A program made the position numbers and the translations under genes. Positions 1 to 64,000 of a DNA stretch of 64,000 nt are shown one piece after another (position 1 is the first letter of the stretch; the number at the start of each line of letters is the position of its first letter). The DNA is from Synechococcus sp. WH 7803 (GTDB lineage Bacteria; Cyanobacteriota; Cyanobacteriia; PCC-6307; Cyanobiaceae). The stretch is taken from positions 558,001 through 622,000 of the forward strand of contig CT971583.1 of the NCBI GenBank assembly GCA_000063505.1, read 5' to 3'. A model generated the notes under the pieces. It searched no databases, had not been told where the DNA came from, and saw nothing but the letters and a program-made list of their open reading frames with translations.

Positions 1-980
1 GTTAACGACAGTTCATCGCCTGGTTTTAGGAGATGACTGTCCGCATTGCGAAAGAAAATCACTGCGGTATTGGGCGCATAGGCGGAGGTAAGACCTTTTT
101 GACGTTCACTTGAGTTGCTGTCCTCCATCATCAACCCTTTTTGTGCATCAAAGACCAGAGTTGCAATGAGTTGGTTCGTTTGAATTAGATCACCTGGAAG
201 CAACGATAAACCGAATACAGTCCCTTTTGCTGTTGCTTGAATATCCCCAACTCGCTTCAGTCTATTGAGCTCTAGAGTGGCCTGCGAACGTTTTTCAATA
301 AAGTCTAAATTTCTCGACAACCTTTGCTCTTGATTTTGAAGGTTGAGCTGTTTTTTGTTTTCTAATAATTTAAGTTTTTCGATCTGTAGCGATTCGATGG
401 ATTCGAGTTGGGAGGAATAATTTCTTTCCGCCGACAAAACGTCTTGCTCGCTGATTCCACCTTCTTCACGTAGATTCTGCGAGTTTTCCAAAAACTTCTT
501 GTAGTTATTTGCTTGATTCTGGCGTATGGAAATTTGCCGATTAATTACCTCAATTTGCTCTGATACATCTTCTTTTTGGATGTTTAGCAGTTGATTGCTC
601 CCTTTATTGAGAGTCATGTATGTATTGTCAAGCTTATTGATTAGGTTTTGACTATTGCTAACATTTAACTCTAGATCGGGTATTTGTAGCTTTACTAGAG
701 TATCTCCCGGCTTAACACGGTCTCCATTCTTCACATTGACTGATTTAACTGTACCATCAGCCTCACTGAAGACTCTTAAAATATTTCCTGGACCAATCAA
801 TAAGCCTTTCCCTGGAACAGTTTCAGGAATGCGACCTAGAAATGCCCAAAATAATACGATTAAAGTGAACCCGGAAAGGGAAGCGATCCATAGCCGATCA
901 GAGCTTGACGTTATCGATGCTGCTTCATCGGATCCATCATGAACCGCCGGCGAATTTAGAAAACCTGTTGGATCAGACAT
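1..980 (-). CDS. NHLM-type HlyD-family periplasmic adaptor (partial)
   Basis: The reading frame is open from the ATG at 980 to the left window edge, so only the N-terminal ~326 residues are present. It has a short cytoplasmic N-terminus, one membrane segment (about residues 38-55, around FTLIVLFWAFLG), a biotinyl-lipoyl-like half (about 65-105, with DGTVKSVNVKNGDRVKPGD), a long Gln/Asn/Glu-rich coiled coil (about 110-260) and the start of the second lipoyl half. This is the membrane-fusion-protein plan of type I/RiPP exporters, and the N-terminal part resembles NHLM bacteriocin-system adaptors. Its ATG shares one base with the stop of the upstream ABC gene (TAATG), so it is the last visible gene of that operon. 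It probably bridges the inner-membrane ABC pair to an outer-membrane channel, which is not in the window. Codon use is AT-rich, like its operon partners. Confidence 0.85.
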   Translation of the reverse strand, partial: MSDPTGFLNSPAVHDGSDEAASITSSSDRLWIASLSGFTLIVLFWAFLGRIPETVPGKGLLIGPGNILRVFSEADGTVKSVNVKNGDRVKPGDTLVKLQIPDLELNVSNSQNLINKLDNTYMTLNKGSNQLLNIQKEDVSEQIEVINRQISIRQNQANNYKKFLENSQNLREEGGISEQDVLSAERNYSSQLESIESLQIEKLKLLENKKQLNLQNQEQRLSRNLDFIEKRSQATLELNRLKRVGDIQATAKGTVFGLSLLPGDLIQTNQLIATLVFDAQKGLMMEDSNSSERQKGLTSAYAPNTAVIFFRNADSHLLKPGDELSL

Positions 981-3247
981 TAGAAAGAGTTGGATCGCTT
1001 TGTTTTTTGAATGCTCGCTTCAGCATCTAATTGTGATCTCACGAGTGACCAAAATGCTGATTGTTTACTAACGAGCTCATCATAACTACCTGATTCAACG
1101 ACTACACCTTTATCCATCATTAAGATGCGATCGGCCGTTTTGATGGTGTTGAGTCTGTGAGCAATAGTTATTCGTGTGCAGCTCATCGTTGCAATGGCGT
1201 TCTCGACGATGGACTGAGAGACGTTGTCGAGAGCACTTGTCGCTTCGTCCATGATCAAAATCGAGGGCTTCTGTGCGAATGCTCGGGCAAGCATGATACG
1301 TTGTCTTTCGCCTCCAGACATGTTTGCTCCACCACTGGTTACCGGTGTTGAAAGTTTCAGTGGCAAATCCTTCACTTTATCTCCAATAGCCGCGTTGTTT
1401 AATGCAACCCATATTTCATCTTCGCTTATATTTTTACCAGCTTTTATATTGTCGCCTATCGTTCCGGATAATAATTCTATATCTTGTAGTACAGCGCCAA
1501 TAAATTTTCGAAGTGAGGGCAAGGAAATTTTTTTAAGATCTTGGTGGTCGTAACTTATAAAGCCTGACTGGATTGTTTCGAAGCCCAAAAGCAATCTGAT
1601 TAGCGTTGATTTTCCGGAACCCGATGTTCCGACTAGGGCTACATGTTCACCAGGTTCAATATTAAGATTCACCCCTTTAAGGATTTCTCGATTCGAATTT
1701 GGATACGTAAATCTAAGGTCGCGTACCTGAATCGACTGCACTGGCTTGGTGATGACTTGAAACTTAGTGCCTGTTTCAACATCATGCGAAAGTACACTGG
1801 AAAGCCTGTTCCAGAGAAAGGTCACTTGTTGCTGCACAACAACAATTGTGCCAATGAGAGATAATGCCGCACCAAGAAAAACACCCATAGCGGAATTAAA
1901 TCCCAAAAGATTTGCCAAGCTCAGTGTTTGACTGGCTTGACCAGGACTAAACAAAACATAGGCCGTAAAAAGAAGTATAATAATACTTAGTGATTGGCCA
2001 ATACCCTCGGAGATAACAGATGACCGTTCATTGATAGTATCAATACTATAGTCAACTTTTTGCTCGGCTCCAAATAATTTTGCCCACTCTCGTATCAAAA
2101 AAGCTTCGCTCGCTGTTGTTCTCAGTGACTCTATTGAACTTAGAATTCCTTGCGTAAGACCAGTGACCTTGGATTCGTATTGAAAGCGTTTAATTTGCAA
2201 TTTGATGGTTGCGCGTATGGCTGTAATGGCAATAATTGCCAACAAGACGGTGACAATTAGGGCGATTAAAGTTAGATCTTTAGAGTAATAAATCATCAAC
2301 CCGATGTTGACAATTGAAAGAAGGCCATCAATAATTGCGATTAATGTTTGGCCACTTAGCACGCTTTGAACTTCTGCAATAGCCTGAGTCCTTTCAATTA
2401 GCTCAGAAGATGTAAACTGATTTAAATGTGACACAGGTAATCGTAGAATGCGATCCCAAAGGGCAGGACCTAATCTCAATGCGATGACACTTTGAATCCG
2501 GAGCACAGATTCATTTCGCACTAAATTCAATAGATTGCCAGTTAACAATGCTGAGACGAGAACGGCAGCATATTGAAGTAATAAGGATATAGATGCGTTG
2601 GGAATTGCGCTACCAATAATTTGAGAAAGCAGAAAACTTGGCGCTAAACCTATGAGAGAAATTCCAAGAGAAATTGCAATAAGTACAAATAAGTTGCCCA
2701 ATAAAGAACTTTTTATGATCTGCCACAGTTGGTTCAGGTAGACTCTGTCATGGTTGCGAAGTGTCGTATAGAAAAGATATCCATGGTCAATAAATTGATC
2801 TTTATTCTTGCTGTTAATTAGGATATTTTTGGATAGAAGAGGCGATTCAGCCTCGTAGCACGGAGGTGACTGATTGCGTCTCCACTTGAAGAGGCAGGGG
2901 TCAATTTGCTCTGATGTGAAGCCAAGAATTGTGCCCGAATCCCTGGTTGGCCATCCAGGGGTTAATTTGATTTTTCTCCATTGAAGATCATTGGCCTCAC
3001 AGAAATCGATAATAAGCTGATGGCCTTTAGAGGATACTTGTGGGTAAACACTCCTATTATCCGATAGCTCTTTGAAAATGGAGTCTAAACATTTTAAGAG
3101 CGATACTGAACATGCATCGTTAGCAACGAGATCTTCGATTCTAGAAGATGTATCCCGGTGCACTTTCAAGACCGAGCTGAGCTCTTCGAGTGACTCTTCG
3201 TAAGCCTTTTGAATATCTAAATTTAAATCAATGTTGTTTTGAGTCAT
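980..3247 (-). CDS. NHLM-type ABC transporter, permease/ATP-binding subunit without peptidase (ABC2)
   Basis: A 755-residue half-transporter. Residues 1-~170 form a soluble N-terminal region including WPTRDSGTILGF, which resembles the non-peptidase NHLM ABC2 family. About 175-475 are transmembrane (six hydrophobic segments). About 510-745 form the nucleotide-binding domain, with Walker A GTSGSGKSTL, signature MSGGERQR, Walker B ILIMDEATSALD and the switch His in TIAHRLNTI. In NHLM clusters this protein pairs with a C39-peptidase ABC protein to export leader-bearing peptides; here that partner is the upstream gene, overlapping by 4 bp (ATGA). Both ATPase sites look intact. The cargo cannot be read from this window. 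Family assignment is by motif and architecture recall, not by search. Confidence 0.87.
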   Translation of the reverse strand: MTQNNIDLNLDIQKAYEESLEELSSVLKVHRDTSSRIEDLVANDACSVSLLKCLDSIFKELSDNRSVYPQVSSKGHQLIIDFCEANDLQWRKIKLTPGWPTRDSGTILGFTSEQIDPCLFKWRRNQSPPCYEAESPLLSKNILINSKNKDQFIDHGYLFYTTLRNHDRVYLNQLWQIIKSSLLGNLFVLIAISLGISLIGLAPSFLLSQIIGSAIPNASISLLLQYAAVLVSALLTGNLLNLVRNESVLRIQSVIALRLGPALWDRILRLPVSHLNQFTSSELIERTQAIAEVQSVLSGQTLIAIIDGLLSIVNIGLMIYYSKDLTLIALIVTVLLAIIAITAIRATIKLQIKRFQYESKVTGLTQGILSSIESLRTTASEAFLIREWAKLFGAEQKVDYSIDTINERSSVISEGIGQSLSIIILLFTAYVLFSPGQASQTLSLANLLGFNSAMGVFLGAALSLIGTIVVVQQQVTFLWNRLSSVLSHDVETGTKFQVITKPVQSIQVRDLRFTYPNSNREILKGVNLNIEPGEHVALVGTSGSGKSTLIRLLLGFETIQSGFISYDHQDLKKISLPSLRKFIGAVLQDIELLSGTIGDNIKAGKNISEDEIWVALNNAAIGDKVKDLPLKLSTPVTSGGANMSGGERQRIMLARAFAQKPSILIMDEATSALDNVSQSIVENAIATMSCTRITIAHRLNTIKTADRILMMDKGVVVESGSYDELVSKQSAFWSLVRSQLDAEASIQKTKRSNSF

Positions 3248-5478
3248 GCGAATTTTACGCCTCCCCCTGTTACGACATTGGTTTGATTAGGTTTAAAATC
3301 AACGAGTGCTGAATAAGCTCCCTTTTTGAGCAGCAATTCTCTATGGGTACCTTGTTCAACTATATGTCCACTGTCTAAATAAATGATTTGGTTACAGCTA
3401 ACGATTGTGTTGAGTCGATGAGCAATAACTATTTGTGTGCAATTTAAATCATTTAAGTGACTAACAATTTTCTCTTCTGTGCGTGCGTCAAGGGCACTTG
3501 TGGCCTCATCAAGGAGTAGTACCTTGGGTTCTCTAACCAAGGCTCGTGCAATATTTAATCGTTGTCGTTGACCGCCACTGAGTTTGAAATTTGCTTGATC
3601 AGTCATTGTTTCATAACCGTCAGGCATTAGCAGAATGTCATCGTGAATGCATGCTGCTTGACAGGCTCCAATGACATCAGCCTTGGAGTAATGTTGATTG
3701 AACAGCCTAATATTATCAAGGATGCTTCCTGGAAGTAGAGGTGAGAATTGCGTGACATAAGAAACTGATTCATGCCAATGATTCACCCCAAAATCACTAA
3801 GATTCTTGTTGTCGTAGTGAATTGCTCCTGAGGTTGGTTTGTAAATGCCTGCAATGAGCCTCATAAGTGTTGATTTTCCACATCCAGTTGAACCCACCAT
3901 GCCTAGTCTTGAACCGGTGGGAATTTCTAAATTAATTCCATCAACAACATCCTGGATGGCACCTCCAAAGCTGAAATGCAGATCCGTCAATTTGATTGGG
4001 AAACCTTTTACGGTTGTTGGTGAAACTGATGATGATGACGCCTGAGGTCTCTCATGGCTCAAAGAACTGATATTCACGATTGAACTATAACTGTCAGGTG
4101 TTTCTGTTAACACATCATCTAATTTATTGACATCGCCAAAGAGTTGTTCAACTGAGCTCCAGGAATCTGCAATTTCAATCAGAGGTGCTGAAAACGAGCT
4201 ATATATTTGCCTGTAAGAAATGAGCCATCCAAGAGCTAGGTATCCATTGATGACCAGAAGGCCACCACCAATCAGTATTGCAATTGTCAATAAATCACCA
4301 ATAATTTTTCCCGATGTTGAAATTCGATTGCTGACTCTCGTTAAGCTCTGCAGTTCATTCGTATATTTTGCGTGCTGACCAGTCCATCGTCTGAAAATTT
4401 GATCCTCAATTGCAGATGATTTCACAGTTTCAATTGTACGCAGTGTGTCATAAGTGGTGGCAAAAAGTTCACCTTGTGCTTGCGATAATTTAATGCCACT
4501 CTCGGTTCGTTGGTTTTCTGTTTTACGAATTATTGTTATTTGAAGGCTTTGGATGATAAAGCAAAAAATAGCCAACGGCCAGGAAATCAAGAGAAGAAAT
4601 ATGGCGTAAATAGCCATTGATGTAATATTGACAATTGCTTCACCATTTGTACTTGTAAGAACTTTGGCGACTGACTGATTAAGCGAAAGTCGTTGATTGA
4701 CTTCGGATGCATGTCTTGCTTCAAAAAAACTGATTGGTAACTTCAGTAATTGAGTAATAAAACCGAGAGACATGTCCCTCGATAATATGATTCCAAGTTT
4801 TCTGAAAATTACTTTTTCAAGCCTTATGCCAGGCAAAAGTAAGCTGATCATGATGATAGCTAAGAGCATCAAGCCATTCAAAAATTCTCTTTGTCCCTTA
4901 ATAAATACAATGTCAATCAGTGTGGATGTGATTGATGCCAGCGCAATATTTGGGACCGTCGAGAGAGCGCTTAAAAGTACCAATGAAACTATAACAGACT
5001 TGTATTTTTTGAGGCGATCATATAAGCCTCTCCATATATTTGGCGCCTGACCTTCTCGTTTGAAATCCTTTGTGGGTAGGAGCTCAAGCATGATCTTTGT
5101 TGGAGTTGATTGATTGAAATCATCGAGACCAATCTTTCTCCGTCCACTTGCGGGGTCTGATAAGTACACTTGTCCATTTTTAACCCCTTCTACGACAAGA
5201 AAATGTGCACTTTCCCAATGGCAGATAAAGGGAAAGTTTTGGCTGCCAAGGTCATCGATTAAAAATCTTTTTCCTTTGACTTGTAGTCCGAATGTTTGTG
5301 CGTAATCTCGGATTCTTAAGACATTTGTTCCATCCCTTGAGACTCCGAGCCCAGATCGCAGTTCTGAGAGAGGTATCCACTTCCCGTAGTAGCCAAGAAT
5401 AATTGCTAGTGATGCTGCGCCGCATTCCGCGGCCTCGAATTGCAGAACTGTCGGAGTCCGTATCAACCGCTTTGTCAT
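3244..5478 (-). CDS. NHLM-type peptidase/ABC transporter (C39 bacteriocin-processing, ABC1)
   Basis: A 744-residue bifunctional exporter. Residues 1-~135 are a C39 cysteine peptidase with all expected residues: oxyanion Gln13, Cys19 in AAECGAASL, His92 in ESAHFLVVEG and Asp108 in YLSDPASG. Such domains cleave leaders after a double-glycine motif as cargo is exported. The membrane domain spans about 155-440. The ATPase (about 490-725) has GSTGCGKST, LSGGQRQRLN, LLLDEATSALD and an intact switch His. It starts 5 bp after the adhesin gene ends and overlaps the next ABC gene by 4 bp, so adhesin, ABC1, ABC2 and HlyD adaptor appear to be one transcription unit. An active peptidase predicts a double-Gly-leader substrate, but none is visible in the window. 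Confidence 0.92.
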   Translation of the reverse strand: MTKRLIRTPTVLQFEAAECGAASLAIILGYYGKWIPLSELRSGLGVSRDGTNVLRIRDYAQTFGLQVKGKRFLIDDLGSQNFPFICHWESAHFLVVEGVKNGQVYLSDPASGRRKIGLDDFNQSTPTKIMLELLPTKDFKREGQAPNIWRGLYDRLKKYKSVIVSLVLLSALSTVPNIALASITSTLIDIVFIKGQREFLNGLMLLAIIMISLLLPGIRLEKVIFRKLGIILSRDMSLGFITQLLKLPISFFEARHASEVNQRLSLNQSVAKVLTSTNGEAIVNITSMAIYAIFLLLISWPLAIFCFIIQSLQITIIRKTENQRTESGIKLSQAQGELFATTYDTLRTIETVKSSAIEDQIFRRWTGQHAKYTNELQSLTRVSNRISTSGKIIGDLLTIAILIGGGLLVINGYLALGWLISYRQIYSSFSAPLIEIADSWSSVEQLFGDVNKLDDVLTETPDSYSSIVNISSLSHERPQASSSSVSPTTVKGFPIKLTDLHFSFGGAIQDVVDGINLEIPTGSRLGMVGSTGCGKSTLMRLIAGIYKPTSGAIHYDNKNLSDFGVNHWHESVSYVTQFSPLLPGSILDNIRLFNQHYSKADVIGACQAACIHDDILLMPDGYETMTDQANFKLSGGQRQRLNIARALVREPKVLLLDEATSALDARTEEKIVSHLNDLNCTQIVIAHRLNTIVSCNQIIYLDSGHIVEQGTHRELLLKKGAYSALVDFKPNQTNVVTGGGVKFA

Positions 5479-5483
5479 AAAGA

Positions 5484-7202
5484 TTACTTATTAATTTGAT
5501 CCTTGGCAATGTTATTCGTCTTGCTTTCGAGCATGGCCTGGACGAGAGTTTTAATTTGAGCTAATTCTGCGCGAATAAGTCTGTTTTCTTCTTTTATGGA
5601 GTTATTTTCAGCTTTGAGTCGTTTAAAGTTTTCGATGGAGGCTTGCTCAGATGATGGCTCTTTGCTTGATTTCTGCACGAATAGTGGGAAAGAAAATCCG
5701 ATCCTTCCGGCTATACTAGAACTTGAGTTATTAAAGTAATCAACTGAGTCTGTGAAACTAATGGCGCCATTTAAGTGGAGCCGATTATTGATTTTGATAG
5801 CACATCCGGCTGCGAACGCATAGCTGTTGCTAATACCCCCTGTTCCGATTCCGCAGCGTGCAGGCTCGTCTTCACCGGCACTCATCGTGGGAACTGCACT
5901 CATGGCAGCGACGAGTGCACCCGTTGAATTTATGGCGTATGGTAAATTACCAGTCTTCATTTTATTATTATAAGTATCAATAATTTCATTCGTTAGGTCT
6001 TTGGATGATTGTGTGCCCGCAACGCCATTCTCATCAACTGTTACAAGCTCAGCCTCTCCTGATTGATACTTATTCCCTGCGAACTGTCCATCTTTCGCCA
6101 GTCCAGGAAGCGTTAGTTGACTTCCAGGTTCACCGATCTGAACTTCGGTAGTTTTTGTTCCGCCGATCACGATTAAACCCTCCTTATCGCTGACCGCTTC
6201 GAAGCCAATTGCAGTTGAAAAGTCGCTTAAGGCTGCTGATCCTGGCCCGATTGCAGTTGATCCTGCGCCAGTTGCAGCTGCAAGATCTCCAGCTGCAAAG
6301 CTCGACGTTCCTGATGACACAGCCTGTGTTCCAAGTGCTACGGATCGAACCCCAGAAGAAATGCTCTGGGAGCCAACTGCCACAGAACCAGAACCTGATG
6401 CAAGTGCTTCAGAGCCAACGGCGAGTGCTCCCGTGTCGGCTGCTTCTGCCAAACTTCCAAGTGCTGTGGATAAAAAGCCACTTGCGGTACTTGCCGCACC
6501 GATGGCGACTGATGCTTGAGCTTTAGCAGAGGCTGCGTAGCCTTGAGCAGTTGCGAATGGTGAATCTGCAGTTGCAAGAGCTCCGATTGCGATTGACTGG
6601 TCACCTGATGCGGTGGAAATATCACCAACTGCGATGGCCTGCAATCCCTGTGCTCTTGCTTCTGGGCCGTAGGCGGTAGCGGCAATTCCACTTGCCTGGG
6701 ACAGCAGGCCGACGGCTACGCCGTGGTAGCCAGACACTTCTGAGGACGATCCAATCGCAACGCCAAATTCTCCAGCTGTCACATCTTGTTCTGGAACTGA
6801 GGTTCCAGTGGTCAGCACTTTTGCGTTCTGTCCAATGGCGATGCTTCCTTCTGCTTGAGGCTCTGGAGGTGTGGCTGCAGTTGGAGCACAGCGCGGATCA
6901 GGCAGGCCGAAACTTGGGCAAGCTCCATTGACAAGGCCGGTGAACTGACCAGTCGTATTGTCAAAACCACGATGATCCGGCTTGTACATCGATCCAATCG
7001 CAATTGAATCGATTGGAATCGTTGGGTATGTGTAGTCGCTATAGCTCAGTTCCCAACCAGTTATTGCTGTGAAAGTGCTGTTTATAACAGTTGGATTTGC
7101 TGTGTTGAAGGGGGTAACGTTTCCAAAACCAACGGATTGGGAGCGCGCTGCTGGAGACAGAAAAGCGCCGAGTGAAACGAAAGCTGCGATCGCTTTTTTC
7201 AT
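5484..7202 (-). CDS. YadA-like trimeric adhesin with head repeats, membrane anchor and C-terminal coiled coil
   Basis: A 572-residue surface protein. Residues 1-~22 look like a Sec signal peptide (AxA-type site near SPAARSQS). A unique N-terminal region follows. Then come about 16 YadA-head repeats, 15 of them in strict 14-residue register from about 147 to 345 (S-V/I/T-A-I/V/L-G motifs). Residues about 430-518 resemble the YadA beta-anchor (STGALVAAMSAVP, then short amphipathic strands ending in GFSFPLF), with two Cys (RCGIG and AGCAIK). Unlike a classical YadA protein it continues about 55 residues past the anchor, with a charged coiled coil at about 525-562. It is the first gene of the exporter operon. 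Family proteins form outer-membrane trimers that bind surfaces or cells; the ligand here is unknown. Confidence 0.85.
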   Translation of the reverse strand: MKKAIAAFVSLGAFLSPAARSQSVGFGNVTPFNTANPTVINSTFTAITGWELSYSDYTYPTIPIDSIAIGSMYKPDHRGFDNTTGQFTGLVNGACPSFGLPDPRCAPTAATPPEPQAEGSIAIGQNAKVLTTGTSVPEQDVTAGEFGVAIGSSSEVSGYHGVAVGLLSQASGIAATAYGPEARAQGLQAIAVGDISTASGDQSIAIGALATADSPFATAQGYAASAKAQASVAIGAASTASGFLSTALGSLAEAADTGALAVGSEALASGSGSVAVGSQSISSGVRSVALGTQAVSSGTSSFAAGDLAAATGAGSTAIGPGSAALSDFSTAIGFEAVSDKEGLIVIGGTKTTEVQIGEPGSQLTLPGLAKDGQFAGNKYQSGEAELVTVDENGVAGTQSSKDLTNEIIDTYNNKMKTGNLPYAINSTGALVAAMSAVPTMSAGEDEPARCGIGTGGISNSYAFAAGCAIKINNRLHLNGAISFTDSVDYFNNSSSSIAGRIGFSFPLFVQKSSKEPSSEQASIENFKRLKAENNSIKEENRLIRAELAQIKTLVQAMLESKTNNIAKDQINK

Positions 7203-7311
7203 TGTGCGTTGTATTTGGATGTAGCTTAGGTCCCTCCCCGCCCCTTGTCCTAAGAGAAAGTTAATTTATTATTGACCTCTGCCGGACTGCTGTTGTTTCA
7301 TTTTTTTTCAG
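7203..7311. promoter_or_regulatory. Divergent intergenic region, adhesin operon / oxygenase gene
   Basis: This 109-bp spacer separates two divergently transcribed genes, so it must contain the promoter for the oxygenase and probably the main promoter of the adhesin/exporter operon. It contains an AT-rich core (about 7257-7275) and a run of eight T just before the oxygenase ATG. No convincing ribosome-binding site precedes either start, and I could not assign -35/-10 boxes with confidence. Confidence 0.45.
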
Positions 7312-8496
7312 ATGGATTGCCTTTGTTCTTTGATTGGCGAATCGTCGGTCAATTTCTTTTTAAGTGATGTTTACGAGCAAAGGATGGCGCACTATGCGGG
7401 TGTCTTGAAGGGCGCCATGGGTTTTTCGCTTGATGAGTTTGAGGCTATCCTCGGCATGCCTGGCTTAAGGCCTTATCTACGGCTTGTTGCTAATCAAGTG
7501 GAAGATTATGACCCAAAAATAGTGGCTAATGATGGACATTTGTGTAAGCCTTACGTATTGTCTAGATTTCATGAGGGCGCTTCTATTGTTGTGAACGAAG
7601 TGCACCGTTTTTCGTCTCAATTGATGGATTTGGCTTCTTCGTTGTCTGAAGAGCTTGGCGTTCAATGTGTGGTTAATGCTTACCTGACACCTCCCCAGTC
7701 TGTTGCTTTGTCTCCTCACTTTGATAGTCATGATATTTTTGCGCTTCAGGTGGTTGGGCAGAAGCAGTGGTTTGTTGATTCTGAGCTTTCTTCGTTAACA
7801 ACCAAATCAACTTTTCAGCCCATTTTGAGTGCCGATCAGGCTAGTTCGGTTGATTTTCGGGAGGTTGTGATGGATGAGGGTGATGTGATGTATCTGCCTC
7901 GTGGATGCGTGCATCATGCGCGCACGATCTCTTGCCAATCCATGCACCTTACCGTAGGGCTTTACCCACTCGAATGGAGTGAATTTATTGCCTCCGCTGT
8001 TGAGATTGCTGCGTCTGCTCCTGAGGCCCGTGGGTTGCGCACGTCTGTTCCGCTTGGCTTAAAGCGTCAGCATCCGTCTTTTTACCGTCAAGAATTGCTC
8101 GACCGGCTTTCTGGTCTCTTCACTGATGATGTGATTGAGAAAGCACTTCGTTCCCGTGAGAAAGAGTTCAGTGCTGGCCAGCCTTCATCCTTTGTTGGCG
8201 GTCTAGATGCTGATTCTTGGCCTGCAGGCAGCATCGCCTCTGATGATGCATTTGAACGCTGCGCAGAAGCTGTTTACTTTTACCCTGCTGTTAGCGGGCT
8301 CAGGGTTGTTAGTTCTGGATATGGCTTCACCCTGAAGCATCCCAACCCAGATCGCATATTGAAGGTCTTGTCCCATAAGAAGTTTTTTACTCTAGGTGAG
8401 TTGACTGGCGGCGATGAATGCTCTTTGAATGATATTGCCTGTATTCAAGCGTTGCTTCGTCGTGGTATTTTGCGTCGCTATCGGAATGCTATCTGA
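7312..8496 (+). CDS. JmjC/cupin_4-type Fe(II)/2-oxoglutarate oxygenase, RoxA (YcfD)-like
   Basis: A 394-residue protein. Its core matches the cupin-4/ribosomal-oxygenase family: a beta-strand with SPHFDSHDIFALQ provides iron ligands His136 and Asp138, and DEGDVMYLPRGCVHH provides the distal ligand (His201 best by spacing). In known RoxA-type enzymes this site hydroxylates arginine or histidine side chains of ribosomal proteins, using O2 and 2-oxoglutarate; the C-terminal ~150 residues would be the winged-helix-like region. The gene is AT-rich and divergent from the adhesin/exporter operon, which raises the possibility that its substrate is an exported peptide or the adhesin and not a ribosomal protein. 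That link is inference from position. It starts at ATG 7312 without a clear ribosome-binding site; the N-terminal helix FFLSDVYEQRMAHY fits the family. Confidence 0.82.
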   Translation: MDCLCSLIGESSVNFFLSDVYEQRMAHYAGVLKGAMGFSLDEFEAILGMPGLRPYLRLVANQVEDYDPKIVANDGHLCKPYVLSRFHEGASIVVNEVHRFSSQLMDLASSLSEELGVQCVVNAYLTPPQSVALSPHFDSHDIFALQVVGQKQWFVDSELSSLTTKSTFQPILSADQASSVDFREVVMDEGDVMYLPRGCVHHARTISCQSMHLTVGLYPLEWSEFIASAVEIAASAPEARGLRTSVPLGLKRQHPSFYRQELLDRLSGLFTDDVIEKALRSREKEFSAGQPSSFVGGLDADSWPAGSIASDDAFERCAEAVYFYPAVSGLRVVSSGYGFTLKHPNPDRILKVLSHKKFFTLGELTGGDECSLNDIACIQALLRRGILRRYRNAI

Positions 8497-8522
8497 GTAA
8501 TCGTATTGAATCGCTTGATTCG

Positions 8523-9065
8523 TTAGTCGCGCAATTTTGAAAACCTCTCAGCAATCGGATCGTTTGTGAAGTTGGCGACCCAGCCGTTGGGGTTGTTGAA
8601 AAAACGAATTGCGCAGAAATAGGGCTTTTCTCCCATGTCAAACCAGTGCCGGGTTCCAGCAGGCACGCTGATCCAATCGTTGGTTTCGCACGTCACCTGA
8701 AGCACTTCGCTTTTGATATGCAGGCAAAACAGGCCGCGTCCTTCCACGAACAGGCGCACCTCGTCTTCGGCGTGGGTGTGTTCACTGAGAAACTTTTGGC
8801 GCAGGGCCTGGCGATCCGGATGATCAGGCTTCATGCGGATGGCATCAACGGTGGGGTAATCGCCGAGGGCCTGGATCCGGTGAATCTCCTCGGCGTAGGT
8901 CGAGAGAATGTCGGCCTGATCGGCATCAAGCGCGATCTCCGCTTTGCTCGCGCAGCGATCAAACGCAATGCCTCGCAGGCTGAGCTCGTGTTGGATGCGC
9001 GCCGAATCCAGCGTGCTGAAAACCGGCTCGCCTCCCTGTTCGGAATAGATGCTCAGCTCACTCAT
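8523..9065 (-). CDS. mtnD: Acireductone dioxygenase (methionine salvage)
   Basis: A 180-residue cupin of the acireductone dioxygenase family, close to the usual length. It oxidises the acireductone intermediate to 2-keto-4-methylthiobutyrate and formate (Fe form) in methylthioadenosine recycling. Metal ligands are visible: His96, His98 and Glu102 in HTHAEDEVR, and His140 in PAGTRHWFD. No other methionine-salvage gene lies in the window. The gene is convergent with the oxygenase gene and returns to GC-rich codon use, so the accessory island seems to end between 8496 and 8523. Confidence 0.95.
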   Translation of the reverse strand: MSELSIYSEQGGEPVFSTLDSARIQHELSLRGIAFDRCASKAEIALDADQADILSTYAEEIHRIQALGDYPTVDAIRMKPDHPDRQALRQKFLSEHTHAEDEVRLFVEGRGLFCLHIKSEVLQVTCETNDWISVPAGTRHWFDMGEKPYFCAIRFFNNPNGWVANFTNDPIAERFSKLRD

Positions 9066-9085
9066 GGCTTCAAACCCTGTCTGGG

Positions 9086-9910
9086 GTGTTCTCGTTGCAC
9101 TTGTTTCAGCATGCTGGAGCGGTTGTCGCCTGCGTTCAAACGTTGCTCAAACCTTCAGGGTCATCGTCGAATTCCCTCACGCTTGTGGGTGTAGGCCCCG
9201 GAGATCCGGAGTTGCTCACGATTGCTGCTGTGCGGGCTGTGGAGCAGGCGGAGGTCGTGGCCTATCCCGTGGGCCGGGTGGGAGGCACAGGCATGGCGCT
9301 CACCATTGCCGAGCGTTGGCTGAAGCCTGATCAGCAGCGTTTGCCCCTGTTGTTTCCGATGGTGGCGGAAGCGGGGCCCCGGATCGATGCATGGCGCTGT
9401 GCTGCTGATCGGCTGGCTCAGCTGGTGGGGGAAGGTCGTCGGGTCGTTCTTCTTTGTGAGGGTGATGTCTCCTTGTTTGCGACCGGTAGTTATGTACAGC
9501 TGGCCCTGCGCGAGCGCTATCCCGATCTTCCTTTCCGTTTGGTTCCCGGTATTCCTGCGGTCTGTGCGGCCGCCGCTGCCGCGCCATCGCAGGGCTTGGA
9601 TCTGCCGCTGGCTTTTCAGCAGGAAGGCTTACTCATTCGTCCTTGCCCCGAGTCCAGCGCTCCACTGGAGGTCCTTCTTCAGGTGGCTGAAGAGAACCAC
9701 ACTGTGCTTGGCCTGATCAAGGTGGGGCAGCGCTGGCCTTGGGTGCGCACCGTCCTGCAACGGCGGAATCTTCTCGAACAGGCTGTGTTTGCTCAGCGGG
9801 TGGGTTGGCCTGATCAGTGGATTGCCCGCGCTGCTGAGGTGTCTGAGGAGACGAAACCCTATTTTTCTCTTCTGCTGATCCGACAGTTCTGGCCCCAAGT
9901 GTTGCCTTGA
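9086..9910 (+). CDS. cobI: Precorrin-2 C20-methyltransferase
   Basis: A SAM-dependent tetrapyrrole methylase that methylates C-20 of precorrin-2 in cobalamin (pseudocobalamin) synthesis. The family begins with LTLVGVGPGDPELLT (here at about residue 31), followed by EGDVSLFATGSY and LVPGIPAVCAAAA. The 30 residues before the first motif are not obviously conserved, so a TTG start at 9143 is possible instead of ATG 9086. Its stop codon overlaps the TTG start of the next gene. It belongs to the same pathway as cobK at 61434, which lies far away and on no shared operon. No cobalamin riboswitch is visible upstream, where only 20 bp separate it from mtnD. Confidence 0.92.
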   Translation: MFSLHLFQHAGAVVACVQTLLKPSGSSSNSLTLVGVGPGDPELLTIAAVRAVEQAEVVAYPVGRVGGTGMALTIAERWLKPDQQRLPLLFPMVAEAGPRIDAWRCAADRLAQLVGEGRRVVLLCEGDVSLFATGSYVQLALRERYPDLPFRLVPGIPAVCAAAAAAPSQGLDLPLAFQQEGLLIRPCPESSAPLEVLLQVAEENHTVLGLIKVGQRWPWVRTVLQRRNLLEQAVFAQRVGWPDQWIARAAEVSEETKPYFSLLLIRQFWPQVLP

Positions 9911-10533
9911 TCGCATCCTTCCCCTCGCTGACCCCTGTGCAGTGGTTGGCGCTGGCGCATCCGGTGTTGATCATCCTGTTCGTGTATCCCGTGATCGGTG
10001 CCACCATTCGGTTGGGCATCCTGGCTAGGGAGCGGCGGCTTCAGATCAATCCCATTGCTGCCACGGTTCCCGTTGAGCATGCGGATCACGGCCGTTGGGC
10101 CACCGGGGGATTGCTGCTGGCCGTGCTGCTGGCCTTCAGTCACGCCTTGGCCTCAACGCAGGCCGGTGTGCATCTTTGGGGCAAGGCGGCTGTGGCCGCC
10201 TCAGTGGCCGTTGGTTCGTTTGTGTTGCTGCTGCGCTCCAGGCGCCTGGTGCCAAGGCTGATCGCGGCCTGGGGCTGTTGGCTGATGCTGCTTTTGATGG
10301 CGTTGCAGCCTCTCCCAGGTGCTGCCGAGGCGCTCGGGGAGACCATGATTTGGCACTCCCATACCTGGGGCGGACTGCTGCTCCTAGCGCTGTTGCTGCT
10401 CACCATGGCCGTTCAGAGGGAAATCGCTTCCAGGCTCTGGCTTCGCCGGATGCATGTTCTGGTGAATGGTTTGGTGGCGCTGCTCCTGGCCACCCAGGCC
10501 ATCAGTGGCACCCGCGACCTTCTGTTGCACTAG
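9907..10533 (+). CDS. DUF4079-family integral membrane protein (copy 1)
   Basis: A 208-residue hydrophobic protein with about five to six membrane segments and a family-like start, LAHPVLIILFVYPVIGATIRLG, then conserved HADHGRWATGG. DUF4079 proteins are known from cyanobacteria and plastid-bearing lineages, and their function is not established. A His in the later HSHTWGG motif and the pair RRMHVLVNG could bind a haem or metal, but this is speculative. The apparent start is TTG overlapping the cobI stop; GTG at 9937 is an alternative. A paralogue lies at 43407-44132 with the same order of motifs. Confidence 0.8.
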   Translation: MIASFPSLTPVQWLALAHPVLIILFVYPVIGATIRLGILARERRLQINPIAATVPVEHADHGRWATGGLLLAVLLAFSHALASTQAGVHLWGKAAVAASVAVGSFVLLLRSRRLVPRLIAAWGCWLMLLLMALQPLPGAAEALGETMIWHSHTWGGLLLLALLLLTMAVQREIASRLWLRRMHVLVNGLVALLLATQAISGTRDLLLH

Positions 10534-10542
10534 GCCGCAGCT

Positions 10543-12558
10543 TCAACCAACAGGGCCTCCCGAATCGGTAAGGGAAGCCTGCTGCATCAGGCAGCGCTGA
10601 AAGGGACGTCTCGATGGTGCCGTGAACAGCCTGGCCAGCAGAACGGCCAGGGCTTTCCATTCCGGAGGGGCCATGCGATCGCGCCAGCAGTTCGGACGGC
10701 AGAACAGCCAGCGGATCAGCTGCTTGCGCTCCAGGGCGCTCAAGGGGCCCCAGCGGACCGCCAATCCCAGTCCGCTTGCCATCTCCAGTTGCACCGGCAA
10801 GGGGGGGACCTCCTTGCACCAGCAGAGGGTGGTGCTGGCCACCAGGGGTGTTGTTTTGGCGTGCAGTTGCAGCTCGGCACCGCTTTCACTGATGGCCTTG
10901 AGGGTGCAGGCATGGCGATGGCCTCCAGCATCTTGAAGCCAGGCCATGCTGTCGATGGCCTGCCATGGTGACGGATCCCGGGACGGGGGGTCCCAGCAGG
11001 CGCGCAGAGCGATCACGAGGCTCAAGAGGTTGAGCACAGCCCACACAAGGCCAAGAGGGCGACCGTCGAACGTGGCGGAATCCAGAGCGCTTTGCGGTTG
11101 GAGCAGACCGCGGAGATTGAACAGGTTGAGGGCCAGCAGGGCCAACAAGGGAAGTGAGAGTTGCACGCTCCAGCTGCCCCGATCGCGCCGCTGATGCTTC
11201 GGTGTCACCTTGAACCCACCAAGGCGTCCCATCAAATTCGCCAGCACGGTCACGGTGAGTGGAACGGTGAGCACCCAGCCGGTGAGTTCGCTCAGGAACG
11301 CGGTGCGCGATCCGCGGTTTAACCAGCCCACTCCCATCAGGAGCGTCGCCCAGAGGGGCAGCAGCAGACCGACGGCATCGCCTGCGCTGATCAGGATCGG
11401 CACGGTCCCGAGCAGTCCGTAGCTCAGGGGCATGAGCATCAGCACCAGGCGCGGCAGGTTGTTGATCCAGTGCACAACGCCCTCGAGATACGCCACCCTC
11501 TGCCAGGTTGTGAGGCCACCTCCACGCAGAGGCCCTTCCGGTAAGCGCAGGCTCTGCAAGGTGCCGCTTGCCCAGCGCTGCCGCTGGCGCACGAAGTCCG
11601 CCATGGTTTCTGCTGCCAGACCGGCGCTCAGCTTTTGTTGCAGATAGAGGAGGCTCCAGCCCTTGCGTCGGAGGTTGATTCCGGTGACGAAATCCTCTGA
11701 GATCGCCTTCTCCACAAAACCACCTACGGAGTCGAGCGCGGAGCGACGGGCCAGAAATGCCGTGCCTGCGCACACCACCGCCCCCCAGCCGTCACGGACC
11801 GGTTCGATCCAGCGGTAGAAGCTTTCCTCATCGGACAGCAGCCAGCGTTCCATTCCCAGATTCCGCATCACGGGATCGGCGTTGATGAAGGTTTGAGGCG
11901 TCTGCAGGAGCCCCACCTTTGGGTCGAGAAGAAAGCCGATGCTGTTCTCGAGGAACGTGCTTTGAGGGATGAAATCGGCGTCGAAGACGGCCACGAGTTC
12001 TCCCCGGCACCGGCGCAGACCATGGTTCAGATTCCCTGCTTTGGCGCAGGCGCGGACCGGTCGATGCACATAGGCGCAGCCGTGTTGCGAGGCCAGGGCT
12101 TTCACCTCCTGGCGTCCGCTGTCATCCAAAACCCACACCTGGGTGTGGGGATAGGTCTGGTGACAGCAGCCGATCAGGGTTCTCTCCAAAACATTGATCG
12201 GTTCGCCGTAGGTGGGCACGAGGATGTCCACCGTGGGAGTCCATGAGCTGTGCTGCCATTGCTCCCGCAGCTGATGCATGGCTGGTCGGCGGTCGGGGAA
12301 GCGGCGCCAAGCGAGCACCAGCGGCACCATCCCGCTCAGCAGCAACCAGCCCTCCGCTGCCAGCAGCAGCAGGCTGAGGGTTGTGCTCAGTGGGGTGCTC
12401 AGATTCATGCTTGCGCTGACCCTCCACAGCAGATAGCGCAGGGTGAGAACGCCGATCAGAACAATCAGGCTTCGCCTGCGCCAGATCGGACTCAATGGCT
12501 CCGGCGTCCGGCTCAGCCAGGCCGGCCAAATCAGAACCAGCAGTGGCAGCCAGCTCAC
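10543..12558 (-). CDS. Cellulose-synthase-like family 2 glycosyltransferase with C-terminal PilZ-like domain
   Basis: A 671-residue BcsA-like processive beta-glycosyltransferase. N-terminal membrane segments (about 28-45 and 58-85) precede the cytoplasmic GT2 domain. That domain has Asp145/146 in WVLDDSGR, Asp193-x-Asp195 in VFDADF, the catalytic-base motif at 287-289 (AISEDF) and QRQRW at 325-329. C-terminal membrane helices (about 350-530) lead to a PilZ-like domain (about 540-640, HRHACTLKAISESGAEL). The canonical RxxxR and D/NxSxxG c-di-GMP motifs are not clearly present: the Asp/Asn position reads Ala and no RxxxR precedes it. It uses a GTG start overlapping the dus stop by 4 bp. No bcsB-like gene follows, so whether the polymer is cellulose or another beta-glucan is unknown. 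Confidence 0.9.
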   Translation of the reverse strand: MSWLPLLVLIWPAWLSRTPEPLSPIWRRRSLIVLIGVLTLRYLLWRVSASMNLSTPLSTTLSLLLLAAEGWLLLSGMVPLVLAWRRFPDRRPAMHQLREQWQHSSWTPTVDILVPTYGEPINVLERTLIGCCHQTYPHTQVWVLDDSGRQEVKALASQHGCAYVHRPVRACAKAGNLNHGLRRCRGELVAVFDADFIPQSTFLENSIGFLLDPKVGLLQTPQTFINADPVMRNLGMERWLLSDEESFYRWIEPVRDGWGAVVCAGTAFLARRSALDSVGGFVEKAISEDFVTGINLRRKGWSLLYLQQKLSAGLAAETMADFVRQRQRWASGTLQSLRLPEGPLRGGGLTTWQRVAYLEGVVHWINNLPRLVLMLMPLSYGLLGTVPILISAGDAVGLLLPLWATLLMGVGWLNRGSRTAFLSELTGWVLTVPLTVTVLANLMGRLGGFKVTPKHQRRDRGSWSVQLSLPLLALLALNLFNLRGLLQPQSALDSATFDGRPLGLVWAVLNLLSLVIALRACWDPPSRDPSPWQAIDSMAWLQDAGGHRHACTLKAISESGAELQLHAKTTPLVASTTLCWCKEVPPLPVQLEMASGLGLAVRWGPLSALERKQLIRWLFCRPNCWRDRMAPPEWKALAVLLARLFTAPSRRPFQRCLMQQASLTDSGGPVG

Positions 12559-13595
12559 GCCAATTGGTCCTGCTGCTGGCGCAACAGGCTGAGGGCTTGA
12601 TCCGGGGTGGGTGCTCGCATCAGTTGCTGGCGGAACTGGGACGCTCCGTTGAACCCAGTGCAGGTCCAGCTCATGTGTTTCCTGGCGATCAGCAAACCGT
12701 GATCGCCACGAGCAGCCACGAGGGCCTGGAGCTGGTCCGCCGCAATCGTGAGGCGTTCACGCGCTGAGGGCGTCGGCGGAACCGGACGCCCCTTGAGCGC
12801 TGCGTCGATCTGACCCACCAGCCAGGGAGCACCCATGGTTCCCCGGCCGACCATCACCCCATCGGCGCCTGTGATTTCAAGGCATGCCCGGGCATCCTCT
12901 GGGCTGAACACATCGCCGTTGGCGATCACAGGAATCCGCAGCGTGCGTTTCACTGCCGCGATCGCCTCCCAGTTGGCGCGACCGCTGAAGCGTTGTTCCC
13001 GGGTGCGGCCATGCAGGGTGAGCAGCTGAGCTCCGGCCGCTTCCAGCCTTCGGCACCAGTCCATGGCCGCGGCGTGGTTGTCTGCTGTTTGAGGATCACT
13101 GCACCAGCCAAGGCGGGTCTTCACGGTGACCGGGATGCCGACGGCGGCCACCACGGCCTCCACGATGGAGCAGGCCAGGTCGGGATCACGAATCAGGCCG
13201 CTGCCCCCGCCCTTTCGCGCAATTTTGCGCACCGGGCAGCCCATATTGATGTCGATCAGAAAAGCGCCGGCAGCTTCAGCCCGTCGCGCCGCATCCGCCA
13301 TCGCCTCAGGCCTGTGATCAAACAGCTGAACACCGATGGGCCCAGCCTCCTGTTGGAGCTCTTCCACCTTCCCGCGGCCATGACCCAGCTCGAGGCTGGT
13401 GGCATTGACCATTTCGGTGAAGAGCAGCGCATCAAGGCTCCAACGGCGCACCAGAGCTCGGAAAATTTTGTCGCTGACGCCGGCAAGCGGTGATTGCAGC
13501 ACTCTGCTTGTCAGCACACGACACGCGCTGCTGCCGCTCAGATGCAGATCCGAAAGAAGGTTCGGGGGCATCGAACGAAGACTGTGTCCTTTCAT
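12555..13595 (-). CDS. dus: tRNA-dihydrouridine synthase
   Basis: A FMN-dependent TIM-barrel enzyme that reduces uridines in tRNA D-loops. Seen: LQSPLAGVSDKIFRALVRR at the start of the barrel, the catalytic Cys in DINMGCPVRKI followed by GGGSGLIRDP, HGRTREQRFSG, and the FMN phosphate-binding region IANGDVFSPEDA...GADGVMVGRG. About 346 residues, the usual length. The frame opens at TTG 13604, but ATG 13595 is the better start and ATG 13571 is possible. It is the middle gene of a leftward trio, 27 bp after an uncharacterised gene and overlapping the glycosyltransferase by 4 bp. Confidence 0.93.
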   Translation of the reverse strand: MKGHSLRSMPPNLLSDLHLSGSSACRVLTSRVLQSPLAGVSDKIFRALVRRWSLDALLFTEMVNATSLELGHGRGKVEELQQEAGPIGVQLFDHRPEAMADAARRAEAAGAFLIDINMGCPVRKIARKGGGSGLIRDPDLACSIVEAVVAAVGIPVTVKTRLGWCSDPQTADNHAAAMDWCRRLEAAGAQLLTLHGRTREQRFSGRANWEAIAAVKRTLRIPVIANGDVFSPEDARACLEITGADGVMVGRGTMGAPWLVGQIDAALKGRPVPPTPSARERLTIAADQLQALVAARGDHGLLIARKHMSWTCTGFNGASQFRQQLMRAPTPDQALSLLRQQQDQLA

Positions 13596-13622
13596 TCTGG
13601 CCAATCGGCGCAGATGCCTGGC

Positions 13623-14204
13623 TCAGGCCACCGACTCATCGAGCCCCAGCCGTTGACGGCTGCGACGCGCGTGCGACTCGATCGCGTTGCGCAACCAAGC
13701 TTGCGTCGACCAGTCCTCCTGCGTCGCCAGTCGTTCCACGTCCTGCATGAGGTCGAGGGGCAGCTGGAGCGTCACACTCTGGATGCTGTGGGGGCTTGCC
13801 GGACCTCCTTTGGGAATCGCGTCGAGATCGAGCACCTGCACTTTGAGCACCTGCAGCCTGCTGCCAGGGCGCGGATGTCGCCGACGCACTTGACGGATCG
13901 AGAGCCTCACCCTGCTTCCCACGCGAATGCGTTGGACGGCGCTGCGGCTCAGGGGCTGATCGCGGCGGTCGGAGAACACCGGTGTGCTGCTCCCGTGTTC
14001 GGCACTGAAGCTGAAGGTGACGAGCCCATCGACGTTCCAAGGCGCACTGGGGTCTTGCTTTGGATCATGGGATGCCACGAGGCGCACATGATCGTGCTTT
14101 GCCGCTTTCATCACCTCGCGGGGGAGGCGGAAGACCAGCTTTTGAAGGTGCGCGTTCCCGTGCAGGGTCGTGGCGGCCTCGAGCGAGGTGTCAAACACAT
14201 ACAT
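13623..14204 (-). CDS. Uncharacterised cyanobacterial protein
   Basis: A 193-residue protein I do not recognise. It is basic, with no membrane segment and no signal peptide. The N-terminal two thirds contain KLVFRLPREVMKAAK and a beta-rich stretch with VGSRVRLSIRQVRRR. The C-terminal ~50 residues (VTLQLPLDLMQDVERLA...STQAWLRNAI) look like a strand followed by two helices, as in ribbon-helix-helix/CopG-type DNA-binding domains. That reading is by eye only. Codon use is GC-rich like its neighbours, and it is first of the dus/glycosyltransferase group, so it seems a genuine gene. A role in regulating the group is possible but unproven. Confidence 0.7.
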   Translation of the reverse strand: MYVFDTSLEAATTLHGNAHLQKLVFRLPREVMKAAKHDHVRLVASHDPKQDPSAPWNVDGLVTFSFSAEHGSSTPVFSDRRDQPLSRSAVQRIRVGSRVRLSIRQVRRRHPRPGSRLQVLKVQVLDLDAIPKGGPASPHSIQSVTLQLPLDLMQDVERLATQEDWSTQAWLRNAIESHARRSRQRLGLDESVA

Positions 14205-14283
14205 CCCTTGAAGGTAATGGACTCTTTAAGGGGTTGCTAGGGCGATCGGCTCGCAGTTGTACACAAGTTTTAGGCTTGGCCGC

Positions 14284-14751
14284 ATGGAGGATTCCCTGTC
14301 CTGGCCCTTGAGCCGGTCGCTCTTAGACGCAGTGCTTGCAGATCGTCTCAGTGACCGTTTGGTGGCTGAATTGGTCTGGGAGCGTCTGGGGTACCGGCGC
14401 CAGCGCGATGGGGATGCTCCGTGGTTGGCCGGGCCGCAAACGCCGCAGGCCTGGCGCGATGCATTTCCTGAAGCTCCAGAGGTGGTGGCCACTCGGCCGG
14501 CTTCGGTGGCTCTCACCCGGTCGATTGCGCGAGAACACAAGCAGCTGTTGAAGAAGCAGCTGCATTTCGCGGGCTATCGCATCGGTGAGCTGTACCCCCG
14601 CAGAACGCGCCGGGCGACGGTGGTGAGTTGGTTGTTGGCCTGGCTCGCTGCTCGGGGGGATGTCTTGCCGGCGGACGGCGCTCTCCCCGAGCTGCTCGAT
14701 CCCCCGGTGAACCCTGTGCAGGGGCATCCCGGAGACGCCCCGGTTGGCTGA
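14284..14751 (+). CDS. DUF1823 family protein
   Basis: A 155-residue soluble protein that I recognise as the cyanobacterial/plastid DUF1823 family: WPLSRSLLDAVLADRLSDRL at the N-terminus, then LVWERLGYRRQ, TPQAWRDAFPEAPEVVATRPASV, and a basic C-terminal part with KKQLHFAGYRIGELYPRRTRRATVVSWLL. Its biochemical function is not known. The frame opens at 14257, but ATG 14284 starts at the conserved region and is preferred. It ends 3 bp before the convergent transpeptidase gene. Confidence 0.82.
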   Translation: MEDSLSWPLSRSLLDAVLADRLSDRLVAELVWERLGYRRQRDGDAPWLAGPQTPQAWRDAFPEAPEVVATRPASVALTRSIAREHKQLLKKQLHFAGYRIGELYPRRTRRATVVSWLLAWLAARGDVLPADGALPELLDPPVNPVQGHPGDAPVG

Positions 14752-14754
14752 GCC

Positions 14755-15168
14755 TCAAACCTGGATGATCACCTTTGTTCCCTTGCGGGTGTTGTCGAAA
14801 AGCCAACGGGCCTGAGCCGTGGGCATGCGCACGCAGCCGTTGCTGCGGGGCACCCCGAACGACTGGCCCGCGTCCTCTTGCCAAGGGGCGCCGTGCATGC
14901 AGATCAGCTCGTTGGCGGTGATGCACATGGCGTAGGGAACGCCCGGCGCCACGTAATTGCGCCCGCGCATGGTGACAGAGCGATATTTCGTGAGCACCGA
15001 GGCATGGCCAGTGGGGGTGGGGGTGGACGCTTTCCCCGTGCTTACAGGGATCACCCGCACGATGTTGTCTTGAGGATCCAGAACGGTGAGCTTTTGCTCG
15101 GAGAGATCCACGACCAGGGTGGCAATCAGGTCCAGCATGGAGGTGTGACAGCGGCGGTACTGCACCAT
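14755..15168 (-). CDS. L,D-transpeptidase (YkuD domain), apparently without signal peptide
   Basis: An about 137-residue YkuD-domain protein with the catalytic motif HGAPW...SNGCVRM (Cys in SNGCVR, His in CMHGAPW) and the substrate-strand motif STPTPTGHASVL. Family enzymes form 3-3 peptidoglycan cross-links or anchor proteins in the periplasm. This one has no recognisable export signal whichever start is used (15183, ATG 15168, or ATG 15138 giving MLDLIATLVVDLSEQKL). The second copy at 51351-51860 does have one. It lies divergent from der across a short spacer with two small palindromes. Confidence 0.88.
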   Translation of the reverse strand: MVQYRRCHTSMLDLIATLVVDLSEQKLTVLDPQDNIVRVIPVSTGKASTPTPTGHASVLTKYRSVTMRGRNYVAPGVPYAMCITANELICMHGAPWQEDAGQSFGVPRSNGCVRMPTAQARWLFDNTRKGTKVIIQV

Positions 15169-15185
15169 CGCTAGCTGTCTCAATT

Positions 15186-15201
15186 AAGACTCATTAGTCT
15201 T
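15186..15201. promoter_or_regulatory. 16-bp palindrome between transpeptidase and der
   Basis: AAGACT-CATT-AGTCTT is a perfect 6-bp inverted repeat with a 4-base loop, in the spacer between two divergent genes. It could be an operator or part of a leader hairpin. No T-tract follows it, so it is unlikely to be a terminator. Confidence 0.35.
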
Positions 15202-15258
15202 CCTTGGAAAGAATTCCCATTCGTCCGGCGGTTGCGGGGCGCGTCAGCGTGCCTCTGT

Positions 15259-15272
15259 ACTGTCAAGACAGT
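15259..15272. promoter_or_regulatory. 14-bp palindrome 17 bp upstream of the der start
   Basis: ACTGTC-AA-GACAGT is a perfect inverted repeat whose right arm ends 17 bases before the TTG start of der. Its position fits an operator or a translation-modulating stem near the ribosome-binding region. The loop is too short for a stable hairpin, which favours a protein-binding site. No protein is proposed. Confidence 0.35.
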
Positions 15273-15289
15273 GTTTGCATCGGTCTGAC

Positions 15290-16657
15290 TTGGCGCGTCC
15301 CGTCGTGGCGATCATCGGGCGCCCCAACGTTGGCAAGTCCACGCTGGTCAACCGCCTCTGCCACAGCAGAGAAGCGATTGTGCACGATGAACCCGGTGTG
15401 ACCCGTGACCGCACCTATCAGGACGGCTACTGGGGTGACAGGGACTTCAAGGTGGTGGACACCGGCGGTCTGGTGTTCGATGACGACAGTGAATTTCTGC
15501 CTGAGATCCGTGAGCAGGCGGCCCTTGCCCTCGAAGAAGCCAGTGTCGCCCTGGTGATCGTGGATGGTCAGCAGGGGGTGACGGCTTCGGATGAAGCGAT
15601 CGCCGAATTTTTGCGCGGGCAGCGTTGCCCCGCTCTGCTTGCTGTGAACAAATGCGAGTCGCCGGAGCAGGGGCTGGCGATGGCCGCCGAGTTCTGGAGT
15701 CTTGGCCTGGGAGAGCCGTACCCCATCTCTGCGATTCATGGGGCTGGAACGGCCGAGCTGTTGGATCAGGTGCTCACCTATCTGCCACCGAAGTCTGAGG
15801 AAGGTGACAGCGAGGAGCCGATTCAGCTCGCCATCATCGGTCGCCCCAACGTGGGCAAGTCGAGCTTGCTCAATGCCATCTGCGGTGAGCAACGGGCGAT
15901 CGTGAGTCCGATCCGCGGGACCACCCGCGACACCATCGATACCAGTCTCGTGCGCGAGAACAGGCCCTGGCGCCTGGTTGATACCGCTGGCATCCGCCGC
16001 CGCCGCAGTGTGAATTACGGCCCTGAATTCTTCGGGATCAACCGCAGCTTCAAGGCCATCGAGCGCAGTGATGTTTGTGTGCTGGTGATCGACGCTCTCG
16101 ATGGCGTCACAGAGCAGGATCAACGGCTGGCTGGTCGCATCGAGGAAGACGGACGCGCCTGTGTGGTGGTGGTGAACAAATGGGATGCCGTGGAGAAGGA
16201 CAGCCACACCATGACGGCCATGGAGAAAGAGCTCAGGGCCAAGCTCTATTTCTTGGATTGGGCTCCCATGCTGTTCACCTCAGCGCTGACAGGCCAGCGG
16301 GTGGACAGCATCTTTGCGTTGGCCGCTTTGGCTGTGGAGCAGCACCGCCGCAGGGTCAGCACGTCGGTGGTGAATGAGGTGCTGAAAGAGGCCTTGAGCT
16401 GGCGGAGCCCGCCCACCACGCGAGGGGGCCGCCAAGGCCGCCTGTATTACGGCACCCAGGTCGCCAGCCGCCCTCCCAGTTTCACGTTGTTCGTGAACGA
16501 TCCCAAGTTGTTTGGCGACACTTATCGCCGCTATGTGGAACGACAAATTCGCGAGGGCCTCGGTTTTGATGGCACACCGTTGAAGTTGTTCTGGCGCGGC
16601 AAGCAGCAGCGCGATGCCGAACGTGATCTCGCGCGTCAGCAGAACCGCCAGGGCTGA
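15290..16657 (+). CDS. der: GTPase Der (EngA), ribosome assembly
   Basis: A 455-residue double GTPase needed for 50S ribosome maturation. Domain 1 begins at [19 protein letters not shown] (G1), with DTGG (G3) and NKCE (G4). Domain 2 repeats the pattern with [23 protein letters not shown] and NKWD. The C-terminal KH-like domain occupies roughly the last 110 residues. I choose TTG 15290, giving (M)[12 protein letters not shown], over the upstream TTG 15275, because family members start just before this motif. It heads a tightly packed rightward operon, with 5 bp to ecfT. Confidence 0.96.
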
Positions 16658-16662
16658 GGGGC

Positions 16663-17580
16663 ATGGACTGGCTGCGGCAAATCCCGATTGGGCAATACGT
16701 GGATGGCCAGGAGGGATGGCTGCGTTGTCTTGATCCCCGGCTCAAATTTGCCTGGGTGTTGATGTTTCTGCTGACCCCTGTGCTTGCGGGACCGATCTGG
16801 AGGGTCGGCCTGGTGCTCGGCCTGCTTCTCGTGACTGGGGTGAGCGGTTTGCCACCGCGACTGTGGTGGCGTTCTTTGCTCTTCCTTGCAGCGCTGGGAT
16901 GTGGCATTGGTCTGTTGGCGATGCTGTTGCCCACCGGAGACCCAGGGGCCTCGCTGAGTTTGCGCTCAGCCCGTGAGGTGCCCGGGCTTCTGCTGCAGGC
17001 ACCGTCCTGGGAATTGCTGAAACTTGGCCCCCTCCAGCTGGGGCCGATCCAGCTCGGTCCATTGGTGGTGGACCGGCGTTCCGCCGAACTCGGCCTGAAC
17101 AGCGCAACGCTGATTGTGACGGTGGTTCACAGCGTGAATCTGATGTTGCTCTCGACCCCAAGTGAAGATCTGATGTGGGCTCTGCGTTGGTGGTTGGCTC
17201 CGCTGGCTTGGCTGGGAGTGCCGATGGACAGGCTGAGTTTTCAGCTCTTGCTCGCCCTTCGCTTCCTGCCGTTGGTTCAGGAGGAGTTGCAGAACTTGCT
17301 GCGTTCCCTCGCAAGTCGTGCCGTGAATCTGCGACGTCTTGGCTTCAAGGCCTCGTTTGGCCTTGTGCTGGCTGTTGGTGAACGGCTGTTGGCCAACATC
17401 CTGCTGCGCGCCGAGCAGGGCGCTGAGGCGCTGCTCGCACGGGGGGGTGTCTGGTTGCCAGCGGAAGCGTTTCGGCCTGGTTCTGTCTCTGCTGCCGCAG
17501 GCCAGCGGGCTCTCAACTGGTTGTCGGCTTTGCTGTTGGTTCTCGTGATCGGTCTGCGTGGCAGGTACGGTGACCTTTGA
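16663..17580 (+). CDS. Energy-coupling factor transporter transmembrane protein (CbiQ/EcfT family)
   Basis: A 305-residue membrane protein of the EcfT family, the scaffold that couples two ABC ATPases to a vitamin- or metal-binding S component. Seen: N-terminal LDPRLKFAWVLMFLLTPV, central membrane helices, MDRLSFQLLLALRFLPLVQEE and the coupling-helix motif LLRAEQGAEALLARGGV (Ala-Arg-Gly). No ECF ATPases or S component are nearby, so the substrate is not defined. It sits between der and pipX with 5- and 8-bp gaps, so it is co-transcribed with core genes. Confidence 0.9.
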   Translation: MDWLRQIPIGQYVDGQEGWLRCLDPRLKFAWVLMFLLTPVLAGPIWRVGLVLGLLLVTGVSGLPPRLWWRSLLFLAALGCGIGLLAMLLPTGDPGASLSLRSAREVPGLLLQAPSWELLKLGPLQLGPIQLGPLVVDRRSAELGLNSATLIVTVVHSVNLMLLSTPSEDLMWALRWWLAPLAWLGVPMDRLSFQLLLALRFLPLVQEELQNLLRSLASRAVNLRRLGFKASFGLVLAVGERLLANILLRAEQGAEALLARGGVWLPAEAFRPGSVSAAAGQRALNWLSALLLVLVIGLRGRYGDL

Positions 17581-17588
17581 ATCACGCA

Positions 17589-17864
17589 ATGAGTCCTGTG
17601 AGCGCTGAGGGTTATCTGAATCACCCCACGTTCGGGATGTTGTACCGGGTTGCCCCGGCCGGAGATGGCCGTGATGTTTTCGCAACGCTCTACGCCCAGA
17701 GAATGTTTTTTCTGGTCACGTTGCAGCCGCGGGGTGCTCAGTTTGAGGTGATCCCCTACCTCGATGCTCGCCATCACGCGGAGCTGAATTTGGCGAGGCG
17801 CCGCCGGGACGGGGCCGCAGATCTGGAGAGCTGGAAGCAGCTGTTTGACCAGACCTTTATCTGA
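17589..17864 (+). CDS. pipX: PII-interacting protein X, NtcA co-activator
   Basis: A 91-residue protein with the PipX Tudor-like core: EGYLNHPTFGMLYRV, then VFATLYAQRMFFLVT and a helical C-terminus ending LDQTFI-like (here LFDQTFI). PipX shuttles between PII (GlnB) and the nitrogen regulator NtcA, activating NtcA when 2-oxoglutarate is high. ATG 17589 is preferred over the TTG at 17577 that overlaps ecfT. Immediate linkage to the pipY homologue matches the conserved cyanobacterial pipX-pipY pair. Confidence 0.95.
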   Translation: MSPVSAEGYLNHPTFGMLYRVAPAGDGRDVFATLYAQRMFFLVTLQPRGAQFEVIPYLDARHHAELNLARRRRDGAADLESWKQLFDQTFI

Positions 17865-17886
17865 ACCGTCTGAGGGGGCCGCACTT

Positions 17887-18537
17887 GTGACGTCGATTGA
17901 GAGCCGCTGGCATCAGCTGACCTCAGCGTTGCCCAGTGGGGTGAACCTTCTTGCAGTGAGCAAGGGACACCCGGCGGACGCGATTCGCGATCTGGTGGCA
18001 TGTGGTCAGCTGGATTTCGGCGAAAGTCGCGTGCAGGAGGCTCTTCCGAAGCAAAACGCTTTGGCTGATCTCCCTCAGATTCGCTGGCACTTCATCGGTC
18101 GTCTCCAGGCCAACAAAGTGCGAGCGGTGGTGAAAGCCTTTCGCTGGATCCACTCCATTGATTCGCTGGCCCTGGCCGAGCGCACCTCGCGCATTGCCCT
18201 TGAAGAGCAACAACAGCCCACGGCGCTTCTTCAGGTGAAGTTGAGGGACGATCCGGCCAAGGGGGGCTGGGAGATTGATGCCCTAAAGGATGCCTGGCCT
18301 GAACTTCAGGCGCTTCAGGGCCTTCAGATCTCTGGGCTGATGACGATGGCTCCCCTGGGCGTTGGTGCCGAAGACCGCAGTGCGCTGTTCAGGGAGTGCC
18401 GTCATCTGGCGGATGCCCTGGGGCTTGAACATTGTTCGATGGGGATGAGCGGAGATTGGCGCGAGGCCGCCGCAGCCGGGGCGACCTGGGTGCGCCTGGG
18501 TTCTGTGCTGTTTGGTCCTCGCCAGTTGCCAACATGA
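17887..18537 (+). CDS. pipY: YggS-family PLP-binding protein PipY
   Basis: A 216-residue fold-III PLP-binding protein of the COG0325 family, involved in vitamin B6 and amino/keto acid homeostasis and functionally linked to PipX. Seen: [16 protein letters not shown] (PLP Lys in AVSKG), [25 protein letters not shown] and the C-terminal phosphate-binding [23 protein letters not shown]. The frame opens at TTG 17845 inside pipX; GTG 17887, preceded by GAGGGGG, is the more likely start. Confidence 0.94.
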
Positions 18538-18613
18538 GGCGTCAATCGATCCGGACACGCTTGCTCACAACTCCATGGAGCGCTATTCAGGGTCAAGGTT
18601 CTGCAGTTTCCAG

Positions 18614-19186
18614 GTGTCGCTGATTTCTCGCCTTCGTGCTGTTGTCGCAGGAGATGACTATCTCGATGGCGATTACGACGATCTCGACTACGACGCTGGG
18701 GAGCATGACGACAGCCCTCAGGCGATGGCTTCCGCATCTAGTGCCCTTGCGCCCCTCGATGCTGCCAACCCCTTTGACATGGACCAGGGATTCAGCGGCT
18801 CCAATGTGATTGGAATGCCTGGAATCAGTTCCAGCGCCGCCGAAGTGTCTCTGATGGAGCCCCGCAGCTTCGATGAGATGCCCCGTGCGATTCAGGCCCT
18901 GCGTGAGCGCAAGACCGTGATCCTCAACCTCACGATGATGGAGCCCGATCAGGCCCAGCGTGCGGTGGATTTCGTGGCAGGCGGCACGTTCGCGATCGAC
19001 GGCCATCAGGAACGCGTCGGCGAGAGTATTTTCCTGTTCGCTCCCAGCTGCGTGACGGTGACCAATTCAGCCCATGAAGAAGCCAGCACACCCACGGTCG
19101 TGACCAAGGATGTGGAGCAGGCGTCTGCCGAGGCCAGTGTTGCTCCCGCGCCTGCCTGGGCAGCCCCTGGTGCTGCTGCGCTCTGA
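18614..19186 (+). CDS. sepF: Cell division protein SepF (Cdv2)
   Basis: A 190-residue FtsZ-interacting protein that supports Z-ring assembly at the membrane. The start is best placed at GTG 18614, giving (M)[15 protein letters not shown]: the first helix is the membrane-binding region and the reading frame upstream (from 18512) is not family-like. An acidic linker rich in Asp/Tyr ([10 protein letters not shown]) is followed by the SepF core: [43 protein letters not shown] and [14 protein letters not shown]-terminal Ala/Thr-rich tail ends the protein. It lies between pipY and proC, as in other cyanobacteria. Confidence 0.94.
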
Positions 19187-19195
19187 TCCTGATTC

Positions 19196-20014
19196 GTGAG
19201 CTTCGCCGTTGGTGTGATCGGCATGGGGCGCATGGCTCAGGCCTTGGTGCGTCCCCTGGTTGAAGGTGGATCTCTTCGCGGATCTGATCTGATTGCAGTC
19301 GTTGGTCGCGAGCCCTCCGTGGCCCATCTCCAATCCCAACTGCAATCTGAAATCACTGTGATTTCCAGTTCCGATCCTCGGATGCACGAGGCATGGGAGG
19401 CCCCGGTTCAGCTTCTGGCTGTCAAGCCTCAGCAGCTCGATCAGGTCGCGGCATCCGTCCCGACCCCCCCTGCAGGTGCGGCCCCGCTGCTGATCTCTGT
19501 GTTGGCTGGAGTCACCTTGGAGCGACTGCAGAGCACATTTCCCGGCAGGGTTTGTGTGCGCGCCGTACCCAATACGCCTTGTTTGGTGGCTGAAGGGCTG
19601 TGCGGCCTTGCCTGGGGGTGTGATGTCACGTCCGAGCAGCAGGCATGGGTGCGTCGCATGTTCGAGCCTGTCAGTGAAGTGCTCGAGTTGCCGGAATCGC
19701 AACTCGACGCTTTCCTCGCGCTCACGTCCTCCGGACCGGCTTATGTGGCGTTGATGGCCGAAGCGATGGCTGATGGTGCCGTTGCTGCAGGCCTGCCGAG
19801 GGATCAGGCTCTAAGGCTGGCGCAGCGCACCTTGGCCGGGACCGCCGCGCTTCTGGACCAGCAGCAACTGCATCCAGCGCAACTCAAAGACATGGTGGCC
19901 TCTCCGGGAGGCACCACCATCGCTGCGCTCCGTGTTTTGGAAAAGGCTGGATTGCGTTCAGCATTGATCGAGGCCGTGGTGGCGGCCACGGAGCGGGGGC
20001 GAGCACTGCGTTAA
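19196..20014 (+). CDS. proC: Pyrroline-5-carboxylate reductase
   Basis: A 272-residue NAD(P)H enzyme for the last step of proline synthesis. Rossmann motif VGVIGMGRMAQAL at the N-terminus, VRAVPNTPCLVAEG in the middle, and the signature region LKDMVASPGGTTIAALRVLEKAGLRSALIEAV near the end are all present. It uses a GTG start 9 bp after the sepF stop and ends the der-proC operon. It is convergent with, and overlaps by 4 bp, the glycosyltransferase gene on the other strand. Confidence 0.96.
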   Translation: MSFAVGVIGMGRMAQALVRPLVEGGSLRGSDLIAVVGREPSVAHLQSQLQSEITVISSSDPRMHEAWEAPVQLLAVKPQQLDQVAASVPTPPAGAAPLLISVLAGVTLERLQSTFPGRVCVRAVPNTPCLVAEGLCGLAWGCDVTSEQQAWVRRMFEPVSEVLELPESQLDAFLALTSSGPAYVALMAEAMADGAVAAGLPRDQALRLAQRTLAGTAALLDQQQLHPAQLKDMVASPGGTTIAALRVLEKAGLRSALIEAVVAATERGRALR

Positions 20015-21183
20015 GCGGCCATCGGTTCGTGTCGCATCACATCGGCGTAGAGACGCTCCAGGGCATCGATGTTGCTGGTCATGGTGTAGCGCTCAAGGAC
20101 CCGCTCTCGAGCCTGTCGTCCGAGTTCGCGGGTGAGCACGGGTTGATCTCTGAGCACGGGAAGCAGCGTTCGCAGCTGGGTGGTCACCCCCTGGGTGCTC
20201 ATCACGATGCCTGCTCCGTCTGCCAGAACCTCGCCGTCAGCTCCGGCATCCGTGGCCACACAGGCGCAACCGCTGGCCATGGCTTCCAGAAGCGCCAGGG
20301 AAAGCCCCTCAACCAGTGAGGGGAGCACAAACACCTCGGCCGACTGCAGCAAGGCCACTCGGGTCGCCAGCTCGGCTTCGTAGCCCCACCAGAGCACCTC
20401 GTCGTTGCTGTAGGTGTTCTGAAGGGTCGCGTGCAGTGGGCCATCCCCAACAATGACCAGGCGGCATCCTTCCGGTTTCACCAGTCGCCAGGCCCTCAAT
20501 AAGGCTTCAACGTTCTTCTCGGTGGCCACGCGCCCCATGTAGAGGAACATCCGCTTGTTGCCGATGCGTGCACGCACGGAGCGCAGAGGGCTGTCCACGG
20601 TGGCGAGGGTTGTATCGGCCGGCCGCCAGCAGTCTGGGTCCACCCCGTTGGGGATGACGGCGAGCCGTTCCTCGCGGACGCCCAGACGGGCCAGCACTTC
20701 AGCTTGGAGATCGGAAAACACAATGACCCTGTCGTACTTGGCGAGAGACGGGGCGTAGAGCTGGTAAGTGAGTTGCTGGGTTCCCGCGGTGAGATTGCGC
20801 AGTCCGGCATCAAACGGCGGGTGGAATGTGGCCACCAGGGGAACGCCGAGTTGCTGGCAGAGGTCGGGGAGCCGGAAGTCGAGTGGCGACAACGTGAGGC
20901 TGGCGTGCACCAGATCGGGTTGGAGACGCTCGAGAGACTCCCTCAGTTCCCGTTGTGCTCCCGGCGAAGGAATGGTGTAAACCTGCGATTTCACCAGATA
21001 GGGCAGGCTGACGTCTGGATCGTTCGCCAGCAACGACGTGTCGCTGCCGGGGGCTCCGGGGTTGGCGAAATGAATGAAGCTGATCTGGTGGCCACGCGCC
21101 CGCAAGGCTTCCGTGGTGCTGAGGCCGTAGGTGACGTTCCCGCAGAACGGAGATTTTTTGCCGAGCCAGGCGATATGCCTCAC
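20011..21183 (-). CDS. GT4-family glycosyltransferase
   Basis: A 390-residue GT-B fold enzyme. N-terminal GKKSPFCGNVTYGLS is a nucleotide-sugar acceptor-side loop; VIPNGVDPDCWRP, FLYMGRVATEKNVEALLRAWR and the EX7E motif in PSLVEGLSLALLEAMASG define the C-terminal donor domain. Closest in general look to family-1 glycosyltransferases acting on lipids or exopolysaccharide, but donor and acceptor are not determinable. It begins with GTG 21183. It sits downstream of the MFS gene on the same strand with a 27-bp gap. Confidence 0.88.
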   Translation of the reverse strand: MRHIAWLGKKSPFCGNVTYGLSTTEALRARGHQISFIHFANPGAPGSDTSLLANDPDVSLPYLVKSQVYTIPSPGAQRELRESLERLQPDLVHASLTLSPLDFRLPDLCQQLGVPLVATFHPPFDAGLRNLTAGTQQLTYQLYAPSLAKYDRVIVFSDLQAEVLARLGVREERLAVIPNGVDPDCWRPADTTLATVDSPLRSVRARIGNKRMFLYMGRVATEKNVEALLRAWRLVKPEGCRLVIVGDGPLHATLQNTYSNDEVLWWGYEAELATRVALLQSAEVFVLPSLVEGLSLALLEAMASGCACVATDAGADGEVLADGAGIVMSTQGVTTQLRTLLPVLRDQPVLTRELGRQARERVLERYTMTSNIDALERLYADVMRHEPMAA

Positions 21184-21210
21184 CGCACCGTTCCAGCGCT
21201 GGCTCTGAAG

Positions 21211-22593
21211 TTAGCAGCGTTGCCACGGACGCTCGATCACCGCTGCAATCAGAGCCAGAGCCGCCAGCACCCAAAGCACCGGAAGCAGGCCGACGCTGCT
21301 CACCAGGGCTCCGGCCAGGACGAGGGGAAGACTGAGGGCAATGTTGATCAGATTGTTTTGCAGACCGAACACCCGGCCGCGCTGGGACTCAGGCGTGTCT
21401 TCCTGAATGGTGGTCTGCGCGGGGATCGCCACCAGAGCGGCTCCGAGCCCGAGAAGGCCGCAGAGTGCCAGGGTGTAGCCAAGGTTTCCGCGAAGCTGGC
21501 CCAAGAGCACCAGGCTCCAGGTGATCGCTCCCAGGCCGGTGGCCGCCAAGCGGCGACGGCTGAAGCTATGGCCCATCTGGGCCACCACCACCGCTCCGAT
21601 GGCCATCCCCAGGCCACTCATGGCCAGCAGTGTGCCGAAACCCGTGGGCCCCAGACCCTGAATGGCCGAAGCCAAGCTGATCGCCAGCACGTACAGCGCT
21701 GCCAGCAGGCTGTAGAGCAAGACCAGATGAACCATGGCGGTTCGTACGGATGGTCGTTCACGCAACACCTGCAGACCCGCGACAATCTCCCGCCAGACCG
21801 ATTCGCCGGCTTGGGATCGAGGCTGCTCGCGCATGCGGATCGTGCTGAGACAGAGGGCCGCCATGCCGTAACAGAAAGGCAGGAGCAGGAACTCGCCCCC
21901 ACGCAGCCCAACCAGTTGAAACAGGTTGTTGAGGCCGCGCAGGATCGGATCGCCAAGGGCGAAACCAACGATCGTGGCGCCCATGCTGGTGGCCTGATAG
22001 AGCGAATTGGCTGCCAAGAGATGACCTTTGGGCACAAGCAGGGGGATAGCTGCCTGTTCCGCTGGTGCGAAGAATTGGGTGAGCACGGATTCCAGGAAGG
22101 TCATCACCAACAGGGCCCAGTAGCCCCAGCTGAGGCCGAGCCAGTGCGGTCCTGGGAGCAGAAACAGCGGGGTGAACAGCACGAGCAGAGCGCGCAGCCC
22201 ATTGGAGGCCACCATCACGCGCCGTTTGGGCCAGCGGTCCACCCACACCCCCGCCACGGATCCCAACACCATCGCTGGAATGGTGTTGGCCACGTAAACA
22301 CCGGTCGCCAGGAGCGTGATTCGCTGGGCTCTGGTTTCGAAATCCATGCGGATCGCTGAGGCGATCTCCGCAAGGGCCCCGTTCTCCTGCGGGGTGCTCG
22401 TCACCCAGTACTGGGCAATGAGATACACCATCAGCACGATGTAGAACTTGTCCGCGAGCTGGGAGAAGATCTGGCCGATCCAGAGTCGGCGGAACCCGTC
22501 GAAGCGCACCACGGTCTGGAGACCACGGGGACCTTCCGCATTCCCCTCGGTGGGACGTGTTGGTTCCGAGTTGTTCAGGGAGGATCCGCTCAA
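21211..22593 (-). CDS. MFS transporter, DHA3-like
   Basis: A 460-residue major facilitator with about twelve membrane segments. Seen: FRRLWIGQIFSQLADKFYIV in helix 1, AGVWVDRWPKRRVMVASNGLR as the MFS loop 2-3 motif, and FFAPAEQAAIPLLVPKGHLLAANSLYQATS, typical of the DHA3 (drug/siderophore/lysophospholipid LplT-like) group. A family-unlike acidic N-terminal tail of about 28 residues starts from TTG 22593; a start nearer the first helix is possible. The substrate is unknown. It lies 9 bp after recO on the same strand. Confidence 0.85.
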   Translation of the reverse strand: MSGSSLNNSEPTRPTEGNAEGPRGLQTVVRFDGFRRLWIGQIFSQLADKFYIVLMVYLIAQYWVTSTPQENGALAEIASAIRMDFETRAQRITLLATGVYVANTIPAMVLGSVAGVWVDRWPKRRVMVASNGLRALLVLFTPLFLLPGPHWLGLSWGYWALLVMTFLESVLTQFFAPAEQAAIPLLVPKGHLLAANSLYQATSMGATIVGFALGDPILRGLNNLFQLVGLRGGEFLLLPFCYGMAALCLSTIRMREQPRSQAGESVWREIVAGLQVLRERPSVRTAMVHLVLLYSLLAALYVLAISLASAIQGLGPTGFGTLLAMSGLGMAIGAVVVAQMGHSFSRRRLAATGLGAITWSLVLLGQLRGNLGYTLALCGLLGLGAALVAIPAQTTIQEDTPESQRGRVFGLQNNLINIALSLPLVLAGALVSSVGLLPVLWVLAALALIAAVIERPWQRC

Positions 22594-22602
22594 GGGTCCT
22601 GG

Positions 22603-23415
22603 TCAAGTCGGCTCATGATCGCTCAAAGGAGCGGCGCTCAGGCAGTCACGCACCATCGCAAGGGAGCGCACCGGGCGAGGCAGGTGGGCGCGGCACCAGC
22701 ACTCGAGCAACGCGAGCAGCTTCAGCCACACCGGTCGCGGCCCGAGGAGCTCCCCATTGCTGCGGCGAGGCAAGTCGGGCCGAGGCAGCCGTTGCAGGAG
22801 CGCGAGCTCTGAGGGGTTCAGCTGGAGCCTGGCACCAGCCAGGGCCCCGAGAGCCAGTCCTTCCTCCGGGAGGACGCTGCATCGCCACTCCCACTGACCA
22901 ATCGGGGGGGTCAAGGCCGCCCCGCTGCGACAGCAGGCCTGGAGGGGCAGCCCATACCCTCCCAGCGCGAGCAGATGCACGCCGGCCTGCACCACGTTCG
23001 CCAGGCAGAGATCGGCCTCTTCCCCTGGAGTGCGGCTGAGGCGTTCCAGGCGATCGAGGTGGATCAGCACCGCCTCCAGCAATCCAGGGACGGGATCATC
23101 TGAGCTCACCAGTGCGATGGCCAGCTCGGCGAGTGCCTGGGCTGAGGCCAGGGTGTCCAGGCGCTGCCCGAGGCCGCTGTAGCTGCGCAGCACCCGAAGC
23201 TGACGAACCCGCGCCAGGCCGCGGCGACCGACCACCTGAAGGTCCAGGCAGGTCAGGGGCACGGCAGCGGCCAGACTGCTGCGGGGGCGTCTGGCGCCTG
23301 GAACGGCCAGGCGCACCACGCCGACGTCGTCGCTCAGCAGTGTGAGCAGCCGGTCATGCTCACCGAGGGGGCCCACCTTGAGCGCTAGCCCCTGCAAGCG
23401 TCTGTCGCCACTCAT
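22603..23415 (-). CDS. recO: DNA repair protein RecO
   Basis: A 270-residue recombination mediator that helps load RecA on SSB-coated DNA. N-terminal OB-fold (RLQGLALKVGPLGEHDRLLTLLSDD) and a helical C-terminal domain (about 85-250) are recognisable. The region corresponding to the zinc site in other RecO proteins retains two adjacent Cys (LQACCRSG), so metal binding is uncertain. Its ATG overlaps the deoC stop by 4 bp, in one operon with deoC. Confidence 0.87.
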   Translation of the reverse strand: MSGDRRLQGLALKVGPLGEHDRLLTLLSDDVGVVRLAVPGARRPRSSLAAAVPLTCLDLQVVGRRGLARVRQLRVLRSYSGLGQRLDTLASAQALAELAIALVSSDDPVPGLLEAVLIHLDRLERLSRTPGEEADLCLANVVQAGVHLLALGGYGLPLQACCRSGAALTPPIGQWEWRCSVLPEEGLALGALAGARLQLNPSELALLQRLPRPDLPRRSNGELLGPRPVWLKLLALLECWCRAHLPRPVRSLAMVRDCLSAAPLSDHEPT

Positions 23416-24092
23416 TCCGAGTGCCGTAAGGCCTGAACCAGGGCAGGGCCGTGGCCTGTCCCAAGGGCTGTGGCACCGGCTTCGACCAAGTTGAGGGCGT
23501 GCTCCAGGGTTTTGATGCCACCAGCCGCCTTGAGGCCACAGCGTCCACCTGTGAGCTGCCGCAAGTGCTTGACCTGGTCTGTTGTCACCGCGCCGCCGAA
23601 GCCATTTCCCGCTTGCAGCGCAGCCGCTCCCGCATCAAGAGCCGCTTCGGCTCCAAGAGCCAACTGCTCTGGCGAGAGTTGATTGACATCCAAAACCACG
23701 GTGATGGGCAAATCAACAGAAGCGATTGCGGCCAGTTCTTCGGCGTAAACGTTGGGCTGTCCGTTAACCAGCGCCGCCAGGTTGGGGGTGACATCGAGGG
23801 CATCAGCGCCTTCTCCGGCAGCCCATTCAGCCTGGGCTTGCTTCAATTCAGCCGGAAGGTCTCCGAAGGGGAAGCCCACAGCGGCGATCAGTTTCACCGG
23901 CCCGCTTCCCCCGAGACGTTGGCGGATGGTCTGCAGGTGAATCAGGCTCACCCCCACGCCACCGAAGCCGTACAGACGGGACGCGTCACAGAGGCTGTGC
24001 AGGTCGTCGTTCAGCAGCAGGGGGTTGAGGAGCGCCTGATGAATCAAGGGGGGCAGGTCCGGAAGGTCCTGCCGGCGCGCTGACGCGGTCAT
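23412..24092 (-). CDS. deoC: Deoxyribose-phosphate aldolase
   Basis: A 226-residue class I aldolase cleaving 2-deoxyribose-5-phosphate to acetaldehyde and glyceraldehyde-3-phosphate. The TIM barrel carries LIAAVGFPFGD, TVVLDVNQLS, the phosphate-binding KAAGGIKTLEHALNLVEAGATALGTG (Schiff-base Lys in the first GLKAAGG), and NGFGGAVTTDQVKHLR. The frame opens at GTG 24095; ATG 24092 is preferred. It lies between hpf and recO. Confidence 0.93.
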   Translation of the reverse strand: MTASARRQDLPDLPPLIHQALLNPLLLNDDLHSLCDASRLYGFGGVGVSLIHLQTIRQRLGGSGPVKLIAAVGFPFGDLPAELKQAQAEWAAGEGADALDVTPNLAALVNGQPNVYAEELAAIASVDLPITVVLDVNQLSPEQLALGAEAALDAGAAALQAGNGFGGAVTTDQVKHLRQLTGGRCGLKAAGGIKTLEHALNLVEAGATALGTGHGPALVQALRHSE

Positions 24093-24126
24093 CACGGGAG
24101 CTGGCGAATCGCTGGCTTGTGCGCGT

Positions 24127-24714
24127 TCAGTCGCGCGCTTCGATCACGCCATAACCCCCGTGGTTGCGGCGATAGATCACCTGCAGGTCACCGCTGGCGC
24201 TGTCGCGGAAGAGGTAGAAGTCGTGATCGATCAGATCCAGTTGCTGCCTGGCCTGTTCCAGGGTCATCGGTGGCATGGAGAAGTACTTCCGGCGCACGCC
24301 TGGGCTTGGCAACTGCACCTCTTTGCCGTCGAGCAGGGATTCGACGATGGCTTCGTCATCGAGCACTGATTCGGTGGTTGGGGTCTCGCTGGCCCGGTGC
24401 CCGTGGCTGTGGTGATGGTCGCTGTGGCGGTCTTTGAAGCGCCTCAGTTGGCGAGCCAGCTTGCTGGCCACCAAGTCGATGCTGGCGTAGAGGTTTTCAC
24501 TGCGTTCCTGGGCACGGATCACGGTTCCGTTGGCGAACACGGTCACCTCCGCTGTTTGCTGCGGGACCCGCGGGTTACGGGCCACCGAGAGGTGCACATC
24601 CGCCTCTTTCACGAGATCGCCGAAATTGTGAATCGCCCGGTCGAGCTTGGTTTCGGTGTAGTCGCGCAGAGCCGGTGTCACGTCCAGGTTGCGACCATGG
24701 ATCAACAGCTTCAT
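24127..24714 (-). CDS. hpf: Long ribosome hibernation promoting factor (LrtA-like)
   Basis: A 195-residue protein. Residues 1-~110 form the beta-alpha-beta-beta-beta-alpha HPF/YfiA domain ([47 protein letters not shown]). A His-rich linker (DHHHSHGH) follows. Residues about 135-190 form the C-terminal dimerisation domain ([32 protein letters not shown]). Long HPFs pair 70S ribosomes into inactive 100S dimers; in cyanobacteria the homologue is the light-repressed LrtA. Its ATG is only 12 bp from the likely lipB start on the opposite strand, so its promoter must lie within the lipB reading frame. Confidence 0.93.
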
Positions 24715-24726
24715 GGCATCCCTCCG

Positions 24727-25467
24727 GTGCCTCGTCCTATCGGCAACCTAGAGACGACGACCGATTCCGGAACAGGGTCTGCGGCATTTCTTTTCCAGCC
24801 AGCGCACCTGGTGCCGTTTGTACAGGCCTGGACGTGGCAGCGCCTCTGGCAGGAGCGCTTGCTGAAAGGAGCAGATTCAGGGGGCGATCCGCCGCCCGAA
24901 GCGGTCTGGCTGCTACAGCACCCACCCTGTTACACCCTGGGACGTGGCGCGTCGGAAGACCATCTCCTCTTCGATCCCGAGCACCCTCCCGCCCCGCTGC
25001 ACCGCATCGATCGCGGCGGGGAGGTGACGCATCACGCTCCAGGGCAGCTTGTGATTTATCCAGTGCTGGATCTCCATCGCCACCGCACGGACCTGCACTG
25101 GTATCTGCGTCAGCTCGAGCAGGTGGTGATCGATGTGCTGGCTGCGCTCGGTCTCCGCGGCGAGCGAATCGAGGGACTGACAGGGGTCTGGCTCGATCAG
25201 TGCAAGGTGGCGGCCATCGGTGTGGGGTGCAGGCGTTGGATCACCCAACACGGAGTGGCCCTGAATGTGAACTGCGCCTTGGAAGGGTTTGAATCCGTCG
25301 TTCCCTGTGGTCTTGCCGGGCGGGCCGTGGGATGTCTGAGCGATTGGTGTCCTGGCCTGCACGTCTCGGAGGTGCAACCCCTTGTCTGCGATGCGTTGGC
25401 AGCACGGTTCGGTCTGTGTTTGGAGCCCAATGCGGACGCTGCGATTGCCGAAGGTCGGTGTTGGTGA
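24727..25467 (+). CDS. lipB: Octanoyl-[ACP]:protein N-octanoyltransferase
   Basis: An about 246-residue enzyme that moves octanoate from acyl carrier protein to lipoyl domains, such as the PdhC domain encoded at 28023. Seen: [21 protein letters not shown], the catalytic Lys in [22 protein letters not shown], and the VPCGL Cys motif. The reading frame extends far upstream, but conservation begins near [14 protein letters not shown] choose GTG 24727; ATG 24697 overlaps hpf and is less likely. Confidence 0.9.
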
Positions 25468-25495
25468 TAGGGCTGGGCGACTGCGATTCACTCCT

Positions 25496-27439
25496 GTGAC
25501 TGCCACCGCACACGCTTCCTGGCGTCCGACCCCGCGCGAGCAGGCTGCCCTGGCCCGTCAGCACCACGTTCAGAGTCTTGGGCGCGTGGATCAACTCTGG
25601 CCTTGGCTCGCCGAGCACCACGGGTCGGTGCTCGCCGTTGAGGCTCCCCATGCCACCCATCCCGAGCGCTTCAGCTACGCGGAGCTGGCCGACAGGATCA
25701 GCCTGGCCGCAGCTGCCTTCCGCAGGTTTGGAGTCAAACCAGGAGATGTGGTGGGCCTGTTCGCGGAGAACAGCCCCCGATGGCTGGTTGCGGATCAGGG
25801 GCTGATGCGCGCGGGAGCCATCGATGCGGTGCGGGGTGCGGCAGCACCTGTGGAAGAGCTCCGCTACATCCTCGAAGATTCAGGGTCCGTTGCCTTGGTG
25901 GTGCAAAACGCCGAGCTCTTGCAACGGCTTCAACTGCCGGCAGCCTGGCGAGAGACCCTGCACTTCGTGCTGGTTCTCGAGGGAGACGCACCGGCGGATG
26001 CCCTCTCCTTCGATGCCTTTTTGGCCCAGGGCGCGTTGGCGTCGGCGCCAGATCCTTTGCTCGGCAGGGATCGCGCCTCCGCAACCAGCACCACCGCCAC
26101 GCTGCTCTACACGAGCGGAACCACGGGCAGACCCAAGGGTGTGCCGCTCACGCACGCCAACCTGCTCCACCAGATGCGCAGCCTGGCCTGTGTCGCTCGC
26201 CCTGAAGCAGGGGATCCAGTGCTGAGTGTGCTGCCGATCTGGCATGCCTATGAACGCAGCGCTGAGTACTACTTCTTTTCCTGCGCTTGTTCGCAGAGTT
26301 ACACCACGATCAAGCAGCTCAAACGGGATCTGCCCCGCGTCCGGCCTGTGGTGATGGTCACGGTGCCTCGGCTCTGGGAGGCGGTTCAGGCCGGTTTCGA
26401 TGATGTTTTGAAAACCTTCCCCCCCGCTCGCCAGCGCCTGCTGAAGGCAGCACTGGCCAACAGTGCTGCCTTTGCTCTGGCCCGTCGCCGCAGTCGCAAT
26501 TTGCTGCTGGATCCCGTGCGCAAACGGGACCGTGTCCTTGCTGCTGCCGAGGCCTCCAGCCGCTGGCCGGCCCATGCCCTGGCCTCCCGGCTGATCTGGC
26601 CCAAGGTGCGCCTTCAGCTCAGTGGTGGTTCTCTGCGTTTCCCAATCAATGGTGGCGGTGCCATTGCTCCCCATGTGGATTCCTTCTTCGAAGCGGTTGG
26701 CATCGAACTGCTGGTGGGGTACGGCCTGACGGAAACCAGTCCGGTGGTGAGTTGCAGGCGCCCTTGGCGCAACATTCGAGGCAGCTCCGGGCTGCCCATG
26801 CCTGAAACGGAGTTCCGGATCGTTGACGGCGAAACCCGGCGGCCTCTCGGCTATCGCCAGCGAGGGGTCGTGCAGGTGCGAGGGCCGCAGGTGATGGGGG
26901 GCTACCTCGGCAAACCCGAGGCCACAGCCAAGGTGCTCGATGCTGAGGGTTGGTTTGACACCGGTGACCTGGGCCTGCTGCTTCCGGATGGATCGGTGGT
27001 GCTCACAGGCCGTGCCAAGGACACGATTGTGCTCAGCAGCGGCGAGAACATCGAGCCGGGCCCTCTTGAGGAAACCCTGGTGGCCAGTCCTCTGATCGAG
27101 CAGGTGATGCTGGTGGGACAGGACGAACGACAGCTTGGGGCCCTTGTTGTGCCCCGTCTCGAGGCGATGCGTGGCTGGGCTTGTGATCAGATCGCTGACC
27201 CAGGTGAGGATCTCGGCGGATCTCCAGGAGATCCAGGGTTGAGGCGGCTGTTGCGCGGAGAGCTCAACCGTCTGCTGAGCGAACGGGTGGGCGCTCGGGG
27301 GGATGAGCGCCTGGTGGGTGTGGCCCTGGTCGATCCGTTCTCGATTGACAATGGATTGTTGACGCAAACCCTGAAACAGCGGCGCGATCGCATCACTGAG
27401 CGGGATGCTGAGGCGATCGAGGCGCTGTACGGACGCTGA
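25496..27439 (+). CDS. AMP-dependent long-chain fatty acid ligase (acyl-CoA/acyl-ACP synthetase)
   Basis: A 647-residue adenylate-forming enzyme. The P-loop YTSGTTGRPKGVPLTH, the GYGLTETSPVV motif, GWFDTGDLGLLLPDG and the C-terminal hinge and Lys region (TGRAKDTIVLSSGENIEP) are all present. Cyanobacterial homologues activate free fatty acids to acyl-ACP (Aas) for recycling; CoA use is possible. GTG 25496 is chosen because the upstream frame (from 25382) lies in lipB. It follows lipB by 28 bp. Confidence 0.92.
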   Translation: MTATAHASWRPTPREQAALARQHHVQSLGRVDQLWPWLAEHHGSVLAVEAPHATHPERFSYAELADRISLAAAAFRRFGVKPGDVVGLFAENSPRWLVADQGLMRAGAIDAVRGAAAPVEELRYILEDSGSVALVVQNAELLQRLQLPAAWRETLHFVLVLEGDAPADALSFDAFLAQGALASAPDPLLGRDRASATSTTATLLYTSGTTGRPKGVPLTHANLLHQMRSLACVARPEAGDPVLSVLPIWHAYERSAEYYFFSCACSQSYTTIKQLKRDLPRVRPVVMVTVPRLWEAVQAGFDDVLKTFPPARQRLLKAALANSAAFALARRRSRNLLLDPVRKRDRVLAAAEASSRWPAHALASRLIWPKVRLQLSGGSLRFPINGGGAIAPHVDSFFEAVGIELLVGYGLTETSPVVSCRRPWRNIRGSSGLPMPETEFRIVDGETRRPLGYRQRGVVQVRGPQVMGGYLGKPEATAKVLDAEGWFDTGDLGLLLPDGSVVLTGRAKDTIVLSSGENIEPGPLEETLVASPLIEQVMLVGQDERQLGALVVPRLEAMRGWACDQIADPGEDLGGSPGDPGLRRLLRGELNRLLSERVGARGDERLVGVALVDPFSIDNGLLTQTLKQRRDRITERDAEAIEALYGR

Positions 27440-27510
27440 TCGCTGGGGCGCTTGTGTGGGTTGACCATCGGCCGTTGGGCTGAGACGCTTGGCGCTTCTT
27501 CCTGGCTCCC

Positions 27511-27954
27511 ATGTCCGACGGCACCACCCTGTCGATCAAGCGCTCCATCACCGTCCGTGCTGTGGTCACTCCGGCCTGGAAGGAGGAAGCCGAGCGTGAA
27601 TTGAGCACGGCGATCGCCACCACCGACCAGCAATTGGCACAGCTGGAGCAGGAGGGCCAGCAGGTGGTTGATGACGTGCGCCGTCAGAGTGCCAATCCTT
27701 TGGATCCCCGGGTTCAGGAGCAGGTGGCTCAGGTGCAACAGCAAGTGGCGGCCAAGCGGGCGGAGCTTGAGGAGCAGAAGCGCAACCTGCTGCAGCAGCA
27801 GGCTCAGGTGCGTGAGCTCGAGATGGAGCAGATCGTGGAACAAGGCCAGCTGGAGAGCTTCTGCGATGTGCAGGTGGGGGACAACCTCGTCAGCAAGATG
27901 CAGGTGGCTGTTGTGGTGCGCGACGGCGTGATCGAGTCGATCGAACAGGGTTGA
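27511..27954 (+). CDS. YlqD-like protein
   Basis: A 147-residue protein with N-terminal beta-strands (LSIKRSITVRAVVTPAWK), then a long Gln/Glu/Arg coiled coil (about residues 35-115) and a C-terminal strand domain (CDVQVGDNLVSKMQVAVVV, IESIEQG). This arrangement fits the YlqD family, whose function is unknown. It ends four bases into the frame leading to pdhC. Confidence 0.75.
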   Translation: MSDGTTLSIKRSITVRAVVTPAWKEEAERELSTAIATTDQQLAQLEQEGQQVVDDVRRQSANPLDPRVQEQVAQVQQQVAAKRAELEEQKRNLLQQQAQVRELEMEQIVEQGQLESFCDVQVGDNLVSKMQVAVVVRDGVIESIEQG

Positions 27955-28022
27955 TCCCGTCAACGGGCCGCGATCTGCCGGCCCGTAAAATCCCTCTCTA
28001 CACAGTCCATCCGGAGACGGCT

Positions 28023-29372
28023 TTGGCGACCCACGACATCTTCATGCCTGCCCTCAGCTCCACCATGACGGAGGGCAAGATCGTGGAGTGGCTCAAAAAG
28101 CCTGGTGACAAGGTTGCCCGGGGTGAGTCCGTCCTCGTCGTTGAGTCGGACAAGGCCGACATGGACGTGGAGTCGTTCAACGACGGCTTCCTGGCGTCTG
28201 TGCTGATGCCTGCGGGCAGCACGGCACCGGTGGGAGAAACCATCGGGCTGATCGTTGAATCAGAAGCGGAGATCGCGGAGGCACAGGCCAAGGCTCCGTC
28301 CGGTGGTGCAGCGGCTCCAGCCAGCGCACCAGCGGCAGCGGCAGCACCACCGGCAGCACCATCGGCGCCCACACCGGTTCCCTCGGCTCCGGTCTCTTCC
28401 CCGCCGCCTGCAACGGCTCCACCGGCCCCTGCTGCTGTGCCCGCTCCTGCGCCAACGGGTACCGGGCGCTTGATCGTCAGTCCGCGTGCCAAGAAACTCG
28501 CCGCCCAGATGGGTGTGGATCTCTCGTCGCTGCGCGGCAGTGGTCCGAACGGACGCATCCAGGCGGAGGATGTGGAGCGTGCCGCTGGTCGGCCTGTGTC
28601 CGTTCCCCAGGTGGGTGAAGGCACTGCACCCGCTGCGCTTGCGGGTGGCGCCGTGCCGGCTCCGCCGAGTGCTCCCGCTGGCAACAGCTTCGGGCGCCCC
28701 GGTGAGACGGTGCCGTTCAACACCCTTCAAGCGGCGGTGAACCGCAACATGGAGGCCAGCCTGGCTGTGCCCAGCTTCCGTGTGGGGTACACCATCACCA
28801 CCGACAAGCTCGATGCCTTCTACAAACAGGTCAAGCCCAAGGGCGTGACCATGACGGCCCTTCTGGCCAAGGCGGTGGCCGTCACGCTGGCGCGTCATCC
28901 CCAGGTGAACGCCGCAACCACCCAGGCAGGAATGGCCTACCCCGCGGATGTGAATGTGGCGGTGGCCGTGGCCATGGAAGACGGTGGGTTGATCACGCCC
29001 GTGCTGCGTCAGGCCGATCGCATCGACCTTTATGAACTCTCCCGCCAGTGGGGTGATCTGGTGAAACGCTCCCGCAGCAAGCAGCTGCAGCCGGAGGAAT
29101 ACAGCACCGGCACGTTCACCCTCTCCAACCTCGGGATGTTTGGTGTGGATCGCTTTGATGCGATCCTCCCTCCGGGCACCGGTGCCATCCTGGCTGTCGC
29201 GGCTTCTCGGCCAACGGTGGTGGCCGCAAAAGACGGCTCAATTGCGGTGAAGCGCCAGATGCAAGTGAATCTCACGGCGGATCACCGGGTGATCTACGGA
29301 GCGGATGGAGCCGCCTTCCTCAAGGATCTGGCCGAGCTGATCGAGATGCGTCCTGAAAGCCTGGCTCTCTGA
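28023..29372 (+). CDS. pdhC: Pyruvate dehydrogenase E2, dihydrolipoamide acetyltransferase
   Basis: A 449-residue acetyltransferase of the pyruvate dehydrogenase complex. One lipoyl domain (about 1-80, lipoyl Lys in ESDKADMDVE), a long Ala/Pro linker (about 85-155), the subunit-binding domain (RLIVSPRAKKLAAQMGV) and the catalytic core follow. The catalytic motif reads DHRVIYGADG where most bacterial E2s have HRxxDG; the Tyr form is the usual plastid/cyanobacterial version. TTG 28023 begins (M)ATHDIFMPALSSTMTEG, the conserved start, and is preferred over ATG 27951. It needs lipoate supplied by the lipB product. Confidence 0.94.
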   Translation: MATHDIFMPALSSTMTEGKIVEWLKKPGDKVARGESVLVVESDKADMDVESFNDGFLASVLMPAGSTAPVGETIGLIVESEAEIAEAQAKAPSGGAAAPASAPAAAAAPPAAPSAPTPVPSAPVSSPPPATAPPAPAAVPAPAPTGTGRLIVSPRAKKLAAQMGVDLSSLRGSGPNGRIQAEDVERAAGRPVSVPQVGEGTAPAALAGGAVPAPPSAPAGNSFGRPGETVPFNTLQAAVNRNMEASLAVPSFRVGYTITTDKLDAFYKQVKPKGVTMTALLAKAVAVTLARHPQVNAATTQAGMAYPADVNVAVAVAMEDGGLITPVLRQADRIDLYELSRQWGDLVKRSRSKQLQPEEYSTGTFTLSNLGMFGVDRFDAILPPGTGAILAVAASRPTVVAAKDGSIAVKRQMQVNLTADHRVIYGADGAAFLKDLAELIEMRPESLAL

Positions 29373-29454
29373 TCCTGGCTTCGGGCTCTGCGCATCAACA
29401 CCAGCGGCCTAAAGCGAAGAGTTTTGTCACTCTTGGAGTGGCTTGGCAGGACCC

Positions 29455-31329
29455 GTGTCCGTTTCGATCTTTTCGCGACTTCTCGGTCGCCCGTTGCCGC
29501 GCTCGAGCAGTGCAGGGGAGCGCCTTCCCAATTTCCAGGCTCTGCCGATTCTGTCGTCGGATGCGCTGTCATCTGTGGCTTATGCCACCGAAGCGGCGCT
29601 CGGCATCCTGATCCTCGGCGGTAGTGCAGCTCTGCGCCTCTCGGTGCCGATCACCCTGGCGATCATCGGCCTGATCGCCATCGTGGTGTTGTCGTATCGC
29701 CAGGCCATTGCGGCCTATCCCAATGGTGGCGGGTCCTATGTGGTGGCACGCGACAACCTTGGCCGCAATGTGGGATTGGTGGCCGCCGCCGCGCTGCTGA
29801 TCGATTACACCCTCACGGCGGCCGTGAGCTTGATGGCTGGAACCCAGGCGTTGTCGTCGCTCGCTCCCAGCCTTCTGCCTTACGAAGTGCCGATTGCCTT
29901 GGTTCTGCTGGTGCTGGTGGGCTGGGCGAATCTGCGCGGCGTGAAAGAGGCGGGCCGGGTGTTTGCGGTTCCCACTTATGTGTTTGTGGTGATGATCGCC
30001 TTGCTCACCGTCGGTGGCCTGAAGGATCTCACGTTTCACCATGGCTGGACGCCCGATGCTCCCCCACTCACGGCCGTGCTGGAGCCCATCGGCTTGTTTC
30101 TGATTCTGCGGGCCTTCAGTTCGGGATGTTCAGCGATGACCGGTATCGAAGCCATCGCCAACGGCGTGAAGGTGTTCCGGGAGCCAGCTGCGCAGAATGC
30201 CCGCAAGACGCTCCTGGTGATGGGGCTTTTGCTCTCCGCCATGTTTTTTGCGGTGAGTGGGATGGGGTTCATGTACGGGATCGCTCCCAATCCCGACGTC
30301 ACCGTTCTGGCCCAGATCGGTCAGCGCGTGTTCGGTTCCGGCAGTGTTCTGTTTTGGGTGCTTCAGATCGCCACACTGCTGATTCTTGTGCTGGCGGCCA
30401 ACACAGCGTTTGCCGGATTCCCGCGGCTTGCAGCCATGTTGGCGGAGGATCGCTGCTTGCCTTTGCAGATGAGCTGGCAGGGCGACCGCCTGGTTTATCA
30501 GAACGGAATCGGTGTACTGCTGGGCATCACCGCAGCGATCATCCTGGTTTGTCGGGGCGACACCACGGTGGCGGTGAACCTCTACGCCCTGGGGGTCTTC
30601 AGCGCGTTCACCCTCTCGCAGCTCGGGCTCGTGCGGCGTTGGTGGCGGCTGCGTGGTGAGGGGTGGCAGGGACGCATGGCAATGAACGCCTTGGGTTCAT
30701 TCACCACCTTCGTGGTGCTGCTGGTGATCGTGGTGAGCAAATTCGACGAGGGCGCCTGGACGGTGGTGATTGCCATCCCCTTGCTGGTGTGGGGTCTGGC
30801 AGGAATCCGCCGCCGTTACCGGGAGGTGTATGAGGCCATCGCACCGGACGAGACCATGCCTCCACTTCAGTTGATCCCGAGGGATCCTCCTCTCGGCCAC
30901 CACGCCATCGTTTGGATGGCAGCGCTGAGCCGCCCCTCGTTTGAAGCTGTGCGCTACGCCTGCTCCTTTGCTGATTCGGTCACGGCCGTGGTCGTGCTGG
31001 CGAACCCTGAGCAAGCCGGTCCGATCAGTTCAGCCTGGGATCACTACGCCGGGCGTGAAACCGGAGCCTTGGACCTGGTTCTCCTGGAGAGTCCATACAG
31101 TTCCCTTCTCGATCCGTTTTGCGATTTCGTGATGGAAACGGAGCAATCGCAACCGGATTGCATCACCACGGTGGTGATGCCGGTGGCCATACCGCGCGAC
31201 CGACTGGACGCCATGTTGCTGAACCAGAGGGCCCGCAACCTGTTCGCGGCACTGTCCAACGATCACAGCCGGGTGTTTTCGATCGTTCGCTATTTCATTC
31301 CGAAGCCGTCGCCTGGGGCCTCGTCCTGA
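29455..31329 (+). CDS. APC-family permease, KimA-like
   Basis: An about 624-residue APC-superfamily transporter. N-terminal LPILSSDALSSVAYATEAAL is the KimA/YdaO-type signature; about twelve membrane segments follow, and the last ~165 residues form a soluble C-terminal domain (about 460-620). Bacillus KimA is a high-affinity potassium importer gated by c-di-AMP at that domain. Potassium transport is likely but the family also includes amino acid permeases. GTG 29455 is preferred to ATG 29443 because it starts close to the conserved part. Confidence 0.83.
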   Translation: MSVSIFSRLLGRPLPRSSSAGERLPNFQALPILSSDALSSVAYATEAALGILILGGSAALRLSVPITLAIIGLIAIVVLSYRQAIAAYPNGGGSYVVARDNLGRNVGLVAAAALLIDYTLTAAVSLMAGTQALSSLAPSLLPYEVPIALVLLVLVGWANLRGVKEAGRVFAVPTYVFVVMIALLTVGGLKDLTFHHGWTPDAPPLTAVLEPIGLFLILRAFSSGCSAMTGIEAIANGVKVFREPAAQNARKTLLVMGLLLSAMFFAVSGMGFMYGIAPNPDVTVLAQIGQRVFGSGSVLFWVLQIATLLILVLAANTAFAGFPRLAAMLAEDRCLPLQMSWQGDRLVYQNGIGVLLGITAAIILVCRGDTTVAVNLYALGVFSAFTLSQLGLVRRWWRLRGEGWQGRMAMNALGSFTTFVVLLVIVVSKFDEGAWTVVIAIPLLVWGLAGIRRRYREVYEAIAPDETMPPLQLIPRDPPLGHHAIVWMAALSRPSFEAVRYACSFADSVTAVVVLANPEQAGPISSAWDHYAGRETGALDLVLLESPYSSLLDPFCDFVMETEQSQPDCITTVVMPVAIPRDRLDAMLLNQRARNLFAALSNDHSRVFSIVRYFIPKPSPGASS

Positions 31330-31365
31330 CCCTGAGGCACGATGGAAGGATGATCAAATCCGAGT

Positions 31366-32478
31366 GTGGCTGATCCCAGGGATCTTCAGCTGAGTGCCTA
31401 CGACTATGAGCTTCCTGAAGCTCGGATCGCTCAGAGGCCGGTTGAGCCGCGCCATGCTGCAAAACTGCTGATGGTTCCGCCCCTGGAGGCGTCCTCCCTG
31501 CAGGGGCGGCATGGGACGGTGTGGGACTGGCAGAACGAACTCCGCAGCGGTGATCTGTTGGTGGTGAATGACACCCGGGTGCTGCAGGCCCGCTTGCGGG
31601 TGAGGCGTTCCGGTGGCGGTCTGGGGGAATTGCTGGTGCTGGAGCCGAGGGGAGAGGGACGTTGGTTGTGTCTCGCCCGTCCCGGCAAGAAGTTGCGGCC
31701 TGGTGATCAGGTTTGGCTCGAGGCCCTTGAACAGGATCCGCTGCCCCTTCAGGTGCTGGCGAGCGATCCCGCCAGCGGCGGACGCATTGTGCAATTCCCG
31801 CCGGCTTTTGTTGACGCCATGGCCATTGAGGCCCTGCTGCAGCGTTACGGAGAAGTTCCGCTACCGCCTTACATCACTTGCCACGACGACTCGGATCAGG
31901 AGCGGTATCAGACGCGCTACGCATCACGCCCCGGTGCAGTGGCTGCACCAACCGCTGGGCTGCATCTCAGCGATGACCTTCTGCAGGCGATTCGTGCCCG
32001 TGGCGTGCAGATGTCGAGCGTGACCCTGCATGTGGGACTGGGAACCTTCCGGCCCGTGGAAACCGAGGACTTGAGCGAGCTCAGCCTCCACAGTGAATGG
32101 GTGGAGGTGTCGACGCAGCTCGTGGAGGCTGTGCAGGCCTGCCGCCAACGCGGGGGGCGGGTGATTGCCGTGGGCACAACGAGTGTGCGGGCTTTGGAAG
32201 GGGCTGCTGCAGCTGGCGGTGGAGACCTGCAACCGCTCAAGGGGCCGGTGGACCTGGTGATCCAACCCGGTTACCAATTCAGAGTGGTGGATGGATTACT
32301 GACCAACTTCCACCTGCCCAAAAGCTCCCTGCTCCTTCTGGTGAGTGCCCTGATCGGCAGAGAGCGACTGCTGGATCTCTATGCGCTCGCGATCGCAAAC
32401 GACTATCGCTTTTATTCCTACGGGGATGCGATGTGGATCGCACCGGGAGCGGTGCTCATGGATGCCCGCCCCCGGTGA
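31366..32478 (+). CDS. queA: S-adenosylmethionine:tRNA ribosyltransferase-isomerase
   Basis: A 370-residue enzyme of queuosine synthesis that transfers the SAM ribosyl group to preQ1 in t[72 protein letters not shown] and [16 protein letters not shown] are characteristic. Start GTG 31366 follows GAG. It ends 9 bp before the convergent cysK gene. Confidence 0.95.
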
Positions 32479-32487
32479 CGGGTTCGC

Positions 32488-33474
32488 TCAAACAGCAACA
32501 GGCTGTTCGATGATGCCGGTGGGCACATCCGCGAACATCACCGACGACAGGTAACGCTCGGCCAGGTCGGGCAGCACCACCACGATGGTTTTGCCGGCGT
32601 AGGCATCCTGTTGCGCCAGCCGGATGGCGGCAGCTGCTGCTGCACCGCAGGAGATTCCCACCAGCAGCCCCTCCTCTTTGGCGAGGCGCTGAGCCATGGC
32701 AATGGACTCCTCATTGGTCACCTGCTCCACCTTGTCGACCACGGAAAGATCGAGGTTCTCGGGGATGAAGCCAGCGCCGATGCCCTGGATCTTGTGAGGA
32801 CCAGGCTTGATCTCCTCACCATTGAGGGTCTGGGTGATCACGGGGCTGTGGCTGGGCTCCACGGCCACAGACTCAATCGCCTTGCCAGCCTCGTTCTTGA
32901 TGTAACGGGACACGCCAGTGATCGTGCCGCCGGTGCCGACGCCGGACACCAGAACGTCGATGGCTCCGTCACAGTCGTTCCAGATCTCAGGCCCTGTGGT
33001 TTTGAAGTGAATTTCAGGGTTGGCAGGATTCTCAAACTGCCCGGGCATGAAGTATTTGGCGGGATCGCTGGCTGCGATCTCCTTGGCCTTGGCAATGGCA
33101 CCGGGCATGCCTTTGGCGGCCTCGGTGAGCACAATCTCAGCGCCGAGCACGGCCATCACACGGCGACGCTCGATGGACATCGACTCGGGCATGGTGAGCA
33201 CGAGCTTGTAGCCGCGCGCTGCGGCGGTAAAGGCCAGGGCAATGCCGGTGTTGCCGGAGGTGGGTTCCACGATCACCTTGCCTTCGGTGAGAGCCCCTCG
33301 CTTTTCAGCGTCCCAGATCATGTTGGCGCCGATGCGGCACTTCACGCTGTAGGCCGGGTTGCGACCCTCAACCTTGGCGAGCACGGTGGCTTTGCAGCCT
33401 TTGGTGACGTGGTTGAGACGCACCAGGGGGGTGTTGCCGATGGCCTGGCTGTTGTCGGCGTAAACGCGTGACAT
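32488..33474 (-). CDS. cysK: Cysteine synthase A (O-acetylserine sulfhydrylase)
   Basis: A 328-residue PLP beta-synthase making cysteine from O-acetylserine and sulfide. The PLP-binding region [11 protein letters not shown] with the Lys in [15 protein letters not shown] (here Val-Lys-Cys in place of the usual Val-Lys-Asp), [11 protein letters not shown], and the pyridine-phosphate loop [11 protein letters not shown] are visible. The final residues are short, IIEQPVAV. It is the last gene of the leftward sulfur block but is separated from the next gene by 79 bp, so it may have its own promoter. Confidence 0.94.
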
Positions 33475-33553
33475 GTCGGTGAAGGCGTTTCTAGTCCACC
33501 GATTTTAAAGAGCGCATCCCGTCTGGAATGTGGGTGTTAAGAGGATCTACAGG

Positions 33554-35038
33554 TCAGGCTGATAGAGCGCGCTCAAAACGGCTCCAGAGTTGGTTGGGAT
33601 CTTCCAGTCCCACGGAGACCCGCAGCAGATGGGAGGGAACCCCACAGGTTTCGGCCCAGGGCAGTTCCCCGTAATGGGCCAGCAGCACATAGGGGCAGGC
33701 AAGGGTGAATGCGGTACCGAGGCTGGGCCCTTTGCACACCTGCAGAGCGTCGTAGACCCGCGCGGCTTTGTCAGCGCCTTCTTTCAGCGCGAATGACAGC
33801 AAACAGCCATGGCCTCCATCGGCACGACGAAGCCCGTTGAAGCTCTCGCAGGTTCCCGGATGGAACACCTGGGCGACGGCGGGATGCTGCTGAAGTCTTC
33901 TCGCCAGTGACAGGGTGTGGGCATTGAGCACGGAAACACGCTCGCGCACATTGCGGCTGCCCTGCTCCAGGGCGATGGCGTCGGCATCGGCGAGATCCGC
34001 AACGCCCTGCGCTGATCCGGGGCTCTGGCTCCAGGTCTCCGACCAGCGGGAGAGTGGACTGATCACCAGGCTTCCCGCCATGACATCGCCCCGTCCGGCA
34101 AAGCTTTTGGTGAGGGAGCTGAACACCAGATCCGCGTGGGGCAGCGCATCGATGTTGAGTGCGGAGCCGATCGTGTCATCGGCGATGACCGGAATCCCCC
34201 GTTGATGGGCCAGCGCTGCAATCTCGGGCAGATTCACGCAGCGAAGCAAGGGGTTGCTCGGCAGTTCCACCACGATCGCTCCCGGTTGGAGACGATCCAA
34301 AGCCGCTCGCACTTGTGCGGGTGAGTCGTCGAGGAGCAGTTCCGCTCCGCTGAAGACCACCTGGGGCAGCTTCAGCACATCCACGTAGGGAAAGCCGATC
34401 TGCAGCACTGGTCGCCCGGGATGGAGGGACGCGATGCGTTGGAGCGCTTGGTGCAGAGCCGCCATCCCGGAGGGATGCAGGCTGATGGCGTCCTCTGCGC
34501 AGCCATAGATCCCTGCCAGGCGTTGGATCACCGTGCTCAGGGCTGCCTTGGCGATCTCCGCATCAGGCGACGCCTCCCTGCCGAGGGCGATGGCCGCCAG
34601 TCGCGATGATGCACCCAGGCCGGTGTGTTGCCAGAAGGCTTTCGCGGCCGTTGTTCTGAGCGGGTCGGCGAGGAGGCAGGGCACTCCCCGCACCCTTTGA
34701 ATGGTGCTGAAGCCTGCCGGAGCCATGCGCTGGCAATGATGTCCGGCTGTTTCGGCTGCGGCTTCACTGGGATAGGGCCAGCTGCTGAATCCTGTTGACG
34801 TCGCTAAGCCAGACGCTTTGAGTGCCAGATCGGCCAGTTCCTTGACCAGTGGATGCAGTCCGAAGCGTGGGTAAACCGCGCGAAGCGTCGCACGACATGA
34901 AGGCACATTTTCTTCGTAGTCGATCACGTCCCTCCAGCGGGGCAGCGCAACCGAAACCGCATGGACGGCATCCGGCAGGGGATGGCCGAGATCGTGCCCC
35001 TGCCAGCAGGGATCCTCCAGCAGGTTGCGGGGGCTCAT
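33554..35038 (-). CDS. Cystathionine gamma-synthase-family PLP enzyme with N-terminal extension
   Basis: A 494-residue protein. Residues about 155-494 are the Cys/Met metabolism PLP-enzyme fold, with LHPSGMAALHQAL, FPYVDVLKLPQVVF, VIADDTIGSALNI and the PLP Lys in FSSLTKSFAGRGDVMAGSL. About 150 extra N-terminal residues (VDYEENVPSCRATLRAVYPRF and others) precede it; this part is not in the classical MetB. It overlaps the canonical metB-like gene by 4 bp, so the two could act as partners or do successive steps. Its exact substrate is not defined by the sequence. Confidence 0.82.
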   Translation of the reverse strand: MSPRNLLEDPCWQGHDLGHPLPDAVHAVSVALPRWRDVIDYEENVPSCRATLRAVYPRFGLHPLVKELADLALKASGLATSTGFSSWPYPSEAAAETAGHHCQRMAPAGFSTIQRVRGVPCLLADPLRTTAAKAFWQHTGLGASSRLAAIALGREASPDAEIAKAALSTVIQRLAGIYGCAEDAISLHPSGMAALHQALQRIASLHPGRPVLQIGFPYVDVLKLPQVVFSGAELLLDDSPAQVRAALDRLQPGAIVVELPSNPLLRCVNLPEIAALAHQRGIPVIADDTIGSALNIDALPHADLVFSSLTKSFAGRGDVMAGSLVISPLSRWSETWSQSPGSAQGVADLADADAIALEQGSRNVRERVSVLNAHTLSLARRLQQHPAVAQVFHPGTCESFNGLRRADGGHGCLLSFALKEGADKAARVYDALQVCKGPSLGTAFTLACPYVLLAHYGELPWAETCGVPSHLLRVSVGLEDPNQLWSRFERALSA

Positions 35039-36216
35039 GACAGCGTCGCCAAGGCCTGATCGAGATCCGTGATCAGGTCGGCGACGTCTTCACAGCCCAC
35101 GGAGAGACGAATCAGCCCATCGGTGATGCCCAGCTTGCTCTTCACCTCTGGGGATACAGCGGCGTGGGTCATGGTGGCGGGATGGCAGATCAGGCTCTCC
35201 ACGCCCCCCAGGCTTTCGGCCATGGTGAACCAGCGCAGGGCTTTGCATACCGCATACGCCTGTTCGCGGCTTGTGTTGAGGCCGATGGTCACGATGGCTC
35301 CACCGCCTTGCATCTGCCTGAGGGCTACAGCCTGCTGGGGATGGTCCGCACGGTGGGGGTAGCGCACCCAGTCCACCTGGGGGTGCTCGGCGAGGTGGTT
35401 GGCCAGCACGGCCGCGTTTTCAATCTGTTGGCGCAGCCGCAGAGGCAGGGTTTTGATGCCCCGGGTGATCAGCCAGCAGTCGAAGGGGGATGGCATCAGT
35501 CCCAAAGCCTTCTGGGCGAACACCATGCGTGCATGCCAGTCAGGGGCATCTGTGCAGACGGCACCGCCGAGGGCATCGGAGTGACCGTTGATGTATTTCG
35601 TGGTGCTCGTGAGCGAGAGCGTGGCACCCAGCTGTAAGGGGCGCTGCACCAAGGCTGTGGCGAAGGTGTTATCGACCACAACAGGCACCTCTGCTCCTCT
35701 GGCTGCGCTGCAGACCGCTTCCAGATCAATCACTTTGAGCAGTGGGTTGGTGGGGCTCTCCAGCCACACCATGGCGGGCTGGCGCTCAACGATGGCCGTT
35801 AGTGCGGAGGGATCCGTGAAATCCACCCATTCCGTGCGCACGCCGAATTTGGCGAACACCTGTTCGAACAGACGCACGGTGCAGCCATAGAGGTTCTCTT
35901 CGCAGAGCACCAGGTCTCCCTGTTGGAGGGTGGAGGCGATGGCCGTGATGGCACTGACCCCCGAGCCGAACACCGTGGCGTGATCACAGCGCTCCACTGA
36001 GGCCAGTACACCCTCGAGAATGCGGAAGTTTGGGTTGCCTGAACGGGTGTAGTCGAAGCCACCAGGATTGCCATGGGCAAACGTTGAGGTGGCGTAAATC
36101 GGCGGCATGACCGTGCCGGTGCCATCCGCGAAGCTCTCGCCGTGATGAATGGCAAGGGTGGCATCAGCGGGTGCGGTCGCGGGATGCTGCAAGAGGTGAA
36201 TGCGCTCAGCTGCCAA
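35035..36216 (-). CDS. metB: Cystathionine gamma-synthase/lyase family enzyme
   Basis: A 393-residue PLP enzyme of the Cys/Met metabolism family. TRSGNPNFRILE, FGSGVSAITAIAS, the PLP-stacking Tyr region ENLYGCTVRLFEQVF, LESPTNPLLKVID, VVVDNTFATALVQ and the Lys in TSTTKYINGHSDALGG are all clear. It may act as gamma-synthase (methionine synthesis) or gamma-lyase (reverse transsulfuration); its pairing with cysK and a second family member favours methionine/cystathionine interconversion. ATG 36216 faces a divergent small gene 52 bp away. Confidence 0.87.
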   Translation of the reverse strand: MAAERIHLLQHPATAPADATLAIHHGESFADGTGTVMPPIYATSTFAHGNPGGFDYTRSGNPNFRILEGVLASVERCDHATVFGSGVSAITAIASTLQQGDLVLCEENLYGCTVRLFEQVFAKFGVRTEWVDFTDPSALTAIVERQPAMVWLESPTNPLLKVIDLEAVCSAARGAEVPVVVDNTFATALVQRPLQLGATLSLTSTTKYINGHSDALGGAVCTDAPDWHARMVFAQKALGLMPSPFDCWLITRGIKTLPLRLRQQIENAAVLANHLAEHPQVDWVRYPHRADHPQQAVALRQMQGGGAIVTIGLNTSREQAYAVCKALRWFTMAESLGGVESLICHPATMTHAAVSPEVKSKLGITDGLIRLSVGCEDVADLITDLDQALATLS

Positions 36217-36268
36217 GGCTAGGAAATGGTCATCGCCAGCCCACTAGGGTCAATCCTTAAAACGAGGC

Positions 36269-36529
36269 GTGACCGTGGCTGAGATCCCTTTGCAGTCCCA
36301 GAAAGACGAGTGGAGAGACCATGTTCTCAGCGAAATCGTCACGTTTCTGAGCGAAAACAAAGAAGCGATTCACTCCCGCTACCTCGAGCAAGGAGAAGGC
36401 AAGATGACGCGCGATTTGGTTGAAGAGGCAGGGTTAATGGATTTCGAACTTGCGATCACATTCCTTGAAGACAAGCCGAAAGGCTTTGGATTGGGTCTCG
36501 GTTTTTTCAAGGCCAATCTCATTCGTTGA
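36269..36529 (+). CDS. Small conserved hypothetical protein
   Basis: An 86-residue acidic protein of unknown function. It is mostly helical by appearance: SQKDEWRDHVLSEIVTFLSENKEAIHSRYLEQGEGKM, then LVEEAGLMDFELAITFLEDK and a Gly/Phe tail. No membrane segment or metal motif is visible. GTG 36269 or GTG 36275 could be the start. It faces metB divergently and is followed by the convergent desaturase gene. Confidence 0.6.
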   Translation: MTVAEIPLQSQKDEWRDHVLSEIVTFLSENKEAIHSRYLEQGEGKMTRDLVEEAGLMDFELAITFLEDKPKGFGLGLGFFKANLIR

Positions 36530-36538
36530 CACGTGAGT

Positions 36539-37675
36539 TCAACGTTTGAACGGTTGTTTTGCGGAGACGAGCTGTAGCGATTCGTCGTCCCAAAGGATGA
36601 GTGAGAAGCAGTCCCAGAGCTGGTTAAGCCGGAGTCGCTTCACCTCGCCGAAGTTGTTTTGCTTGTCTTCGTGGCAGCGGCGTAGGCGATAGTTCGGGAT
36701 TCTTTCAGACAGGTGATGGACGTGGTGGTAGGCGATGTCGGCGGTGAACCAATTGAGAATGCCTGGCATGATCAGAAACGATGAGCCGTTAATGGCGCCT
36801 TTTAAATAACTCCAGTTATCATCACCGCTGGTATAGGAGTCTGGAAAATTGTGTTGAACAAAGAATACAGCGATCATGATGGATGCACTTGTACTCATGA
36901 TTGAGATATAAAGCATCCAGAAATGCCAATGCCCGATTGCGCTTCCGATCCACCACCAGGCAAGAGAAACGCAAGCTGTATTTGCAATCGTGTCGTAGAC
37001 CTCTTCTTTGGTGTAGAAAAATCTGGAGTTATGGGTTTTAATAAATAAGAATGGATTGAACGATTTCCCGCTTGAAAGTTTTCGGAATCCATCAATGGCT
37101 CCAATGGTGCATATTTCGATAAAACCCAAAAGCAAAGCCACTCTCGGTTTGATCACTAAATAGTAAAAGCCTCCAGGAAAGAGGGTTGCTGGGTGGCGGA
37201 GTAATTGATAAAGAAGCTGTGAATTCCTGCTCTTTTTTTCGTATTCGCGACGCGTTGTTAGTGCCGATGGGCCTCTGTACTGGTTCCAGTTGCCATTGTG
37301 TTTGTGGTGGAAGGCATGGCCCCTTGACCAGGGGTGGTGCGGCATCGCATGGATGATGCTGAGTAAGAATGCGGCAATGCGATTGATGGCTTTGGATTTG
37401 AATAAGCTCTGATGACCGCAGTCATGCATTAATGAGAAGCTTCTGCTTAGGAATAAAATGATTAATATGAATAGAATAGGCGTTGAAATAAGCGACAGCG
37501 AATTTGAGCGTTCGGTGGTTTTGGCGATCGCAATGCAGCATAAAAATAACGGAATTATCGTGTTGGCTATCTGCCAAATTGCAATCCTGTTGTCGCTTGC
37601 CATGTATGGCTTGAGATTGAAGTCAATGCGCCTCAGCGGTGTGGGTGGCAAGGCTTTGGCGGTAGCGCTAGTCAA
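36539..37675 (-). CDS. Membrane fatty acid desaturase
   Basis: A 378-residue di-iron desaturase with three histidine boxes: HDCGH (about 86-90), HAFHHKH (about 119) and HHVHH near residue 317. At least four membrane segments are visible. The layout resembles omega (delta-12/delta-15-type) desaturases that act on glycerolipid acyl chains. The gene is AT-rich (20 G/C of 60 at 37021-37080), unlike its core neighbours, which suggests recent acquisition or relaxed codon use. The reading frame begins at TTG 37675; ATG 37603 is another candidate but would remove 24 residues. Confidence 0.85.
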   Translation of the reverse strand: MTSATAKALPPTPLRRIDFNLKPYMASDNRIAIWQIANTIIPLFLCCIAIAKTTERSNSLSLISTPILFILIILFLSRSFSLMHDCGHQSLFKSKAINRIAAFLLSIIHAMPHHPWSRGHAFHHKHNGNWNQYRGPSALTTRREYEKKSRNSQLLYQLLRHPATLFPGGFYYLVIKPRVALLLGFIEICTIGAIDGFRKLSSGKSFNPFLFIKTHNSRFFYTKEEVYDTIANTACVSLAWWWIGSAIGHWHFWMLYISIMSTSASIMIAVFFVQHNFPDSYTSGDDNWSYLKGAINGSSFLIMPGILNWFTADIAYHHVHHLSERIPNYRLRRCHEDKQNNFGEVKRLRLNQLWDCFSLILWDDESLQLVSAKQPFKR

Positions 37676-37838
37676 GAAGATGCTCTTTGTTGGTCAGTGG
37701 TGGGGATGCGAGACATCCGCTGCAATGGTTGTGATGAGGTTGTGCCGAATGCCGGAACAAGTCGTACGAATCGCTTCAACATGGCGTGAACGTTCGTGGC
37801 TTCGCCATTGTTTGGCCTGACCTTAGTGGTTTGAGCGA

Positions 37839-38030
37839 ATGGTTGACCCCGCGCCGCTCCCTGCAAAGCCGAGAGCCCTGACCTACACAGAGATGATGAA
37901 CGGCGGTCGTGCGCAGATCGATGCGGAAGATCACGCGCGGGAGCTCGAATTGAAACAACGCGAGGCGACCCTGGAGCTCCAGGTCAGCCATCTGGAGCAA
38001 TCTCTCAACGGTGCTGAGCCCTTGCGCTGA
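37839..38030 (+). CDS. Small hypothetical protein
   Basis: A 63-residue protein, Pro-rich at its start and then probably one amphipathic helix with a coiled-coil character (DAEDHARELELKQREATLELQVSHLEQSL). It lies between the AT-rich desaturase and the rpsD terminator. No function is suggested, and a short frame of this size could be spurious; GC-like codon use and a regular heptad pattern support it moderately. Confidence 0.45.
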   Translation: MVDPAPLPAKPRALTYTEMMNGGRAQIDAEDHARELELKQREATLELQVSHLEQSLNGAEPLR

Positions 38031-38043
38031 ATCGAGCACGATC

Positions 38044-38083
38044 AAAAAAAACTCCTGCCCGCCAACAGTCGTGGGAGCAGGAG
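38044..38083 (-). terminator. Rho-independent terminator of rpsD
   Basis: Read on the minus strand: CTCCTGC, an 18-base loop with a possible inner CCC/GGG stem, GCAGGAG, then eight U. It lies about 50 bp after the rpsD stop. It may also stop transcription of the small rightward gene ending at 38030. Confidence 0.85.
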
Positions 38084-38132
38084 AATGACCAGGCTCTTGG
38101 ACGTGCTCCAAAAGCCAGTTGGTGACTGAAGG

Positions 38133-38741
38133 TCAGACCTTTCTGGAGTAGTACTCCACCACCAGCAGTTCGTTGATTTCCAGGGCGACCCACTCGCGTT
38201 CGCAGCGGCCCACCACCTTGGCGTTGAGCTTGGGCTTGTCGAGTTCCAGGTGCGGGGGCACGTTGGCCAGGCCTGGAAATTCCAGGTTGCCTTCGGCCAG
38301 TTGCTTGCTGCACTTGCGCTCACGGATGGCGATCACATCGCCGGGCTTGCACTGATAGCTGGCGATGTCTGTGACACGACCGTTCACAGTCACGTGTCCG
38401 TGGTTCACCAGCTGACGGGCGCCGGGGACGGTGGGGCCGAAGCCGAGGCGGAAGCAGACATTGTCGAGACGGTTCTCGAGCAGCTTGAGCAGGTTGGTTC
38501 CAGTGGAACCCTCCTGGGCGCGCGCTTTCTTCACGTAGCGCACGAGCTGACGCTCGGAGACTCCGTAGTTGAAGCGAAGCTTTTGCTTCTCTTCCAAACG
38601 GATGGCGTATTCGGAGCGCTTGCGACGGGCTTGGCCGTGCTGACCGGGGGGATAGGACCGCTTTGCGGCCTTCCGGGTGAGACCAGGGAGGTCTCCCAAG
38701 CGCCGCGTGATCCTCAGGCGAGGGCCGCGGTAACGAGACAT
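38133..38741 (-). CDS. rpsD: 30S ribosomal protein S4
   Basis: A 202-residue primary rRNA-binding protein of the small subunit that nucleates 30S assembly. Start ATG 38741 gives [20 protein letters not shown], the expected start; a 14-residue extension to 38783 is not family-like. The S4 domain with [17 protein letters not shown] and the C-terminal VVEYYSRKV are canonical. A terminator follows about 50 bp downstream. Confidence 0.97.
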
Positions 38742-38813
38742 AGGGGAAGGAATGGTTGGACCTTCACGCCGTTGACGCGCCATGCTGAACGCAGTGCCAG
38801 CATCGCGACCAAC

Positions 38814-39092
38814 ATGCGCGAATCAACCATCGTATCGGGCGATCGGAACCCATCGGTTCAGCAAGCCCTTAACCGTGGGCTTGCCCAGGTGATGTTGGCG
38901 CTGATTGGTTTTTATCGCCGTTGGTTCTCTCCCCTGCTCGGTCCTCGCTGCCGCTTCATCCCCAGCTGCAGCGCTTATGGGCTCGAGGCCATCCAACGCC
39001 ATGGCCCATGGCGTGGTGGATGGCTCACGTTGCGTCGCATCAGCCGTTGCCATCCTTTCACCCCCTGCGGTTGCGATCCGGTTCCGGATTGA
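38814..39092 (+). CDS. yidD: Membrane protein insertion efficiency factor YidD
   Basis: A 92-residue protein of the YidD family, which aids insertion of membrane proteins by the YidC pathway. [21 protein letters not shown] and [15 protein letters not shown] with [15 protein letters not shown] and the terminal CGCDPVP are typical. ATG 38814 is the start. It is divergent from rpsD and is followed by the glutaredoxin-like gene after 21 bp. Confidence 0.94.
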
Positions 39093-39113
39093 AGCTCCCA
39101 TGATTCAGGTCTC

Positions 39114-39404
39114 ATGACACGCGTACTGACGCTCTACGGCCGCCAGGGTTGCTGTCTGTGTGAAGGGCTTGAGCAGCGGCTTCAGGCCCTTGATCTCACG
39201 GCTCTTGAGCCTCCGCTTGCTCTGCAGGTGGTGGATATTGATGCCCCTGGGGTGGACCCTGGCCTGAAGGCTCGTTATGACCTCGAGGTTCCAGTTCTGG
39301 CTCTCAACAGCAGCCCCTTGCCGCGGGTGTCTCCCCGTCTGTCTGGGGAGGGACTGTTCAGCTGGTTGCAACGGGTCTGCACCAGCGCTTCAGGATCGGT
39401 CTAG
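39114..39404 (+). CDS. Glutaredoxin-like protein (DUF836-type)
   Basis: A 96-residue thioredoxin-fold protein with the CxxC-like motif GCCLCEG (residues about 13-17) and [12 protein letters not shown] in the cis-Pro region. Such small glutaredoxin-like proteins are common in cyanobacteria and their substrates are not defined. It lies between yidD and murE in an apparent operon; the gap to murE is 11 bp. Confidence 0.83.
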
Positions 39405-39415
39405 AACAATCTCCG

Positions 39416-40930
39416 ATGCGGGGATTGGTGATGACGCAGACGCTCCATGCCCTGCTCAAAGCTGTGGGTTTGCCTGTGCCTGCTGGAGTGGCCAACGCAA
39501 CGGTGACGGCGCTCACCTGTGATTCTCGCTGCGTTGGCCAGGGCAGCCTGTTCATCGGCCTGCCGGGAGAACGGGTGGATGGAGGCAGCTTCTGGCCTGC
39601 AGCGCTGGCCTCCGGTGCCGCAGCGGTGCTGATTGGCGAGCAGGCGGCCGCGGCCCATCCACCGGCCCCTGGAGATTCCGTACTCGTGGTGCCGGATCCC
39701 GTGGCTTTCTGGGCTGGGGAGCTGGCGTCGGCCTTCTGGCAGCGGCCCTCCATGCGCATGGAGTTGATCGGTGTGACCGGCACCAATGGCAAAACCACCA
39801 CCACCCACCTGATTGAACATCTCAGCCAGGCTTGCGGCCGGCCTGCTGCTTTGTTTGGAACCCTGGTGAATCGATGGCCCGGCCACAGCCTCACCGCCAC
39901 GCACACCACCGCGGCGGCCGACCGCTTACAGGCCCAGTTGGCAGAAGCCCTGGAAGGGGGCACCCAGGTGGCAGCTATGGAGGTGAGCTCCCATGCCCTC
40001 GATCAGCAGCGTGTGGCGGGATGTCGCTTCTCGGGAGCCGTTTTCACCAATCTCACCCAAGATCATCTCGATTACCACCCGTCGATGGAGGCCTATTTCG
40101 AGGCCAAGGCCCTGTTGTTCGCGTCGCCCTATCTGGTGGGTGAGGGGCCCAGGGCGGTGGTGAATGTGGATGATCCCTGGGGCCGGCAGCTGGCGGATCG
40201 GTTGGGGGAGCGTGCCTGGCGATGCAGCCTTGCGCATGAGGCTGATCTGACCATGGCTGACTTGCGCATGACATCCAACGGTGTGGATGGAGCGCTTCGC
40301 ACGCCTCTGGGTGAAGGCCGGTTTCATTCACCGCTGGTGGGACGCTTCAATCTGATGAATGTTCTGCAGGCTGTGGGCGCCCTGCTTCAGCAGGGATTGC
40401 CCTTGCCCCTGCTGTTGAATGCGCTTCCTTCTTTCCGCGGCGTGCCAGGACGGATGGAACGGATTGTGCTGACCGGCTCAGCTGCGGAGGATCATCCGGC
40501 CGTGCTGGTGGACTATGCCCACACACCCGATGGTTTGCGCAACGCATTGGAGGCCTGCCGTCCCTTTGTGAGGGGGCAGTTGATCTGTGTGTTCGGCTGT
40601 GGTGGTGATCGCGACCGGGGTAAGCGACCGCAGATGGCGGCCATCGCTGCAGCGCTGGCGGATCAGGTGGTGGTGACCTCCGATAATCCGCGAACGGAAG
40701 ATCCCGGTCAGATCCTTGATGATGTGGTGGCCGGACTCCCGGCCGATGCTGAGCGCCAGGTTGAGGTTGATCGTGCCAAGGCCATTGCATTGGCCATTGC
40801 GCAGGCGCGCTGCGGTGATCTGGTGTTAATCGCCGGTAAAGGGCATGAGGATTACCAGATCCTCGGCACTGAGAAAGTGCATTTCGATGATCGGGAACAG
40901 GCGGAGCAAGCCCTGCGCCACTGGCGGTGA
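39416..40930 (+). CDS. murE: UDP-N-acetylmuramoyl-tripeptide synthetase
   Basis: A 504-residue Mur ligase that adds the third residue to the peptidoglycan stem. The ATP loop [18 protein letters not shown], the [12 protein letters not shown] region, the domain-3 [15 protein letters not shown], and DNPRTEDP are present. The DNPR tetrad predicts meso-diaminopimelate specificity, in line with the Gram-negative-type wall. An ATG at 39431 is a near alternative start. Confidence 0.96.
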
Positions 40931-40939
40931 GGTTGTTGT

Positions 40940-41773
40940 TTAGATCAGTGTGTCGAGGACACGCAGGCAGGGAATCCGGCCGATCAGCAACCCAAGGCTC
41001 ACTGCAAATCCCATCACGAGCAGCAGCACATAGAGACGAAAAAACTGCGTGTCTGAAGCCTTCAGGAAAAAGCCTTGCCCTGCAAAGCTGCCGGCCAAGG
41101 TGACTGGAATCAAGATGAAGCCGGCGGTCGCGTTGATGGGAGTGAGCAGGCCCAGGCTGATCAGAGGAATCAGTTTGAGGACGTTCTGAACCAGCATGTA
41201 ACTGAGCTGGGCAGGAACGAAGGTCCCCCGGTTCAGCCCGTGGCGCAGAAAGTAGAGCGTCATCAGCGGGCTGCCGGTGTTGCTCACCGTTTGGCTGATC
41301 CCCACTGCGGATCCCATCAGCACGAGGCCACTGGCGTGGGGGGCGCCTGCTCCTCCACCGAGGTTCGCCAGCCAGTCTCGGAGGGTTAGCAGCAGGCCAT
41401 ACACCAGGCAGAGCAGGGCTACGAGCAGTTCGAGGCGCCGGTGAACTTCGGCTTCCTCCCCGCTGGAGACCAGACCCCAGAGGATCAGCCCGCCGATGGC
41501 AGTGCCGATCGCTGCACTGGGTAAGAGGGGCAGGAGCAGGGTGCGTCGTGCCCCGGCGCGATGTTGCCAAACACCGAGCAGGGCTGCTGGAAGCATCAGG
41601 AGCGCCACAACGGCGACACCATTCACAGCACCGATGGCGAAGACCATCAGGGGTGAGGCGATGAATCCCCCTGTGCCCAGGCCACTGCGGCCGAACCCCA
41701 TCAGAAAGGCTGAAAGGATCGCGAGAACAACGGCGAGCCACGGGATGGGCTGGCTGGTGAAGGGTTCCAGCAA
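40940..41773 (-). CDS. TSUP-family sulfite/organosulfonate exporter (TauE/SafE-like)
   Basis: A 277-residue membrane protein with about eight membrane segments in the TauE/SafE fold: GFGRSGLGTGGFIASPLMVFAIG at the start of the first repeat and MGSAVGISQTVSNTGSPLMTLYFLRHGL in the second. The family exports sulfite, sulfoacetate or similar anions or imports them; the direction is not known here. The frame begins with TTG 41773. Proximity to cysteine-metabolism genes suggests sulfur balance, but that is inference. Confidence 0.85.
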   Translation of the reverse strand: MLEPFTSQPIPWLAVVLAILSAFLMGFGRSGLGTGGFIASPLMVFAIGAVNGVAVVALLMLPAALLGVWQHRAGARRTLLLPLLPSAAIGTAIGGLILWGLVSSGEEAEVHRRLELLVALLCLVYGLLLTLRDWLANLGGGAGAPHASGLVLMGSAVGISQTVSNTGSPLMTLYFLRHGLNRGTFVPAQLSYMLVQNVLKLIPLISLGLLTPINATAGFILIPVTLAGSFAGQGFFLKASDTQFFRLYVLLLVMGFAVSLGLLIGRIPCLRVLDTLI

Positions 41774-41827
41774 GGGATCAGCTCGTTCAGATCAAGCCTA
41801 GTGATGAACGCTTGCGTTGCGTTTGCG

Positions 41828-43072
41828 TTACGCGTCTGACGCGGTGACGTGGCGAATTGCTTTGACGAGGGTCTGCAGGTCGTTGTCGTTGCTGCAGACG
41901 TGGGTGCAGGCTCTCAGGCAGCTCGGATCGGCGAGATCGCGGATCCAGATGCCTTGCTCTCCCAGTTGCTGCACCACCTGAGCTGGTTGAAGCGTGGTGC
42001 TGTTCGGGTCGAGTTGAAAACTCACCAATCCTGCAGCGGGAGGGCCATCGAGCAGAGGCATCACCCCGGGAACATCCGAGAGCTCTTGCCAGAGACGCTC
42101 ACTCAGAAGGCGGATGCGTTCCAGGCGCTGGCCTGGTCCCCCCTCGTGCTCCAGTTGATCGAGGGAACAGCGCAGCCCTGCCATCAAGGGCACGCAACTG
42201 GTGGCCACTTCGAACCGGCGGCTGTCGGCGTGGAAAGGATGGGGATCGTCGAGGGACGCTCGGGTTTCATCGCGTAGGCTCCGCCATCCGATCAGGGTTG
42301 GGTTGGACTCCTCGAGAACGCGCTCCGACAGAGCGACGCCGCCAAGCCCCTCAGGACCGCAGGCCCATTTGTGACCCGTGAAGGCATAGATGTCTGCGGC
42401 AGCAGCAGCCTCATCCACTGGAATCTGGCCCATGCTCTGAGCGGCATCCACAAGCAGAAACGGTTGGGCCGGGTGCTGTTGAAGCTGGGCGGCGACGGCC
42501 GCGATCGGCATCCGCTGGCCGGTGTTCCAGAGCAGATGGGAGAGCACCACCAGGCGGGTTTTTGCAGTGAGCTGCTGCTCGAGGGCCTCCAGAACGGCGG
42601 CGTCCGTCTGGTCCTGATCGTTGCGCCCTCCGCGCAGATGCTTCACGGGAAGGGCGTGCACGCTGAGGCCCATGCGGCGGGCCAGTTCCAGGCAGGCTGC
42701 CACGACACCGGGGTGCTCGCAGTCGCTAATGAGAACGTGGTCTCCTTCACGGATCGGCAGCCCCCAGAGCGGCAGAACGCAGCCACTGGTGACGTTTTCA
42801 CTCAGGGCCAGGCGATGGGGAGGGACGCCGCACAACGTGGCCAGCTGAGCCCGCGTGCTGTTCACTTCGGCGCCGATGTAAGGCCAGACATCCGTTGTGA
42901 ACGGGCCCAGCTGTTGGATCCGTTTCCAGCTGGCTGTGATCGCATCCAAAGAGGGATCGGGCAAGGGCCCCTGCCCCCCGTAGTTGAAATAGGTCTTGCC
43001 GCTCAGGGCTGGGCAGAGATCTCTCAGCATGCGATCAGGCGGGGTGGCATGGATGGGTCGGTTCAGGCTCAT
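41828..43072 (-). CDS. Class V aminotransferase, C-DES-like cysteine/cystine lyase
   Basis: A 414-residue fold-I PLP enzyme. Seen: TYFNYGGQGPLPDPSLD, ENVTSGCVLPLWGLP, HVLISDCEHPGVVA, VDAAQSMGQIP and the PLP Lys in FTGHKWACGPEGLGG. It resembles the cyanobacterial C-DES-type cystine/cysteine C-S lyases that release sulfur for Fe-S assembly; a plain NifS desulfurase has a catalytic Cys loop, which I do not see at the expected place. ATG 43072 is preferred over the TTG at 43093. A 57-codon gene lies 33 bp upstream on the same strand. Confidence 0.8.
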   Translation of the reverse strand: MSLNRPIHATPPDRMLRDLCPALSGKTYFNYGGQGPLPDPSLDAITASWKRIQQLGPFTTDVWPYIGAEVNSTRAQLATLCGVPPHRLALSENVTSGCVLPLWGLPIREGDHVLISDCEHPGVVAACLELARRMGLSVHALPVKHLRGGRNDQDQTDAAVLEALEQQLTAKTRLVVLSHLLWNTGQRMPIAAVAAQLQQHPAQPFLLVDAAQSMGQIPVDEAAAAADIYAFTGHKWACGPEGLGGVALSERVLEESNPTLIGWRSLRDETRASLDDPHPFHADSRRFEVATSCVPLMAGLRCSLDQLEHEGGPGQRLERIRLLSERLWQELSDVPGVMPLLDGPPAAGLVSFQLDPNSTTLQPAQVVQQLGEQGIWIRDLADPSCLRACTHVCSNDNDLQTLVKAIRHVTASDA

Positions 43073-43105
43073 GATCGCGAACCTCCTCTTCAACGCGCAT
43101 CACGT

Positions 43106-43279
43106 TCAACTCGCATCACGGAGCTGCCGGGTGCAGGAGATGGTGCACTCTCTGTCGTTGAGATCGCATTCGCTGATGCATTGGAAGTAAACCTCCACGG
43201 CATCCCAGGTGGCTTCGCGGTCTTTTGGCTCCACCAAGACCTGCAGCGATTGGATTCGATGGCACTGAAGTTGATTCAT
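43106..43279 (-). CDS. 57-residue twin-CX3C small protein
   Basis: A short gene read by hand from ATG 43279 to TGA 43106. The protein has Cys6 and the motif CISEC-DLNDRE-CTISC, i.e. CX3C-X6-CX3C with Cys34, 38, 45 and 49. Spacing every four residues in what looks like two helices is the pattern of helical-hairpin proteins with two disulfides or a bound metal (a design shared by small Tim and CHCH proteins, but with a different spacing and no implied relationship). Residues 12-30 look helical. It ends 33 bp upstream of the cysteine-lyase-like gene, suggesting an operon. The function is unknown. Confidence 0.6.
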   Translation of the reverse strand: MNQLQCHRIQSLQVLVEPKDREATWDAVEVYFQCISECDLNDRECTISCTRQLRDAS

Positions 43280-43406
43280 GACCGGCTCCGTTGACTGCTT
43301 TCAGCTTCCTCCTGTTCAAAGGTGAGGCCGCGCCAGGCAACGAGCGGGTTCCCACCCGGTGGATCTGCCTATCCCATGGCTACGTTTCCGGTGCGGAGAG
43401 ATCTCT

Positions 43407-44132
43407 ATGACGACCGTCGACTGGCTCGGCATCCTTCACCCCGCGTTGGCGGTGGTGATCATCTACCCCCTGATCGGGATGGTGGTGCGATTGGCGATCC
43501 AGACCCGGGCGCGACGGTTGCAGACGCTGAAGTGTCCCCCAACGGTTGGGCGTGAACACAGTGATCTGGGCCGCTGGCTGGCGGTGGGCGTGGTGGTGCT
43601 GGTGCTCGTGGCCCTCACCGTGGCGATTGCGACGGATCAACCCTTGAGGGCCTTTCAAGGCGGAGCTGCAAGGGCTGCGCAGTTGCTTCTGGTGCTTTGC
43701 GGCAGCCTGGCTGGATTGGCAGCGTTGTGGGTGTCCAAGGCTCCGGGGCTGAGGCTCGCGTTCGTGCTGATCACCTGGGCCGGGGTCCTGGGTCTGGGCG
43801 CTCAGCCTGAGGTCTGGCGTCTGTCCGACGATCCGTTTTCGCCTGCTTTCTGGCAGTCCCATTACTGGTCGGGGGTGGCTGTGGTGGGCCTGATGCTGTT
43901 TTCTCTCGGTGCCCAGCCAGAGATTCAGCGTGACCTGCGCCTGCGGCGGCTGCACGTCAGCGCCAATGTGCTGGCTGCCGTGCTGTTTGTGGTGCAGGGC
44001 ATCACCGGCAGCAGAGATCTGCTTGAAATCCCCCTGAGCTGGCAGAAGTCAACGATCTATTCCTGCAACTTCACGGCGCGCACCTGTCCGCCGCTTGCAG
44101 CCCCAACCTCGGCGCCGGCCGTCACTCCTTGA
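43407..44132 (+). CDS. DUF4079-family integral membrane protein (copy 2)
   Basis: A 241-residue membrane protein with GILHPALAVVIIYPLIGMVVRLAIQ, REHSDLGRWLAVG, SHYWSGVAVVGL and RRLHVSANVLAAV, in the same order as the gene at 9907 (HPVLIILFVYPVIG, HADHGRWATGG, HSHTWGG, RRMHVLVNG). The start at ATG 43407, preceded by GGAG, is chosen over 43359. It overlaps the convergent UrtA-like gene by 11 bp. The C-terminal 30 residues are unique to this copy. Function unknown. Confidence 0.8.
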   Translation: MTTVDWLGILHPALAVVIIYPLIGMVVRLAIQTRARRLQTLKCPPTVGREHSDLGRWLAVGVVVLVLVALTVAIATDQPLRAFQGGAARAAQLLLVLCGSLAGLAALWVSKAPGLRLAFVLITWAGVLGLGAQPEVWRLSDDPFSPAFWQSHYWSGVAVVGLMLFSLGAQPEIQRDLRLRRLHVSANVLAAVLFVVQGITGSRDLLEIPLSWQKSTIYSCNFTARTCPPLAAPTSAPAVTP

Positions 44133-45396
44133 GCGGCGCTGCCCCCCTGTGATCACAGGTCAATCCCGCTGATTCTGGTAACTCAGGGTTCCAGGGTTGG
44201 GGCTCGATCATCCCGAAATCCTTGATCACCTGGAACCGCCCTTCGGAATCGGCTCGCGCCAGGAGGGACCGTTTCTTGAAATGCAGACTCGGCATCATGT
44301 GAAGAGAGCCCTGGGGTGCCAGCACACGGCGGCCCATCAAGGCGGACCGCACAGCGTTGGTTTCTGTGCTGCCAGCAGCCTCCACCGCCTGAGCCCAGAG
44401 GTGTACCAGGCTGTACCCCGCTTCCGCCGGGTCATTGACAACGCGGTGGTAGCCGTACCGTTGCCGGAAGCGTTGCGCGAAAGCGGTGGATTCCGGTGTC
44501 TGCAGGTTCTGGAAATAACTCCAGCTTGCATAGGTACCAGCGATCTTGCGTCGTCCGATCGCAACCGCCTCTTCCTCCGACACGGACAGACTGAGCACCT
44601 TGAGGTCCGAACGCTGATTCAATCCCTGCTTTTGCAGGGCCTGGAAGAAAGCGATGTTGCTGTCGCCGTTGAGGGTATTCACCACGGCAACCGGACCTGC
44701 CTTGAGAGCAACTTGAATGTCTGCGATCAGCGGTTCAACAGCTGCACTCCCAAGCGCCAGGTAGCGCTCGTTGAGCACACGCGCTTGTGCGCGCTGCGCC
44801 TGGGCGCGGATGATGCGATTGGCTGTTCTCGGATAGACGTAATCCGAGCCGATCAGCAGCAGCCGTTCGCTGTGATTGTTCAGCAGCCAATCCAGGGCCG
44901 GTTCGGACTGCTGGTTGGGAACCGATCCTCCGTACACCACAGCAGAAGAACACTCCTGTCCCTCGTATTGCACCGGATAGAACAGAAGCCTGTTGTTGGT
45001 CTCCATCGCTGGAACCATGGCTTTGCGGCTGGTGGAGGTCCATCCACCGAAGATCGCCACCACCTTGTCTTCGTTCAGCAGTTGTTGTGCTTTGCGAGCG
45101 AACTCGGCGGGATCTGACATGCCGTCTTCTTCAATGGCCTTCACCAGCACCGCCCGGCCGTTGAGTTTGAGGCCGCCAGCGGCATTGATCTCTTCGATCG
45201 CCAGACGCTCCGCCTCGGCCACTGTGGCTTCCGAGAGCGCCATGGTGCCGGTTCGCGAGTGCAGGATGCCAACGCGAATTGTGGCGGTGTGCGGCGGCCC
45301 ACTGCGCTGCCCGCAGCTGAGCAGCAACAGTGAGCTCAGCAGGCTGATCAGGCCTGGGAGGCTTCTCCTCGTCGCAGTCGCGATGCCTTTGTTCAT
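44122..45396 (-). CDS. UrtA-like periplasmic binding lipoprotein
   Basis: A 424-residue type I periplasmic binding protein. A lipoprotein signal ends at Cys28 (LLLLSCG). The mature part resembles urea/short-amide receptors of the UrtA/AmiC-FmdD group: RVGILHSRTGTMALSEATVAE, EINAAGGLKLNG, GGWTSTSRKAMVP, FYPVQYEGQECSSAVVYGG and NQQSEPALDWLL. UrtA normally feeds a dedicated ABC permease; no urtBCDE-type genes are near. Instead its ATG overlaps the stop of a ligand-gated-channel gene by 4 bp. A tethered or free receptor that presents ligand to the channel is the simplest reading. Ligand unproven. Confidence 0.85.
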   Translation of the reverse strand: MNKGIATATRRSLPGLISLLSSLLLLSCGQRSGPPHTATIRVGILHSRTGTMALSEATVAEAERLAIEEINAAGGLKLNGRAVLVKAIEEDGMSDPAEFARKAQQLLNEDKVVAIFGGWTSTSRKAMVPAMETNNRLLFYPVQYEGQECSSAVVYGGSVPNQQSEPALDWLLNNHSERLLLIGSDYVYPRTANRIIRAQAQRAQARVLNERYLALGSAAVEPLIADIQVALKAGPVAVVNTLNGDSNIAFFQALQKQGLNQRSDLKVLSLSVSEEEAVAIGRRKIAGTYASWSYFQNLQTPESTAFAQRFRQRYGYHRVVNDPAEAGYSLVHLWAQAVEAAGSTETNAVRSALMGRRVLAPQGSLHMMPSLHFKKRSLLARADSEGRFQVIKDFGMIEPQPWNPELPESAGLTCDHRGAAPLKE

Positions 45397-46553
45397 CGTC
45401 GTCCCCAGCTGATCACCGCGGTCAGCACCAGCAGGCCCAGGGAAAGGAACTGAAAGCGGGTGTCGGCTTGATTGATCCGCCGCATGGTGCTCGCCTTCTG
45501 TTCATCCGGTGCAGCCACGTAGGCGTTGTACCCCCACGTGAACAATCCGAACAGAGCCATGGCGATCAGATAGCTCGTTGTGAAGAGATCATCAAGGAAG
45601 GTGGTGTAAGGAAGTTTCGGCAGGGAAGAGTGGTACGACTGCTGCAGAAAAATCAGGGTGAGCAGGGCCGTTGATGGAATGGCAAGGCGTACGTCGGAGA
45701 GGGTTCCCTCCACCGATGGCGCCATCAGCACGATCGAATTGATGATCATCAGGGGGATGATCCAGTTCACGATTCCTGGCCAAAGATTCGACTGGTAAAT
45801 CACTTCCAAGCGAACCTGGCTGAGCTGGGGGCGATACCAGGTGCCCAGGCTGTTGGAGCTCCGGCGCAGAAATGGTTTGAAACTGGCGCCCTGAAGCTGG
45901 TAGCCACTGAGAGAGCCCAGTTCTCCCACGAGATTGTCGTTGGAGGGGGTCGGCAACAAACGCAGGTCGGCGTATTTCTGGGAGGTCCAGAGCGGTTCAA
46001 GCTCGATGATGATCGGCACCTTCAGCACATCGAAGGGATCCCTTCGGAAGTCCACCGCATCGTCGTAGAACCGACTCGAGAAGCGGAAGAGCAGCTGACG
46101 TCGCCCCCCTGAGAGCTCGCGCACTCCTGCAGCGGATGGTTCAAAGGTGGAGTCCCACGTCTCGATGCGATTGGTCAGTGAAATCAGATCGGCGGCGTCG
46201 GTGTCGTACCGCTGAAGCAATGCCTCAACCTCGGGGAGCCATTCCAGCCAGATCTCACCATCTGCTGTGAAAGTGCGCGAGTTGAGATTGAGTTCGTAGA
46301 TCTTGTCGAGATGAATACCCGCATAAATGAACGGGTGTTTGGCGACGAGCGCATCGGAGGGCTGGACGGCCTCCAGCCCCGCGGTGCCTTCCATCTCCTC
46401 TTGCACCGCGGCAGGATGAATCGTGTCCGCATTTGGGCCGCGATCAACGAACGCGCGTGTGCCCAACAGCAGAGTGATTGCCAGAACCAAGGCAATGAGC
46501 AGAAATCCGAAGCGTCTTGAGATGGGCAGGCGCATTCGTCCACTGGCGTTCAC
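45393..46553 (-). CDS. Pentameric ligand-gated ion channel (GLIC-like Cys-loop superfamily)
   Basis: A 386-residue channel subunit. An N-terminal hydrophobic segment (about 14-33) may be a signal or anchor. The extracellular ligand domain (about 70-255) contains the Cys-loop equivalent AVDFRRDPFDVLKV, nearly the GLIC sequence, without any cysteine in the whole protein, as is usual for prokaryotic members. Then come M1 (about 258-279), pore-lining M2 (about 284-306) with LPKLPYTTF right after it, M3 (about 320-346) and M4 (about 366-383). The M2-M3 loop motif LPKxPY matches GLIC strongly. It is 27 bp downstream of nfu and overlaps the binding-protein gene. Confidence 0.85.
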   Translation of the reverse strand: MNASGRMRLPISRRFGFLLIALVLAITLLLGTRAFVDRGPNADTIHPAAVQEEMEGTAGLEAVQPSDALVAKHPFIYAGIHLDKIYELNLNSRTFTADGEIWLEWLPEVEALLQRYDTDAADLISLTNRIETWDSTFEPSAAGVRELSGGRRQLLFRFSSRFYDDAVDFRRDPFDVLKVPIIIELEPLWTSQKYADLRLLPTPSNDNLVGELGSLSGYQLQGASFKPFLRRSSNSLGTWYRPQLSQVRLEVIYQSNLWPGIVNWIIPLMIINSIVLMAPSVEGTLSDVRLAIPSTALLTLIFLQQSYHSSLPKLPYTTFLDDLFTTSYLIAMALFGLFTWGYNAYVAAPDEQKASTMRRINQADTRFQFLSLGLLVLTAVISWGRR

Positions 46554-46580
46554 CCAGGATGGCTGCGGAGAGGTGTTGCG

Positions 46581-46826
46581 TCAGAGCACCTGCACCACTT
46601 CGCTCACCTCGGGAATGGCCTCGCGCATTTTGCGTTCGATGCCCATCTTCAGGGTCATGGTGCTGCTGGGGCAGCTGCCGCAGGCTCCCTGGAGCCGCAC
46701 CTTCACCACCGGCCCGTCGATTTCCACCACTTCCACGTTGCCGCCGTCGGCCATCAGGAAGGGGCGCAGCTCGTCGAGCACCTTCTCCACGTTTTCGCTG
46801 GTCAGCGGCATCGTTTCGGAGCTCAT
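46581..46826 (-). CDS. nfu: NfuA/NifU C-terminal-like Fe-S scaffold
   Basis: An 81-residue NifU-like domain protein that carries [4Fe-4S] clusters for transfer to apo-proteins. The CxxC motif lies in [34 protein letters not shown] and the C-terminal [11 protein letters not shown] are standard. It is the stand-alone form common in cyanobacteria. It runs into the channel gene 27 bp later on the same strand. Confidence 0.93.
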
Positions 46827-46911
46827 GGCCGGATTCAGAATCTTTCAGCCCAGCGTAGGCATGCGTCCCTCGGGGTTGATCCATACCCTTGAAGGAGGGT
46901 GACCTTCTGCT

Positions 46912-48393
46912 GTGGATCGATACGACGCTGTTCTGGTGGGCGCTGGGATCATGAGTGCCACCCTGGCATCGCTCCTGCATGCCCTGGACCCCAGGCTCAG
47001 GCTGCTGCTCGTGGAGGGCTTGGAGGCCCCAGCGCTTGAAAGCAGTGCTGCGATGAACAACGCCGGTACCGGTCATGCAGCCAATTGCGAGCTCAATTAC
47101 ACCCCCCAGTTGGATGACGGATCGGTCGCGACGGAGAAGGCCCTGGCGATCAATGCGTCGTTTGAACGCAGTCTTGAGTTCTGGGCATCGCTGGCGGAGT
47201 TGGGGTCCCTTCAACCGGACCGTTTTCTGCATCGGGTTCCCCATCTGAGCTTCGTGTGGGGCGAAAAGGATGTGGCCTTTTTGCGGCAGCGGCACCGCCA
47301 ACTCAGTGCTGTGCCGGCGTTTGCGGCCATGGAGTGGAGCACGGATGCCGGAGAGATCGCCGACTGGATTCCGCTGATGATGGAAGGGCGGAATGGGCGT
47401 GAGCCCATCGCCGCCACCCGGGTTCAGCGCGGCATGGATGTGGATTTCGGCAGCCTGACGCAGATGCTGCTGGCTCCACTGCAGAGTGCGGGTGCCTTGG
47501 ATGTGGTGTTCGGCACGCGTGTGCAGAGGCTCAAGCGTTGTCGCACCGAACGGATGACGTCCGGTGATTGGCAGATTGATTTGCGCAGTCCCTCCGGTGC
47601 CCGTCAGGTCAGGGCTCCGTTTGTGTTCCTGGGTGCTGGAGGTGGTGCTTTGCCGCTGCTGCAAAACAGTGGGATCCCCGAGGCTGCCAACTTTGCTGGG
47701 TTTCCTGTGAGCGGCCAGTGGTTGGTCTGTCAGCAACCGGAACTCGTGGAGCATCACTTCGCCAAGGTGTACGGAAAAGCGAAGGTGGGAGCGCCACCGA
47801 TGTCGGTCCCCCATCTCGACACCCGCTGGATTGATGGAACGAGGTCGTTGCTGTTCGGTCCTTACGCCGGCTTCAGCAGCAAGTTCCTCAAGACGGGCTC
47901 GCTGTTGGATCTGCCCAAGTCGGTTCGCATCAGCAATCTCCAGCCCATGCTGCAAGTGGGGGTGAACAATCTCCCCTTGGTGAACTACCTGATCACGCAG
48001 TTGCGCCAAAGCCCGGCCGATCGCATGGATGCCCTTCGGGATTTCCTTCCCCAAGCCAGGGAACAGGACTGGACGCTTTCCGTGGCTGGCCAGCGTGTGC
48101 AGATCATCAAGCGAACCCCTGACGGCGGCCGCCTGCAGATGGGGACGGAAGTGGTGAGCTCCGCGGATGGCTCTTTGGCTGCCCTGCTGGGAGCCTCCCC
48201 GGGTGCCAGCACATCAGTGTCGATCATGCTCACCGTGCTGGAGCGTTGTTTCGCCGAGCCCTTGGCAACGGCGGCCTGGCAGGAGCGCCTCAAGGCGCTG
48301 ATTCCCTCCTTCGGCCACGACCTCAACGCGGATGGCGACGGTCTGCGCCGAACCCGCGAGCGCAGCGATGCGCTTCTCGGCTTAGCTGGCTGA
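46912..48393 (+). CDS. mqo: Malate:quinone oxidoreductase
   Basis: A 493-residue FAD enzyme oxidising malate to oxaloacetate and passing electrons to the quinone pool. FAD-binding [21 protein letters not shown] at the start, [31 protein letters not shown] and the C-terminal [11 protein letters not shown] are typical. The start is GTG 46912. The reverse strand holds a long antisense frame that I reject. The last 12 bp overlap the DedA/TVP38 gene on the other strand. Confidence 0.95.
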
Positions 48394-49035
48394 TTCAGCC
48401 TGCCGGCGGGCACGCTGCTTCACCACCCCGGCGATCAGGGCCAGGGCAAACACCCCCAGAAGGGCTGCGCCCAGAAGAAGCTTGCCTCCGCTGAAAATCC
48501 CGGCTCCAAGCGCCACGATCGGGGCATCACTGAGCAGCACGCTCACGAGCAGGGGCAAGGAAAAGCCACGCCAGCTCGTGCCACCGAGGCCGGCGGCATA
48601 ACTCACGAAATCAAACAGACCTGTCATCAGAAGACCCGTCAGTAAAAACGGGTTGCCTTCCAATTGATGTCGGCTGAATCCTTCCACCTTGGCCATGGCC
48701 TGGTTGCCGACAAGACGTTTGATCGGTTCCCGGCCGTAGCTGCGCGCCAACAGAAAGGCGGTTTCGCAAAACAGCAGATCAGCGATCACGATGACGATGA
48801 AGCCGGTCTGAAAGCCCAGGAGAGCGCCGGCGAGCAGGGAGTAAGCCGTGCTCGGCAAGGCTGGCAGCAGGATGCTGATTCCGCGGAGCAGCACGATGCC
48901 CAGGGGAGCCCAAACCCCCAGGCGTTCCACCTGGTTGCGCAGCGGCTCAAGCCCGTGCACCTGGATCAGGTGAAACAACACGGCGAGTCCGGCGATGCTT
49001 GCAGCGATCAGCAGGAATCGGCGGAGGCGAAGCAT
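48382..49035 (-). CDS. TVP38/TMEM64-family (DedA-like) membrane protein
   Basis: A 217-residue membrane protein of the VTT (TVP38/DedA) family. [32 protein letters not shown] and [21 protein letters not shown] with [15 protein letters not shown] are recognisable. About six membrane segments are seen. Family members are thought to act as lipid scramblases or membrane-homeostasis factors. No neighbours point to a specific pathway. Confidence 0.83.
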
Positions 49036-49119
49036 GGGCTGTTAACGCGTAAATGCCATTGAAGTTCCCACAGGTAGTGGGATGTTTGTGCATGGATCAG
49101 CGTGAGCGCAATGCTGTGG

Positions 49120-49461
49120 TCAACCTTTGGTGAGGGGAGACGACAGATTCACGATCAGCACCCCCGCTGTGATCAGCCCCATCCCGATGAGCTGACCGCC
49201 TGTGGGGACCTGGCGGTACGCCACCACGCCAATCAGCACAATCGCCACAATGCCGATTCCGCTCCAGAGGGCATAACTGATGCCCATGGGAATCGTTTTC
49301 ACCACCCGCGACATCAGCGTCATCGAAAGCCCATACGCTGTCAGAACCGCAAGGGTTGGCCATGGACGGCTGAACCCGTCCGACACCTTCAGGCAGGAGG
49401 TGCCGATCACTTCAGCGCCGATGGCCAGCAGCAACAGTGCCCAGGGGGAGAGGGATGGCAT
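49120..49461 (-). CDS. Small multidrug resistance (SMR) family protein
   Basis: A 113-residue four-helix transporter of the EmrE/SugE family. The essential membrane Glu (Glu17, in LAIGAEVIGTSCLK), the family's SYALWSGIGIVAI in helix 3 and the terminal helix are intact. It would work as a dual-topology dimer using protons to export small cations or guanidinium. Which of these applies cannot be told by eye. Confidence 0.88.
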   Translation of the reverse strand: MPSLSPWALLLLAIGAEVIGTSCLKVSDGFSRPWPTLAVLTAYGLSMTLMSRVVKTIPMGISYALWSGIGIVAIVLIGVVAYRQVPTGGQLIGMGLITAGVLIVNLSSPLTKG

Positions 49462-49534
49462 GGAATCGGCTTGCTGATCGTTTCAGTGTGCCGATCCAGC
49501 CCCCGTAGGATCACCGCGCTGAATGCCGTCTCCA

Positions 49535-50122
49535 ATGGCCAATCTCGACCAGGCTCCCAGCCGCAGCATGCCCAATCTGTTGCATGTGCTCCCGGCCTTC
49601 GCCGACGAATCTGAGCTGCGACTGAACACGATCGTGGAACTCAACTCCAACACGATCAACAAGTACGAGCTGATTACAGAAACCGGTCATCTGAAGCTGG
49701 ATCGCGTCGGTTATTCCTCGCTGGCCTACCCCTTCGCTTATGGGTGTATCCCCCGCACCTGGGATGAGGATGGCGATCCGCTTGATATTGAAATTGTCAA
49801 CGTCACCGAACCGCTCATTCCTGGATCAATCGTTGAGGCCCGCATCATCGGCATCATGACCTTTGATGATGGTGGTGAAGTCGACGACAAGGTGATCGCT
49901 GTGTTGGCTGACGACAAGCGCATGGATCACATCAAGAGCTTCGAGGATCTTGGTGATCACTGGAAAAAGGAAACCACCTATTACTGGGAACACTACAAAG
50001 ATCTCAAGAAGCCCGGAACCTGCACGGTGAACGGATTCTTCGGCACTGAGAAGGCCGTGGAGATCATCAAGACCTGTGAGGCCAGGTACATGGCAGAGAT
50101 TGATCCCAAGCTTGTTGATTGA
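49535..50122 (+). CDS. ppa: Inorganic pyrophosphatase (type I)
   Basis: A 195-residue soluble pyrophosphatase hydrolysing PPi to phosphate. Active-site residues sit in NKYELITETGHLKLDR, DEDGDPLDIEIVN, DDKVIAVLADDKR and the C-terminal HYKDLKKPGT. Start ATG 49535 (MANLDQ) is preferred over ATG 49523 because family proteins begin near here. A strong terminator follows. Confidence 0.95.
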   Translation: MANLDQAPSRSMPNLLHVLPAFADESELRLNTIVELNSNTINKYELITETGHLKLDRVGYSSLAYPFAYGCIPRTWDEDGDPLDIEIVNVTEPLIPGSIVEARIIGIMTFDDGGEVDDKVIAVLADDKRMDHIKSFEDLGDHWKKETTYYWEHYKDLKKPGTCTVNGFFGTEKAVEIIKTCEARYMAEIDPKLVD

Positions 50123-50168
50123 AGCGATTGGAAGTTTTGAGATCCGTTGGACCTCCTCCATCCTTGAT

Positions 50169-50200
50169 GCCGCTCACCGTGCTGTGAGCGGCTTTTTTTT
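50169..50200 (+). terminator. Rho-independent terminator after ppa
   Basis: A 9-bp stem GCCGCTCAC/GTGAGCGGC with the loop CGTGCT, followed by eight T (50193-50200). It lies 46 bp after the ppa stop, just before the end of the convergent COQ4-like gene. Confidence 0.92.
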
Positions 50201-50213
50201 GGTTTTAACGATC

Positions 50214-51191
50214 TCAGGGTTTGATCAATAAGGGGCCCGGTGTGGCTGGGATGTTGTACTTCATCCTCAACTCCACAACGGGTTGATCGGCGATCGCCCA
50301 GAAATCAAGGTCTTGAATGAGATTGATGGAGCAAGCCAAGCCTTTTTCATAGCCAGCCATGGCGGCATCAGGAATGAACTGACCGGTTTCCGGAGGGATG
50401 ATGCTGTTGCTTGTGCTGAACGCCTTGCCGAGGTGGAAGTCGAGAATCACTTCCAGCAAAGATTCGAAGCCGAAGCCATCGGTGAACAGTCCGGCCTGAA
50501 AAGCCGCCACATTCATCTCTCCAGCGCAGTCGGTGTTGAATCCGCCAAGGATGTGGCAGCAGTCGTGATTCACCAGAAGCTCTGAAGTGCTTTTGTGCTC
50601 CCCTGGCAGAGCCCAGCCACGGTCGCGGTACCAGTGAAAGAACGTGTGGCCGAGAGTTCCTTCCGCGTACGAGTCGAGCGTGGCGTAACGGCTGGCGACG
50701 GACGCATCACCGATGGCCTGATGAACAGCTGCGATCACACCGCGAACAAAGCGAGAGGGTGTGTCAAGCCCTAAAAATTCACCCATGCTCCTGCGCCCGT
50801 AGTCGAGAAGCAAGCGTCTGAGGTGGTTGTCTCTCACCTGGTGCAGGTCTTGGAGCGTCTGGGGTGCGATGTTGAGGAATGATGCGAAATCATCCACAAC
50901 TCCCACCATGCGTGGATCCACATTCATGTCCACATAGGGAATGAGCACAAGGATCTGAATCAGCTGGTTTCGCTTGCTTTGATCGCTGATCAGCGCGGGG
51001 TAATCGGGGGGATGGCGAATCTCAAGGGTTTCGAGATCCACTGAGGAATGCAGAACATGGCGCTGAATGGCCTCCATCATCTCCAGAGTGATTGGCTCCA
51101 GAGCAAGCACGCCTCCCGCTGTTCCGACGGTCTTGATGGCTTGCAGAAAAAGGCGTGCTTCCGCGTCCGTCCAACGAAGCTGCTGAGGCAT
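50214..51191 (-). CDS. COQ4-like metal-binding protein
   Basis: A 325-residue soluble protein. Near residue 220 it has the pattern HDCCHILGGFNTDCAGE, which fits the Coq4 zinc/metal signature HDxxHx11E exactly (eleven residues between His and Glu). Coq4 helps ubiquinone synthesis and is a C1-decarboxylating hydroxylase in some organisms; cyanobacteria make plastoquinone, so the role here is unclear. An N-terminal all-helical part (about 20-130, DVDPRMVGVVDDFASFLNI) resembles TerB-like folds. ATG 51191 is preferred; the frame extends upstream to 51623 over other genes. Confidence 0.7.
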   Translation of the reverse strand: MPQQLRWTDAEARLFLQAIKTVGTAGGVLALEPITLEMMEAIQRHVLHSSVDLETLEIRHPPDYPALISDQSKRNQLIQILVLIPYVDMNVDPRMVGVVDDFASFLNIAPQTLQDLHQVRDNHLRRLLLDYGRRSMGEFLGLDTPSRFVRGVIAAVHQAIGDASVASRYATLDSYAEGTLGHTFFHWYRDRGWALPGEHKSTSELLVNHDCCHILGGFNTDCAGEMNVAAFQAGLFTDGFGFESLLEVILDFHLGKAFSTSNSIIPPETGQFIPDAAMAGYEKGLACSINLIQDLDFWAIADQPVVELRMKYNIPATPGPLLIKP

Positions 51192-51350
51192 TGATCGCGT
51201 TCCGGTGCACCGATCTAGCACCCAGGCCCGTGATAACGGTGTCGCTGCCCTGACCAGACGAACGGGTTCTTCAGAAAGTTCTCCGATGGTGGACGGTTTT
51301 TGCTCTGACCGATGAATAGCTTGAGACCAGTAAGTCTTGTGTGTCTTGGA

Positions 51351-51860
51351 ATGAAGCGCATCTGTTTCGAGCGGAGTGCCTGCTCTGCGGCCGTCGTTGC
51401 TGCAGCTCTCCTGGGCGGAGCTGCTCCCGGTTTGGCTTCGAGAGCGCCTGTTCCGGCGGCTGAAGGCACGCTGATTCATCTTGATCTGAGACAGCGGCGC
51501 ATCAGTGTGATCCGCAATGGCGAGCGCATCGGGCCTTGGCCTGTGGCCATTGGAGATCCCAAGACTCCCACTCCGACCGGTGTGTTCCAGGTTGAGAACA
51601 AGCGAGTCAATCCTCAGTACCAAAGCACCAAGTCAGGCCGCGTTCATCCGGTGACTGGACCCTCCAGTCCCTTGGGCCACCGCTGGATTGGTTTTCTTCA
51701 GCAGGGACCCAACCAGTTCGGGATTCATGGAACCCCCTGGCCCCATTGGGTGAAGATTCGAGCGGCAGTCTCCAATGGCTGCGTGCGCATGCTCAACGCT
51801 CACGTGCAAAAGCTTTATGAGCTTGTGGATGTCGGAACCCCGGTGAAGATCACCCGCTGA
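51351..51860 (+). CDS. L,D-transpeptidase with signal peptide
   Basis: An about 169-residue YkuD-domain enzyme with an N-terminal signal peptide (start ATG 51351, hydrophobic AAVVAAALLGGAAPGLASRAP). Catalytic motif: FGIHGTPWPHWVKIRAAVSNGCVRM (His and Cys in HGTP and SNGCVR); substrate strand TPTPTGVFQVENK. It would make 3-3 cross-links or cleave/attach in the periplasm. The copy at 14755 lacks a signal. It ends overlapping the marC gene. Confidence 0.9.
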   Translation: MKRICFERSACSAAVVAAALLGGAAPGLASRAPVPAAEGTLIHLDLRQRRISVIRNGERIGPWPVAIGDPKTPTPTGVFQVENKRVNPQYQSTKSGRVHPVTGPSSPLGHRWIGFLQQGPNQFGIHGTPWPHWVKIRAAVSNGCVRMLNAHVQKLYELVDVGTPVKITR

Positions 51861-52482
51861 TGCCGAGCGCCTTCAAGACGGGGAAGCCTGCACGTAAACC
51901 GGTGAAGATCATCTGCACCGCAATGGAGGTGAGAAGAAGTCCCATGATCTTGGTGAGCACTTGAAGTGCTGACGCACTGATCTTGGAGGAAAGCATCTCC
52001 CCTGCTTCGAAGATCACGTACACCACCACGGTGAGCAGCAGCACCACGCCACTGATGCCGAGTTTTCCGCCCATGCTCGCCGCATTCGGATCTGCGATCA
52101 CCACGGTGAGGGTTCCCGGGCCAGCCAACAGGGGGATGCCGAGGGGAACAATCCCCTTCACAGCGGAATCCTGATCGCGTTCGATGGACGCTGGATCATG
52201 GTGAACCTTGGATGGTTCTGAGCGCAGCATGGAGAGGCCGATCAGAACCACGATCAGCCCGCCGGCCACCTGGAATGCCGGGCGTGAAATTCCGAAAAAT
52301 CCCAGCAGGTCGTTGCCCAGCCAGGTGGCCAGCATCAGGCTGACCAGAAATGTGACTGCACTGCTGCGGGCGATGGCGCGATCTTTGCGCCGGTTCCCAT
52401 CGGTAAACGACAGGTAGATCGGCAGATTGCCGATGGGGTTTGAGATCGTGAAGATCCCGACAGCTGTGTGCAGTAGAGACAT
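51850..52482 (-). CDS. MarC-family integral membrane protein
   Basis: A 210-residue protein with about six membrane segments: HTAVGIFTISNPIGNLPIYLSFT, then GNDLLGFFGISRPAFQVAGGLIV, GIPLLAGPGTLTVVIA and LTKIMGLLLTSIAVQMIFTGL, the standard MarC/UPF0056 pattern. The function in the family is uncertain (export or small-molecule tolerance). It lies 2 bp downstream of hemC on the same strand. Confidence 0.88.
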   Translation of the reverse strand: MSLLHTAVGIFTISNPIGNLPIYLSFTDGNRRKDRAIARSSAVTFLVSLMLATWLGNDLLGFFGISRPAFQVAGGLIVVLIGLSMLRSEPSKVHHDPASIERDQDSAVKGIVPLGIPLLAGPGTLTVVIADPNAASMGGKLGISGVVLLLTVVVYVIFEAGEMLSSKISASALQVLTKIMGLLLTSIAVQMIFTGLRAGFPVLKALGISG

Positions 52483-52484
52483 GG

Positions 52485-53438
52485 TTACGCTTCGGGGCGC
52501 ATCTCTGCGAAGATCTCCTGAAGGATCTCTCCCGCACCGCGGGATTTCAAGTCTGCCGCCAATGCTCGGCCGATGGCTTCGGGATCGGTGAGGCTTCCGC
52601 GGCGCTCGTCACGGATCAGGCGCTGGCCATCCAGGCTGGCCACCATGCCCGTGAGGATCAGCTCCGTTCCATCGATGCGGCTGTTCACGCCAATCGGAAC
52701 TTGGCATCCACCCTCCAGTTCGCGCAGGAAAGCCCGTTCGGCCAGGCAGCGCCCGGCAGTGGGTGCATGCTCAAGCACCTGAATGATCTTCAGGACTTCA
52801 GGTCGATCGCAGACGCACTCGATTCCGAGAGCGCCCTGCCCAACGGCATGCAGGGAGATGTGGCCAGGGATGATCTGGTGGATGCGGTCCCCGAATCCAA
52901 GCCGGCTTAGGCCAGCGGCCGCAAGGATCAGGCAGTCGTATTGCCCAGCATCGAGTTTCTCGAGGCGGGTGATCACATTCCCGCGCACATCCTTGAATTG
53001 AAGATGGGGAAAGTGATGGCGTAGCTGGGCCAGTCTGCGCAGGGAGCTTGTGCCAACCACCGATCCTTCAGGAAGGGTTTCCAGGGTGTGCTCCGCGTTC
53101 TTGCTGTTGACCACCAGGGCGTCGGCGGGATCCTCGCGTTCGGTGATGCATCCCAGCATCAGCCCCTCAGGGAGGTTGGTGGGCAGATCCTTCAGGGAAT
53201 GAACGGCAATCTCCGCTCTGCCCACGAGCATCTGCGCTTCGAGTTCTTTGGTGAACAGGCCCTTGTCACCGATCTTCGCCAGGGCCACATCGAGAATCTT
53301 GTCGCCCTGGGTGGCCATCGCCTCCACCGAGATCGCCAGGCCAGGGTGGGCTTTTTCAAGCTCTGCTTTCACCCAGTTGGTCTGGACCATGGCCAGCTGG
53401 CTGCGGCGGGATGCGATGCGCAGGTGCTCGAGAGCCAT
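52485..53438 (-). CDS. hemC: Porphobilinogen deaminase (hydroxymethylbilane synthase)
   Basis: An about 317-residue enzyme polymerising four porphobilinogen units, upstream of haem, chlorophyll and bilins. Seen: [19 protein letters not shown] at the N-terminus, [34 protein letters not shown] and the dipyrromethane cofactor Cys in [12 protein letters not shown]. The start is probably ATG 53438 (MALEHLR); the frame extends to 53462. Confidence 0.95.
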
Positions 53439-53631
53439 GGACATTTGAAAACGATGGGTCACCCTACGAAGCCAAGGGTGCCAAACCCTTTCTGGTTGAA
53501 GGAAGTGACACGGAACTCATGCGCTGGATCCCATCGCCAGCCGTTGCCTCTTCGCGCGGGGCAACCTCTGTTCTCAGGGCCCAGGACGCCGACAAGCCGG
53601 CCTACGATCAATCCTTCATCGATTGGGTTTC

Positions 53632-54084
53632 ATGCCAGGACCTGTCGTCAACGGTGTGAAAGTGGGACGTTCCGCATCTGCTGAAGCAGGCCAACAAGCG
53701 GCTGAAGCTCTTCCGTTTCTGCCGGTACTCAGTGAGGGAACCATCCGCGTGGTGCTACTCACCAGTGGCTTGTTGGTTGTGACACGTCTGCGGCAGACCA
53801 CCGATTCCGATGGCGATCGCGCCTATCAATTGATCCGTCCCCTTCGCCTGGTCGGCGACCTCGGCGGAGATGAATGGTCTCTGCAACCGTTTCTGGCGGG
53901 GCTAACACCGCAACGCAATATCGTGATGCTGAAGGCAGCAGTGGCTGCAGTGCTGGAACCTGAAGCCCGGATTCTTCAGGTGTACACCCGCTCCACCAAC
54001 CAGGAATGCCCGCCATCGGAAACCCCTGTGGAGCGGTTGAAAAAAGCTTTTCAGGAATTCACAGACAGCATCGAGCCCAGCTGA
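53632..54084 (+). CDS. Conserved hypothetical protein
   Basis: A 150-residue soluble protein I do not recognise. A start at ATG 53632 (MPGPVVNGVKVGRSAS) looks right. It has a beta-rich core (TIRVVLLTSGLLVVTRL, AYQLIRPLRLVGD) and helices (RNIVMLKAAVAAVLEPEARIL). No metal motif or transmembrane segment. Codon use is like its neighbours and it lies convergent with rpoD, so it is probably a real cyanobacterial gene. Confidence 0.65.
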   Translation: MPGPVVNGVKVGRSASAEAGQQAAEALPFLPVLSEGTIRVVLLTSGLLVVTRLRQTTDSDGDRAYQLIRPLRLVGDLGGDEWSLQPFLAGLTPQRNIVMLKAAVAAVLEPEARILQVYTRSTNQECPPSETPVERLKKAFQEFTDSIEPS

Positions 54085-54147
54085 GGCCAGTTCAGGAGAG
54101 CGATGGCGTTCTCCTGCTTGCGATTCACTAGGGCTTATTGAGCGAAA

Positions 54148-54177
54148 GACTGACCTCATCGCGGTCTGATGTCAGTC
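54148..54177 (-). terminator. Hairpin after rpoD, probable terminator
   Basis: An inverted repeat GACTGAC...GTCAGTC with an inner CATC/GATG helix, lying just after the rpoD stop on the minus strand and followed there by TTTCGC, a weak U-tract. It could also act on the rightward gene that ends at 54084. Confidence 0.5.
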
Positions 54178-54191
54178 CAGCGCAGGATTCA

Positions 54192-55544
<1,353 letters not shown>

Positions 55545-55842
55545 AGGAATCAAGCGAAGAACTTCGATGTCGAACTTGCAACTGTGGCGGCTGAGCAGTG
55601 CTCAGAAACGCTTCACTGTGTTCTGATCTCCCCGTTGCTCAGGGGCAGACAACACGAGACAGTGATCAAGGTCTAAGAGATGGGTTGGGTTGATGCAGGG
55701 CTGTCAGGGGCTTTCTCAGACCGGTGAACCGATGGGTAAACCCTGGTTCGAGCTTCGTGTCTTCCCACTGGACGGAACTCTGCATTGTTCCGACAACAGC
55801 TTATGAGCTGTCCAACATCGTCATCTTAAGAAAAAACTTGTG
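55545..55842. promoter_or_regulatory. Divergent regulatory region between rpoD and priA
   Basis: About 298 bp without a convincing gene. It must supply promoters for rpoD (leftward) and priA (rightward). Seen: a perfect 15-bp palindrome CTGAGC-AGT-GCTCAG at 55591-55605 in the rpoD leader, and a weaker CCCC/GGGG pair at about 55630-55645. No confident -10/-35 boxes were assigned; no small RNA was recognised. Confidence 0.5.
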
Positions 55843-58131
55843 ATGTCGGCAACCCCCGAGGAATTCTTTCAACCAGAAGGTGTTGCCCGCCCACTTCAGG
55901 TGGTGGACGTGTGGCTTGAGGCCGGTCGGGAGGGGCGGACGTTCACCTACGTGGACCATCGCCGACTGGGGGTCGGCCTTGGAGATCTTGTGATGGTGCG
56001 TCTGCGCGGTCGGCGTTTGCAGGGGTTGGTGACTACGTGCCGCCCTCTGCGCGCCGACGAGCAGGAGCGATCCCAGCACCTGCAGCCCGTGGAGGCACTG
56101 ATCCAGAAGGCTGCTGTGGACTCTGACTGGCAGGCCTGGCTCGATGCCATGGCGGCCTTCTGTCACACCAGTTCCTTCCGGATGCTCAAAGCAGCTTTGC
56201 CACCAGGCTGGCTAGGGCAGCGGGCGAAGCCCCCTGCCTCCGGCCGAAAGCTGTGGTGGGTTGCTCTTCAGCCGGCAGGCGAGGCGCTTTCGCCTTGCTC
56301 CACCCGTCAGCAAGCGTTGCTGGACTCTCTGGAAGCCGCTGGGGGTGGCGCTTGGCAACGGGATCTCCTGAACCAGGGGTTTCATGCCGGGATGGTGCAG
56401 TCCCTGCACACCAAGGGGTATGTGCGCCGAGAGCAGCGGCTCGCGTCGGCGTCTGGCCCCTCCAACGAACGCCATGGCGCTTGCTGCGATCAAGACAGGC
56501 TGGAGCCACCACGCCACCTCACCGGAGAACAGCAGGCGGCGATCGATCAGTTTCAGGCCTTGCCTGACGGCGGTGGTCTTCTGTTGTGGGGAATCACAGG
56601 CTCAGGCAAAACAGAGGTGTATCTGCAGTTGGCAGCTGCGGAGATCGACCGCGGTCGTCATTGCCTTCTGCTCACCCCTGAAATCGGCTTGATTCCCCAG
56701 TTGGCGGATCGCTGCCGCAACCGCTTCGGCCGGCGGGTGCTCGAATATCACAGTGGCTGCAGCGATGGGGAGAGGGTGCGCTGCTGGCGCCGCTGCCTCG
56801 AAGCCGATGAGCCACTTCTGGTGGTTGGAACCCGCTCAGCGATCTTTCTGCCTTTGCGTCCCCTCGGCCTTGTCGTGCTCGATGAAGAGCACGACAGCTC
56901 CTACAAGCAGGAATCCCCGATGCCCTGCTACCACGCCCGCGATCTTGCTTTGGATCGGATTGGTCGTCAGGGAGGACGACTTCTGCTTGGGAGTGCCACG
57001 CCCTCTCTGGAGTCCTGGAGCCGGCTGAAGCCGAAGGGTTCCCTTGAACTGGCGCGGCTTTCTTCGCGGATCTCGAGCCAACCCCTGCCGCCGGTCCGCA
57101 TCATCGACATGCGCCATGAGCTGGCGGAAGGCCATAAGCGGCTCATCAGTCGCGCTCTGATGGATCGATTGGCAGCACTGCCTGCCAAGGGTGAACAGGC
57201 TGTTGTTTTGGTTCCGCGCCGCGGCTACAGCACCTTTCTCAGCTGCCGCAGCTGCGGTGAGGTGGTGATGTGTCCGCATTGCGATGTGGCCATGACTGTG
57301 CATGGCAGCCGTTCGCAGCAACAGTGGCTGCGCTGTCATTGGTGTGACCATCGCGCTTCTGTGACCGACCACTGCACAGCCTGTGGTTCGTCGGCGTTCA
57401 AGCCGTTTGGGGCAGGCACGCAACGGGTGATGGAACGGTTGTCTGAGGAGTTGGACGGGCTGCGCCTGCTCCGATTTGATCGCGATACGACAGGGGGACG
57501 AGACGGTCATCGGCGCCTGTTGGCCCGATTTGCCGACGGAGAGGCTGATGTGTTGGTCGGGACCCAGATGCTCGCCAAGGGGATGGATCTGCCCCAGGTC
57601 ACCCTGGCGGCGGTGCTCGCGGCTGACGGCCTGCTGCACCGCCCTGATCTACGGGCTGGTGAGCACGCTCTGCAGCTCATGCTCCAACTCGCCGGTAGGG
57701 CAGGCCGTGGGGAGAAGCCCGGTGAGGTGCTGGTTCAGACCTACAGCCCGGATCACCCGGTGATTCAGCACTTAATCGACGGCCGCTACGAACGCTTCCT
57801 CGCCGAGGAATCGATGCTTCGAGAACAGGCGGGGTTGGTTCCCTACGCAAGAGCCTGTCTGTTGCGGTTGGCGGGGCGTTCAGCAGCGGCCACGGCAACG
57901 GCTGGCACGCTGCTGGCTGAACAACTGCGCCCTCTTTGCTCTGCTGCCGGTTGGCAACTGCTTGGACCAGCGCCAGCACCGGTCGCTCGTGTGGCCGGGC
58001 GCAGCCGCTGGCAGCTGTTGCTGCATGGACCGCCGGAGTCGGCTATCCCGTTGCCTGAGGGTTCGGCGCTTTGGGATGGTCTCCCCAACGATGTGACCCT
58101 TTCGGTGGATCCCGATCCCCTGCAGCTTTGA
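55843..58131 (+). CDS. priA: Primosomal replication protein N' (PriA helicase)
   Basis: A 762-residue replication-restart helicase. N-terminal DNA-binding domain, then helicase motifs: Walker A WGITGSGKTEVYLQL, LLTPEIGLIPQ, VVLDEEHDSSYKQE and SATPSLESW. Two zinc sites are visible in CRSCGEVVMCPHC and LRCHWCDH...CTACGS. The helicase C-terminal part has GTQMLAKGMDLPQVT and LAGRAGRGEKPGEVLVQT. The start is ATG 55843, with GTG 55840 beside it. It ends 2 bp from the convergent gene. Confidence 0.95.
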   Translation: MSATPEEFFQPEGVARPLQVVDVWLEAGREGRTFTYVDHRRLGVGLGDLVMVRLRGRRLQGLVTTCRPLRADEQERSQHLQPVEALIQKAAVDSDWQAWLDAMAAFCHTSSFRMLKAALPPGWLGQRAKPPASGRKLWWVALQPAGEALSPCSTRQQALLDSLEAAGGGAWQRDLLNQGFHAGMVQSLHTKGYVRREQRLASASGPSNERHGACCDQDRLEPPRHLTGEQQAAIDQFQALPDGGGLLLWGITGSGKTEVYLQLAAAEIDRGRHCLLLTPEIGLIPQLADRCRNRFGRRVLEYHSGCSDGERVRCWRRCLEADEPLLVVGTRSAIFLPLRPLGLVVLDEEHDSSYKQESPMPCYHARDLALDRIGRQGGRLLLGSATPSLESWSRLKPKGSLELARLSSRISSQPLPPVRIIDMRHELAEGHKRLISRALMDRLAALPAKGEQAVVLVPRRGYSTFLSCRSCGEVVMCPHCDVAMTVHGSRSQQQWLRCHWCDHRASVTDHCTACGSSAFKPFGAGTQRVMERLSEELDGLRLLRFDRDTTGGRDGHRRLLARFADGEADVLVGTQMLAKGMDLPQVTLAAVLAADGLLHRPDLRAGEHALQLMLQLAGRAGRGEKPGEVLVQTYSPDHPVIQHLIDGRYERFLAEESMLREQAGLVPYARACLLRLAGRSAAATATAGTLLAEQLRPLCSAAGWQLLGPAPAPVARVAGRSRWQLLLHGPPESAIPLPEGSALWDGLPNDVTLSVDPDPLQL

Positions 58132-58133
58132 CC

Positions 58134-59225
58134 TCAGGAGGGAAGCTGCGGATATCCAAAGCCGAGAGATTGCCGGATCGACTGCAACAGCGTGCTGATC
58201 AGCAGGAGCCCGAGGATCCCAAGGCCGCCAAGCCCGAGTCGGCTCCATTGCCATCGCTGCCATTGCAGATGGTTCACCGCTCCCTGGGCGAGGGGCCAAA
58301 CGATGCGTTGGTTGTCGAGACGCGCAGGGATCGGCGCGCTGCTCACCTGACGCAGGTCGGTGCCGGGGCCAATGCTGATCAAGAGGGAATCGCTGGGAAG
58401 GGAGGTGATCTCCGTGAGATCAAGGTTCAGGGTGAGGTTCTGCTGCACGCCCACCAACCAGTTCCGTTCATGCAGGGAGAGGCTGGGTGGTGGGAGCGAT
58501 AGACCTGCGGTGCGTCCCGCGCGGGCAACGGAGTCGGCCAACAACTTTGCGGCCGTGTCGGTGTTCAGAGGCCGACTGGTGAGATTGAGTTCCCCTTCAC
58601 GCCCTTGGGTCGCTGTCCAGTTCGGCTCCTGATCGCGCAGCGCGGCTTGAAAATTGTTCTGCCAGGGCAGTGTGCTGCCGCTCAGGCTGTTGATATGCCA
58701 GCTCATTTCAAGGCGGTCTGGGCCCACAAGATCCAGGTCGGCCCGGATCTGAACGCAGCCGCCGAGCAGCAGGGTGAGACCCACGAGCACCGCGAGCACC
58801 ACTGCGGCAAATCCTGCCGATGGCGCTTGGGTTGGCCCCGTTGGCGGCGGTGGAGGTGGAGCCGGAAGCCGACGTCGTCGGCTCAGGCGGGGCCGCTGAC
58901 CTGTGCGCGGGGTCATCTCCAGGGTGGGAAGCTGCATCGACCAGCGCGCAGGCCGTTCCAGACTTGGTGCCTCCAGCACATTCAGAAGCTGTCTGGCCCG
59001 GATGCGCAGGTCTGGGTCTTTGCAGCGGGTGAGAAGCCTGCAGGTGCTGATCGCGCGTCGTTCTTCTCCTTGTCCCATCCATGCTGTGACCATCAGCATG
59101 CGGATCAACGCCCCTTCGGGTTCGTTGATGGGGTGGGTGGTTGCCAACGGTTCGAGAAGACGCAGGCACTGGCCGTAGTCACCCCGATCCAGTGCCTGCT
59201 GGGCTTCGGCCAGGCCAACGGTCAT
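58134..59225 (-). CDS. TPR-like plus DUF3153-type membrane protein
   Basis: A 363-residue protein. Residues 1-~95 are helical, resembling a small TPR/repeat segment (LAEAQQALDRGDYGQCLRLLEPLA). A Pro-rich linker (about 115-135) leads to a hydrophobic segment (about 140-160) ending LTLLLGGCVQIRADL, a lipobox-like Cys in the middle of the protein. The remainder (about 160-340) is the DUF3153-like domain, with a C-terminal membrane helix. The usual DUF3153 protein would start at that hydrophobic segment, so this gene may be a fusion. Function unknown. Confidence 0.7.
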   Translation of the reverse strand: MTVGLAEAQQALDRGDYGQCLRLLEPLATTHPINEPEGALIRMLMVTAWMGQGEERRAISTCRLLTRCKDPDLRIRARQLLNVLEAPSLERPARWSMQLPTLEMTPRTGQRPRLSRRRRLPAPPPPPPTGPTQAPSAGFAAVVLAVLVGLTLLLGGCVQIRADLDLVGPDRLEMSWHINSLSGSTLPWQNNFQAALRDQEPNWTATQGREGELNLTSRPLNTDTAAKLLADSVARAGRTAGLSLPPPSLSLHERNWLVGVQQNLTLNLDLTEITSLPSDSLLISIGPGTDLRQVSSAPIPARLDNQRIVWPLAQGAVNHLQWQRWQWSRLGLGGLGILGLLLISTLLQSIRQSLGFGYPQLPS

Positions 59226-59228
59226 GGT

Positions 59229-60110
59229 TCAGCTGCGCCCTAGCACCATGGTGCCGATTCCCGCATCGGTGAACACCTCCAGGAGCAACGCATGCGCGAC
59301 CCTGCCATCCACGATGTGTGCGGCGGAGACGCCCTGGGCGAGGGCTCGGATGCAGCACTCGGTTTTCGGGGTCATGCCACCGGCAACAATGCCGTCGTCG
59401 ATGAGCTGTCTGGCTTCCGACAGCTTGAGTTGCCGGATCAGCGACTCCGGTGACTCCCGATCGCGGAGAATGCCGGGGGTATCGGTGAGCAGGATCAGCT
59501 TTTCCGCCTCCAATGCCGCCGCCAATTCACCGGCAACGGTGTCGGCGTTGATGTTGTGGGCAACGCCCTCAGCGTTCGCGGCGACGCTGGAGATCACAGG
59601 GACATAGCCCCGGTCGAGTAGGGGCTCAAGCACATCCGGGTTGACGCGGGCCACATCGCCAACCAGCCCGTGGCTGCCGTCGCCCCAGGCGCGGGCTTCC
59701 ACCAGGCAGCCATCGCTCCCACTCAGTCCGACCGCTCGGGCTCCGAGGCGATTCAGCCCATTCACGATCTGTTTGTTGACCCGGCCCACCAAGACCATCT
59801 CCACCACGTCCATGGTGGCTGCATCAGTGACCCGCAAGCCTTCTCGGAACTCAGGGTCAATGTCGAGTCGCTTCAACCAATGGTTGATCTCAGGTCCCCC
59901 GCCGTGAACAACCACCGGTTGCACACCCACGCTGCGCAGAAGGGCGAGATCCCTGAACACGGCGGACTGCAGTTCGGCATGGACCATGGCCGCGCCGCCG
60001 TATTTCACAACAATCCGCCGCCCGGCAAAGCGCTGGATGTACGGAAGGGCTTCGCTCAGGACGGAAACCCTGAGAGCATCATCCATCGGTTCGTGATCAG
60101 GACTCACCAT
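59229..60110 (-). CDS. argB: Acetylglutamate kinase
   Basis: A 293-residue kinase for the second step of arginine synthesis; in cyanobacteria it is activated by PII. Glycine-rich [20 protein letters not shown], and the [26 protein letters not shown] region are typical. The C-terminal ending fits the arginine-sensitive, PII-binding type. ATG 60110 or 60086. It overlaps DUF2854 by 14 bp and runs into the DUF3153 gene with a 3-bp gap. Confidence 0.94.
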
Positions 60111-60663
60111 GCTCGCCCGCCGAGGAGGCGCCCGCTGGCAGAAGGGTGAGATCGAGGTTGTCGCCGTCGAGTGGCGTGATGGTTGCCGTCAGCCCTTTGG
60201 CGAAAAACCGGCTGAGCCGATCTCTGCGCTCTTGCCAGCGCTCGAGTGGAACCGCTTCACAGGCAAAGCGCAGGCGCAGTCCATAGCCCGCTTCGCCATG
60301 GAGCTCCTCGATTTCCAGGAGCTGGGGGGGGCGATCCTCGTCCCAGAGCTTCAAGGCTTCTAGGGAACTTTCAAGATGCGCTTTTTGACCGTATCTCCAG
60401 CGCGTCACATCGCCGAGCAGTTTGCCGAGCTCCGGTGTCGCGGCCTCCCTTTCCCGTTGCAATTGGTTCTTGGGAACCACGCGTCGGGCCGGCGGCAGTT
60501 CCGATGACTTCAGAGCCAGTCCGCCAAGCAGGATCGGGATTCCATAAAAGATTGTGGGAAGGCTGAGGTTGGCGTTCCCGGTGGCGTAGGCCACGGCTCC
60601 CACCACGGTGAGGACCCCTCCGCCAACAGTGACCAAACTTCCCGGTGAAAGCAGATCCTTCAT
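60097..60663 (-). CDS. DUF2854 family protein
   Basis: A 188-residue protein from ATG 60663 ([22 protein letters not shown]). It has two membrane helices near the N-terminus ([20 protein letters not shown] and [17 protein letters not shown]), then a basic PPARRV segment and a soluble C-terminal domain. DUF2854 is conserved in cyanobacteria and plants, function unknown. It is the first gene of the argB operon. Confidence 0.8.
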
Positions 60664-60720
60664 TCGCCCTCGGTGATTTGCTTTCAACAGTGGCGACATT
60701 CTGCCGGCGTGGGAGCCAGG

Positions 60721-60954
60721 ATGGGCCGATCACCGACGACCTCGATGGAGAGCAGCACACCACGGGACATCCCGCCGCACCCAGTTGAAGGGATGTCGGA
60801 ACTGATCCAACAGCTGGAACAGGACAGGGCCTGGCTGCTGGAGCAGATCGATCGTGGGCGTTGGGCCGACTTCCGGTTGGATCTGGCTGCATTGGAGCGA
60901 GAACTCGGTCAGCTGCTGCGCAGAGCAGCGGAGCAGCGATCATCCGACCCTTAA
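60721..60954 (+). CDS. Small conserved hypothetical protein
   Basis: A 77-residue protein with a short disordered N-terminus and a helical C-terminal part (GMSELIQQLEQDRAWLLEQIDRGRWADFRLDLAALERELGQLLRRA). The start is uncertain (ATG 60721 preferred; ATG 60745 and 60793 are alternatives). It may be a small coiled-coil protein of picocyanobacteria. Its stop codon abuts the end of ssb. Confidence 0.55.
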   Translation: MGRSPTTSMESSTPRDIPPHPVEGMSELIQQLEQDRAWLLEQIDRGRWADFRLDLAALERELGQLLRRAAEQRSSDP

Positions 60955-61419
60955 TCAGAAGGGAATGTCGTCGGTGTCAGGCACCAGCGGAGCGCTGTTC
61001 CACTGCGCGGCGGGTTCTGGAGCAGGTGCATGGGAGGCTGCAGGCCGGGGCGTTGCTGCTTGAGGGGCGGGCTGGGCGCGCGGCGTGGCTGGAGCCGCCT
61101 GCATTCCAGCCGGAGTGGCGCCGACGGCATGCAGACGCGACAAGGTGAATTCGGCTCGTTTCTCTTTCGTGCCGTCCTGCCTGGGAACAGTGTTCATCCG
61201 AAGCCTGCCTTCGATCACCAGCCGTTGCCCAACCTGCACGCGGTTCTGGAGGTCCTGGGCGAGGTTGCCCCACCCCACAACTTTCAGCTGTCCGCGGGGA
61301 TCATCCGGCCGGAGCGCATCGAAGCCCACGTCCATTTCCGCGATCGGAGTTTGATTGTCCTGGGTGTAACGGAGGGTGGGAGCCTGGAGAACATCCACTT
61401 CCAGAACGCAGTGATTCAT
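60955..61419 (-). CDS. ssb: Single-stranded DNA-binding protein
   Basis: A 154-residue SSB. OB fold in residues 1-~105 (MNHCVLEVDVLQAPTLRYTQ, KVVGWGNLAQDLQNRVQVGQRLVIEGRLR), a Pro/Ala-rich linker, and the acidic tail DTDDIPF that recruits repair proteins. RecO and PriA, both known SSB partners, are encoded elsewhere in the window. Slightly shorter than E. coli SSB but within range. Confidence 0.93.
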   Translation of the reverse strand: MNHCVLEVDVLQAPTLRYTQDNQTPIAEMDVGFDALRPDDPRGQLKVVGWGNLAQDLQNRVQVGQRLVIEGRLRMNTVPRQDGTKEKRAEFTLSRLHAVGATPAGMQAAPATPRAQPAPQAATPRPAASHAPAPEPAAQWNSAPLVPDTDDIPF

Positions 61420-61433
61420 CCTCGATCGATGCG

Positions 61434-62243
61434 GTGAGCGCCATCCTGATGCACCGACGCACGAATCGCCAGATCCACGTTCTTGTGTTTGCAGGCACCG
61501 GTGAGGGCCCTGCGCTGGTCGCGGCCCTCGCGCAGGCAGGCAGGGATGTCAGCGTCAGCGTCGTCACGGAAGCCGCCGCACGGGCGTACCGATCGGCAGA
61601 CCTCAACACTGTGCATGTGGGTTCGTTTCGCTCTGTCGAAGATCTCAGCGCTCACTGTCTGGCCCATGCCGTTGATGCAGTGGTGGATGCCACCCATCCC
61701 TTCGCGTTGCTGATCAGCGCGCAGCTGCATCAGGTCTGCAGTCACCTTTCCCTACCTCTGGTGCGGTTTGAACGTCCGGGATGGACCGCCCCCCAGACGT
61801 CTTTGCTCAGCGGGGTGGATGCGTTCGCCCAACAGTCCTTGCACGGGCACAGGGTGTTGCTGGCTTTGGGCGCCAGGCATCTGGCAGCGGCCACGCAGGC
61901 CGGCCGGGCTGCCGGTGCCATCGTGAAAGCTCGGGTCTTGCCTACCCCCGCGGCGATCCGGCTTGCGGGAGCTGCGGGGCTCTCCGGGGACAACTTGGCG
62001 GTGCTGCGACCCCTGAGCGGCATGCGCCCAGGGGCTGTTGAAGCCGCTCTCTGTCGCCGCTGGGCCATCACCGATGTGCTCTGCAGGCAGTCGGGAGGTG
62101 TGGCTGATGCGCTCTGGAGCACTTTGTCCGAGTCGCTTGGATTCCACTTGTGGAAAGTGAAGCGTCCTTCCCCCCCCGACACTGTGCCTGTGGTTCAGAG
62201 CCCGCAAGAGCTTCTTGCTTGTCTGGATGGCTTGTTGGTTTAG
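61434..62243 (+). CDS. cobK: Precorrin-6A reductase
   Basis: An about 269-residue reductase of cobalamin synthesis: HVLVFAGTGEGPALVAALAQAG at the start, VDATHPFALLISAQLH, LVRFERPGW and the C-terminal DVLCRQSGG-type motif are characteristic of CbiJ/CobK. Start GTG 61434; ATG 61449 is possible. It overlaps the convergent PfkB-kinase gene by 4 bp. The cobI gene is at 9086. Confidence 0.9.
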   Translation: MSAILMHRRTNRQIHVLVFAGTGEGPALVAALAQAGRDVSVSVVTEAAARAYRSADLNTVHVGSFRSVEDLSAHCLAHAVDAVVDATHPFALLISAQLHQVCSHLSLPLVRFERPGWTAPQTSLLSGVDAFAQQSLHGHRVLLALGARHLAAATQAGRAAGAIVKARVLPTPAAIRLAGAAGLSGDNLAVLRPLSGMRPGAVEAALCRRWAITDVLCRQSGGVADALWSTLSESLGFHLWKVKRPSPPDTVPVVQSPQELLACLDGLLV

Positions 62244-63253
62244 CTCAGGTGCTTGGCGACCAAGTTCTTGAGCGACTCCTGGGACCGTGGCCCGAGCTGG
62301 GTCACCACCTGTCCCGCGCAGATGGAACCGATCTGCCCGCAGGTTTCCAAGGCAAGTCCCTGGGTGTAGCCATGCAGAAAGCCGCCGGCATAGAGGTCGC
62401 CAGCGCCTGTGGTGTCGATCAGATCTCCCAGGGCGTAGGACGCGATGTCCCAGCGCTGGTCACCACTGAGCACCACAGACCCTTGCTCGCCGCGGGTGAG
62501 CGCGGCCACACTGCAGCAGCCTTTCACCTGCGCGAGTGCAGCGTCGAAGTCATCAGTGCTGTACAGCGATTTGATTTCACTTTCATTGGCGAACAGCACA
62601 TCCACATGGCCGTTCACCAGCTCGAGGAAGCTGTCGCGATGCCGGTCGACGCAGAAACCATCGGACAGGGAGAGGGCGACCTGGCCGCCTGCGTTCTTGC
62701 AGGCTTCAGCAGCAGCGATGAAGGCACGCTTCGCTGCAGGGCTGTCCCAGAGGTACCCCTCGAGGTAAAGCACTTTTGTTTGCTTCACCATCGACAGATC
62801 CAGGTCGTCTGGCTCGAGCTGTGTGGAGGCGCCGAGAAACGTACACATGGTGCGTTCGGCATCGGGAGTGACGTAGATCAGACAGCGCGCTGTGGTTGCC
62901 CCGCTGGTGGCTGCTGGGGTGTCAAACCGAGCTCCCACGGCGCGGATGTCATGGCTGAAGATCGATCCGAGTTGGTCATCCCGCACCCGTCCGATGAAAC
63001 CCACCTGGCCACCGAGTTGGGCGATGCCCACCATCGTGTTGGCCACTGAGCCTCCGGAGGTCTCCAGCCCAGGGCCGCTGGCGTTGTAAAGCACTTCTGC
63101 CTGCTGCTCATCAATCAGGGCCATGCCGCCTTTCTGAAGGCCCTGCTGCTGAAGAAACGCATCGTCGGTTTGCACGAGCACATCAACGATGGCGTTGCCG
63201 ATCCCCACCACGTCAAACGTGGCGGAGTCTTGGGCGAATCGTGATGGGCTCAT
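62240..63253 (-). CDS. PfkB-family carbohydrate/adenosine kinase
   Basis: A 337-residue ribokinase-like enzyme. Seen: VVGIGNAIVDVLVQTD, GGSVANTMVGIAQLGG, and the anion-hole motif DTTGAGDLYAGGFLHG near the C-terminus. Such cyanobacterial proteins are commonly annotated as adenosine kinase or sugar kinase; the substrate is not determinable by eye. ATG 63253 (MSPSRFAQ) is preferred to the frame start at 63400, which gives an Arg/Pro-rich lead unlike the family. Confidence 0.87.
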   Translation of the reverse strand: MSPSRFAQDSATFDVVGIGNAIVDVLVQTDDAFLQQQGLQKGGMALIDEQQAEVLYNASGPGLETSGGSVANTMVGIAQLGGQVGFIGRVRDDQLGSIFSHDIRAVGARFDTPAATSGATTARCLIYVTPDAERTMCTFLGASTQLEPDDLDLSMVKQTKVLYLEGYLWDSPAAKRAFIAAAEACKNAGGQVALSLSDGFCVDRHRDSFLELVNGHVDVLFANESEIKSLYSTDDFDAALAQVKGCCSVAALTRGEQGSVVLSGDQRWDIASYALGDLIDTTGAGDLYAGGFLHGYTQGLALETCGQIGSICAGQVVTQLGPRSQESLKNLVAKHLS

Positions 63254-63323
63254 GGGGGCAGAACGCGTGAACCGAGGCAGTCTCGCTCTTCGCGGCCCCC
63301 GCATTGCGGCAGGCTGCCGTTGA

Positions 63324-64000
63324 TCAGGCGCTGAGCAGTGCCCGTTTCGGTCCGTGGATCGGATCCTCCACCACGATGGTTTGGTCGCGGCTGGCCCCAA
63401 GGGACACGATGGCGATGGGAACTTCCATCAGGTCGGCGAGAAAGCGGAGATAGGCCATGGCTTTCTCCGGCAGATCCTCCAGGCGGCGACAGTCTGCGGT
63501 GGAGCACTGCCACCCCGGCAGGGTTTCGTAGATCGGCTTGCAGCGGGCGAAAGCCTCAGAACAACTCGGGAAGTGTTCGATGCGCTCGCCGTCGAGTTCG
63601 TAGGCGACGCAAACCTGGAGGGCATCGATTTCATCGAGGACATCCAGCTTGGTGACTGCCAGGCAATCGAGTCCGTTGACTTCGACGGCATAGCGACCAA
63701 TCACACCATCGAACCAGCCGCAGCGACGACGGCGCCCAGTGGTGGTGCCGAATTCACCACCTCGGTCGCAGAGATGATCGTTGAGACTGCCGTCGAGCTC
63801 GGTGGGGAATGGACCCTCTCCCACTCGGGTGGTGTAGGCCTTGGCGACGCCGATCACGCGGTCGATCAGGGTCGGTCCGACGCCTGCACCGATGCAAGCT
63901 CCCCCGGAGACCGGGTTGGAGGAGGTGACGTAGGGATAGGTGCCGTGATCGAGGTCGAGCAGTGTTCCCTGAGCACCTTCGAAAAGAATGTTTTTCCTGT
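63324..64000 (-). CDS. purA: Adenylosuccinate synthetase (partial, C-terminal part)
   Basis: The frame runs off the right window edge; only the C-terminal ~225 residues are present. [19 protein letters not shown] with YVTSSNP, then [19 protein letters not shown], identify PurA, which converts IMP and aspartate to adenylosuccinate using GTP. The C-terminal [21 protein letters not shown] and [29 protein letters not shown] regions agree. The start codon lies outside the window. Confidence 0.95.

Follow-up and report, generated by a model that had tools for sequence, protein, structure and literature searches.

A predicted pentameric ligand-gated ion channel (pLGIC) and a UrtA-like type-I periplasmic binding lipoprotein are encoded side by side in the window, the 64,000-nucleotide stretch of Synechococcus sp. 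WH 7803 DNA that was analyzed. The channel gene (45393..46553, minus strand, 386 aa, GTG start) is followed by the receptor gene (44122..45396, minus strand, 424 aa), with the channel stop and receptor start sharing a 4 bp ATGA overlap (45393..45396, minus strand) that may couple their translation. Upstream of the channel gene by 27 bp lies nfu (46581..46826, minus strand), encoding a NifU-like Fe-S scaffold whose function is probably unrelated to the pair; elsewhere, nfu lies ~4 kb from the pair in locus L035, was not found adjoining it in L041, and was not seen in L036, where the contig ends. A convergent DUF4079 gene (43359..44132, plus strand) overlaps the receptor 3′ end by 11 bp and is given as context. 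No ABC permease or ATPase was detected among the 12 neighboring ORFs scanned between 39.4 and 52.5 kb, one of which (50214-51623) had no Pfam match at 1e-5. Promoter and terminator scans of the locus yielded no signal exceeding shuffles. The layout thus agrees with the initial annotation, which had placed both ORFs and their overlap here, with nfu upstream on the same strand and no transporter subunits near the receptor.

Assignment of the channel to the pLGIC superfamily derives from a phmmer search of the PDB and from the predicted fold rather than from Pfam profiles. The search retrieved ELIC (E 1.5e-5, residues 71-342), and the structural model (pLDDT 86, pTM 0.77) matched GLIC (Foldseek E 2.4e-19; VIA Z 22.9 and rmsd 2.9 over 282 residues of 3lsv), GluCl (Z 22.5), and GABA-A (Z 22.3). 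In the model, a beta-sandwich extracellular domain is followed by a transmembrane domain of four helices (residues 257-280, 286-309, 319-347, and 350-384). Judged by this sequence match and modeled fold, the protein is a member of the superfamily, in line with its original identification as GLIC-like. PF02931 and PF02932 did not match the window channel, and the LGIC_1 model reached only E 0.2; PF02932 was matched by five of six paralogous channels scanned, all five below the cut-off. Pfam and NCBIfam were dropped as proof of channel identity because neither recovers the window protein, and absence in one profile search was uninformative because its control matched nowhere.

The sequence features first read from the channel, namely DFRRDPFD, LPKLPY, and the four helices, were all recovered. 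Model secondary structure places an N-terminal hydrophobic helix, a signal or anchor, at residues 13-37 (46443..46517, minus strand). Sequence and alignment locate the DFRRDPFD Pro-loop between beta6 and beta7 (residues 168-175; 46029..46052, minus strand), with P173 and F174 invariant in all 46 channels aligned, and the LPKLPY M2-M3 loop at residues 311-316 (45606..45623, minus strand). The M2 pore helix spans residues 286-309 (45627..45698, minus strand) by model and alignment. Its residues were assigned prime numbers from the ELIC phmmer alignment and the pLGIC convention, giving D287 (−2′), R289 (0′), P293 (4′), and L298 (9′). The last three are invariant in the 46 channels aligned; D287 is invariant in the paired channels of alignment A3 (18/18), and reading of alignment A1 found Asp or Glu at −2′ in 27/27 genus channels. 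In pLGICs, an acidic ring at −2′/−1′ is linked to cation selectivity. The window channel carries such a ring at its cytoplasmic mouth, and its pore is probably cation-selective given the acidic residue at −2′.

The receptor scored 437.3 bits against the UrtA profile TIGR03407, below the 492.75 cut-off, and exceeded the cut-offs of the type-I profiles Peripla_BP_5 (421.6 bits) and Peripla_BP_6 (230.8 bits). The profile test proposed with the initial annotation therefore succeeded for the type-I binding protein and missed the channel. The best PDB matches, 7s6e (E 2e-109) and 8hic (E 4.6e-109), are both urea-binding proteins, and the reported resemblance to a urea receptor without adjoining permease genes was confirmed. 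A lipobox, LLSC, was recognized by sequence pattern at residues 25-28 (45313..45324, minus strand), and a lipobox-like pattern occurs in 24/26 channel-linked receptors; a lipid-anchored lipoprotein is predicted. Eight urea-relevant residues are defined for Prochlorococcus UrtA in the available sections of PMC10392092; the window counterparts W119, S121, Y140, Q143, E145, Y186, N243, and S271 span 44584..45042 (minus strand). All eight are kept in every one of the 26 linked receptors, and each of three distant homologues has two to four of them altered. Because this pocket is intact throughout, urea is more plausible as the ligand than either an amide or an amino acid, and of the three ligand types first suggested, urea stands and the other two are now less likely. 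Tyr in place of Phe192 was considered as a mark of linked receptors and rejected: Phe occurs in 22 of 23 genus UrtA, yet Tyr occurs in 10 of 13 further transporter-labeled rows. Eight linked receptors, the window's included, were scanned with TIGR03407; two of the other seven (503.9 and 557.6 bits) exceed this transporter cut-off, an observation that tells against the channel and receptor forming one signaling unit.

The survey identified 26 pairs of this kind. Besides the window's genus and Synechococcus CS-1330, their hosts are Myxococcota/delta MAGs and gammaproteobacterial MAGs, and the two genes occur in three arrangements. All 10 intact window-type channels of the genus adjoin a receptor, as do 26 of the 29 full-length ones fetched. 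A start codon giving the 4 bp overlap is found in 10/10 genus pairs and 6/15 receptor-first pairs, so the coupling is seen in both tandem orders. The three arrangements and the spread of loci over three phyla argue that the adjacency is beyond chance, and the survey of relatives suggested at the outset thus found the pair kept far beyond picocyanobacteria. Its recurrence in two other bacterial phyla suggests a small-molecule sensor, with urea as the probable target. The contig scan covered the best 80 of 118 relatives. In samples from larger groups, any channel match was found in 5 of 369 genomes of the class of seed genome G416 (strong only in G416 itself) and in 21 of 377 genomes of the phylum of G411 (eight strong, all already known). 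Carriage by viruses or plasmids was rejected: channel relatives were found in neither plasmids nor phages, and a pattern scan of viral contigs, with 218 + 153 stretches matched, confirmed none.

Other channels of the genus follow a related pattern. Of 27 intact channels, 23 adjoin a type-I binding protein; the host's second channel adjoins a different one, and paralogous channels have two further type-I binding proteins as their partners. The remaining four lack a neighboring binding protein, which weighs against the channel and receptor forming a unit. No recurring partner of the unpaired channels was found among their recurring neighbors, which, by eye, are presumably housekeeping genes.

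A receptor tree of 50 rows was built from homology-picked ORFs, including ten of 23 genus UrtA plus L176, with the mis-called N-terminus of L198 trimmed; the outgroup (L285, L286, and L287) was labeled after altered pockets had been seen. The name urtA covers other pockets too, since L285 is annotated urtA and L286 adjoins an annotated urtB. In this tree, a single clade (support 100/100), distinct from transporter UrtA, holds 25 of the 26 linked receptors. The exception, from CS-1330, falls inside a Cyanobium UrtA group and, by its placement, appears to be a separate, second recruitment of a UrtA to the channel. One alternative is that the receptor works, as an orphan binding protein, with a urea or amide ABC transporter encoded elsewhere, its place beside the channel being incidental. 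In favor of this, Cyanobium UrtA encoded beside UrtB (G407, G409) fall in the group sister to the linked receptors, and the accessible portion of a 2021 review (PMC8786288) allows that orphan UrtA may use other transporters. Against this, the adjacency persists across three gene arrangements, and no match to the urea permease UrtB was found in the host genome, so that, judged on UrtB, the receptor lacks a UrtBCDE partner in its own genome. UrtB over cut-off was absent from 13 of 23 pair-bearing genomes tested, which is weak evidence because many are drafts of unknown completeness. Of the other 10, nine have it near a different UrtA and the tenth has it on a separate contig, and linkage of the receptor to urtBCDE in relatives, which would have undercut the initial annotation, was not seen for the 25-member clade. 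The incidental reading is accordingly very improbable.

Receptor and channel tree distances are correlated (r 0.93, reached by 0/2000 permutations), a value inflated by shared ancestry. Seven channel positions (D172, K193, Y194, S216, W239, P242, and V281) are present in 26/26 paired channels and 0/40 unpaired relatives. The close channels L059-L061 carry all seven at loci without a receptor, so the signature tracks the clade and not adjacency; tblastn found no decayed receptor next to them. Most of the positions fixed in the linked receptor clade are similarly common to Cyanobium UrtA encoded next to UrtB and are therefore, by themselves, no mark of a channel partner. W239 and P242 fall in the loop C region, between model strands 218-231 and 243-255, where they would fit a hand-off: the receptor would only concentrate the ligand near the membrane, and the ligand would gate through the channel's extracellular site. 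Tasneem et al. (PMC549065, in the part available) proposed such a role for bacterial forms, but binding proteins of this type hold their ligands tightly, with a Kd of 141 nM given for UrtA in the available sections of PMC10392092. We regard the hand-off as unlikely.

The ligand itself may be a urea-like compound rather than urea, acting on the same channel/receptor unit. R48 and E89 are fixed in 25/25 clade receptors, leaving room for another ligand, and are found in none of 18 other UrtA compared, though four Cyanobium-group rows have them; the host genome also gave no match to urease alpha. All eight urea-relevant residues are nonetheless unchanged, and this alternative is about as doubtful as the hand-off. 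The missing urease alpha match bears differently on a further proposal, that the channel is a receptor-gated pore through which urea diffuses in as a nitrogen source. An open pLGIC pore admits small neutral solutes, and the receptor pocket is of the urea type. Urea uptake would be of little use in a host lacking a urease alpha match, however, and conserved charged residues line the pore's inner mouth, making this the least probable of the readings considered.

We favor the view, at a probability of roughly 0.6, that the two genes encode one signaling unit in which a urea-type receptor acts on a probably cation-selective channel. The partnership is well supported; gating of the channel by the receptor, and urea as its ligand, we infer. 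The lipid-anchored receptor would bind urea in the periplasm and close around it, and the loaded receptor would contact the extracellular domain of the channel pentamer. Such contact would change the opening of the pore, converting external urea into ion flux or a change in membrane potential; in a variant within the same unit, the receptor would hand urea to the channel's own site. More tentatively, at somewhat less than even odds, the pair is a urea-gated channel whose two components are encoded separately: a UrtA converted from transporter subunit to receptor, and a pLGIC that its urea-loaded form opens. It would be one of an exchangeable kit, as suggested by the two other type-I binding proteins used by genus paralogues and the apparent second UrtA recruitment in CS-1330.

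Few bacterial pLGICs have a known natural ligand or role. For one such channel, the pair points to urea as a candidate ligand and to the binding protein as a candidate partner; it also suggests a partner for "orphan" urtA genes and cautions against reading a UrtA-like gene in a picocyanobacterium as proof of urea uptake. If the favored view is true, bacteria detect urea with a channel of the neurotransmitter-receptor type whose receptor, the binding protein, is a detachable part. That would parallel the binding-protein domains fused to animal receptors (Tasneem et al., PMC549065, in the part available).

The window channel shares with GLIC, ELIC, and sTeLIC the fold from extracellular domain to M4 (Z 22.2-22.9), the Pro-loop, and the LPxLPY loop. 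It differs in its 18-19% identity to them, in falling under Pfam and NCBIfam cut-offs, and in being encoded with a separate binding protein; M2 4′ is an invariant proline in the 46 channels aligned and serine in ELIC (phmmer alignment). The pLGIC 9fth (Foldseek E 2.8e-18) likewise adds a periplasmic domain to the pLGIC core, but there, according to the portion of its description available, the domain is a fused N-terminal one with calcium regulation and no separate binding protein. With UrtA of the Prochlorococcus MIT9313 UrtABCDE transporter (8hic), the receptor shares all eight urea-relevant residues, whereas it scores under the UrtA cut-off, belongs to its own clade, and comes from a genome without a UrtB match. 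Orphan urtA genes without ABC subunits are known from marine Synechococcus, their role and partner being called unresolved in the accessible part of PMC8786288; those described there (e.g., in clade IIIa) lie near phage-associated genes, whereas the present ones adjoin a pLGIC. PMC4795631 has one Synechococcus sequence in its pLGIC alignment and one isolated in its tree, and its available text lacks the terms "operon", "periplasmic", and "neighbo". Nothing on a channel/UrtA pair was found among the titles and abstract openings listed for open-access journal papers. An earlier precedent is Tasneem et al. 2004, whose available text describes bacterial ART-LGICs with fused PBP-I or operonic PBP-II/Cache partners and so likewise ties a channel to a periplasmic small-molecule-binding protein. 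Channel/binding-protein operons have thus been known since 2004; relative to the available text of these sources, what appears to be new is a stand-alone UrtA-type (type-I) lipoprotein partner with a urea pocket, joined to its channel by an ATGA overlap and found in three phyla.

The channel gene (45393-46553, minus strand; 386 aa by ORF reading, GTG start) is followed downstream by a lipoprotein gene (44122-45396, minus strand; 424 aa) encoding a UrtA-like receptor. As the initial annotation stated, the channel stop codon and the lipoprotein start codon overlap by 4 bp (ATGA); its further claim that no ABC permease or ATPase lies nearby was borne out for the 12 neighboring ORFs scanned (39.4-52.5 kb). 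The nfu gene lies 27 bp upstream of the channel gene, and a DUF4079 gene is convergent on the end of the receptor gene. The window corresponds to G000:C1:558001-622000 in a host genome of one contig (2,366,980 bases). Elsewhere in it, a 469-aa ORF (50214-51623, minus strand) has no Pfam match at 1e-5.

The proposal of a GLIC-like channel found no support in profile searches, as neither Pfam nor NCBIfam profiles recognize the protein, but was upheld by phmmer against the PDB, in which ELIC matches residues 71-342 (E 1.5e-5), and by the predicted fold. A model based on a 46-channel alignment (pLDDT 86, pTM 0.77) retrieved GLIC (E 2.4e-19) and DeCLIC (E 2.8e-18) using Foldseek, and structural comparison yielded Z scores of 22.9 for GLIC (over 282 residues) and sTeLIC, 22.5 for GluCl, 22.3 for GABA-A, and 22.2 for ELIC. 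Residues P173, F174, R289, P293, and L298 are invariant across all 46 channels; alignment with ELIC places R289, P293, L298, and D287 at positions 0′, 4′, 9′, and -2′ of M2, respectively. The 4′ residue of the M2 helix (window 45627-45698) is proline in 46/46 members of the family, whereas ELIC has serine. An acidic -2′ residue would predict cation selectivity. Our reading of the alignment of genus channels finds this position acidic in 27/27, suggesting that the channel is cation-selective.

The receptor matches Peripla_BP_5 (421.6 bits) and the UrtA model TIGR03407 (437.3 bits, under the cut-off of 492.75), and its closest solved structures are the urea-binding proteins 7s6e and 8hic. A study on Prochlorococcus UrtA (PMC10392092) describes lost or strongly lowered urea binding upon mutation of W120, S122, Q144, Y190, or N246, and reduced binding for Y141, E146, or S274. 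All eight residues are identical in 26/26 channel-linked receptors, 24 of which display a lipobox pattern, and also occur in 24 UrtA proteins of the genus (L176 included); three distant homologues (L285, L286, and L287) deviate at two to four of them. These data assign folds and families to two co-encoded proteins and reveal an intact urea pocket. Urea is probably the ligand of the pair, a different ligand being the less likely alternative.

Channels of any type occur in 19/31 genomes of the window's genus. An adjacency survey, envisaged in the initial annotation, found a UrtA-like receptor beside all 10 intact window-type channels of the genus and the pair recurring in three phyla. In one genus genome (G005, L041), adjacency is kept though none of the window's other neighbors was recognized. 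Sampling of the best 80 of 118 relatives (78 loci, with L057 and L058 repeating genus genomes) provided at least 16 further pairs outside the genus: nine receptor-first in Myxococcota or delta MAGs, six receptor-first in gammaproteobacterial MAGs (five named Halieaceae or its genera), and one convergent in Synechococcus CS-1330. The total is at least 26 pairs in 25 genomes with three gene arrangements, and a start codon allowing the 4-bp overlap is found in 10/10 channel-first and 6/15 receptor-first pairs. The pair is rare in wider genome samples, and the wider channel family occurs in 34/386 genomes of a cyanobacterial phylum sample. Three full-length channels of the window type (L059-L061) lack a receptor in their loci. 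The marine gammaproteobacterium HTCC2143 possesses a truncated remnant (L118:6019-6372), a paired-type channel reduced to its M2-M4 end, with no receptor in the locus. Decayed tandem window-type copies lie beside an intact channel at L036:7537-8690 and G003:C2:1032524-1032786.

Paralogous channels also adjoin binding proteins. The host's second channel (L042:6607-7836) is placed tail-to-tail, at a distance of 17 bp, with another binding protein of type I (Peripla_BP_6, 172.8 bits), an arrangement seen in 6/6 genus copies; this pair (L042:5363-7836; G000:C1, ~2.118 Mb) sits between genes named by eye as hrcA and trpB. A third paralogue divergent from a third binding protein (L035:12762-15204 and L054:4753-7198; also L122-L125, L127, L129, L131, L133, and L134) occurs in seven genus cases, one ending at a contig edge, and outside the genus in Cyanobium/Synechococcus. 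A type-I binding protein adjoins 23/27 intact genus channels (exceptions: L044, L049, L051, and L052). Among the 52 PF13458 places over cut-off in the genus, 23 adjoin a channel, 25 score as transporter-class UrtA (one at a contig edge), and four fall in neither category, including a weak one in the host (G000:C1:648454-649149, 32.8 bits). A further type-I match away from any channel is G003:C2:91396-92370 (223.9 bits).

The window receptor is the only place in the host genome where PF13433 exceeds its cut-off, and neither UrtB nor urease alpha was matched there (controls positive in 11/14 and 4/14, respectively). UrtB, tested in 23/25 pair-bearing genomes (G016 and G020 left out), was over cut-off in 10 and not in the other 13, a weaker negative for genomes outside the genus. 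In nine of the ten, UrtB shares a contig with another UrtA of better score, no more than ~1.4 kb away; in G418, they lie on separate contigs. Three genomes at least 99% complete (G000, G010, and G025) contain the channel-linked receptor without a UrtA of the transporter score class. According to a 2021 review (PMC8786288), a gene annotated urtA is present in every sequenced picocyanobacterium apart from some Prochlorococcus strains, and the roles and partners of orphan urtA genes in certain Synechococcus are not settled. The present data suggest that in the host genome this annotation does not signal a transporter. In an unlikely alternative, the receptor would be an orphan incidentally placed beside the channel; the partnership survives gene rearrangement and is found in three phyla, and the channel and receptor very likely function together.

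Phylogenetic analysis placed 25/26 linked receptors in one clade (support 100/100) that spans Cyanobacteria, Myxococcota (as two separate branches), and Gammaproteobacteria and neighbors the Cyanobium UrtA group. The CS-1330 receptor falls within the latter and is read as a putative second recruitment. Groups in the channel tree are similar (100/100 for the genus, 98/99 for gamma, and a lower 85/64 for Myxococcota), and Cyanobium channels, including that of CS-1330, group with the window's genus, which would fit partner replacement in Cyanobium. Distances in the two trees correlate with r 0.93, unreached in 2000 permutations, a value that shared descent alone inflates. Cyanobium sp. FACHB-13342 has a paired-type channel (L061) and, on another contig, a UrtA (L289:9164-10720), with no UrtB beside it or over cut-off in the genome.

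The control set for the paired channels comprised 40 relatives found in other Synechococcaceae and Cyanobium, in Methylococcaceae, and in delta MAGs; their loci lack a type-I binding protein at E 1e-4. D172, K193, Y194, S216, W239, P242, and V281 are present in 26/26 paired versus 0/40 unpaired channels. Since the receptor-less L059-L061 carry all seven, these residues are clade markers; as contacts with the receptor they are candidates rather than proven sites. Receptor residues R48, A60, E61, E89, W170, A279, A324, and A335 are present in 25/25 receptors of the linked clade and seldom occur among 18 other UrtA, with nearly all eight common to four Cyanobium-group rows, two adjoining UrtB.

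We propose that the receptor would touch the channel in the periplasm and, once closed around urea, gate it, with the resulting cation flux presumably serving a physiological use. In a less likely alternative, the receptor would hand urea off to the channel's own site; a pore that itself lets urea through is an unlikely one. A unit in which the receptor binds urea, contacts the channel, and changes pore opening, hand-off included, has a probability of roughly 60%. No earlier description of a channel/UrtA-type receptor pair was found in the literature searched. Tasneem et al. (PMC549065) reported bacterial superfamily channels fused to PBP-I domains or operonic with PBP-II/Cache genes and proposed chemosensing for them; the accessible portion of that work makes no mention of a UrtA-type partner. 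The channel/binding-protein association is hence already known, and what appears new is its variant, the pairing of a channel with a UrtA-type receptor.
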